This document shows, in pieces, positions 1-38,062 of a stretch of DNA of 38,062 nucleotides (position 1 is its first letter; every line of letters begins with the position of its first letter). The DNA lies in assembly GCA_029941785.1 (NCBI GenBank), contig JAPYTK010000030.1, positions 1 to 38,062 on the forward strand. The letters run 5' to 3'. This DNA comes from Polyangiaceae bacterium (GTDB lineage: Bacteria; Myxococcota_A; Polyangia; Polyangiales; Polyangiaceae). The notes under the pieces were generated by a model that was not told where the DNA came from, did not search any database, and was given only the letters and a program-made list of their open reading frames with translations. The position numbers were made by a program, and so were the translations under genes.

Positions 1-992
1 GAATGAGTTTCTTCTTGCTCGACACCACCCCGAGCGCCGCACTGTTGACCGCCGCCGAGAACGGAAAGCTCGACGGCGAAGACCGCGTGCGCGCCGTGGC
101 CGCACAGCTCCTCGATGAGCCAGACGCCAAGCAGGCCACCGCCGCCTTTTTTGCCGAGTACCTCGCCATCGATGACATGGAGGAGGTCACCAAGGACCCA
201 CAACTTTACCCGAACTTCTCGCCCGCTCTCGCCTCGTCGATGAAGCGGGAGACCCTCGAACTTGTCAACGACGTGGTGTGGCGCGGCGACCTTCCGATCG
301 ACACCCTGTTCACCGCAGAGCACAGCTTTGTCGATGAAGCGCTCGCGACGCACTACGACATCGATCTCGACGGCAAGAAAGACTGGTCCCGCGTGACCTT
401 GCCCGCCGAGCAAAAGCGCAGCGGCTTGCTGACCCACGCCTCGATCATGTCTCGTCAGTCACACCCGACCTCGACCTCGGTGACCCATCGGGGCTTGTTC
501 ATCATGGAGCGTTTCCTCTGCCAATCGATGCCCCCTCCTCCCCCGGAGGCAGTCACCGAGCTGCCGCCGACCAGCACCGCGCCGACGATGCGAGAGAGGC
601 TGGCGGTCCATCTCGAAAACCCCACCTGCGCAGCCTGTCACACCACCAGTGACAACCTCGGCCTGGCGCTCGAGAATTTCGACGCCGTAGGCATATTTCG
701 CACCAAGGAGAACGGCTCGACGATCGACACGACGGTCGAGCTGGACAGCTTCGGATCCTTCGATGGCCCCGCCGAGCTCGGACAGCTTCTCGCCGCACAG
801 CCCGCGGTCAAGGCCTGCGTCTTGCGCCACCTCTTCCGTCACGCCACGGGCCGCATCGAAACCAACGGCGATCTCGCCGCTCTCGACAGCCTCAACGAGC
901 GCTTCGCCGAGTCGGGCTACCGCTTCAAGCAGCTGCTCGTGGATCTGGTTGCCAGCCAAGTCTTCTCTGACGCCGGGAGTTTCGAGCCATGA
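1..992 (+). CDS. DUF1592/DUF1588/DUF1585 cytochrome-like secreted protein, C-terminal part
   Basis: The gene is cut by the window edge: the frame is open from base 3 upstream, and the first visible residues (MSFFLLDTTP) match the interior of a DUF1592 domain (usual form SxFLWxTxPD), not an N-terminus. In order I see the end of DUF1592 (about residues 1-125), DUF1588 with its typical GLLTHASIMS and RGLFIMERFLC segments and a CxxCH motif (CAACH, about residue 212) followed by LALENFDAVG, then DUF1585 (about 255-325). These families are common in Planctomycetes and Myxococcota as secreted or periplasmic proteins. The CxxCH suggests covalent haem c, but the biochemical role is not established. 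It overlaps the next gene by ATGA, so the two are translationally coupled. Confidence 0.85.
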   Translation, partial: MSFFLLDTTPSAALLTAAENGKLDGEDRVRAVAAQLLDEPDAKQATAAFFAEYLAIDDMEEVTKDPQLYPNFSPALASSMKRETLELVNDVVWRGDLPIDTLFTAEHSFVDEALATHYDIDLDGKKDWSRVTLPAEQKRSGLLTHASIMSRQSHPTSTSVTHRGLFIMERFLCQSMPPPPPEAVTELPPTSTAPTMRERLAVHLENPTCAACHTTSDNLGLALENFDAVGIFRTKENGSTIDTTVELDSFGSFDGPAELGQLLAAQPAVKACVLRHLFRHATGRIETNGDLAALDSLNERFAESGYRFKQLLVDLVASQVFSDAGSFEP

Positions 993-2395
993 GGCGCCGA
1001 CTCCCCCACGAACTGAAGCTCGACCGGCGAACCCTGCTTCGGGGCGCTGCGGCGGGCGGCGCGCTCAGCCTCGCTCTCCCCATGCTGGACGCCATGCTCG
1101 ACGACAACGGCGTGCGTCTCGCCGATGGCGCTGCCATCCCTACCCGTTTCATGACGTGGGTGTTCGGCAATGGTTGCGTCGTCGCCGACTGGGTGCCCGC
1201 ACAACAAGGACCGAAGTACGCGCTCTCCCGAGCTCTCGAACCGCTCGCGAAGGTCAAGGGCTACTGCGCCGTGCTCACCAACTTCCGCAATTACGTCGCT
1301 GGCCGCCGAGGCCATCACGACGGCATGGCGGGTATTTTCTCCGGGCATCCCTTCATTCAGCTCCCGTCAGGCAGCGCGCCTTACGCGTCCAAGTTCGGTG
1401 GCCCGTCGATCGACCAGGTCATCGCCGATCAAATTGGGACAGACACCTACCACAAGTCGATTCAGCTCGGCGTGTCGAAGCTTCACTTGATCGATCAAGG
1501 CCACACGCTGCAAACCCTCTCCCATCGTGGCCCCGACCAACCGCTCTTCGCCGAGCGGGACGCGCTCACCATCTACAACAAGCTCTTCGATTCCTTCATG
1601 CCCCCCGACGACCCGGCACAAGGCGTTCGGGCCGGCGCGCTGGACGCGGTGCTCGCTGACGCCGCACGGCTCAAAAAACGGGTGGGCAAGACCGACCAGC
1701 AGCGGCTCGATGCTCACCTCGAGAGCGTCTTTCAGCTCAAGAAACAGATCCTCGCCATTCCGCCGAGCTGCGCCATTCCTCAAAAGCCCGAACCGATCGA
1801 CAATCCACCGGATGAACCCTTGGTCGAGCTCAACGAGCTGATGTGCCAGCTCGTCGCGATGGCCTTCAGCTGCGATCTCACGCGGGTCATCAGCTACATG
1901 TTCACCGGCCCTAGCGGAGGCGCGCATTTTCACATGCTACCGCCGGCCGCGATCGAAGGGCAGGACGGCAAGGACTACAGCCACGATAGCCACCACAACG
2001 TGAGCCATATCAACCTTCCCTACGAACAGGCCTTCATCGGAAGCTCCGTCGTGGTGACCATGAGCTGCTTCGCAACCTTGCTCGAACAGTTGATGGCGAC
2101 GCCTGAGGGCGACGGCAACCTGCTCGATCACAGCTGCATCTTGATGAGCAGCGGCGTCGCCGAGGGCTGGAGTCACTCAGAGGTCGACTACCCGCTCATC
2201 GTCGCAGGTCACGGGGGCGGCGGACTCAAGAAGGACGTCGGACACTACCGCTCTCCCAACGAAGAGAGCATGTCGAACATCGGGCTCGCGTGCATTCAGG
2301 CCGTCGCTCCGGAGGCGGGGATCACCGAGCACGGCAGCGACGAGGGATCGTACAAAGGACGCACCACGACGCCCTGCTCCGCCATCCTCGCCTAG
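989..2395 (+). CDS. DUF1552 domain-containing Tat-exported protein
   Basis: 468 residues. The N-terminus carries a twin-arginine type signal (DRRTLLRGAAAGG, residues 11-23) followed by a hydrophobic Ala/Leu stretch, so export in folded form is likely. The body matches DUF1552: a WVFGNG segment near residue 53, GRRGHHDGMAGIFSG near 107-121, and a late GVAEGWSHSEVDYPLIVAGHGGG region near 400. DUF1552 proteins belong to the alkaline-phosphatase/sulfatase-like superfamily related to DUF1501 and almost always sit next to a DUF1592/1588 gene, as here. The ATG overlaps the stop of the preceding gene, which fixes the start. The function is unknown. The convergent neighbour purB ends 26 bases beyond. 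Confidence 0.88.
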   Translation: MRRRLPHELKLDRRTLLRGAAAGGALSLALPMLDAMLDDNGVRLADGAAIPTRFMTWVFGNGCVVADWVPAQQGPKYALSRALEPLAKVKGYCAVLTNFRNYVAGRRGHHDGMAGIFSGHPFIQLPSGSAPYASKFGGPSIDQVIADQIGTDTYHKSIQLGVSKLHLIDQGHTLQTLSHRGPDQPLFAERDALTIYNKLFDSFMPPDDPAQGVRAGALDAVLADAARLKKRVGKTDQQRLDAHLESVFQLKKQILAIPPSCAIPQKPEPIDNPPDEPLVELNELMCQLVAMAFSCDLTRVISYMFTGPSGGAHFHMLPPAAIEGQDGKDYSHDSHHNVSHINLPYEQAFIGSSVVVTMSCFATLLEQLMATPEGDGNLLDHSCILMSSGVAEGWSHSEVDYPLIVAGHGGGGLKKDVGHYRSPNEESMSNIGLACIQAVAPEAGITEHGSDEGSYKGRTTTPCSAILA

Positions 2396-2421
2396 CTTTA
2401 GCCCGCGCCGCGACGACACCT

Positions 2422-3723
2422 CTACGGGGCGTCGATGGCCCGCTGCACGATGTGGCCGCAGTGGCGCACGGCGTGCTCGATGTCAAAGCAGCGCTCGAGT
2501 TCTTCCGTCGTCATGGCCGCGGCGACCTCCGGATCGGCTGCGAGCAAGTCGTGAAAACTGCCCTCGCCATGGAAGGCCTTCATCGCCGCGCGCTGCACGA
2601 CGACATAAGCTTCCTGGCGAGGTTTGCCGCTCTGCACCAGAGCCAAGAGCAAGCCCTCACTGAAACAGCGGCCGCCGGTCATCTCGAGGTTGCGCATCAA
2701 GTTCTCGGGATAAACCACCAGGCCACTCACCAGTCGAGTCGCGCGCTGCAAACCGTACGCCGTCATGGTGGTGGCGTCTGGCGCAATCATTCGTTCAACG
2801 GAAGAATGGGAGATGTCACGCTCATGCCAAAGCGCGACGTTCTCGAGGGCCGGGATCACCGCAGAGCGCACGATGCGCGCGACACCACACAAGTTCTCGC
2901 TCGCGATGGGGTTGCGCTTGTGGGGCATGGCGCTCGACCCCTTTTGCCCCTTGGTGAAGCTCTCTTCGGCCTCGGCCACTTCGGTACGCTGCCAATGGCG
3001 CACGTTCGTCGCCAGTCGTTCAATCCCCGCGGCGATGACGCCCAAGGTAGAAAAGAACGCGGCATGGCGATCGCGCGCGACGACCTGGGTCGCAACGGTT
3101 TCCGCTTGAAGGCCAAGGGCACCCAGCGCCTCCGCCTCGATTCCGGGCGAGAGGTGCGCGTAGGTCCCGACCGCACCGGCGATCTTGCCAACCGCGATCT
3201 CGTCTCGCGCCACGCGGAGGCGTTGCCGGCCCCGCTTCATCTCGGCCAGATGGCCTGCCAGCGCGGTGCCAAACGTCGTGGGCTCGGCGTGAATACCGTG
3301 ACTACGACCGATCATCGGGGTGCCGGCATGCTCTTTCGCGCGCTCCGTCAGCGCCTCGATGAGTTCATCGAGCTTCTCGGCGATGAGGTCGCTCGCCCGC
3401 GTGAGAAGGACGGCAAAGCTCGTGTCGAGCACGTCGCTCGAGGTCATGCCAAAGTGCAGCCAACGTGCGTCATCTCCCGCGAGTTCTTCCACGTGGGTCA
3501 AGAACGCGATCACGTCATGTTTGACCGTTTTCTCGATCTCGTCGATGCGGTCCGCATCGAGCTGGATGTTTTTGTCCCGAAGACGATCTGCCGTACCCGC
3601 CGGCACCCGCTCAGCCCGTTCCATCGCCTCGCAAGCGGCGAGTTCAACCTCCAGCCAGGTCGTGTATTTGGTGGCGCTCGACCACAGGTCGGCAAACGCT
3701 GGGGGGGTGTAGCGAGGGATCAT
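2422..3723 (-). CDS. purB: Adenylosuccinate lyase
   Basis: 433 residues, the usual length for the short bacterial PurB type. It cleaves adenylosuccinate to AMP and fumarate and SAICAR to AICAR in purine synthesis, in the cytoplasm. The fumarase/aspartase superfamily signature GSSAMPHKRNP is present near residue 262, the HFGMTSSDVLD segment near 90, and the GRSHGIHAEPTTFG catalytic His segment near 138-151. The N-terminus MIPRYTPPAFADLW matches the family start. No clear ribosome-binding site precedes the ATG. It lies 34 bases downstream of the gamma-glutamyltransferase gene on the same strand and may be read from it. Confidence 0.96.
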   Translation of the reverse strand: MIPRYTPPAFADLWSSATKYTTWLEVELAACEAMERAERVPAGTADRLRDKNIQLDADRIDEIEKTVKHDVIAFLTHVEELAGDDARWLHFGMTSSDVLDTSFAVLLTRASDLIAEKLDELIEALTERAKEHAGTPMIGRSHGIHAEPTTFGTALAGHLAEMKRGRQRLRVARDEIAVGKIAGAVGTYAHLSPGIEAEALGALGLQAETVATQVVARDRHAAFFSTLGVIAAGIERLATNVRHWQRTEVAEAEESFTKGQKGSSAMPHKRNPIASENLCGVARIVRSAVIPALENVALWHERDISHSSVERMIAPDATTMTAYGLQRATRLVSGLVVYPENLMRNLEMTGGRCFSEGLLLALVQSGKPRQEAYVVVQRAAMKAFHGEGSFHDLLAADPEVAAAMTTEELERCFDIEHAVRHCGHIVQRAIDAP

Positions 3724-3757
3724 GGTGGGCGGACCGTGGCCAAACGTTTCCGACGCG

Positions 3758-5635
3758 TCAAGGTCCGGCAGACGGGGACGAACCTGGCAGGGCGGAAGGC
3801 TTGCTCGGTCCGCTCCGAAGCGCCTTGGGTCCTAGGGCCTTGCCACCTTTGCGCGAGTCGGCCACGCCCCATGCGACGCCCGTCTTGGGATCGACCACGA
3901 TGCAGTTCGCGTGCCCTTGGCTGAGATGCGTAGGAGCGAGCACATGGCCCATTGATTTCAACTTCTTGAGCGTCACTTTTGACGGCAAACGCTTCTTCTC
4001 CATGCGCACCTTGTCGGGCCACCATTGGTGATGGATCCGCCCGCGCTCGACCGCCCGATCCACAGTCATCCCGTGATCGACCAAGTTTCGCAATAGCTGG
4101 GCGACCGTGCCAGGAATGGTGTCGCCGCCCGGCGAGCCGATGACCGCCACCGCGCGACCGTCTCGCTCGACGATGGCCGGGCTCATCGAGCTGGCCATTC
4201 GCTTGTTGGGCTGGAGCACATTGAAACCGCTGGGTGAAAACGCGCCCATGGCGTTGCTCAACATCACGCCCGTGCCCGGCACCATGACCCGGGCGCCGTA
4301 GGCCGCGGACAAGGTGGTGGTCGTAGAAACCGCGTTTCCGAGCGCATCCACAACGGAAAAATGCGTGGTGTCTTCCGACTCGGCGGGCACGGTCGTCATC
4401 TTGTGAATGGGAACGACGGCGCGGGACGGAGTGGCGCGTAGCGGATCGATCGATGGCTGGCGCTCGCGGTAGTAGGCCGGATCGAGCAGCCGCTTGCGCA
4501 GCGGGCCGACGACCTTCGGATCGACGAAGGCGGGATCGGCTCCGATGCTGCGGCGGTCGGCATAGGCCCGGCGCGCAGCTTCGATGAAGAAGTGAAGTTC
4601 CTGAGCAGAACGGGGCGCCGCACGATGCGCCTCGTTCGCCTCGAGGTACCCCATGATCGAGCGCAGCGCGATCCCGCCCATCGAGGGCGGGGGCATCGTG
4701 TGCACCGTATAACCACGATAATTAAAACGGAGGGGCGTGCGGATCTCCGCCCGGTAGGCGGACAAGTCCTTCTCGGTGACCAGGCCGCCCCCTCGGCGCA
4801 TGGCTTGCGCGATTTTGGCAGCGACCTCGCCACCATAAAAGCCTGCATCGCCGCTCTTGGCGATGGCCCGAAGCGTTCGAGCAAGCCGAGTTTGGCGAAC
4901 CCATTGCCCTCCCGCTTTGGGTAGCTTGCCGCTTCGACCCAAACCGTAGGTCGCGCGGATAACCGGATCGCGACGTAGCTTCTTCCACATCCAAGCGAGC
5001 ATCAGCGATTGGTGCCGGTTGCTGCGATGACCACGCTCAGCGAGAGCGATGGCGGGGGCTATCAATTCGGCGAGTGGCCGCGTGCCAAAACGACGCCGCG
5101 CCAAATTCAAGCCGGCGACAACTCCTGGCACGGGCGCCGCGAGATAGCCGTGAGCGCCGGCCGCGAGCTGCTGCTCGTTTTTCGCCACGGTCGCTGCAGC
5201 GGGTGCTTTTTCTCGGTAATCAACGGCGAAAACCTGACCGTCGGCGCGTCGTACGATCATGAAGCCGCCACCACCCAAACTGCCCGCCGTGAAATGAGTG
5301 ACAGACAGCGCGTAACCCACGGCAACCGCCGCATCGATCGCGTTGCCCCCCTTGGACAACACCTCCGCCCCGATCCGCGTCGCCCGGGCGTCAGCACTGC
5401 TCACCATGCCAAACTCTCCCCGCACGGCGCGCCGACCACCCGGCTTCACCGGACCCGCAAGAGCAGCCGGATCGCTTCTCCGTGGGGCGCTTCCGATCGC
5501 GGAAACCGATCCCCTCGAGGCGGCTGAGGCCACCGCGATGGGGACCGGGTCGCAAGCCGTGATCGTCAAGATCCCACTCAGGAGCAGGCCGCCGCACGAC
5601 ACGCGTCGAAGCACCCTTGGAAGATCGTCCAGCAT
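3758..5635 (-). CDS. ggt: Gamma-glutamyltransferase, predicted lipoprotein
   Basis: 625 residues. The N-terminus has a signal peptide with a lipobox-like LTITAC (Cys28), then a Ser/Ala-rich linker, so I infer a lipid-anchored periplasmic or outer-membrane enzyme. The Ntn-hydrolase proenzyme is complete: the large-subunit start is EFGMVSSADARAT near residue 74, with SLGGGGFM near 119. The autoprocessing site and catalytic nucleophile is Thr423 in the TTHFSVVD motif, and the oxyanion loop is ASSMSP near 481. It hydrolyses or transfers gamma-glutamyl groups, for example from glutathione. The C-terminus carries an extra Lys/Ser/Pro-rich tail (about 595-625). Assignment to Ggt rather than a cephalosporin acylase relative rests on the overall motif set. 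Confidence 0.93.
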   Translation of the reverse strand: MLDDLPRVLRRVSCGGLLLSGILTITACDPVPIAVASAASRGSVSAIGSAPRRSDPAALAGPVKPGGRRAVRGEFGMVSSADARATRIGAEVLSKGGNAIDAAVAVGYALSVTHFTAGSLGGGGFMIVRRADGQVFAVDYREKAPAAATVAKNEQQLAAGAHGYLAAPVPGVVAGLNLARRRFGTRPLAELIAPAIALAERGHRSNRHQSLMLAWMWKKLRRDPVIRATYGLGRSGKLPKAGGQWVRQTRLARTLRAIAKSGDAGFYGGEVAAKIAQAMRRGGGLVTEKDLSAYRAEIRTPLRFNYRGYTVHTMPPPSMGGIALRSIMGYLEANEAHRAAPRSAQELHFFIEAARRAYADRRSIGADPAFVDPKVVGPLRKRLLDPAYYRERQPSIDPLRATPSRAVVPIHKMTTVPAESEDTTHFSVVDALGNAVSTTTTLSAAYGARVMVPGTGVMLSNAMGAFSPSGFNVLQPNKRMASSMSPAIVERDGRAVAVIGSPGGDTIPGTVAQLLRNLVDHGMTVDRAVERGRIHHQWWPDKVRMEKKRLPSKVTLKKLKSMGHVLAPTHLSQGHANCIVVDPKTGVAWGVADSRKGGKALGPKALRSGPSKPSALPGSSPSAGP

Positions 5636-5769
5636 TCGCCCCTCGGTCTAGCACAAGGGCCGTGGCTCGCGCACCGCCTCAGCACGACGCAGTCCATCGC
5701 TCATGCGCGTCGCGGAGTCTCTCGCAGGGCGGGAGTTCTTCCCACCAAGCGCCGGTGGCGCCATCGCTG
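5636..5769 (-). other. Intergenic stretch upstream of the gamma-glutamyltransferase gene
   Basis: This 134-base stretch separates the Cys-rich protein gene, which ends at 5770, from the transferase gene on the same strand. It holds an imperfect GC-rich inverted repeat around 5728-5746 (GGGCGGGA facing TCCCACC) with no following T-run, so at best a weak transcription end. No convincing -35/-10 pair is visible. Confidence 0.3.
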
Positions 5770-6615
5770 CTAGCGGCGACGCCGACGAGCAAGGGACAAG
5801 CCGCCGCCCATCGCCACCATCGCGAGCCAGGCGACCAAGTCACCTCCGGCCGGTCCGGGCACGGTCGCGCAGGAAACGCTGCCGCCAGCCTCGGCACTGC
5901 ATTCGCCGTTATCGCAGCTCGCGCTGGCGTAGCCGCTCACCTCGATGTCGAGCAAGTCGCGCAGAGCGTTGACACACGCATCGAGGTTCCCGCCATGGTC
6001 GATGTACTGGCCGTCGCAGAACAAGGCCCCCTCGGGCTTGCTGCACTCCAGCTCGCACCCGCCTGTCAGCTCTGCCGCGCAACCCGCTTGGCAGTCGATC
6101 TGACAATCGATGTTCGCCTCAGCTTTGCAGCTACCTTTGCAGCTCGCGTCACATTTCGCCGTACAATCAGCCGACGGCAGAACCACGTCGCACGAAGCGC
6201 TGCACTCCCCGGAGCACGTCGCCTTGCAGCTACCTTCGCAGGTTGTCTTGTCATTCGAGGAGGTACACTGCCCGCTGCAGCCCGCCTCACAGTCCAGCTC
6301 GCAGGAAGCCTGGCAATCGAACTTGCCAGGGTCGAGGTCACAACTCACGCCGCACTCTCCTTCACATTCGATGTCACAACCCACTTCGATGTCGATGTCG
6401 CATCCGCTGCCGCTGCAATCGACGTAACAGGCCGCGCTGAAATTGATCGGCTCACACTTCGCGGTACACCCACCCTCGATCAAGACCTCGCAATTCGCAC
6501 TCGCTTCGACGTTGATGTCGCCACAAGCACCGATATTGCCCGCCGACGCAGGGGCGCTCAGCAACAATCCAGCGACGAGACACAGGCCAGAGGTGAAAAG
6601 GGTGGGGTGATTCAT
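5770..6615 (-). CDS. Cys-rich exported protein with C-terminal hydrophobic/Arg anchor
   Basis: The start is set at the ATG at 6615 because a GGAGGG ribosome-binding site precedes it and a signal peptide follows (MNHPTLFTSG..., cut near ASAGN). This gives 281 residues; an upstream in-frame start at 6651 has no such support. The mature part contains about 35 cysteines in short periodic spacings (many C-x3-C steps such as CEGSCKATCSGECSASC, about residues 120-140) and many acidic residues. The protein ends with PGPAGGD, a hydrophobic segment (LVAWLAMVAMGG) and a run of five Arg, a layout like the MYXO-CTERM/PEP-CTERM class of sorting signals. The function is unknown; a disulfide-rich surface protein or metal binder is possible. 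Confidence 0.8.
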   Translation of the reverse strand: MNHPTLFTSGLCLVAGLLLSAPASAGNIGACGDINVEASANCEVLIEGGCTAKCEPINFSAACYVDCSGSGCDIDIEVGCDIECEGECGVSCDLDPGKFDCQASCELDCEAGCSGQCTSSNDKTTCEGSCKATCSGECSASCDVVLPSADCTAKCDASCKGSCKAEANIDCQIDCQAGCAAELTGGCELECSKPEGALFCDGQYIDHGGNLDACVNALRDLLDIEVSGYASASCDNGECSAEAGGSVSCATVPGPAGGDLVAWLAMVAMGGGLSLARRRRR

Positions 6616-6872
6616 GGGGGTCCCTCCGAAGGAAATGAGCCAAAGAAACAACGAGCACGGCGATTTTATCCTGGATCGCCATAGAAAACGACCACCAATC
6701 GCGCCGTTTGCGCCAGTTGGACGCCTGAACCGAAGGCGCCTTCAAGCGACGATCAAACAACACACCCTTAGATTCACACACACTCCGCCAGCTGCGGCCG
6801 AACAGCACGAATCGGTCGCATGCCTCGGCAGAAGGCGGAAAGAGTGGTCCTGTCGATGGCCGCTACAGGCAG
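6616..6872 (-). promoter_or_regulatory. Intergenic region, likely promoter of the Cys-rich protein gene
   Basis: This 257-base gap lies between gltA (stop at 6873) and the Cys-rich gene, both on the minus strand. Reading the minus strand, a GATAAAAT sequence about 50 bases before the start codon resembles a -10 element (TAAAAT, 5 of 6), but no good -35 lies at 16-18 bases. A GGAGGG ribosome-binding site sits at about 6622-6627. I see no coding region or clear terminator hairpin. Confidence 0.3.
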
Positions 6873-8171
6873 CTACTCGCGATCATCGAGGGGAACGTAC
6901 TCGCGAACCGTGTGACCGGTGTAGATCTGACGGGGCCGACTGATACGCGTCTTGGGATCTTCGTTCATCTCTTTCCACTGAGCGATCCAGCCAGGCAAGC
7001 GACCCAAGGCGAACATCGCCGTGAACATATTCGTCGGAAAACCCAGGGCCCGATAGATGATCCCGCTGTAGAAATCGACGTTCGGATAGAGACGGCGATC
7101 CTTGAAGTAGCTGTCTTCGAGTGCCGCCTCTTCGATCCGCTTCGCGATGTCGAGCAGCGGATCGTCGATGCCGAGCTTGCTGAGCACCCTGTCTGCCGCC
7201 TTCTTGATGAGCAGCGCCCGCGGGTCGTAGTTCTTGTAGACGCGGTGGCCAAAACCCATCAGCCGTGCGCCGGAGTTCTTGTCTTTCACGCGCTCGACAT
7301 ATTTGTCCACGCTTTCGCCGCTGGCGTGAATGCGCTCGAGCATGTGAATGACCGCTTGATTGGCGCCGCCGTGGCGAGGGCCCCAAAGCGCGCAGATCCC
7401 CGATGCGATCGATGCAAAGAGGTTCGCCTGGCCACTGCCCACCATCCGCACGGTGCTCGTCGAACAGTTCTGCTCGTGATCGGCGTGCAGGATGAGCAAG
7501 AGGTTCATCACTTTCACGATCTCTTCGTCGACGTGATAGGGCTCGCACGGCACGCTGAACAGCATGTTGACGATATTCGCGCAATAGGTCAGGTCGTTGC
7601 GCGGGTAGACGAAGGGCTGTCCGATCGACTTCTTGTAGGCAAAAGCCATCATCGTCCGGATCTTGGACATCAACCGCGTCGCGGTGATGTCGAACAGTTC
7701 GGTGTTCGTTGCGTCGAGCGCGTCGGGATAGAAGGCCGACAAGGAACAGACCATCGCTGACAGGATGGCCATGGGGTGAGCGGTGCTCGGATAACCGTTG
7801 AAGAAACTCTTCATGTCCTCATGAATGAGGGAGTGCATGGTGAGCCGGTTTCGGAAACCCTCGAGTTCGCCACGGTTCGGCAAACGACCGTTGATGAGGA
7901 GATAACTGGTCTCGCAAAAGGTCGAGTGTTCCCCTAGCTGTTCGATCGGAATGCCTCGGTAACGAAGAATGCCGTTCTCGCCGTCGATGTAGGTGATCGC
8001 ACTGAGCGTGGACGCGGTGTTGCCAAAGGCTGGATCCAAGCACACCACGCCCGTATTCTTTCGCAATCCCCGGATGTCCACCGCCTTCTCGCCCTCCGAG
8101 CCGATGATGACGGGCAGATCGAGTTCGTGCCGCTGACCTTCAATATCAAGGGAGAGTTTCGCCGAATTCAC
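6873..8171 (-). CDS. gltA: Citrate synthase
   Basis: 432 residues, the length of the hexameric (type II) Gram-negative GltA, which carries an extra N-terminal beta domain (residues 1-60 here). It condenses oxaloacetate and acetyl-CoA to citrate. The three catalytic residues are visible: His267 in GPRHGGANQA, His309 in GFGHRVYKNYDPRA and Asp366 in NVDFYSG. The start is GTG at 8171, supported by a strong AAGGAGGA ribosome-binding site at 8176-8183. The type II enzymes are often inhibited by NADH; whether this one is cannot be judged from sequence alone. A 306-base region separates it from divergent manC. Confidence 0.97.
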   Translation of the reverse strand: MNSAKLSLDIEGQRHELDLPVIIGSEGEKAVDIRGLRKNTGVVCLDPAFGNTASTLSAITYIDGENGILRYRGIPIEQLGEHSTFCETSYLLINGRLPNRGELEGFRNRLTMHSLIHEDMKSFFNGYPSTAHPMAILSAMVCSLSAFYPDALDATNTELFDITATRLMSKIRTMMAFAYKKSIGQPFVYPRNDLTYCANIVNMLFSVPCEPYHVDEEIVKVMNLLLILHADHEQNCSTSTVRMVGSGQANLFASIASGICALWGPRHGGANQAVIHMLERIHASGESVDKYVERVKDKNSGARLMGFGHRVYKNYDPRALLIKKAADRVLSKLGIDDPLLDIAKRIEEAALEDSYFKDRRLYPNVDFYSGIIYRALGFPTNMFTAMFALGRLPGWIAQWKEMNEDPKTRISRPRQIYTGHTVREYVPLDDRE

Positions 8172-8477
8172 CGAGTCCTCCTTATGCGACTTGCTCCGGG
8201 TCGGGCCGCGTTAGCAGGCCGTCCGTCCAAGTCGCCAGTATCCTGTTGTCGAGGCCCCGAAGCAGCTTGCCTCGTTCTCGACTCTTCAGCGCTCACCTCG
8301 TGGCGCAGCGCATCATGTCGCGCCAACTTAGCATGAATTGTCGCTCTGGGAAGCTGCAACTTGGCCGGCCCAGGGAGCAGGACCAAAATTCTTTAATATC
8401 CGAGCCTTAAGACCCGCGTCACGCGGTACTGTCGGCCGAACGTAGACCCCGCCGACGCGCTTCGTTAAAAGCCAAGG
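8172..8477. promoter_or_regulatory. Divergent promoter region between gltA and manC
   Basis: This 306-base non-coding stretch must hold the promoters of both neighbours. Next to gltA is its strong ribosome-binding site (8176-8183). On the manC side an AT-rich patch (8386-8402, containing TTTAATATCC) stands out from the GC-rich background and could be a -10 region. Twelve bases further on is a perfect 6-1-6 dyad, CCGCGT-C-ACGCGG (8414-8426), which is a possible operator. No sigma-54 type pair was found. Small open frames here have no coding character. Confidence 0.4.
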
Positions 8478-9560
8478 GTGGTCACCATTTATGCCGTCAT
8501 CATGGCCGGAGGCTCCGGCACCAGGTTCTGGCCTGCATCTCGTCGTTTGCGTCCCAAACAGCTGCTCGCTCTCACTGGCAACGAAACCCTGCTAAGCGAA
8601 ACGGTCCGGCGTCTCGATGGCGTCTGCCCAAGGGAGAACGTCCTCATCGCTACGGGGCGCCATCTCGCCGACCAGACCCTCGCCAGCCTCAGCGATTTTT
8701 CCGAGCAGCAACTGCTCATCGAGCCCGTAGCGCGGAACACCGCGCCGTGCCTTGCGTGGGCTGCCGCCACCATCGCTCGCCGTGACCCTGACGCGGTGGT
8801 GATCGCGCTCCCCGCCGACCAGCACATCACCGACGAGGTTGGCTTTCGCGAAGTGCTCCAGCACGCCGTGGCCTCGGCCGCAACCGGCCTCATCACGACG
8901 GTGGGGATCCAGCCAACCCATCCTGAAACGGGGTACGGCTATATTGAAGCGGAGACTTCGTCCAAAGAAGAGACGGTAAAGCGCGTGCGCCGCTTCGTCG
9001 AAAAGCCCGATAAAGAGCGCGCCGAACAGTTCGTCGCCGCGGGCAACTTCTACTGGAACGCTGGTATGTTCTTCTTTCGCGCCGGTGACATGGTCCGGGC
9101 CGTCGAGACGCACCTCCCCGCCCTGGCGGCATGCACCAAACAACTCGACGAAGCCGCCTCCGCAGGTCGCGAAAACGACATTCTCGAAAAAGTCTTTAAC
9201 GAAATGCCATCGGTCAGCATTGACCATGGCGTGATGGAACACATGGATACACTCGGGGTCGTCCCCGGTGATTTTGGCTGGAGCGACGTGGGCAGCTGGC
9301 TCAGCGCCAGCGAACTCGCGACGCGTGACGAAGACGGAAACAGCGCGCCGAAGCACGCGCTTCTCATCGACGCGAAGAACAACCATGTCGTCGACTTGCG
9401 GTCGGGTGACGAGCCTCGCGTCATCGCGATGGTTGGGTGCGACGATCTCGTGGTGGTCGAAACCGACGATGCACTGCTGATCATGCCGCGGCAGCGTTCA
9501 CAGGATGTTCGCGAGGTCGTGGCCGCTCTGAAAGCACGCGGCGAGGAGACACTCACATGA
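8478..9560 (+). CDS. manC: Mannose-1-phosphate guanylyltransferase
   Basis: 360 residues. It makes GDP-mannose from mannose-1-phosphate and GTP. The nucleotidyltransferase signature is at the N-terminus (MAGGSGTRFWPASRR, residues 9-23, then PKQ with Lys27), with LPADQHI near 114, FVEKPD near 174 and the NAGMFFF segment near 194. It is the short, single-domain form lacking the C-terminal phosphomannose isomerase domain of bifunctional ManC. The start must be the GTG at 8478, since an in-frame TAA lies 12 bases upstream and the next ATG falls inside the signature. Its stop overlaps the next gene (ATGA), coupling it to a lipoprotein sulfotransferase. Confidence 0.94.
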   Translation: MVTIYAVIMAGGSGTRFWPASRRLRPKQLLALTGNETLLSETVRRLDGVCPRENVLIATGRHLADQTLASLSDFSEQQLLIEPVARNTAPCLAWAAATIARRDPDAVVIALPADQHITDEVGFREVLQHAVASAATGLITTVGIQPTHPETGYGYIEAETSSKEETVKRVRRFVEKPDKERAEQFVAAGNFYWNAGMFFFRAGDMVRAVETHLPALAACTKQLDEAASAGRENDILEKVFNEMPSVSIDHGVMEHMDTLGVVPGDFGWSDVGSWLSASELATRDEDGNSAPKHALLIDAKNNHVVDLRSGDEPRVIAMVGCDDLVVVETDDALLIMPRQRSQDVREVVAALKARGEETLT

Positions 9561-11122
9561 ACCAAACCCCGATCTTCACTCTTCGGACCTACCTGCCTGC
9601 CGGGATTTTTGCCCCCTTCGCCTTTGCCTTGCTGCTCGCCTGCGGATCGGACATCGACGCCCCGAGCGATTCGACCACCACGGCTTCCGGCGGCGGCGGC
9701 GCAACGAGCAGCACGACCATCAACGGCGGCGCGGGAGGTAGCGGAGGATCCGTCGGCACGGGCGGTGACGGTGGAGAGGGCCTTTGCACGATCCCTGCAA
9801 ACGCGACCGTCGGCCTGCTGAAGCACACGAACGACAGCTTTGGCGGCTACACCTTGCTGGCGCCGAACGGCTCGACCCGCAGCTATCTGCTCGACGAGTG
9901 CGGGCAAGTCGTGCACCAGTGGCAGCATGGGTCGAGGCCTGGACAGAGCACCTATTTGCTCGAAAACGGCGATCTGCTGCGAGCCGAGAAGGTCGGCGGC
10001 ATGACCTTCCAGGCCGGAGGATCGGGCGGCCGGGTCGTTCGCTACAACTGGGAGGGCGACACGCTATGGACGTTCGCCTACAGCACGGACACCTACCGAC
10101 AACACCACGACGTCGAGCTGCTCCCCAACGGCAATGTCTTGCTCATCGCATGGGAGAAGAAGACCGCAGCCGAGGCTACCGCTGCAGGTCGCGACCCGAG
10201 CTTGCTCGCGCAGAACGAGCTGTGGCCCGATCACATCATCGAGGTCGTACCTGAGGGGCCCGCTGACGGTAAGATCGTGTGGCGGTGGAACAGCTGGGAC
10301 CATCTCATCCAAGATCACGACCCGAACCAGGCCAACTACGGCGTGCCTTCCGAACATCCCGAGCTCATCGACATCAACTTCGCGAACAACGGAAACGCCG
10401 ACTGGCTCCACATCAACAGCATCGACTACAACGCTGCTCACGACCAAATCATCCTGAGCGCCCACAACCTCAACGAGGTGTGGATCATCGATCACAGCAC
10501 GACGAGCAGCGAAGCGGCAAGTCACCAAGGAGGCAACAGCGGCAAGGGCGGCGACCTCCTTTACCGCTGGGGTAACCCGCAGACTTACGGTGCAGGCACG
10601 TCGGCGGACGAGCGCTTGTTCGGCCAACACGACGCACAGTGGATCGGCAACGGACTCTCCGGCGCTGGAGAGGTTCTCATCTTCAATAATGGTGCGAATC
10701 GACCCGAGGGCGACTACTCGACCGTCGAACAGATCGCCCTGCCGGTGGACGCAAACGGTCAATACTCGCTCCTGCCCGATGGATTTTTTGGGCCGACCGA
10801 CCCGACGTGGCTCTACAAGGCCGAGCCCGCAACCGACTTCTTCTCGCGCAATATCTCGGGCGCTCAGCGGCTCGCCAACGGAAACACCATGGTGTGCAGC
10901 GGAGCGAACGGCACGCTGTTCGAGGTGAGCGAGGCCGGCGACGTCGTCTGGCAGTACCTCAGCCCCAGCGGAGCCATGGGCCAGATCGTCAAACAAGGCG
11001 AGAGCATTCCGACGAACAACCAAGGCGAGCCGACCAACCAGGTCTTTCGCGCCTACCGTTACGCGGCCGATTTTGCGGGCCTCGCAGGCCGCGATCTAAC
11101 CCCGCAGGGAACACTCGAGTAG
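9557..11122 (+). CDS. Arylsulfotransferase (ASST)-like lipoprotein
   Basis: 521 residues from the ATG at 9557, which overlaps the manC stop (ATGA) and follows a GAGGAG ribosome-binding site. A signal peptide ends in a lipobox (ALLLACG, Cys29), followed by a Ser/Thr/Gly linker (about 32-74), a lipoprotein style typical of Polyangia. The body matches the arylsulfotransferase beta-propeller family: HHDVELLPNGN (His183, His184), HINSIDYN (His285) and FGQHDAQWIGNG (His358), with repeated NGN turns. In bacterial ASST a catalytic His takes sulfate from a phenolic sulfate ester. The true substrate here is unknown. Coupling to manC hints at a link to surface glycan modification, which is inference only. 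Confidence 0.83.
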   Translation: MNQTPIFTLRTYLPAGIFAPFAFALLLACGSDIDAPSDSTTTASGGGGATSSTTINGGAGGSGGSVGTGGDGGEGLCTIPANATVGLLKHTNDSFGGYTLLAPNGSTRSYLLDECGQVVHQWQHGSRPGQSTYLLENGDLLRAEKVGGMTFQAGGSGGRVVRYNWEGDTLWTFAYSTDTYRQHHDVELLPNGNVLLIAWEKKTAAEATAAGRDPSLLAQNELWPDHIIEVVPEGPADGKIVWRWNSWDHLIQDHDPNQANYGVPSEHPELIDINFANNGNADWLHINSIDYNAAHDQIILSAHNLNEVWIIDHSTTSSEAASHQGGNSGKGGDLLYRWGNPQTYGAGTSADERLFGQHDAQWIGNGLSGAGEVLIFNNGANRPEGDYSTVEQIALPVDANGQYSLLPDGFFGPTDPTWLYKAEPATDFFSRNISGAQRLANGNTMVCSGANGTLFEVSEAGDVVWQYLSPSGAMGQIVKQGESIPTNNQGEPTNQVFRAYRYAADFAGLAGRDLTPQGTLE

Positions 11123-11141
11123 CAGGCGAGTGTGCGCGAGG

Positions 11142-11151
11142 TGTGCGCACA
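11142..11151. promoter_or_regulatory. Perfect palindrome TGTGCGCACA, possible activator site
   Basis: This 10-base perfect palindrome lies 85-95 bases upstream of the sigma-54 promoter at 11235. Its centre is 21 bases, two helical turns, from the centre of a second palindrome at 11162-11173. Both share the core TGCGCA. Such spacing fits an upstream activator site for a sigma-54 enhancer-binding protein. That role is inference. Confidence 0.4.
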
Positions 11152-11161
11152 TGTGTACAAA

Positions 11162-11173
11162 GCTTGCGCAAGC
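11162..11173. promoter_or_regulatory. Perfect palindrome GCTTGCGCAAGC, possible activator site
   Basis: This is a 12-base perfect palindrome with no loop, so it is unlikely to be a terminator hairpin. It sits about 65 bases upstream of the -24 element at 11235 and contains TTGCGCAA, which recurs in the intergenic region before the 31182 gene. It is a candidate binding site for a dimeric regulator. Confidence 0.4.
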
Positions 11174-11234
11174 GGCCGTGGCCGTGGGTCGGTGAACCAC
11201 CAAATCCCAGGTACTTGACCGGGCGAACCGCACT

Positions 11235-11250
11235 TGGCACGGCGGTTGCA
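11235..11250 (+). promoter_or_regulatory. Sigma-54 (-24/-12) promoter of the Cys-rich lipoprotein gene
   Basis: The sequence TGGCACG-N4-TTGCA matches the RpoN consensus at every defined position, with GG at 11236-11237 and GC at 11248-11249, exactly 12 bases apart. Transcription would begin near 11261, giving a leader of about 36 bases with the AGAGG ribosome-binding site at 11284-11288 and the ATG at 11297. Sigma-54 promoters need an enhancer-binding activator; two palindromes upstream are candidate sites. Confidence 0.8.
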
Positions 11251-11296
11251 ATTGTTGGCGGGCAACCCAACCCCACCCCTCACAGAGGTTTTCATC

Positions 11297-11959
11297 ATGA
11301 AGCACGCCTGGTTGTTCGCCCTTCCCTTTCTCGCTCTCGCCTGTACCGGTGAAGTCACCGACGAACACGCCGAGGAGGCCCAAAGCAGCCTGAAGAGCAA
11401 ATCCTCGAAAAAGGCGAAGAAGAAGAAGAAGAAGCCAGTCCCCGCCTGCCAGAACGGCGCGCTGCCTGGCACCATGCCCGGTTGCGCCCCTGGCTATACC
11501 GTCGCGTGCGAGTTCGACAAGTACCCCTATTGCTGCGTATGCGAAGAAGAGCCGCCGACGCTCAGCTGCGCCAACGTCCTGTGCGCCGAGGGCTTCGAAT
11601 GCATCGAGACGAAGACGGGCCCGGAGTGTGTGCCGACCCTCAGCTGCGCGAACGTGCTCTGTCAAGCGGGCCACAGCTGCGAGACCGACTGCGGCGGCAA
11701 CCCCGTCTGCCTGCCGGACGTTTGCGAAGGATTCGCAGGGTTCAGCTGCCCCGATGACTTCAGCTGCATCAAGAAATCGAAGGCTCCCGATCAGGGAGGA
11801 AAATGCGTGAAAGACTGTGCGCCGAGCTGCGGCGAGTGCGTGTCCGACGGAGACTGCTCCAAGGGCGAAAGCTGCACCGCGAGCCAGGAATGCTTGTCGT
11901 CATGTGACTGCCCCAGCTGCGACGTCTGCGCCGGACACTGTGTGCCGGAAGAAAAGTAG
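11297..11959 (+). CDS. Cys-rich, Lys-tract lipoprotein
   Basis: 220 residues. The start ATG at 11297 has an AGAGG ribosome-binding site eight bases upstream; an earlier in-frame start would run through the sigma-54 promoter. A signal peptide with lipobox (LALACTG) is followed by a strongly basic Ser/Lys segment (six Lys in a row encoded by six AAG codons, 11417-11434). The rest is Cys-rich, about 30 cysteines, with a duplicated unit SCANVLC-x-GxxC (about residues 97-110 and 117-130) and later C-x2-C clusters (SCDCPSCDVCAGHC near the end). It resembles the disulfide-rich modules of myxobacterial exported proteins. No catalytic motif is seen and the function is unknown. Confidence 0.78.
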   Translation: MKHAWLFALPFLALACTGEVTDEHAEEAQSSLKSKSSKKAKKKKKKPVPACQNGALPGTMPGCAPGYTVACEFDKYPYCCVCEEEPPTLSCANVLCAEGFECIETKTGPECVPTLSCANVLCQAGHSCETDCGGNPVCLPDVCEGFAGFSCPDDFSCIKKSKAPDQGGKCVKDCAPSCGECVSDGDCSKGESCTASQECLSSCDCPSCDVCAGHCVPEEK

Positions 11960-12026
11960 CGCGCCAACAGTCGGCGAAACCAGCTAAGGCCGACCCCCAG
12001 GAAGGGCGGCCACCGGTTCCTCCCAC

Positions 12027-12845
12027 TCAAGCTTTGGCTTGGCGTTTGCGAAGCCAAGCGGAAAACGGCGCATAGAGAAGCCGCTTCACCCAGCGTGGTG
12101 ACAAGGCATTGAGCGCCATCACGATCTTCATCACCGTGCCTGGCACGACCATCGCCGCCCCCCGTTCGAACCCTCGAATCGAATCGCGAGCGCAACGCTC
12201 GGCTGAGATCTCAATCCAGGCCGGCGACCCCTGCCCGGTCACGTTGCCAACGTTCGCTTCAAACTCCGTCTTGACCGGACCTGGACACGATTGCGTCACG
12301 CACACACCGACAGGACCGAGGTCGCAACGAAGCGATTCGGTGAAACCAGTCACGAAGTGTTTCGTTCCCACGTAGGTCGCGAAGGCGGGCAAGAAACTCA
12401 AGCCAAAACCCGAGCTGATGTTGAGCACCCCCCCGTGCCCTTTGTTCACCATCGGACCGACGAGCCGGCGGGTCAGGTAACAAAGCGTGGTGACGTTGAG
12501 CTCGATCATCCGCTCCTGTTTGTCCCAATCGGTGCGATCGTACATTCCCATGTCACCGAAGCCAGCGTTGTTCACCAAGATGTCCACCACGCCCAACTGT
12601 CGCTTGACGGCGGCGAGCATCGCGTCGGTCGCCTCCCGATCGGTCAGATCACATGCTTGGACACTGACGGTGAGGTCAGCGTTCGAGGCGCGAAGCTCTT
12701 CGGCCAAGGCTTCGAGCCGCTCCTCGCGGCGCGCCACCAGAGCGATGGCGCTCAAACGCGGCGCCAGCTGACGGGCGATCGCTTCACCTATCCCTGACGA
12801 AGCACCCGTAACGAGCGCGACGCCACCATCGATCGGGGCACGCAT
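12027..12845 (-). CDS. Short-chain dehydrogenase/reductase
   Basis: 272 residues, the classical SDR length. The cofactor motif TGASSGIG is at residues 13-20, NNAG at 92-95, and the active-site set is Ser144/Ser145 with Tyr158-x3-Lys162 (YVGTK). An Arg pair after the second strand (LVARREER) suggests NADP preference. The substrate cannot be read from the sequence; related proteins are often annotated as SDRs acting on lipids or acyl chains. A basic C-terminal tail (KRLLYAPFSAWLRKRQAKA) might be membrane-associating. It starts 12 bases after the stop of the upstream monooxygenase-like gene and is probably co-transcribed with it. Confidence 0.88.
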   Translation of the reverse strand: MRAPIDGGVALVTGASSGIGEAIARQLAPRLSAIALVARREERLEALAEELRASNADLTVSVQACDLTDREATDAMLAAVKRQLGVVDILVNNAGFGDMGMYDRTDWDKQERMIELNVTTLCYLTRRLVGPMVNKGHGGVLNISSGFGLSFLPAFATYVGTKHFVTGFTESLRCDLGPVGVCVTQSCPGPVKTEFEANVGNVTGQGSPAWIEISAERCARDSIRGFERGAAMVVPGTVMKIVMALNALSPRWVKRLLYAPFSAWLRKRQAKA

Positions 12846-12857
12846 GGCGCGAAGCTA

Positions 12858-14126
12858 TCACTTTGCGTGGCCGGCGGTCACATAGAAGTAGGCGATACAC
12901 ATCTCGTCCTCGGTGCCATCTCCCCACGTGACCGTCTTGTCGCTCATGTTGTCCCAAGTGCAGGAAAGCACGACCTCGTCACCCTTATCCAGCTTCATTC
13001 CCTGCGGATCGTCGAGAAAGTAAAACTGTTGCCAATCGAAATCCCACTCGGGAATGTCGATGAGACAATCCTTGCCTCCCGCCTGCCGCTCGATGTTGAC
13101 GCTCGTGTGGCGGCCCTTGAGGTGCATGTGCGGAGCGGCTGCCCACACCGTGGCGTTGCCAGGCACCGTCATCCTCGCCTCGGCAGAGTATCCCGTCGTC
13201 GCTGGCGGAATGGCGAACGAATGATCGCTCATGGAATAGAGGCTCGCTTCATTTTGGACCGGCTCCTTGGCATATTGCAGTTCGATCGCCGTCTGATCGG
13301 GAAGCGAGCCCGAAGTCACGATGTTGTAGTGAATTTGCATGGCGATCTTCTTGCCAGCCTCGAGCCGGATCCCGGTGTTCGCCGGAAACGTGTAGGCCGG
13401 CGTGCCGGGCACCCAGCCAGCGATCACCTGTGCACTCGCCACGCCGGGCCCTCCTGGGCAATCGTAACCGGGCCCAGGATCGGCGGCGTCGAGTTGATCG
13501 AGTGCCGCGGCGTCCGCCGCGTACAGAAGGACGTGGTGGACCACTTTCTTCTCACCAGGCTTGACGTCATAACCGACGAAGAACACGTCCTCGCTGAGCT
13601 TTGGATCCAGGACGAAGCAACGATGGTCGTTCCCATCCAGAGAAGCGACCGGCGTGTAGCTTGCGCCCATGGTCAAAGTCGCATCGACCCATTCGAGCCC
13701 CTTCGGGGCGCCCAGTTCAGGGGGTGCGTCTGACGGGTCACCCTCGACGGCGCCGCCAGCGGACCAGGCAGAAAACACAGCCTTCTCCTCATCATTCAAG
13801 ATGCGTTCGCCATCGTAACTGTTGCATGCGGTCGAGGGTTGCCAGGGGGGCATGATCCCTTGACCTGTGACGTGGGCCATCAACTCCGCCCGCGCCGCGA
13901 GATCTTCCGAAAAGGTGGTCATGGAGAACGACAGCGAGTCATCCGCGTGACAACCGATGCAGTGCTGCTGCGCCACCGGCAGGACGTCCCGATACCAAGT
14001 CACCTCCGCAGCGCTGCTCCCGCCAGCGCCCGAGCCGCCTGCCCCGACATCTCCGACTTGGTCGCTGCACCCGAAACCGACACTTAACGCGAGCACGAGG
14101 CTCAACAGAAATTGCTTCGTCTTCAC
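12858..14126 (-). CDS. Haem c and copper monooxygenase (PHM-like) lipoprotein
   Basis: 422 residues. A signal peptide ends in a lipobox-like GFGC (Cys20) with a Gly/Ser linker. A cytochrome c motif CIGCH (56-60) follows, in a segment ending MPPWQPS, common in secreted Myxococcota proteins. The remainder resembles the copper type II ascorbate-dependent monooxygenase fold. All six ligands known from peptidylglycine monooxygenase have counterparts: His197-His198 (VVHHVLLY) and His266 (QIHYN) for one copper; His333, His335 (PHMHLKG) and Met409 (EDEMC) for the other. I infer an exported redox enzyme of unknown substrate. The SDR gene lies 12 bases downstream. Confidence 0.82.
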   Translation of the reverse strand: MKTKQFLLSLVLALSVGFGCSDQVGDVGAGGSGAGGSSAAEVTWYRDVLPVAQQHCIGCHADDSLSFSMTTFSEDLAARAELMAHVTGQGIMPPWQPSTACNSYDGERILNDEEKAVFSAWSAGGAVEGDPSDAPPELGAPKGLEWVDATLTMGASYTPVASLDGNDHRCFVLDPKLSEDVFFVGYDVKPGEKKVVHHVLLYAADAAALDQLDAADPGPGYDCPGGPGVASAQVIAGWVPGTPAYTFPANTGIRLEAGKKIAMQIHYNIVTSGSLPDQTAIELQYAKEPVQNEASLYSMSDHSFAIPPATTGYSAEARMTVPGNATVWAAAPHMHLKGRHTSVNIERQAGGKDCLIDIPEWDFDWQQFYFLDDPQGMKLDKGDEVVLSCTWDNMSDKTVTWGDGTEDEMCIAYFYVTAGHAK

Positions 14127-14200
14127 GGTGACTCATCGTAGCAAAACTCGTTCCACGGTACGACTGTCCGCGATCATTGGGCGCGCTGACCAAAATCGAC

Positions 14201-14232
14201 GCGGCCGCGCCACGATACCGATGCGCGGCCGC
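14201..14232 (-). terminator. Probable intrinsic terminator after the SpoU methyltransferase gene
   Basis: A perfect 10-base inverted repeat (GCGGCCGCGC facing GCGCGGCCGC) with a 12-base loop begins 18 bases past the stop of the methyltransferase gene. In the minus-strand reading direction the stem is followed by GTCGATTTTGG, a short T-run. The stem is entirely G+C. The T-run is weak and offset, so efficiency is uncertain. Confidence 0.55.
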
Positions 14233-14249
14233 CACACTCGCAGCTCGGC

Positions 14250-15116
14250 TCAGCGTGAAAGGGAGCGGTGCTGAGCATCGCGCACGCAATGGAGCGCCAC
14301 ACCACTCGTCGTCGCCACGTTCAGCGAATCGAAGTCCGATTCGATGTCGATTCGGGCTCGATGATGAGCCGCGTCCATCATCCGATCGCTCAAGCCAGCC
14401 CCCTCGGTCCCCAATACCAGCGCAACTTTCTTCGGCACCGGCCAGCTGTCGCCCATCTCTTCCAGCGCTCGCGCGTCCGGCCTCGGGCTGAGCGCGATGC
14501 TCTCGAATCCTGCGCCGTGCAAGGCATCGAGGAGGCCTTCTTCTGGGGTCGTCCGCGCATAGGGAACGAACAAGGCCGCGCCCACCGAAACCCGAATGGC
14601 TTTCCGATACAGCGGGTCGCATGTCGCCCGATCGATGATCACGGCGTCAGCTCCGAAGGCTGCCGCATTTCGGAACACGCCGCCGACGTTGTCGTGATTG
14701 GTGAGCGATTCGAGCACGAGCACCCGCCGGAGACACCTGCCAGCGGCCTCCGCTTCCGCTGACAAGCGAGAGAGCAGCTCGGTCGGCGTCGGCACCGGCG
14801 CCCGCTGCCCAACCGCCAAAATCCCGCGGTGAATGTGAAACCCCACCACCTCGTCGACCAGCTCGGGCTCACCGACGAAAACCGGGATCTTAGGGTCCAA
14901 TTGGTCAATCACATCGCTGATCTTGGGCAGCCGCGGACGGGAAACGAACACCGAACGAATGGCGTAGATGCCGCGCTTCGCCAACACGCGCAACACGACC
15001 TCACTCTCGGCGATGAAGGCCTCCCGCCGCGTCGACAAGTCCTTTTCGCGGACCGCTTGATAATCCACGAGTCGTGGGTCCGCCAAGTCCGTCACCGGGA
15101 TAATTCGGGAGTTCAT
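14250..15116 (-). CDS. SpoU/TrmH family RNA 2'-O-methyltransferase
   Basis: 288 residues. The N-terminal part (about 1-110) is a substrate-binding domain of the L30e-like kind. The C-terminal SPOUT domain carries the three SpoU motifs: NHDNVGGVFRNAAAFG (about 151-166), LGTEGAGLS (about 234-242) and SLNVATTSGVALH (about 264-276). These form the trefoil-knot S-adenosylmethionine site. The family methylates ribose 2'-OH in tRNA or rRNA; which RNA is modified here cannot be told. The third motif has TTSG where SVAAG or SVAVG is usual, a modest change. It is divergent from the small exported protein gene, with only 39 bases between the start codons. Confidence 0.9.
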   Translation of the reverse strand: MNSRIIPVTDLADPRLVDYQAVREKDLSTRREAFIAESEVVLRVLAKRGIYAIRSVFVSRPRLPKISDVIDQLDPKIPVFVGEPELVDEVVGFHIHRGILAVGQRAPVPTPTELLSRLSAEAEAAGRCLRRVLVLESLTNHDNVGGVFRNAAAFGADAVIIDRATCDPLYRKAIRVSVGAALFVPYARTTPEEGLLDALHGAGFESIALSPRPDARALEEMGDSWPVPKKVALVLGTEGAGLSDRMMDAAHHRARIDIESDFDSLNVATTSGVALHCVRDAQHRSLSR

Positions 15117-15155
15117 GAATGTTTCACCTACAACCCGCTACATATAGAGCGAGCC

Positions 15156-15647
15156 GTGAGAGAACCAAAACACAACATACACCACCCCGTGGCTACGATC
15201 TGGCGAGCCGTTCGCTCGATCCGATTAGGCACCATCAGCGCCATCATCGCCGTGCTCTTGGTGACCACGACGAGTCACGCGGTGACCAGCCCCGCTCGTG
15301 GCCCCGAGACAAAAGTTCCCCATTACCTCCAGCGTGGCGAGGAGTTGACGCGGAAAATGACGCTCCGAAGTGACCGGATCCACGACATGCTGCGCTTTGC
15401 TCGCAAAGCTCGAAAACGCAAGGCGAGCCGCTGCCTCAATGGAAAACTGAATCAAGCCCACGCGATGGAGCGCATGGGCGACGCAGATTACGTCCAGCTT
15501 CGCCGTGCAGCCGGTCAAGGTGACGCCCATACCGTTTCGCAGCATTACGCACGTCTCGAACGTTTTGACGAACGATCACACTTCATCATGGGCGAAGCGA
15601 ACGGCTGCGGCATTCGAGTGGACAAAAAACGCGTCAGTCGACGCTGA
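15156..15647 (+). CDS. Small exported helical protein, Myxococcota-type hypothetical
   Basis: I set the start at GTG 15156 (163 residues). It is in frame, preceded by GAGCGAG, and gives a signal peptide with a positively charged front and a hydrophobic core (LGTISAIIAVLLV) cut after SHA. The mature part is charged and helical, with two cysteines (CLNGKLNQ near residue 90 and ANGCG near 151). The pattern CLNxKLxQxxA...VQLRRAAGQGD...ANGC recalls, from memory, a family of unnamed periplasmic proteins in Myxococcota. No enzymatic motif is visible. A later GTG at 15189 is a less likely start. Confidence 0.6.
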   Translation: MREPKHNIHHPVATIWRAVRSIRLGTISAIIAVLLVTTTSHAVTSPARGPETKVPHYLQRGEELTRKMTLRSDRIHDMLRFARKARKRKASRCLNGKLNQAHAMERMGDADYVQLRRAAGQGDAHTVSQHYARLERFDERSHFIMGEANGCGIRVDKKRVSRR

Positions 15648-15666
15648 GTCGCCCCAGCGCGACCGA

Positions 15667-16548
15667 TCAGCCCGATCCGACGCGCGGATCCCGCCGCAAC
15701 ATCATGGTCTGCGTCGCGGTCGCTACCAGCTTGCCGCCGTCGTCCCAAATGTCGGCGCGCGCGGTGGCGTAACCCGCTCGTGCGCGCGGACAACGGACGT
15801 CGACCAATAACCACTGCGACGGGCTGGGATCGAGAAAGTGAACCGTCAGATCGAGACTCGGTGCGTAAACCCGAGGTGCCTCCGGGCCGACCCTGACAAG
15901 CAGGGACGGAGGCATGGTGTCAGCGATGGGCGGTATCGCGAGAGGGTCGAAGTGCCCCTCCGCGGTGTGCTGCGGGATCCGATAGCGATACCAAAACGCG
16001 GATCGCGCCTCGGACCCTTGCCATTCTGCACGCCAAAACGCCGGCCCGTGCGCCAGCCGCATGTCAAAGTTTCCGAAGAAGGGGATCGCGCCGATCTTCG
16101 CGAGGCTCATCTCGCGGTCCGCCGCATCTTCGGCGTCATCGGGTCCACCCAATCCGTGCGGCCCGGCGGCCAACACATCGACCCCCTCTCGTGCGCGTGC
16201 GAATGTCGCGCTCACCTCGAGGCCGGGTCCGGGCTTGAGTGTCGAGGAAAGCGCGGCACGCATCTGCACAGCCGCATTCCCTCGCCGAATCACCTCGACG
16301 CGGATCTCCAGTGGGCCGTGAGGCACCGGACTGCAAAATAGCGTGTTCGCAGACACGGGCCGAAAGCCCTCGTCGGCGAGTTCCGCTTCCATCGCGCGCA
16401 TCGCGACGGTCATGAGCACTCCACCGGAAGGAGAGAAATAGTTCCAGTAAGGTGGCAGATCGGCCACGTACCAGCCCGGCGCACGGTCGAGTTTACGTAC
16501 CGCCGTCGCCGAAGCCAAGTCGGATGGCGCCGTGGTCGGGTCGTTCAC
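15667..16548 (-). CDS. Acyl-CoA thioesterase family protein (double hotdog)
   Basis: 293 residues. The start is GTG at 16548 with GAGG upstream. Two hotdog repeats are recognisable. The first has WNYFSPSGGVLMTVAMRAM (about 35-53), the helix-containing entry of TesB-like thioesterases, and the SANTLFCSPVPHGPLEIRVEVIRRG strand pair. The second ends with ARAGYATARADIWDDGGKLVATATQTMML, typical of PF13622-type proteins. It probably hydrolyses an acyl-CoA, substrate unknown. It lies six bases after the choice-of-anchor L gene on the same strand. Confidence 0.82.
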   Translation of the reverse strand: MNDPTTAPSDLASATAVRKLDRAPGWYVADLPPYWNYFSPSGGVLMTVAMRAMEAELADEGFRPVSANTLFCSPVPHGPLEIRVEVIRRGNAAVQMRAALSSTLKPGPGLEVSATFARAREGVDVLAAGPHGLGGPDDAEDAADREMSLAKIGAIPFFGNFDMRLAHGPAFWRAEWQGSEARSAFWYRYRIPQHTAEGHFDPLAIPPIADTMPPSLLVRVGPEAPRVYAPSLDLTVHFLDPSPSQWLLVDVRCPRARAGYATARADIWDDGGKLVATATQTMMLRRDPRVGSG

Positions 16549-16554
16549 CCAGCC

Positions 16555-17865
16555 TCACTTCGGGTCGGGGATCGGCTTGGTTCCCACTGCCGTACCCGGT
16601 TCGGCGATCCAGCGCCAATTGTCGATGAGGGTCGTGGAATCGAGCACGCCGTCCCCGGAATCGTAGACGCCCCACATCATCTTGATCACCGCGCCAGGAA
16701 CGACGGGAGCTTGCGTCGTGAGCCAACTCGTCGCCCCGTGATCCTGCCCAAACATGCCATCCGCCTCAAAGCCGGTGCCCGCAAGTTCGCTGTTGCCGAG
16801 CGAACAGGTGAAGTTCTTACCGCCGGCCAAACATGGCGGACCACCCTGGCAGCCGCACACCTCGAGAAAGGCGTTGTTCACGCTCACCGGGTTGTTCTGG
16901 CTGTCGAAGGAGATGTTCCCGTCTTTTTGACCCATGGGGATGGGATCGAGAATGGCGACGAAGAAGTCGTTGAACTGGCTGCACACGTAGCCCGGCCACT
17001 CGAAGGTGTAGAAATTGAAGTCGAAGGCAAAGCCGTTCGCGTTGGTGGGTACGCGGATCGTGAGCTGCAAGGCCGTCCCGTCATTCGGCGTACCGGTCGT
17101 GACTCCTGGGCACGATGGTGACTCCTTCGGAAAGCCGATCGGGTGGCTGCTCGTGTAGCCCTTTGAGAACCCTTGAGGGCTCTGGTAGCCCGGGTCGGTC
17201 GGCTGCCGCGCGCTGCCACTGGACAGGGCGAACATCTGCTGGCCCTTCTGGACGTTGACGTTCGGCCCGAAGGCATTGAGCGTGCCATGTCCCAAGTGAA
17301 AGTTGGGGCTGGACGGAAGCGTGCTGCCGTCCACGCTGACCCACTTGGCCTCGATCACGCCCCAATCCTTGGCGCCAAGCGCCGTCTTGCACAGATCCAT
17401 GGCGCGAGCGCCGTCCATGGGATCGTTGGAGTCGACCGCAATCTGACCGTCGCAAATGCCCGGAACGTTGTCGATTTCTCCGTCGCAATCCTCATCCACG
17501 GCGGGCGGAGCACCACCCATACCGTTCGGATCGGCCACGACCTCGACCGCGCCTGGATTCATGTTCGGATCGCAATCGTTGCAATCCCCTTCATTGATGC
17601 TCCAGCCGTCCATGTCCTTGTCTTCGTCGGGACCGGCATCGCAGTTCGTGCCCGTACCCGTCGACCCTCCCGTGGAGGGATTGAATCCAGTCGTCGCACT
17701 GGCGTTCACGGTCGCGCCGCCCGCGCCTCCGCTACCCGCCGTCACCGAACCCGCGGCTCCCCCGTCGTCGTCAAACACCAAGCTGGAATTCTTCGAAGCG
17801 GAGCACGCAACGACAACAACGACAGCAGACAAAAGAAAAGGAAAACGAATACGACGGAACATCAT
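16555..17865 (-). CDS. Choice-of-anchor L, MopE-like calcium-binding lipoprotein
   Basis: The start is placed at one of two adjacent ATGs (17865 or 17862), both behind an AGAGG site, giving about 436 residues; a longer frame to 17964 lacks support. A hydrophobic signal with lipobox (VVVVACSA) is followed by a Gly/Ala/Thr linker. Next comes an Asp-rich region (DEDKDMDGW..., GDCNDCDPNMNPGA..., DEDCDGEIDN) of the MopE/thrombospondin type-3 calcium-binding sort. The larger C-terminal domain matches the choice-of-anchor L family (FAFDFNFYTFEWPGYVCSQFNDFF, then a late CGCQGGPPC cluster and DNWRW near the end). It is a surface protein of unknown role. Confidence 0.8.
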   Translation of the reverse strand: MMFRRIRFPFLLSAVVVVVACSASKNSSLVFDDDGGAAGSVTAGSGGAGGATVNASATTGFNPSTGGSTGTGTNCDAGPDEDKDMDGWSINEGDCNDCDPNMNPGAVEVVADPNGMGGAPPAVDEDCDGEIDNVPGICDGQIAVDSNDPMDGARAMDLCKTALGAKDWGVIEAKWVSVDGSTLPSSPNFHLGHGTLNAFGPNVNVQKGQQMFALSSGSARQPTDPGYQSPQGFSKGYTSSHPIGFPKESPSCPGVTTGTPNDGTALQLTIRVPTNANGFAFDFNFYTFEWPGYVCSQFNDFFVAILDPIPMGQKDGNISFDSQNNPVSVNNAFLEVCGCQGGPPCLAGGKNFTCSLGNSELAGTGFEADGMFGQDHGATSWLTTQAPVVPGAVIKMMWGVYDSGDGVLDSTTLIDNWRWIAEPGTAVGTKPIPDPK

Positions 17866-18044
17866 TGGTACCTCTATCCCCCTAGCAATCGGGGCGGAGT
17901 CTACATGGAACTGGGCAGCCATGCACGGCACAAGCCGATCTGCCGAATCGCCGAAGACCATCAAGGAAGGCCATGGGCTTTATGCGTCTACGGTCCATTG
18001 GCACGCCGCGCTCCTGCTGGTGTAATGACACATGACCCTCACCC
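17866..18044. promoter_or_regulatory. Divergent region upstream of the aro-trp gene cluster
   Basis: These 179 bases lie between the choice-of-anchor L gene (minus) and aroB (plus) and must contain the promoter for the whole aro-trp cluster, since no later junction before trpA has room for one. I see no tryptophan-codon-rich leader peptide, no attenuator-like hairpin set and no TrpR-like operator. An isolated TTGGCACG (17998-18005) resembles a sigma-54 -24 element but lacks a matching -12 element. Confidence 0.4.
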
Positions 18045-19139
18045 ATGCAGCACATTACCGACATCCAGCCCTTGTCCGCAGGCAGTTATCCCGTGTTTTA
18101 CGGCTCGAAGGTCGCGCCTAAGCTCGTACAATTGTGGCGCCCCGAATGGCGGCGTGCCGCGCTCATTGCCGATCTCACGACCGAGCGCCTGTTCGGACGA
18201 CAACTGCAGGGCGCCCTCGAGAACAACGGTATCGACGTTCTCGCGCTGAGCTTCGAGCCAGGAGAACAGCACAAGACCCGTGAAACCAAGGCACGTTTGG
18301 AAGACGCGATGCTCGCCGCAGGCCTCGATCGATCGAGCTGCGTCGTCGCCGTCGGCGGAGGCATTCCATTGGATCTCGGTGGGTTCATCGCCGCCACCTA
18401 CATGCGGGGCATCGCTCACGTGAACGTCGCCACGACACTCTTGGCACAAGTCGACGCGGCGATTGGGGGAAAGACGGCCGTGAACACCGCTCGGGGGAAA
18501 AACCTCCTCGGAGCCTTTCATCACCCGCGGGCCGTGTTGCTGGATACCGGAGCGCTCGACCTGCTTCCCGCGGTGGAGTTGAAGAACGGGTTGGCCGAGG
18601 CGATCAAACACGCGATGCTCGCCGATCCCGCACTCTTTGAACGACTCGAAGGGTGGGCCGCCAAGCGCAGCAGCGACAAGCCACCAGACGAAATCGTGGC
18701 GCGCTGCGTCGAAATCAAAGCCGAGGTCGTGGCGGCCGATGACCGCGATACGGGAAAGCGGCATATTCTCAACTTTGGACATACGGTGGGCCACGCGATT
18801 GAGCACGGCACCGCTCACCAGACCCCCCACGGGCATGCGGTCGCCATCGGAATGGTGGTCGAGGCTCGTCTCGCAGCTCGCGCAGGCTGGTTGACAGAGA
18901 CGGCTGGCCTTCGACTCGAGGCGCTATTGAACACCCTCGGGCTGCCGACCCGGCCGCCCTGCTCCTTTGCCGAGGCAGCCCCCGGCTTGGCGCACGACAA
19001 GAAAACCACCGCTGGAGTCATCTACTGCGCCATTCCGACGGATTTGGGCGTCACAGAAGCCCTTGGAGACGGCCCGGGAGGCTGGTCCCGCGCAACATCC
19101 CTCGATCAGATTGAAAAAGCATGGGAAGCTCAGGCCTGA
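18045..19139 (+). CDS. aroB: 3-dehydroquinate synthase
   Basis: 364 residues. It converts DAHP to 3-dehydroquinate using NAD and a divalent metal. The metal ligands are present: Glu185 (GLAEAIKHA), His246 (NFGHTVGHA) and His264 (PHGHAVAIGM). The NAD loop is GGGIPLDLGGF (104-114), where most family members have GGGVVGDLAGF, and VATTLLAQVDAAIGGKTAVN keeps the substrate Lys. It is first of ten closely packed aro/trp genes. The ATG at 18045 is fixed by an in-frame TGA 12 bases upstream; no good ribosome-binding site precedes it, so the message may have a very short leader. Confidence 0.95.
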   Translation: MQHITDIQPLSAGSYPVFYGSKVAPKLVQLWRPEWRRAALIADLTTERLFGRQLQGALENNGIDVLALSFEPGEQHKTRETKARLEDAMLAAGLDRSSCVVAVGGGIPLDLGGFIAATYMRGIAHVNVATTLLAQVDAAIGGKTAVNTARGKNLLGAFHHPRAVLLDTGALDLLPAVELKNGLAEAIKHAMLADPALFERLEGWAAKRSSDKPPDEIVARCVEIKAEVVAADDRDTGKRHILNFGHTVGHAIEHGTAHQTPHGHAVAIGMVVEARLAARAGWLTETAGLRLEALLNTLGLPTRPPCSFAEAAPGLAHDKKTTAGVIYCAIPTDLGVTEALGDGPGGWSRATSLDQIEKAWEAQA

Positions 19140-19152
19140 ACCGGACCTGAGT

Positions 19153-20652
19153 GTGCTTTGTATCACTGGCAAAGAGGGGAGCGCCGCTGAGCTCAACCGC
19201 CGCATCGAGCGAAGTGACGCCGCGCTCCATCAAGCAGGCGTCAAGACTTGGATGCACGAGGTCCGGCTCGACGCCATAGCCTCGATCGACGACGACACCT
19301 TCGCGCTCATCGACAAGCTCGGCGGCCGAGCCTTGGTTTGCTGCCGTCCTGTGCGTGAGGGCGGAGCCTTTGACGGAGATGAGGCGGCACGCATTGCTCT
19401 GTTGCGCAGAGCGCACGACACGCCGGCGCGTTACATCGATATCGAACATGACGTTCCCGATAGCCAGCTCACCGGATTTGACCGCGGTCGCATCGTCTTG
19501 TCTCGGCACGACTTCAACGCGGTTCCTCCTCAGGCGCTCGGCATCGTGATGCAAATGGCCGATCGAAACGTGGGGGCGGTCAAGCTCGCCTGCCACGTGA
19601 GCGCGGCGGAACAACTCGCGCCCCTTCACCACGCGGCCCGCGAACTTCAGAGGCAACAAGTCCCAGCAGCCATCATCGGTATGGGCCCCGCGGGTCTCGT
19701 GTCCCGTAGCCACTATCGCGCCTTCGGCAGCGCCTGGACCTATGTCGCGGCCACGGCGCAAACCGCGACCGCCCCCGGACAGCTCGATTTGCCCGCCGCC
19801 CTCGCGATGAACTTGCCCCGTTCCGCGGGAGCCCCTTTGTATGCGCTGGTAGGCGGACCGCAAGTCTTTGCATCACCCGGCCCGCGTACCTATTGCGCCC
19901 TGTTCCGGGCGCACGATCTTCCTTCGAGCTACGTCCCGATCATCGTCGGCGATCTGAGCGCGGCGCTCCCCTTGCTCGAGTCGTTGGGGGCACGGGGACT
20001 GAGCGTTACAATGCCCCTTAAACGCAGCGCGCTCGGTCTCGCGATCCCCGATGACCTCGCCCGTGAGACCGGAGCCGCCAACACGCTGTGGCTTCAAGAC
20101 GACGGCTGGCACGCGAGCAACACCGATATCCGGGGGGTGCGGGTCCCGCTCGACGTGACGATGGCCGAAGTAACTCGGGTCAGCGGCAGGGACGCGCGCG
20201 TGTTGATCCTAGGCACCGGTGGAGCGGCGCGCGCAGCGGTGATGGCGTGTGCACAGCTCGGCCTGCAGATCACCGTGTCGGGACGAAACATCGAGGCGGC
20301 AAGCCGCACGGTCGGGGATCGAGGAACCACGACCGCCTGGCTCGAGCGGAGCCACCACGCGCACGATGTCCTGATCAACGCGACATCGATCGGCGGCCGG
20401 CAATGCCCATGGCCTGAGAACGCACGAATCAACACACAAGTTGTCTTCGATCTCGCCATCGCGACAGAGCCGTCGCGTCTTCTCGAGCGAGCCCATGCAC
20501 AAGGCGCGCTGACCCTCGATCCTACGGCGATGTGGATTCATCAGGGCGCCGCCCAAATGCAACTCATGCTGCAGCGCCGGATTGACGTCGAAGATCTCGA
20601 AACCGCCATGTCCACTGCCGCCCGACTCGACCACAGCGAAGGTGCCCACTAG
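19153..20652 (+). CDS. aroDE: Fused 3-dehydroquinate dehydratase (type I) and shikimate dehydrogenase
   Basis: 499 residues from GTG 19153, 13 bases after aroB; this matches the first strand of type I AroD. Start uncertain because the ribosome-binding site is weak. The AroD domain (1-215) keeps Glu36, Arg38, Arg65 (CCRPVREGG), catalytic His119 (SRHDF), Schiff-base Lys144 (AVKLA), Arg185 and Gln210 (APGQ). The AroE domain (about 228-499) keeps Lys290 (SVTMPLK), Asn310, Asp325 (NTDIRG), the GTGGAAR nucleotide loop (354-360), INATSIG and Gln464. The shikimate-binding motif, usually SxSPxxHN, reads SPGPRTYC (241-248), so the second Ser is Gly. The pair performs dehydroquinate to shikimate. The arrangement equals the plant AroD-AroE fusion. 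Confidence 0.88.
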   Translation: MLCITGKEGSAAELNRRIERSDAALHQAGVKTWMHEVRLDAIASIDDDTFALIDKLGGRALVCCRPVREGGAFDGDEAARIALLRRAHDTPARYIDIEHDVPDSQLTGFDRGRIVLSRHDFNAVPPQALGIVMQMADRNVGAVKLACHVSAAEQLAPLHHAARELQRQQVPAAIIGMGPAGLVSRSHYRAFGSAWTYVAATAQTATAPGQLDLPAALAMNLPRSAGAPLYALVGGPQVFASPGPRTYCALFRAHDLPSSYVPIIVGDLSAALPLLESLGARGLSVTMPLKRSALGLAIPDDLARETGAANTLWLQDDGWHASNTDIRGVRVPLDVTMAEVTRVSGRDARVLILGTGGAARAAVMACAQLGLQITVSGRNIEAASRTVGDRGTTTAWLERSHHAHDVLINATSIGGRQCPWPENARINTQVVFDLAIATEPSRLLERAHAQGALTLDPTAMWIHQGAAQMQLMLQRRIDVEDLETAMSTAARLDHSEGAH

Positions 20653-20665
20653 GCTTCGTCGAGCC

Positions 20666-21955
20666 ATGGTCGTCCACCTCGAAGCCCCCAGCAGCAAGAG
20701 CATGACTCAGCGCTCTTTGCTCATCGGAGCCTTGTGCCCCGAGCCCTCCGTGATTGAGCGCGCGCTGTTATGCGACGACTCACGCTATCTCAGCGGCTTA
20801 CTTGAAACCCTCGGCTGCGAGATCGATTGGACCTCAACGGCCACCGAGGGGGATGCCGACGCCCCTCCCCATGAAGTCGCTCTGCGGCCAGCCGCGACGT
20901 GGCGCCGCCCGACCGAACCGCTCTATTGCGGGAACGCCGGAACCGCCGTCCGTTTCGGGTCCTGCCTCTCCTTGTTGCTCGACGAGCCCCTCGTCATCGA
21001 CGGCGACCCTCACATGCGGAAACGACCCATCGGAGCCTTGTCCGACAGCCTTCGTCAGCTTGGCGTCGACGTGCAACACCTCAAGCGCGAGGGCTGCCCA
21101 CCGATCGCGCTTCACCGGACGAAAGAGGCACCCAGCGTGGTGGAAGTGGACGCCTCCTTGTCCAGTCAATACGCTAGCGGGCTGCTGATGATCGCGCCAC
21201 GGCTACCCAGTGGATTGACGGTCAAGCTCACGACACCCCAAGACACCGCGCTGGTGAGCATGCCTTACGTTGAAATGACGCTGAGTATGATGCGGGCGGC
21301 TGGCGCCGCGATCGATCGACCGGCACAAGACACGATCGTGGTAGCCGGAAGCGGCTATCAACTCCCGGCCGCCACGACCCGCCGCGTGGCCATCGAGAGC
21401 GACTGGTCAGCCGCATCGTTCTTGTTGGCCGCCGGAGAGATCATCGGTACCAAAGTGGTGTTGCCTGGCCTCTTGTCGCCGGAATCCTCGCTACAGGGTG
21501 ACTCGGCATTTGCCCACATGCTCGCTCAGATAGACCAGCAGCCCGTCAATCGCTTCGATCTCAGCGACACGCCCGACCTCATCGCCCCGCTCGTCGCTCG
21601 CTGCCTGTACGCGCGCCACCCCACGGAGATCCGAGGAGCCGCCCACACCCGCATCAAGGAATGCGACCGGGTGGCGGTACTGTGTCGGGAACTCTCCAAG
21701 ATCGGAGCCGAGATGATCCCACTACCGGATGGAATCGACATGAAACCCTTGTCGCAAGCGGCGCTCACTAACGACTCGGCGCCGGTCACCCTCGATCCGG
21801 ACTCCGATCACCGCATGGCGATGGCCTTCGGCATCGTGTCCCTGCGCGCACCGAGCATTCGCGTCGCGGAGCCAGCTTGTGTAAGCAAGTCCTTCCCCAA
21901 CTTCTGGGCCGCCCTAGATTCCCTACGCGAACACGACCGAGGTAATGCGACATGA
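20666..21955 (+). CDS. aroA: 3-phosphoshikimate 1-carboxyvinyltransferase (EPSP synthase)
   Basis: 429 residues from ATG 20666, 13 bases after aroDE; a GTG at 20642 inside aroDE is an alternative. It joins PEP to shikimate-3-phosphate. Key segments are SSKSMTQRSLL (Lys11), GNAGTAVRF (89-97), RKRPIGAL (118-125), SSQYASGLL (166-174), IESDWSAASF (243-252), DTPDLIAPL with the catalytic Asp near 304, IKECDR (330-335) and DHRMAMAF (381-388). The residue after the GNAGTAxR Arg is Phe where E. coli has Pro. The shikimate kinase that supplies its substrate is not in the window. The stop overlaps the aroF start (ATGA). Confidence 0.95.
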   Translation: MVVHLEAPSSKSMTQRSLLIGALCPEPSVIERALLCDDSRYLSGLLETLGCEIDWTSTATEGDADAPPHEVALRPAATWRRPTEPLYCGNAGTAVRFGSCLSLLLDEPLVIDGDPHMRKRPIGALSDSLRQLGVDVQHLKREGCPPIALHRTKEAPSVVEVDASLSSQYASGLLMIAPRLPSGLTVKLTTPQDTALVSMPYVEMTLSMMRAAGAAIDRPAQDTIVVAGSGYQLPAATTRRVAIESDWSAASFLLAAGEIIGTKVVLPGLLSPESSLQGDSAFAHMLAQIDQQPVNRFDLSDTPDLIAPLVARCLYARHPTEIRGAAHTRIKECDRVAVLCRELSKIGAEMIPLPDGIDMKPLSQAALTNDSAPVTLDPDSDHRMAMAFGIVSLRAPSIRVAEPACVSKSFPNFWAALDSLREHDRGNAT

Positions 21956-22965
21956 TCATCGTTCTTAAGCCGGAAGCGACCAAAGAACAGGCTGACGAAC
22001 TTCTCGCGCGCATCGAGGAGCGCGGCCTTAAATCTCTCTACATGCCGGGCAGCGAGCGTACCGTGCTCGGCGCACTTGGCGATGAGCGAGTGCTCGGCGA
22101 ACTGCGACTCGAGAGCCACCCGATGGTCGAGAGCGTGAAAGCCATCCTCGCCCCGTACAAACTCGTCAGTCGGGAAGTGCACCCCCACGACTCGGTGGTG
22201 TCGATCGGAGGCGCCACGGTCGGGGGCGAGGCCTTCATGGTGATCGCCGGACCCTGCGCGATCGAATCGAAAGAGCAGTTCACGCAGACGGCCGAGCAGG
22301 TCAAGAAACATGGCGCCCACGCGTTGCGCGGCGGAGCCTTCAAGCCACGCACGAGCCCGTACAGCTTCCAAGGCCTTGGCATCGAGGGTTTGAAGATCAT
22401 GGGCGAGGTCAAAACCGCCTTGGGGATCCCGGCCGTGACCGAGGTCGTCGAAGCCAGCGACATTCAAGCCATCGCCGACCACGCGGACGCCTTGCAAGTG
22501 GGCGCCCGCAACATGCAGAACTTCCGCCTCCTGAAACAACTCGGCGAATGTGGCAAACCCGTCATCCTCAAGCGCGGGATGGCCGCGACCATCAAGGATC
22601 TGCTTCTCGCCGCCGAGTACATCGTGAGTGAGGGCAACGAGAACGTCATCCTTTGCGAACGGGGCATTCGAACCTTCGAGACGGCCACGCGCAACACCCT
22701 CGATTTAAGTGCCGTCCCCTTCATCAAACAGCGCAGCCACTTGCCGGTGATCGTCGATCCTTCTCACGGAACCGGGCGCCGTGAATTGGTCGAACCGATG
22801 TCCCGTGCCGCGGTCGCCTGCGGAGCAGACGGGATCATGGTCGAGGTTCACTGCAACCCACCCGAAGCCTTGTCGGACGGCGCCCAATCCTTGTTTCCCG
22901 ATCAATTCGCGGCGTTCATGCAAGGCTTGCGTCCCTTCGTGGAGGCGGTGGGCAAGAAGCTGTGA
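21952..22965 (+). CDS. aroF: 3-deoxy-7-phosphoheptulonate synthase (DAHP synthase, type I-beta)
   Basis: 337 residues. It is the first enzyme of the shikimate pathway, condensing PEP and erythrose-4-phosphate. The N-terminal 70 residues ([13 protein letters not shown]...) form the ferredoxin-like regulatory domain seen in Thermotoga-type enzymes, where it mediates feedback inhibition by aromatic amino acids. The barrel follows with metal ligands Cys102 (GPCAIES), His272 (DPSHGTG), Glu298 and Asp309, and with [16 protein letters not shown] (126-141) and LKRGM (206-210). The ATG overlaps the aroA stop and has CGAGG nine bases upstream. The stop overlaps the trpE GTG. Confidence 0.95.
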
Positions 22966-24548
22966 AGCCTGCCGCCATCGAGTCCGGGACGGTCGCCACA
23001 CTCACCCGCAGCATCTCCGGCTGTGCCTCCGACCCCGTCTCGCTCTATGGCCGGCTTTGTGCGGAGGGAAGCGCACCGGCCACGGCACTGCTCGAATCGG
23101 CCGACCAAACCACGAAGAGTGGCGAGAAGAGTCTGGTCATGGCTCGGGCCGCACTCGCGATCACCGGCCGCGGTCGCCGTGTCGAGGTTCGAGCGCTGAG
23201 TCCCAACGGCGACTGTTTGTTGACGCGGCTAGCGGAGATCGTTCCGGAGGAAGTTTCCGTCACGCACGGCGACGCCAAACTACAGCTTTGCTATCCGCCT
23301 CGCGCAGGTGGCGAAGAACAGACCCGGCTCACCTCAGCCGGTCCATTGGACGTCTTGCGCCAGCTGCTCACGCAGCTCCGGCCGACAGAGACGAGCCAAG
23401 ACCACCCGGCACTGCTGATCGGATCCCTGGCTTACGATCTGGTGGCCGCTTACGAAGACTTGCCCGACGCCCAGACCGACAAGAGCGGGTGGCCGGACAT
23501 CGAAATGTGGCTCGCAGACCGCGTGGTGTGGATCGATCATGTGGCACGCCGCACGACGGCCGTCTGTTACGTCGTCGGAGGAGAGCAGAGCGAACAGCGC
23601 TACCACGACGGGGCCCATGCCTTGACGGATCTCGTAGCGAGCTGCGAAGCGACCGAAAGCCAAGCTGCCTACGCTGTATCTGCCGGCGAGCACCCAAGGC
23701 CACAGGTCGATATGGACGACGAGGCCTACATGGCCCAAGTCGCAGAGCTGAAGCAGCACATTGTCGATGGTGACATCTTTCAGATCGTTCCGTCTCGAAC
23801 CTTCTCGCTTCCGTGTTCCAACCCGCTCGCCGCCTACACGCGACTTCGCGCGCTCAATCCCAGCCCGTACATGTTCTTTCTCTCGGGGAGCCAGGGCATT
23901 CTGTTTGGCGCCTCGCCCGAGAGTGCACTGACCGTCACAAAGGACGGCGCCGACGGTCAGAAATGGGTGACCGTCAGCCCTATCGCGGGCACACGGCCCC
24001 GGGGCCGTAGAGAAGACGGAGAGATCGACCGCGACCTCGACACCCGGCTGGAAGCCGAGCTACGGCTCGATGAAAAAGAAGTCGCTGAACACATCATGCT
24101 CGTCGACCTCGCGCGAAACGATGTGGCGCGGATCAGCGAGGCGGGTACGCGCGAAGTGACGGAGCTGCTCCAGGTCGTCCGATACTCGCACGTCATGCAC
24201 CTGGTGAGTCTGGTCTCAGGACGCCTGCGAAGCGATCTCGATGCCCTGCACGCCTACGCCGCTACCATGAACATGGGAACCCTCGTTGGAGCGCCAAAAA
24301 TTAGGGCCGCGACCTTGTTGCGACAACACGAGGCGACCCGACGAGGCCCTTATGGTGGTGCGGTCGGCTATCTCACCGCTGACGGCGAATTCGACAGCTG
24401 CATCGTGATCCGGTCCGCTCAAGTCAGCAACGGTGTAGCCCAGGTCCGCGCAGGCGCTGGCGTGGTCTTCGATTCCGATCCCCAGGCCGAAGCCGATGAA
24501 ACGAGGCGCAAGGCCGCCGCCGTCCTCAAAGCCTTGGAGGAGCGATGA
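22962..24548 (+). CDS. trpE: Anthranilate synthase component I
   Basis: 528 residues from a GTG that overlaps the aroF stop (GTGA). It makes anthranilate from chorismate with TrpG. The N-terminal tryptophan-binding motif LLES (43-46) is intact, so feedback inhibition by tryptophan is expected. The catalytic part shows IFQIVPSRTFSLPC, NPSPYMFF, FGASPES, PIAGTRPRGRR, HIMLVDLARNDVARI, NMGTLVGAPK, GGAVGY and the final AGAGVVFDSDPQAEADET. Throughout, including the divergent N-terminal half (LLESAD...KSL, ITGRG...ALSPNG), it follows the E. coli TrpE pattern closely rather than the more usual non-enteric type. This is from recall of the E. coli sequence. Confidence 0.95.
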   Translation: MKPAAIESGTVATLTRSISGCASDPVSLYGRLCAEGSAPATALLESADQTTKSGEKSLVMARAALAITGRGRRVEVRALSPNGDCLLTRLAEIVPEEVSVTHGDAKLQLCYPPRAGGEEQTRLTSAGPLDVLRQLLTQLRPTETSQDHPALLIGSLAYDLVAAYEDLPDAQTDKSGWPDIEMWLADRVVWIDHVARRTTAVCYVVGGEQSEQRYHDGAHALTDLVASCEATESQAAYAVSAGEHPRPQVDMDDEAYMAQVAELKQHIVDGDIFQIVPSRTFSLPCSNPLAAYTRLRALNPSPYMFFLSGSQGILFGASPESALTVTKDGADGQKWVTVSPIAGTRPRGRREDGEIDRDLDTRLEAELRLDEKEVAEHIMLVDLARNDVARISEAGTREVTELLQVVRYSHVMHLVSLVSGRLRSDLDALHAYAATMNMGTLVGAPKIRAATLLRQHEATRRGPYGGAVGYLTADGEFDSCIVIRSAQVSNGVAQVRAGAGVVFDSDPQAEADETRRKAAAVLKALEER

Positions 24549-25186
24549 GCGTCGCTGACAAGCACCGCAGACCGCAGTCGCTCCACGTGCTGCTGATCGA
24601 CAATTTCGATTCCTTCAGCTTCAACCTCGTCGATGAGCTGCGAAAGAGGCAAGTCGACGTCGAGATCTGGCGCAACGACATCGACCCCGAGAAGGCCCTC
24701 GCGATCACGGAGCAATGGACGGGGCCAGGATTGGTGGTGCTCTCCCCGGGTCCCGGTTCGCCACGAGATGCCGGCTCCTGCATCGACATCATCAAATGCT
24801 GCTCCGGTCGGGTTCCGGTGTTCGGCGTGTGTCTTGGCCATCAAGCCATCGTCGAAGCGTACGGGGGCAAGGTGGGTTTCGCGGGTGAAGTGGTCCACGG
24901 CAAGACAGCGCAAATCGACCACGACGGCACGGGGCCATTCACGGGATTGGCTTCGCCGATGTCAGCCGCTCGCTATCACTCGCTCGCCGCTTCGGAGCTG
25001 CCTTCCTCGCTAAATGTGACGGCGCGATGTGGCGAAATCGTGATGGCCGTTCAGCATATTGATGCGCCGGTCTTCGGTGTGCAGTTTCACCCGGAGTCGA
25101 TCCTAACACCACAAGGTGGCTCCCTGATCGAGGGTGTGATTCAGTGGGCGAGCGCGTGGACGAAGGCCCCGGAAATCGAACCATGA
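24545..25186 (+). CDS. trpG: Anthranilate synthase component II (glutamine amidotransferase)
   Basis: 213 residues. It supplies ammonia from glutamine to TrpE. The class I amidotransferase triad is Cys96 (GVCLGHQAI), His182 and Glu184 (FHPESIL); the oxyanion segment SPGPGSP is at 67-73. LGHQAIVEAYGG and ARYHSL are as in the E. coli TrpG domain. In E. coli this domain is fused to TrpD; here the two are separate but overlap by ATGA. The ATG overlaps the trpE stop and has a strong GGAGGAG site just upstream. Confidence 0.95.
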   Translation: MSVADKHRRPQSLHVLLIDNFDSFSFNLVDELRKRQVDVEIWRNDIDPEKALAITEQWTGPGLVVLSPGPGSPRDAGSCIDIIKCCSGRVPVFGVCLGHQAIVEAYGGKVGFAGEVVHGKTAQIDHDGTGPFTGLASPMSAARYHSLAASELPSSLNVTARCGEIVMAVQHIDAPVFGVQFHPESILTPQGGSLIEGVIQWASAWTKAPEIEP

Positions 25187-26229
25187 CAGACACGCAAGCC
25201 ATACCGATCGCGCCACTGCTCGAGCGTCTGTGCCGTGGGGAGCAGCTATCCCGCGACGAAAGCCAGGGGCTGTTCGCCTCCGTGATGCGCGGTGAGGTCA
25301 GCGAAATCCACCTGACAGCCTTGCTCACGGCTTTGAAGGCGAAGGGGGAAACTCCAGAAGAAATCGCGGGTGCAGCGTTGGCGATGCGCGAAGCGGCGCG
25401 TTCGCTCGACACGGGCTCCCTGCAAGTGGCGGACAACTGCGGGACGGGTGGTGACGGCGCACACACGGTCAACATCTCTACCGCTGCCGCGATCATCGCC
25501 GCCGAAGGCGGCAGCAAGATGGCCAAACACGGCAATCGCAGCGTGTCCTCACGCTGTGGATCCGCCGATGTCCTCGAGCAACTCGGCCTCCGGATCGATG
25601 CTCCCCCCTCCGTCGCGCTGCAGTGCCTGGAACAGGCGGGGATCTGTTTCCTGTTCGCCCCGCAATATCACGCCGGCGTACGTCACGCGATGCCCGTTCG
25701 GCGTGCGCTCGGCGTGCGGACCATGTTCAACCTGCTCGGTCCTCTCGCCAACCCCGCTCGACCCGCGCATCAGCTCATCGGCGTCTATGATCCTTTGCGA
25801 TGCCGACCCTTGGCCGAGACCCTGGCTCTGCTCGGCACGAAGCGTGCGTTGGTCGTGCACGGCAGCGGACTCGACGAAATCGCGCTTCACGGCCCGACAA
25901 CAGCTGCCCTGCTCGACGACGGAGAAGTTCGGGACATGACGATTTCTCCGGCGGATGTGGGCGTCGAGGAGGCGCCGATCGAAGCCCTCCGTGGCGGCGA
26001 GCCCGAAGAAAACGCTGCCTGGCTGAGATCCCTTCTCGACGGCCAAGCGACCGACGCGCACATCGCCGCGGTCGCGATCAACGCCGGCGCGATGTTGTGG
26101 ATCAGCGAACAGGCCGCCAGCCACCGTGAAGGCACGGCGAAGGCAAACGAGATCATTCGCAGTGGGCGGGCAGCCGAGCGCTTCGAACGCTGGTGCACTT
26201 TGTCCCAAGAAGGCGCTGGAGCCGCCTGA
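25183..26229 (+). CDS. trpD: Anthranilate phosphoribosyltransferase
   Basis: 348 residues from ATG 25183, which overlaps the trpG stop; an upstream frame start at 25144 is inside trpG and not supported. It transfers phosphoribosyl from PRPP to anthranilate. The PRPP site CGTGGDG (86-92) and NISTAAA follow the N-terminal helical domain, then KHGNRSVSS (115-123) and RHAMPVRRALGVRTMFNLLGPL (anthranilate/product region). The sequence (CFLFAPQYHAGVRHAMPVR) matches the E. coli TrpD half closely. Three bases separate it from trpCF, the only junction of the trp part without overlap. Confidence 0.95.
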   Translation: MTDTQAIPIAPLLERLCRGEQLSRDESQGLFASVMRGEVSEIHLTALLTALKAKGETPEEIAGAALAMREAARSLDTGSLQVADNCGTGGDGAHTVNISTAAAIIAAEGGSKMAKHGNRSVSSRCGSADVLEQLGLRIDAPPSVALQCLEQAGICFLFAPQYHAGVRHAMPVRRALGVRTMFNLLGPLANPARPAHQLIGVYDPLRCRPLAETLALLGTKRALVVHGSGLDEIALHGPTTAALLDDGEVRDMTISPADVGVEEAPIEALRGGEPEENAAWLRSLLDGQATDAHIAAVAINAGAMLWISEQAASHREGTAKANEIIRSGRAAERFERWCTLSQEGAGAA

Positions 26230-26232
26230 GTC

Positions 26233-27639
26233 ATGGTACTCGATGCCATCGTCCAGCGAACGAGGCGGGATGTCGCTGCTCGGAAAGACGACACCCCACT
26301 TCATTCCTTCGACAAACTCATCAACCCTTCCGATCGTAGTCTCGAGGATGCGTTGCGATCGCCCGGCACGAGCTTCATCCTCGAATGCAAGAAGGCCTCA
26401 CCCTCACAGGGGGTCATCCGAGCCGACTTCGATCCGAGCGCCATCGCCGCAAGCTATGCACCCTTCGCGAGCGCCATCAGCGTGTTGACGGACGCTCCTC
26501 ATTTCCAGGGGAGCCATGCCTACCTCAGGCAAGTGCGCCAGCACGTCAGGCAACCGGTCCTGTGTAAAGACTTCATTGTCGACCCCTACCAGATCTTCGA
26601 GGCCCGCCATCATGGCGCGGACGCCGTACTCCTGATGTGCTCTCTGCTCTCTTCGAAGGAACTCGCCGAACTGTACGCCTTGGCGACGGAGCTGGGACTC
26701 GACGCTCTCATCGAGGTCCACGACAGCGACGAGGTCGTGCAGGCGGTCGATGCTGGCGCGCGCATCATCGGAATCAACAACCGAAACCTCAAGACACTCG
26801 ACGTCGATCTCGCCACCACCGACACCTTGGCCCCGCTCATTCCCGATGGCGCCGTGCGCATCTGTGAGTCCGGGATCCGCGACCACGCAGACGTGGTCCG
26901 ACTTCGAAGCCTCGTCGACGGCTTTCTCGTGGGAACGAGCTTGATGCGCCACCCCGATCTGGATTCCGCCGTGCGGCAACTGCTGTTCGGTCGGGTCAAG
27001 ATTTGCGGTCTGACCAATCCCCAGGACGCGCTTCGCGCCCATGGTGCCGGCGCCCTTTACGGCGGTCTCGTGTTTTGGCCCGGATCGTCACGCGCCGTAT
27101 CCGCGGATACCGCACCGTCTGTCATGGCGGGCGCGCCCCTTCGTTGGGTGGGCGTATTCGTCGACGCAGCCATGGAGGAGGTTCACGGCACCGCGACCAC
27201 GCTTGGACTCAGCGCGGTGCAGCTGCACGGCAGCGAGGACGATGCCTATGTCCGCGCCCTACGGGAGGTCTTGCCAAGCAGCTGCCAACTGTGGCGAGCG
27301 AAGCGAATGGGCGGCGCGGCGGGCACCGGGATCCCCGATGCCACGACCTTGGGAATGGACCGCGTCCTGCTCGACGCCTTCCACGCCGAACAGCCTGGGG
27401 GAACAGGCCAACGATTCGGCTGGGACGCCGTCGCATCCCACGCAGGGCGGCACGAGATCATCCTCAGCGGAGGGCTCGCGCCCGAGAATATTCAGGAGGC
27501 CGACGCCATCGGCTGCTGGGGGCTCGATTTATCCAGCGGGGTCGAAGCGGAGCCCGGAAAAAAAGATGCCGCACTTCTCGAGAATCTCTTTTTCACCTTG
27601 CGGAGCGGCGCCGTTGGGTCCAACCGGGATACCCCATGA
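26233..27639 (+). CDS. trpCF: Fused indole-3-glycerol phosphate synthase and phosphoribosylanthranilate isomerase
   Basis: 468 residues, two (beta/alpha)8 barrels. The TrpC barrel (1-250) has [15 protein letters not shown] (Glu51, Lys53), [32 protein letters not shown] and CESGI. The TrpF barrel begins at VKICGLT with catalytic Cys258, then [26 protein letters not shown], a VLLDAF segment with the catalytic Asp and [10 protein letters not shown]. Isomerase (F) acts before synthase (C) in the pathway. A fused C-F order is the hallmark of enteric trp operons; most bacteria have separate genes. The stop overlaps the trpB start (ATGA). Confidence 0.95.
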
Positions 27640-28826
27640 TAGGAGACGGACGATTCGGTGAGTATGGAGGCATGTTCGTGCCTCAGATTCTGTTGCCCGC
27701 GCTCGAACAGCTCGAGACCGCGTTCCTCGACGCGCAGTCGGACGATACCTTCGCGGCCGAGCTGCAAGAATTGCTCGAGCATTACGCCGGCCGCCCGACG
27801 CCACTGTATCGATGCCGCAATCTCTGCAGCGACACGGCCACGCAGATCTACCTCAAACGGGAGGACCTCTTGCATGGCGGCGCTCACAAGACCAACCAAG
27901 TTCTCGCGCAAGGCCTACTCGCCAAACGGCTCGGCAAATCGCGTCTCATCGCGGAGACGGGTGCCGGTCAGCATGGTGTCGCCACGGCGATGGTCGGTGC
28001 CGTCCTCGGACTTCAAACCTGTATCTACATGGGAGCGAAAGACGTCGCCCGACAACGACCCAATGTGTACAGGATGCGGCTGTTCGGCGCAGAGGTCATC
28101 GCCGTCGAGAACGGCTCCAAGACGCTCAAGGACGCCATCAACGAGGCCCTTCGCGATTGGGCGGCGAGCTTCGACCACACGCACTACGTGCTAGGGACCG
28201 CAGCAGGCCCCCACCCCTTTCCCACCTTGGTCCGCGAGTACCAGCGCGTCATTGGACGAGAGGCGCGCGCACAAATCCTCGAGCAGCTTGGCCGGCTACC
28301 GGACGCCGTCGTCGCTTGCGTCGGCGGGGGCTCGAACGCGATCGGGATTTTCGCCGATTTCATCGATGATTCAGAGGTCGCGCTCATCGGTGTCGAGCCC
28401 GGGGGAGAAGGGCTCGACACGGGCAAACACGGAGCGTCCTTGTTGAAGGGCCGCACCGGGATCCTCCACGGTACTCGCAGCCTCATTCTGCAAGACGAGG
28501 ATGGCCAGATCCAGGAAACGCACAGCATCTCCGCTGGGCTCGATTACCCGGGCGTAGGACCACAGCATGCAGCCCTGCAAGCCAGCGGCCGAGCGAGTTA
28601 CGTGGCGATCGATGACGATGAGGCCGTCCGCGCCTTTCACACCTTGTCGCAAAATGAAGGGATCATTCCCGCTCTCGAGTCGGCCCATGCGGTCGCCCAC
28701 GCCATGCGGATGGCCGAATCGCCCAGCGCCCCAGCGGCCTTGATCGTCAACCTGTCGGGGCGCGGCGACAAAGACCTCGACACGATGATCGCGCGGCAAG
28801 ACGCCATGCGGAAAGAAGGGTCATGA
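27636..28826 (+). CDS. trpB: Tryptophan synthase beta chain
   Basis: 396 residues, start fixed by the ATGA overlap with trpCF and by the conserved opening [13 protein letters not shown]. It joins indole and serine by PLP chemistry. The PLP Lys is Lys85 (HGGAHKTNQ), the phosphate loop is GGGSNAIG (about 229-236), and the ETGAGQHG substrate loop (about 107-114) is intact. The sequence tracks the E. coli TrpB closely ([15 protein letters not shown], YMGAKDVxRQxPNV). It is TrpB1, the type that partners with TrpA, rather than TrpB2. Confidence 0.97.
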
Positions 28827-29620
28827 GTCGCTTCGCCACGATGTTCGACCGACTCGCGGCACGCGATGAACACGCATTTGTGCCGTTTTGCGTGCTCGGC
28901 GATCCCTCCCCCGACGAGACCTTGCCCATTCTCCTCGCGCTGTGCGAGGGCGGGGCCGACGCGCTCGAGCTTGGGATCCCGTTCTCCGATCCTGTCGCAG
29001 ACGGGCCCACGATCCAAGCCGCTGCCGGCCGAGCCCTCGACGCGGGAACGCGCCCGCAGGATGCCTTCGCGATCATCGCCCGCTTGCGCGAGACACAAGC
29101 GGACATCCCGATTGGCCTGCTCGTCTACGCCAACTTGCTCGAAGCACGGGGCATGGACCACTTCTATCGGCGCGCCCACGCCGCCGGTGTCGATGCCATA
29201 CTCGTCGCCGATGTACCTACCGCCGAGGCGGCCCCCTACCTAAAGAGCGCAGCCGCCAACGGGATCGACCCCGTCATGATCGCCACGCCCAACGCCAGCG
29301 ACGATGAACTCGAGACCATCGCCTCGATGAGCCGCGGTTTCACCTATGTCGTCAGCCGCAAGGGTGTGACCGGCACCAAAGTGACAGCCGGAACGGGCCA
29401 CCACACCACGGTCCGCCAACTCGCCAGCTACGGAGCGCCGCCCGCACTCGTCGGCTTCGGGATCAGCACGCCCGAACACGTCCGCTCAGCCTGCTCAAGC
29501 GGCGCAGCCGGAGCGATCAGCGGTTCGGCTGTGGTGCGCCTCATCGCCTCCGCGCAAGGCGAAACGCGACATCGAGCACTACGCGACTTCGTTTCCGAAA
29601 TGAAGCAAGCGACGCGGTGA
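28823..29620 (+). CDS. trpA: Tryptophan synthase alpha chain
   Basis: 265 residues. It cleaves indole-3-glycerol phosphate to indole for TrpB. The catalytic acids Glu49 ([11 protein letters not shown]) and Asp60 (VADGPT) fall at the same positions as in E. coli TrpA. The mobile loops ([19 protein letters not shown]) and the phosphate site GFGIS and GAISGSAVV are present. The ATG overlaps the trpB stop with an AAGAAGGG site just upstream. It is the last gene of the tight cluster; a MATE transporter follows after 25 bases. Confidence 0.97.
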
Positions 29621-29645
29621 AGCAATCAGGCTACAAGACCCCGAA

Positions 29646-30968
29646 TTGAAGCGCGAACGCTACAAGACCATCCTCGTGCTTGCGCTGCCCATCATGGGCG
29701 GCATGGTCTCGCAGAACGTGATGAACCTCGTCGATACGGCGATGGTTGGCACGCTTGGAGACGCCGCCCTCGCGGCGGTTGGCATGAGCAGCTTCGCCAA
29801 CTTCATGGCCCAGGCCTTCCTGATGGGCCTGTCATCGGGCGTGCAAGCCATGGCGGCACGGCGCCTTGGCGAGGCGGCCACGGATCGGATGGCGGCTCCG
29901 CTAAACGGTGGTCTTCTCGTGGCCCTGGTCATCGGCATTCCGCTCAGCATCCTGCTGTTCACCTATGCGCCTTTGCTCTATCCCTACCTCAACGATGATC
30001 CGCAGGTGATCGCGGAGGGTGTTCCCTATCTACGGGCGCGCCTTTGCTCGATCACGGCAGTGGGCATGAACTTCGCGTTCCGAGGCTATTTCAACGGGGT
30101 CAACCTCTCGAAGATCTACCTTCGCTCACTGCTCATCATGCACGCGTTCAACCTGGTGCTGAGCTATGGACTCATTTTCGGCGAGTTTGGCATGCCCCAA
30201 CTCGGCGCGACCGGTGCGGGTGTCGGCAGTGCGATCGCGACCTACATCGGGACGATCGTTTATATCGTCATGGCCCTGCGCGTCGCTCGTGGCGCGGGTT
30301 TCCTGCGTGGCCTCCCGGATCGCGAAACGATGAAGAAGATGCTCCAGCTCAGCGTGCCCAGCGGCTTTCGGCAGTTGTTCTTCGCCGGAGGCCTGACGGC
30401 CCTCTTCTGGATCGTCGGCCGAGTGAGCACGACGGCGCTCGCAGCAGCCAACGTGGTCATCAATCTCATGCTCGTCGGCATCCTTCCAGGGATCGGTCTT
30501 GGCTTGGCCGCCGCCTCACTCGTCGGCCAATCACTCGGTCGAGGTGAGCCGGACGACGCGAAACAGTGGGGCTGGGATGTCGTCAAGGTGGGCGTGCTCG
30601 GCATGGGCGTGGTCGGACTTCCTATGTTGCTTGTGCCCGATCTCTTGCTCGGCGTTTTCATCCACGATGCGGGAACGTTGGCCGAAGCGCGGGTCCCCCT
30701 CATGATCATCGGCGGCGTCATCGCGGTCGATGCCGTTGGCCTCGTCCTGCAAAATGCCTTGCTGGGCGCAGGAGACAGCACGCGGGTGATGGTCCTCGTC
30801 GTCGGACTGCAATGGCTCGTCTTCCTCCCCGCCGCATACCTCGTGGGCCCGGTCTGGGGCTACGGACTCGTCGGGATCTGGGTCGCGCAAGCAATCTACC
30901 GCGCCATTCAGGCGAGCATGTTCGCCGTCCTATGGCAGCGGGGTCGCTGGACCGAAGTGGAAGTCTAG
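29646..30968 (+). CDS. MATE family multidrug/metabolite exporter
   Basis: 440 residues, about 12 membrane segments. The N-terminal MATE pattern is clear: LPIMGGMVSQNVMNLVDTAMVGTLG, and a related second-half pattern SVPSGFRQLFFAGGLTALFWIVGRVS starts near residue 235. MATE proteins export cations or drugs in exchange for sodium or protons across the inner membrane. The best start is TTG at 29646; no ATG precedes the first membrane segment and the ribosome-binding site is weak. It lies 25 bases after trpA on the same strand, so it may belong to the aro-trp transcript, perhaps exporting an aromatic product. That link is inference. Confidence 0.9.
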   Translation: MKRERYKTILVLALPIMGGMVSQNVMNLVDTAMVGTLGDAALAAVGMSSFANFMAQAFLMGLSSGVQAMAARRLGEAATDRMAAPLNGGLLVALVIGIPLSILLFTYAPLLYPYLNDDPQVIAEGVPYLRARLCSITAVGMNFAFRGYFNGVNLSKIYLRSLLIMHAFNLVLSYGLIFGEFGMPQLGATGAGVGSAIATYIGTIVYIVMALRVARGAGFLRGLPDRETMKKMLQLSVPSGFRQLFFAGGLTALFWIVGRVSTTALAAANVVINLMLVGILPGIGLGLAAASLVGQSLGRGEPDDAKQWGWDVVKVGVLGMGVVGLPMLLVPDLLLGVFIHDAGTLAEARVPLMIIGGVIAVDAVGLVLQNALLGAGDSTRVMVLVVGLQWLVFLPAAYLVGPVWGYGLVGIWVAQAIYRAIQASMFAVLWQRGRWTEVEV

Positions 30969-31181
30969 CGTGTCGAGGGGCCCGAGGGTCGAGTCCGCTC
31001 CACAGCAGCTGCCGTTTCGCTGCCAGCTCGGCGCCGTGTCGGTTCCGCAATGGTGGTGTACGCAAGTTGCGCAACGGGCATGGTCGCTTCCGACGCGATT
31101 CCCCGTTTTCCGGTCATTCGCGCATCTCGTGCTGGCCCGCTGCTAGTGGTACACTTCGTGCATCGTCGGTAAGCGCCCCTC
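30969..31181 (+). promoter_or_regulatory. Intergenic region before the secreted cassette, with palindrome
   Basis: This 213-base stretch carries no gene. It holds a 10-base perfect palindrome GTTGCGCAAC (31066-31075), sharing TTGCGCAA with the palindrome at 11162-11173. A TACACT (31149-31154) resembles a -10 element about 30 bases before the ATG, though no good -35 is paired with it. It probably includes the end of the MATE transcript and the promoter of the next three genes. Confidence 0.4.
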
Positions 31182-32888
31182 ATGAAACGATTCGCCCTCC
31201 TGTTGTTGACTCTGCTCGTTGTCGCCGTCGCCCACGATCCCGGTCGGGTCGCCGCCGCCCCGGAGGACGCAGCCGACACCGCCTGCAAGCTGCACGACGA
31301 ACTCTCTGCCACGCGGCGCCTCCGACGCACCGCGCTCGCGCTTCTCGGTCGGATCCCGACCATGGACGAGTATGCCCAAGTATCAGGTCAGGCATCCGAC
31401 GATCCCGTCTTCGGAACCATCATCGACGAGTGGCTGAAGAGCGACGACTACCGCCTCCACATGCGGCGCTATCATATGGAGCTCTTGTGGACGAACCCGG
31501 CCGGCGCAGCCATCATGGACGGTGGGCATACCCTCTTCCCCATCGCGCCCAACCTGCCCGTTTGGTGGCTGCCGGCAAAACAGCGCAGCAAGAGCTACCG
31601 GGGGGGCAATGGCAGTCATAGCTGCCAGAACGTCGCCCAGACGACCCTCCAGGCCAGTTACCTGCCCGGTGATGCACCCTTCTGCGAGCCCAAAGGCAGC
31701 GACAACGCGGGCGCCTACTGTCAGGAGGGCTGGGTCGAGATAAATCCCTTCTTCGACCCGAACATCAAGATCAAGGTCTGCGCCTTCGAAGCGCAGACCG
31801 CAGCGACCTACATTCAGCCCGACGGCTCCAATTACTACAACAGCGGCACGACCGCGCCCTGCAATCAACGCCAAGCCCGCGGGCAAAAAGGCTGCGGCTG
31901 CGGCGCCAACTTGCGCTGGTGCCTCTTCGAGCGGACCTATGACGCGAAAAAGGAAATCTGGGCGGCGATGCAAGAACAACTCTTGCGGCTTGTCGATGAT
32001 CACACCGCCGGTGGCGAGCCCTACGACGAGATGCTCACGACCAAGAAAAGTTACTCCAACGGTATTTTAGACCACTATCTGAAGCACCAAGCCGCCGGCA
32101 ACAACTACACAAGCATCTTCAACCGGCCAGGTGATGATGCCTCCACACTGCCCGCAGATCCACAGTGGTTCGACGAGAGTTGGCACGCTGTGACCCGCCC
32201 TGGTGCTCACGCAGGGATCCTGACGCTGCCCGCCTACCTCCTTCGATACCAAACCGGCCGGGCCCGAGCCAATCGCTTCCGCATCGCGTTTCTCGGCCAG
32301 TATTTTTTGCCGCCGAGTACCGACGATACCGACGGCTGCTCGCCCAGTGCAGCGGATCTGACGAAACGTTGCATCTGCCGCGGCTGCCACCAAACGCTCG
32401 AGCCGCTCACGAGCTATTTCGGCGCCTTCGCGGAAGCTGGCAGTTCGATGCTGACGCACTTCGCCAAGGAAACAGCCACGATCGAAGGGTGCGCCACGCA
32501 GATCCTCCCCGGCAGCAATGGCGTGTGCGTTCGCTTCTACCGACCGATCGAAAAGAACAGCACGACCGTCTACCGAATTAACCCGCTGGAGTTCGCAGAT
32601 GACCACGCCGAATATGATACGCACTACGATCAGGGGCCCGAAGGCATCGTCGTCGACGAAGCGCTAAAGCCCTACGGCGGCAAGCCCTATTCGGTGCTCG
32701 CTTGGTCGACGGCCCGGCAACTCTTCGCCTTTCTCACACACCGTGAACTGTCGCTGTCCCTCGACGCCGGCACAAACGAACAAGAATTGCTCGATGAGCT
32801 CGCCACGGCCTTCGAAGAAAACGATTTCGACTTCAAATCGCTGAGCCGCGCAATCGTCATGCTCCCCACCTTCCGGAGGATGCCATGA
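31182..32888 (+). CDS. Exported CxxCH protein related to DUF1549/DUF1588 family
   Basis: 568 residues with an N-terminal signal peptide (KRFALLLLTLLVVAVA). The segment LRRTALALLGRIPTMDEY (about 47-64) recalls the opening of DUF1549 proteins of Planctomycetes. A Cys-rich middle (CNQRQARGQKGCGCGANLRWC, with breaks, about 225-248) is unusual. Near residue 400 is CICRGCHQTLEPLTSYFGAFAEAG, which has the CxxCH plus downstream layout of DUF1588 (CxxCH..xDPLGxxxExFD). The end, SLSRAIVMLPTFR, resembles DUF1585-type tails. I infer a secreted haem-binding protein of unknown function. Its stop overlaps the next gene (ATGA). Confidence 0.72.
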   Translation: MKRFALLLLTLLVVAVAHDPGRVAAAPEDAADTACKLHDELSATRRLRRTALALLGRIPTMDEYAQVSGQASDDPVFGTIIDEWLKSDDYRLHMRRYHMELLWTNPAGAAIMDGGHTLFPIAPNLPVWWLPAKQRSKSYRGGNGSHSCQNVAQTTLQASYLPGDAPFCEPKGSDNAGAYCQEGWVEINPFFDPNIKIKVCAFEAQTAATYIQPDGSNYYNSGTTAPCNQRQARGQKGCGCGANLRWCLFERTYDAKKEIWAAMQEQLLRLVDDHTAGGEPYDEMLTTKKSYSNGILDHYLKHQAAGNNYTSIFNRPGDDASTLPADPQWFDESWHAVTRPGAHAGILTLPAYLLRYQTGRARANRFRIAFLGQYFLPPSTDDTDGCSPSAADLTKRCICRGCHQTLEPLTSYFGAFAEAGSSMLTHFAKETATIEGCATQILPGSNGVCVRFYRPIEKNSTTVYRINPLEFADDHAEYDTHYDQGPEGIVVDEALKPYGGKPYSVLAWSTARQLFAFLTHRELSLSLDAGTNEQELLDELATAFEENDFDFKSLSRAIVMLPTFRRMP

Positions 32889-33598
32889 CACGACCAACGG
32901 CTCTCAGCCTTGCCCTCGCCGCCATCCTCTTGAGCATGACGGGGTTCCTCGCCTGCAGCGGCGGGCCCGACACCAACGGTCGACCGCTCGAGGTTGACCG
33001 CGAAGACCTAGGAGAAGTGGGACCCATCGATGACCTCAACGGCATCAACCAAGGCACATCGATCCGACGAATGACCCTGGGCGAGTTGGACAAGAGCGTG
33101 ACGGTGGCCGCTGGGCCCGCGGCCGACGGAAGCCCCATCTTCTGGCAAGCACTCGCGGGTCTCCCGCTCTCGGCGCTCGACAATCGCGCCTACGGCCCGG
33201 TCCTCGGCAAACCTGACTTTATTTCGCTCACGAGCGAGGACCCCAGCCCCAGCCCACTGTACGTCAAGTTCGTTCAAGACCTCTCGCGCGATGTCTGCAC
33301 ACAAATGGTGTTCGCCGACGCGACCAGACCGCCAAATCAAGCGAAGGTGCTGTGGCCCCATGCTCCGGTCGACAGCCCTGCAACCGAATCACAGATCGAC
33401 GAGAACCTAGGTTACTTGCTGCTCCGTTTTCTTGGACTCGAAGGGGACGAAGCGTCCGGCCGTGTCACGAGACTCCGAACCCTCTACTCCGTCGCAAAAA
33501 CCGACGCGGAGAAGGCAAACCCTCAAACAGCACAACATGCCGCCTGGGGGATCGTCTGCATCGCGCTCTTCGAAGATCCCGCCTTCCATCTGCACTAA
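32885..33598 (+). CDS. Lipoprotein of unknown function in DUF1501 cassette
   Basis: 237 residues. The N-terminus is a lipoprotein signal (LSMTGFLACSG, Cys near residue 24). The segment SIRRMTLGELDKSV (about 59-72) resembles the start of DUF1587-like domains (RRLTxxEYxxTV), and the C-terminus (AWGIVCIALFEDPAFHLH) resembles the closing segment of DUF1592/1549-type proteins. No haem or metal motif is seen. The start overlaps the stop of the CxxCH gene and the stop is 16 bases before the DUF1501 gene, so the three are almost certainly one transcript. Confidence 0.72.
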   Translation: MTRPTALSLALAAILLSMTGFLACSGGPDTNGRPLEVDREDLGEVGPIDDLNGINQGTSIRRMTLGELDKSVTVAAGPAADGSPIFWQALAGLPLSALDNRAYGPVLGKPDFISLTSEDPSPSPLYVKFVQDLSRDVCTQMVFADATRPPNQAKVLWPHAPVDSPATESQIDENLGYLLLRFLGLEGDEASGRVTRLRTLYSVAKTDAEKANPQTAQHAAWGIVCIALFEDPAFHLH

Positions 33599-33614
33599 CG
33601 AGGAGCCATCCACG

Positions 33615-35048
33615 ATGTCCAACCGTATGAAGAGTTCCCGTTACCCGCGCCGAAAGATGCTGGCCTGTGGCGGCGTCGCGGCAAGCAGCGCCATCCTGTA
33701 CCGCAGCCTCCTTCCCTCGACCGCGCACGCTGACGGGCCATCGATCGCCGATCAGAAACGCGTGATCTACGTCAATCTCGATGGAGGTTGGGACACGCTG
33801 ATGTGTTTCGATCCGCGCGATCACAACAGCTTTGGTGATCCCAACGGCTCGATCTATACGGGCTTCGACATCCTCGCCCAAACCGATACGGTTACCTCAG
33901 GCTTGCTCGCCAACGGCGGTTCCGGACTGATTCAACCTACCGGCTCGAACATCGCCTTCGGCCCAGCTATCGGTACGCTCGCGAACCATCACGACAAGAT
34001 GTGCGTTCTCCGAGGCGTCAACATGGGCACGCTGACGCACATCGTCGGACGACGCTACGGCCTGACCGGCAAGTTCCCGAGCGGACTAAATCCCTCTGGC
34101 AGCTCGCTAGGGACCATCTTTGCAGCCCAAAACCCTGCCGCCGCCCTGATACCGAACCTCGTCATGGGCGGGGTCGAAACCTACAACGTCACGGGCTTAC
34201 CCGAGGCGAGCGGCGTGGTGGTGCCGACACACAACGATCTGAACTTCGTGCTCAAGAGCGTGAATCCCCAATATACCTTGAGCGATACGAGCCAGACCGC
34301 ACTCGCCGAATACATCGCGTCGGCGGACTGCCTCGATTCGCAGCTCGACGTGGGCGGTAAGGTCGCGGCCTACAAGGCAAGCTGGGAAAGCTCGCAGACC
34401 TTCCACGACGGCAGTCTCTACGAGTACTTCAACTTCAAGCCCAACCCCCCGCAGGGGTCACAAATGGAAGCGCTGTATCAAGCTTTTGGGATAAACAACC
34501 TCAATGTTGATCTCGCCGGCGTGAAAGGTCAAGGCATGGTGGCCGCGCAGGCTATCGTGACCGATGTCTCGGTGGCAGTCTCAATCCAACCCGTCGCTCG
34601 AAGGCTCGACGACCACGATGAAGACTGGACCGATCTCCATCAGCCGGCGCTGCGAGAAGCCTTTGATGTTGTTGCCTCGATCGTCACCTTCCTCTCCGGG
34701 CAACCACACAGCAAAGGCGGGAGCTACCTCGATCACACCATCATCATGGTGGGATCAGAGTTCGCGCGCACGCCGACGATCAACGTGCGCTCGGGCCGCG
34801 ACCACCACCTCGCCAACAGCTGCGTTCTCATCGGCGGCGGAATCGCTGGCAACCAAGTCATTGGCGCCACGACCGACGACACCTACGCCTCTCAAGCGGT
34901 CGACCCGACGACCGGGCAGCTCGATCCGAACGGCGTCATCATGCGGCCACCTGATGTACACGCCACCGTCATGCAAGCCCTCGGCCTCCCTTACGATCAC
35001 TTGAGCAATCAAGGGCCCGTGATCATCGACAAGATCATCACCGGCTGA
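33615..35048 (+). CDS. DUF1501 domain-containing Tat-exported protein
   Basis: 477 residues from ATG 33615, which has an AGGAG site nine bases upstream; the frame is open further upstream but lies inside the preceding gene. The N-terminus carries a twin-arginine type motif (PRRKMLACGG) and a hydrophobic stretch ending in AHA, a cleavage site. The body opens with VIYVNLDGGWDTLMCFDPRD, the DUF1501 entry, and has HIVGRRYGLTGKFPSG, a VMVGSEFARTP-like IIMVGSEFARTP segment and GRDHHLANSCVLIGGGI near 395. DUF1501 belongs to the alkaline-phosphatase/sulfatase-like superfamily. Function unknown; it partners with the two upstream genes. Confidence 0.86.
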   Translation: MSNRMKSSRYPRRKMLACGGVAASSAILYRSLLPSTAHADGPSIADQKRVIYVNLDGGWDTLMCFDPRDHNSFGDPNGSIYTGFDILAQTDTVTSGLLANGGSGLIQPTGSNIAFGPAIGTLANHHDKMCVLRGVNMGTLTHIVGRRYGLTGKFPSGLNPSGSSLGTIFAAQNPAAALIPNLVMGGVETYNVTGLPEASGVVVPTHNDLNFVLKSVNPQYTLSDTSQTALAEYIASADCLDSQLDVGGKVAAYKASWESSQTFHDGSLYEYFNFKPNPPQGSQMEALYQAFGINNLNVDLAGVKGQGMVAAQAIVTDVSVAVSIQPVARRLDDHDEDWTDLHQPALREAFDVVASIVTFLSGQPHSKGGSYLDHTIIMVGSEFARTPTINVRSGRDHHLANSCVLIGGGIAGNQVIGATTDDTYASQAVDPTTGQLDPNGVIMRPPDVHATVMQALGLPYDHLSNQGPVIIDKIITG

Positions 35049-35057
35049 TCCGCCGGC

Positions 35058-35552
35058 TCAGCGACGTTGACGCGCTGCGGCCTCGAGCTGCCCTGTGAGG
35101 GCACGCATCTCCGCGTCTTGCTCGTCGGTTTGATGGTCGTAGCCGAGCAAATGGAGCAGACCGTGAGCGAGGAGCATGGTCAACTCCTCCCGCAACGGCT
35201 TCTTGGTTTGGCGCGCCTGGCGGTTCGCGGTCGGCACGGAAATGATCACATCGCCAAGCAGATGGGGACCGTCGATCCTCGGTGCGAGCTGTTCGCCTTC
35301 GCGCATCGAAAAGGCGAGCACATCGGTCGCTCGATCTTGGTCCCGGTAATCGCAGTTGAGACAGCGAATCGTCGCGTCATCCACGAGAGCGATACTGAGC
35401 TCCACCGGCCCGTCGAGTGCGGATGCGCCCCTAAGCCAATCGAGCATCTTGTGGGCTCGACGAAGAAGAACCCGAGGATCGGCCCCTGAAAAAGGCCCCC
35501 CCCGTGTCGTCACGCAAACGAGGGACTCAGCTCGCGGGGATTTTTTTGGCAT
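35058..35552 (-). CDS. ybeY: Endoribonuclease YbeY (16S rRNA maturation)
   Basis: The zinc motif [11 protein letters not shown] (H-x3-H-x5-H) near the C-terminus and the [28 protein letters not shown] segment identify YbeY, a metal-dependent RNase in 16S rRNA processing and ribosome quality control. The start is unclear. ATG 35552 gives 164 residues and overlaps the transaldolase stop by 26 bases; a TTG at 35570 and a GTG at 35513 are alternatives, and none has a good ribosome-binding site. I favour the ATG because it keeps the first beta strand (SLVCVTT). It follows tal on the same strand. Confidence 0.9.
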
Positions 35553-36174
35553 CCTCGAGAAAACGCGCAAGACCGATGTCGGTGAGTGGATGCTTCAGCA
35601 GCTGGCGAATGACTTTGAACGGGACCGTCGCGACATGGGAGCCGATGAGCGCTGCCTGTATGAAGTGGGTCGGGTGGCGCACGCTCGCCGTGAGGACCTG
35701 GGTGTCGAAGTCGTAATTGTCGTAGATGGAGACAATTTGCTCGATGAGTTCCATTCCATCACCGCCGGTGTCATCGACGCGACCCACAAACGGGGAAATG
35801 TACGTCGCGCCAGCTTTCGCCGCCAGCAGGGCTTGGGGTGCCGAGAAACAGAGCGTCACATTCGTCTTGATCCCTTCGTCGGTAAACGTCTTCACCGCCT
35901 TGAGGCCTTCTTCAATGAGGGGAACCTTGACGACGATGTTGGGGTGCAAGGCAGCGAGCTCACGTCCTTCGGCGAGGATCCCTTCGAAGTCGGTGGCCAG
36001 TACTTCCCCCGAAATCGGTCCATCGACAATCTCGCAAATGGCAAGCAAAGTCTCCTTGGTGGGCCGTCCGGCCTTCGCCAAGAGCGAAGGGTTGGTCGTC
36101 ACGCCATCGATGGCGCCCATGGCCTGAGCCTCACGGATCTCGTCCATGTCTCCCGAATCGATAAACAACTTCAT
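35527..36174 (-). CDS. tal: Transaldolase, small TalC/FSA-like type
   Basis: 215 residues from ATG 36174 (MKLFIDSGD, the family N-terminus). Schiff-base Lys83 lies in IVVKVP. Two positions separate transaldolase from fructose-6-phosphate aldolase in this family: here Glu57 (SGEVLATD) replaces the aldolase Gln, and Phe129 (SPFVGR) replaces the aldolase Tyr. Both favour true transaldolase, exchanging dihydroxyacetone units in the pentose phosphate pathway. That also makes erythrose-4-phosphate, a substrate of the DAHP synthase in this window, though the genes are not linked. It overlaps ybeY at its 3' end. Confidence 0.92.
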
Positions 36175-36270
36175 GCACCATGAGCTGCGCCTCTGACGAC
36201 CTGTCGTCAAGAGTTGTTGTTGGCGGCCCGCGTGACGACCCCACTCCGCTGCCATTTCCCCGCGCTAAAG

Positions 36271-38062
36271 CTAGTAGACGTCGTCGCTAGGAGCTGCCGC
36301 GCCGCCGGGCATCGAGCCCGCTCTCAGCGCCGCAAACTGGAGGGTCGCAGGCTGGGGGCCCGAGGCGGTGATGGTAACCGACCCGATTCGCGAGCGCCCG
36401 CCGACCGTGACACGGATCGGGATCACATCGCCAGTCTTGCCGGTCAAGGTGAGGTAGCCACCCTGCAGCGAGGTTCGCTTTCCAGCCACCACGACACCAG
36501 CGAAGGAAGGCACGATTTTGACGCGAAGCTCGCCTGCCGCAGCCCCATCGGGAGCCGCGCTTCCATCGGGAGCCGCGCTCGCGACCACCGCCGCGCTCTC
36601 GGCAGGCGCAGCACTTCCTGCGGGCTCAGCACTTCCTGCAGGCGCAGCACTTCCTGCGGGCTCAGCACTCTCAACGGGCTCGGCACTGTCAGCAGGCGTC
36701 CCTGCCTCCGCCAGCTGGGCACGGGTCGCCGTCGTGGCAGTTTGTCCGGCCGCTGCAGCCGCGGTGGCCGGCACGACTGGGGCCACCTCGCCGCTCCGCT
36801 CTGGTGGCTGTATGTCAGGCAGCACGGACGACGAAGCAACTGGCCCGCGCTCATCTTGGCCCTGTCCGAACAACGCGACGTACACACTCAACACCGCACC
36901 ACCGATCCCGACGCCAAGGAGCAGAGCCAGCATGACCGACTTGAGTCCGCCCCCAGACCCCTGCGAGCCGGGCTCGGGCGGGACAACCTTGTCCGATGGC
37001 GCAGATGAATCGACCTCGGCGTCATCCGAGGAAACCGGCTTGGCGTCATCCGAGGAAACCGGCTTGGCGTCATCCGAGGAAACCGGCTTGGCGTCATCCG
37101 AGGAAACCGGCTTGGCGTCTATGTCCGGAGACGGCTCCGATTCGGGCAGAGGCGGCTTGATCTCATCTTTCACCACCGCCCCGGCATCTTCCATGACCAC
37201 GGTGGCGTCGATCGCAGACTCCTTCGAGACCGGCTCCGTCGCCTCGGGCGATGAGTCTTCCGCAGCGTCCGGTGGCTCAGTCTCGTTTGCGTCCGACACA
37301 GCGGTTGGCGCGGATGCCATAGGCCGCGGCGGCCGCGGCGGCTTGGGCGTCGTCTTTTCCACCTTCGGCATCGTCGTCCTCTCGCTCGACTCTTCGATAG
37401 CGTTCGTCTTCTCCAAGGACGCGCCGTCCTCAACCGCGACCGTCGCGTCCAATTCGTTGTCGTCCTTTGTCATCCCTGTTTTCTCCGCCTTCTTCTGCAT
37501 GACAGTCGCGTCGAAGGCGTCCATCATTTCGTCAACTACACCGTCCCCGGCGGGGACATCGTCTTCTCGTCCCACCAACATGTCAGAAGTGATGCGACAA
37601 TCTCCTCCGGGCAATACCGCGCACAAATCGGCACACAGTTCCGTCGCGCTCCGGTAACGATCGGCAGGCAGCAGACTCAAGCAGCGAGCCACGATCGCGG
37701 CGAGCTCTTGCGACACCCACGGAGCCCCATCACGCACATCGGATGGGGCAGCCCCGCAAATCGCCAAGACCAATTCTCCCAAGCCCTGCGCACCGGCGTT
37801 CGGGGCCTCTCCACTAAGCAGCTTGAACAGGACGACGCCTGCACTCCAAATATCAACGCGGTGATCGATGTCCTTGAGCCCACGAGCCTGCTCCGGGGCC
37901 ATGTACATCGGCGAGCCCAGTAGACTGCCCGTCCGGGTCAGCGACTGGTTCCCGCTGTCCGTGGCTTGTTCCATCTTCACCTTGGCGACCCCGAAGTCCA
38001 GAAGCTTGACGATGATCTCCTCGTCGTCGGCGCGATGCATGAAAATATTGGCTGGCTTGACG
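36271..38062 (-). CDS. Serine/threonine protein kinase with repeat-rich tail, N-terminus outside window
   Basis: Partial: the frame runs off the right edge. The first visible residues, VKPANIF, are the catalytic loop (usually HRDVKPxNI), followed by LLDFGVAK, GSPMYMAPEQ and DIWSAGVVLFKLL, so this is the C-lobe of a Pkn-type kinase. A long disordered Pro/Glu/Ser region follows, with three DATV motifs (FDATVMQ, LDATVAV, IDATVVM) and four copies of DAKPVSSD. Then comes one membrane segment (VMLALLLGVGIGGAVLSVYVALFG), an Ala/Gly/Ser/Pro repeat and a C-terminal beta-rich domain that looks PEGA-like (LRVKIVPSFAGVVVAGK). The kinase is cytoplasmic and the tail probably periplasmic. Confidence 0.9.
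   Translation of the reverse strand, partial: VKPANIFMHRADDEEIIVKLLDFGVAKVKMEQATDSGNQSLTRTGSLLGSPMYMAPEQARGLKDIDHRVDIWSAGVVLFKLLSGEAPNAGAQGLGELVLAICGAAPSDVRDGAPWVSQELAAIVARCLSLLPADRYRSATELCADLCAVLPGGDCRITSDMLVGREDDVPAGDGVVDEMMDAFDATVMQKKAEKTGMTKDDNELDATVAVEDGASLEKTNAIEESSERTTMPKVEKTTPKPPRPPRPMASAPTAVSDANETEPPDAAEDSSPEATEPVSKESAIDATVVMEDAGAVVKDEIKPPLPESEPSPDIDAKPVSSDDAKPVSSDDAKPVSSDDAKPVSSDDAEVDSSAPSDKVVPPEPGSQGSGGGLKSVMLALLLGVGIGGAVLSVYVALFGQGQDERGPVASSSVLPDIQPPERSGEVAPVVPATAAAAAGQTATTATRAQLAEAGTPADSAEPVESAEPAGSAAPAGSAEPAGSAAPAESAAVVASAAPDGSAAPDGAAAGELRVKIVPSFAGVVVAGKRTSLQGGYLTLTGKTGDVIPIRVTVGGRSRIGSVTITASGPQPATLQFAALRAGSMPGGAAAPSDDVY
36529..36705 (-). repeat. Degenerate Ala/Ser/Pro/Gly-coding repeats in the kinase tail
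   Basis: Short imperfect units repeat here: GGGAGCCGCGCTTCCATC-like 18-base steps near 36548-36585 and GCAGCACTTCCTGCGGGCTC-like steps from about 36605 to 36690. They encode alternating SAEPAG/SAAPAG/SAAPDG units between the membrane segment and the C-terminal beta domain, likely a flexible spacer. Confidence 0.7.
37019..37114 (-). repeat. Four perfect 24-base tandem repeats inside the kinase gene
   Basis: The unit GCGTCATCCGAGGAAACCGG plus CTTG repeats four times without a mismatch (37019, 37043, 37067, 37091). It encodes DAKPVSSD in the linker before the membrane segment. Perfect identity at the DNA level suggests recent expansion and possible copy-number variation between strains; the unit is a multiple of three, so the frame would be kept. 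Confidence 0.95.

Follow-up and report, generated by a model that had tools for sequence, protein, structure and literature searches.

A very probable sigma-54 promoter of an orphan Cys-rich lipoprotein gene in a Polyangiaceae bacterium, and the lipoprotein-rich set of sites around it

In Borrelia, lipoprotein control runs through RpoS, whereas in the Polyangiaceae genome analysed here sigma-54-type sites lie directly upstream of lipoprotein genes. The Borrelia RpoN-RpoS lipoprotein pathway is named in the portions of PMC3162934 drawn on here, which present sigma-54 as a controller of the bacterial exterior and name lipoproteins and flagella; that account concerns the biosynthesis and transport of building blocks, deduced from gene context, whereas the present sites stand at individual lipoprotein genes. 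Sigma-54 is tied to lipoprotein expression in Borrelia, and here too the gene of a sigma-70-family factor follows a sigma-54-like site (locus L005). Direct sigma-54 sites at lipoprotein genes, as seen here, have been described in Leptospira interrogans, upstream of two putative lipoprotein genes and amtB, and leaderless mRNAs are common in that organism; in the sections of that paper considered (PMC5243855), however, the sites concern three genes only and leaderless starts are not tied to sigma-54. In Myxococcus xanthus, Nla28 targets with sigma-54 promoters include actB, pilA and MXAN881, a putative lipoprotein, and the consensus given in the consulted part of PMC9765219, TGGCACG-4N-TTGC(T/A), is the same as here, although several of those sites depart from it and the 8-bp tandem half-sites of Nla28 are not enriched in our set. 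The M. xanthus targets are developmental genes, while the comparison made here is from sequence alone. The sections considered of a 2025 study (PMC12316311) connect sigma-54 with the cell wall in Myxococcia and with secretion in both Myxococcia and Polyangia, mention lipoproteins once and report rpoN to be essential in M. xanthus, and leaderless mRNAs of C. jejuni are described, in the relevant part of PMC3847290, with sigma-70 promoters upstream. Control of the exterior by sigma-54 is already known, and the site described below is an ordinary, well-supported sigma-54 promoter; the interest lies in the set-level pattern, a lipoprotein bias together with leaderless spacing, of which no report was found in the portions of the open-licence literature that were searched.

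The window analysed is one whole contig of 38,062 nt (C30) from an assembly of 6.03 Mb in 415 contigs (98.84% complete). At positions 11235–11250 of its forward strand it carries TGGCACGGCGGTTGCA, an exact copy of the sigma-54 (−24/−12) consensus (TGGCACG-GCGG-TTGCA), in which the GG and GC elements are spaced by 10 nt and which falls within the pattern TGGCACG-N4-TTGCW. Between its last base and the ATG at 11297 lie 46 nt (47 if the A is counted), and the consensus, spacing and 47-base distance to the start codon proposed in an earlier sequence-only reading were all borne out. A Shine-Dalgarno-like AGAGG is found at 11284–11288 (+), 8 nt from its end to the ATG. Transcription is predicted to start at 11261–11264 (+): textbook −12 geometry puts the start at 11261, while the genome's excess of ATG codons 12–13 nt past the motif (see below) would place it at 11263–11264. 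An inverted repeat, GTTG-N5-CAAC (11255–11267), spans the predicted start, and the leader region 11262–11340 was predicted to fold into no more structure than its shuffled versions (z = 0.93).

The downstream gene (11297–11959, +) begins 174 nt past an arylsulfotransferase-like gene (Pfam PF05935) and encodes a protein of 220 aa. The predicted product has a lipobox and the Cys of the signal peptide (MKHAWLFALPFLALA directly before the Cys, by our rule-based caller; LALA before Cys16), a Lys-rich stretch (K33–K46) and 31 Cys, all of them in the mature part, in agreement with the prior description of a Lys-tract, Cys-rich exported lipoprotein behind the motif. The Lys-rich stretch is encoded in part by a run of AAG codons (11393–11434), a possible slippage tract. 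A Pfam search of the protein returned no family at E 0.1, the NCBIfam model TIGR04201 (Myxo_Cys_RPT) scored 15.6 bits, below its curated cut-off of 25 bits, and a comparison with solved structures gave nothing useful (best E = 0.062). Among the other genomes of the order, 182 in all, no full-length relative was found; weak, partial Cys-rich matches occurred in 2 of these 182 and in 2 of 96 relatives, and among the matches listed the one at L002 covers query residues 112–217 inside a longer Cys-rich protein. The neighbouring arylsulfotransferase gene gave just short, weak matches within the genus, and synteny yielded nothing. The lipoprotein gene is an orphan, and promoter footprinting on homologues is therefore ruled out. 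As a guess, the product could be an outer-membrane lipoprotein built of disulfide-rich modules, with a basic stretch that may bind anionic surface polymers.

Near matches to the motif are not rare, as TGGCACN5TTGCW with at most one mismatch occurs three times in the window against 1.1 expected by chance. This frequency of about one per window, together with an orphan gene that blocks footprinting, would favour the view that the 16-mer is a chance match and no promoter, the gene being read from another, unrecognised promoter. The exact form, however, behaves differently: TGGCACGGCGGTTGCA is the sole exact match in the window, no exact match arose in any of 100 dinucleotide shuffles, and the whole 6.03-Mb assembly holds 10 exact TGGCACGN4TTGCW sites versus 2 for the reversed pattern. 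All 10 score as non-coding and have a correctly oriented gene 12–119 nt downstream. These assignments rest on a codon-usage score that was trained on 58,036 codons of the organism's own genome and applied to 120 nt around each site, with a non-coding threshold of 5 bits picked after the deciles of random positions had been viewed (20% quantile of random window positions, 5.1 bits). For the slightly broader TGGCACN5TTGCW, found at 16 sites genome-wide (8 for the backwards pattern), all 16 sites scored at most 4.7 bits and all 8 backwards controls at least 9.7 bits (Mann-Whitney p = 2.7e-6), and every one of the 16 is followed by a gene in the right orientation that starts at 12–173 nt by the final caller. 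Because coding sequence is avoided by exact sites in this genome, it is very probable that any one of them is functional. The 46-nt distance also falls in a populated group (39–50 nt; 13 genes, 9 of them lipoproteins), and no sigma-70-type site was found at 11050–12100, both of which argue further against a chance match, an explanation we consider very unlikely.

Polymerase carrying sigma-54 binds stably without an activator, and the site could on this ground act as a repressor-like or poised element, with most expression coming from an overlapping promoter of another kind. The position of the site 46 nt upstream of the ATG in the right orientation, as for other members of the set, speaks against such a role, as does the lack of a sigma-70-type site in the interval just given, and we rate it marginally less probable even than a chance match. 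The motif itself is real, and it very probably works as a sigma-54 promoter. The sequence-only reading had named in advance the absence of rpoN and of enhancer-binding proteins as evidence against itself; both were looked for and found. There is one match to rpoN (PF04552, 217.9 bits, E = 2.2e-64, C44:22010–22489), and the genome has 35 matches to Sigma54_activat (PF00158), of which 27 exceed 137 bits and the weaker ones carry little meaning, as this family occurs in all 14 control genomes. Together with the promoter-like behaviour of the motif class across the genome, these components support the placing of the lipoprotein gene under a sigma-54 promoter.

It is highly likely, in our judgement, that 11235–11250 serves as the sigma-54 promoter of the gene at 11297–11959 by the following route. 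RNA polymerase with sigma-54 would recognise the site and be held on the −24/−12 elements as a closed complex until remodelled by an AAA+ activator, perhaps bound 90–120 nt upstream at two perfect palindromes (described below). Transcription from near 11261–11264 would yield an mRNA leader of about 33–36 nt that includes the AGAGG ribosome site, and the product would be exported and lipidated at Cys16; the outer membrane would then hold it by this anchor, leaving both the Lys-rich stretch and the modules rich in Cys exposed. Genome-wide, the promoter would belong to a set of some 40–75 that favours lipoprotein genes and also takes in flagellar genes, with a sub-class in which the start codon coincides with the transcription start, giving leaderless mRNAs.

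The set was delimited by allowing at most one mismatch to TGGCACGN4TTGCW, which gave 96 sites (79 for the backwards pattern; the coding score was run on the 96 alone). Among the 96, 76 scored as non-coding and 20 as coding, but about one-fifth of random positions also score below 5 bits, so that chance may account for as many as about 16 of the 76; 8 of the 76 lie under a called gene. A further limit concerns the downstream genes, as 21 of the 76 had no called gene at 0–250 nt and were excluded from the lipoprotein count, leaving 55. Of these, 30 precede lipoprotein genes (8/10 exact sites and 22/45 one-mismatch sites) compared with 38/200 in the background (p = 5.8e-7), and the bias persists without the target gene (29/54, p = 1.2e-6). 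The first 11 non-coding one-mismatch loci taken alone showed no significant bias (4/11, p = 0.23). The 200 background genes, each preceded by a gap of at least 50 nt, were taken from 20 stretches, one at the beginning of every odd-numbered contig of C1–C39 and 20 kb long; this is not a random sample, and it contains a few of the sites (for example the L005 site). For the 16 genes behind TGGCACN5TTGCW, 12 were called as lipoproteins against the same 38/200 (p = 6.6e-6), with one caller for both, which had been loosened after the first result, as the stricter version missed evident cases, and which still misses some by eye in the site set and the background alike.

These features of the analysis bear on whether the lipoprotein enrichment is an artefact, either because lipoprotein genes more commonly stand alone, each with a promoter to itself, or because the caller favours them; this alternative concerns the set and not the promoter status of the target site. 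Lipoproteins are abundant in the genome, at about 1 in 6 genes (57/334 by the strict caller, 56/319 by the looser one), and the reverse test was weak: sites with at most one mismatch preceded 0/57 background lipoprotein genes and 3/262 other genes (p = 1), and sites with at most two mismatches 4/57 and 7/262 (p = 0.11). In contrast, the background restricted to genes with a sufficient upstream gap reached just 38/200 with the identical caller, the strict first caller still gave 8/16 versus 57/334 (17%; p = 0.002), and the pattern repeats, as judged by eye, in genomes of the same genus. An artefact is therefore thought unlikely, if somewhat less so than a chance match at the target site, and we retain the reading of a genuine bias. 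The weak reverse test instead suggests that sigma-54 serves a small, lipoprotein-rich set that makes up just a small share of all lipoproteins. Such a set would suggest which of the many lipoprotein genes are switched together and would tie an orphan lipoprotein to a regulator. Similar upstream stretches were noticed by eye at three of the lipoprotein genes (L009, L014, L018), perhaps reflecting an element close to the promoter that is mobile or repeated.

The four non-lipoproteins among the 16 are a sigma-70-family factor (L005), FlgM (L011) and the products of L012, with a signal peptide by eye, and L013, with none evident. The L005 site, TGGCACTGTTTTTGCT (L005:1501–1516), lies 173 nt upstream of the sigma-factor gene (Pfam regions 2, 3 and 4), which suggests a cascade from sigma-54 to a further sigma factor. 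In the wider set, sites precede genes for FlgM (L011), FliD (L063), flagellin (L072) and a flagellar rod protein (L258), the products being assigned by Pfam, and the organism probably has sigma-54-driven flagella. The proposal that the target has a developmental or surface-behaviour role is not borne out in the form given: a set consisting mainly of lipoproteins and exported proteins with some flagellar ones fits the cell surface and is silent on development.

The lipoprotein enrichment extends to relatives; within the genus it is strong, and across the order it is moderate, with a lower share of lipoproteins in the wider relatives. An exact site is present in 63 of 97 genomes (including the present one). 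The two same-genus genomes hold 7 exact sites, all non-coding by the model trained on the present genome, and 6 of the 7 precede a lipoprotein gene by eye, the site at L107 being the one left unassigned. Outside the genus, sampling covered 30 loci from the search and 40 regions hand-picked among the matches listed, giving 68 distinct sites, of which 56 were non-coding; 45 of these 56 had a called gene. Lipoproteins made up 14 of these 45 genes versus 23/179 in a background of hand-chosen contigs (p = 0.006), with 6 of the 45 having a start called upstream of the site; for genes at 0–250 nt, the count was 13/37 (p = 0.003).

Sigma-54 promoters are expected, on the mechanism proposed above, to respond to an activator bound further upstream, and the target has two candidate sites, the perfect palindromes TGTGCGCACA (11142–11151) and GCTTGCGCAAGC (11162–11173), about 110–120 and 90–100 nt upstream of the predicted start, respectively. 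Perfect palindromes of at least 12 nt were found in 8/52 sigma-54 upstream regions, the target included, versus 5/159 background regions (p = 0.004), and those of at least 10 nt in 16/52 versus 28/159 (p = 0.05). A search for words and gapped words in the sigma-54 upstream regions against the same 159 background regions revealed none common to most of the set. The word ATTGCGCA occurred in 4/27 regions versus 0/159, tied with several other words in 6806 tests; on held-out sites it was found in 4/49 versus 0/159 (p = 0.0028), two of these hits falling within a single repeated stretch, while the broader TTGCGCA gave 7/49 versus 9/159 (p = 0.064). As an activator word, ATTGCGCA may be regarded as a weak lead. 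It is absent from the target, which carries the related CTTGCGCA, and GCTTGCGCAAGC contains TTGCGCA, which is related to ATTGCGCA and is not ATTGCGCA itself. At two different lipoprotein genes (L214, L241), ATTGCGCA sits in an identical upstream stretch, as might result from the copying of an activator site. Another candidate, ACAA-N5-GCGC, which the target contains, ranked best among the lipoprotein regions (4/17 versus 0/159; 2735 tests) but failed on held-out sites (1/49). Tandem half-sites of the Nla28 type were likewise rejected, occurring in 15/27 of the set compared with 73% of 500 random 220-mers from the window. The target has four words resembling Nla28 half-sites, and its tandem TGCGCA pair (10–20 nt apart) was seen nowhere else among the loci scanned in this genome.

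The distances from motif to start codon show a pattern of their own. Among 54 genes of this genome behind non-coding sites (0–200 nt), 5 have an in-frame ATG at 12 nt past the motif and 8 at 13 nt, with none at 4–11 nt and a single out-of-frame ATG at 12–13 nt. A Shine-Dalgarno sequence of at least 4 bases was present in 3/13 genes with a called start 12–18 nt from the motif versus 16/22 of those at 25–60 nt, and genes with an in-frame ATG at 12–15 nt were lipoproteins in 12/15 cases by eye (9/12 by the caller with its own starts). The exact motif followed by an ATG within 3–32 nt was matched in 94 of 183 genomes of the order. Among the 150 matches listed for the order (43 genomes), 50 fell at 12–14 nt and none at 11 nt, whereas offsets outside 11–15 nt averaged 3.7 matches each; when one over-represented genus was removed, 35/100 of the matches listed remained at 12–14 nt (Poisson p = 2.5e-14). 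In the phylum, where 277/377 genomes had the exact motif with an ATG, 150 matches from 53 genomes were listed, and among these the other orders of the class had 23/57 at 12–14 nt and 2 at 11 nt (p = 8.8e-14) and the other classes 23/93 at 12–14 nt and 6 at 11 nt (p = 1.8e-6), or 15/83 at 12–14 nt (p = 0.005) among the matches listed without one genome that has a repeated site; all these Poisson values are too strong, as the distance tables include several ATGs per site and related genomes. Outside the class the spike weakens and is less sharply defined.

The simplest reading of the spike is that transcription starts there, the mRNA being leaderless or having up to about four leader bases, and genes of the set that lie close to the motif probably give mRNAs without a leader. 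For the set as a whole, the spike lends indirect support to transcripts that begin about 12 nt past the GC element. The target, at 46 nt and with its AGAGG, stands outside this sub-class, whose starts lie 12–15 nt past the motif without a Shine-Dalgarno sequence. The set would thereby predict that sigma-54 makes leaderless mRNAs and, if this is true, enhancer-dependent transcription would be joined to leader-free translation. More broadly, sigma-54 may to a great extent act as a surface-lipoprotein switch, both in this bacterium and across its class, serving scattered, fast-changing genes that include orphans, have consensus −24/−12 promoters in common and in large part give leaderless mRNAs, such that an activator signal could exchange the lipoprotein coat without a ribosome-site step; we judge the chances of this wider proposal to be evenly balanced.

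A second sigma-54-like site in the window, TGGAACGAGTTTTGCT (14140–14155, −), differs from the consensus by one mismatch, a quality of match that chance alone should yield roughly once in each window, and lies 13 nt before a GTG, so that its transcript is predicted to be leaderless. The gene behind it (12858–14126, −) encodes a copper monooxygenase-like protein of 422 aa with a lipobox by eye (SVGFGC), which is a lipoprotein by the strict caller and not by the looser one. An SDR gene (12027–12845) starts 12 nt past it, and the two probably form one operon. In G367, a genome of another class, ten exact sites are among the matches listed; most have almost the same tail, which ends in GACTCGATG, as though a promoter together with its start had been duplicated to many places in that genome.
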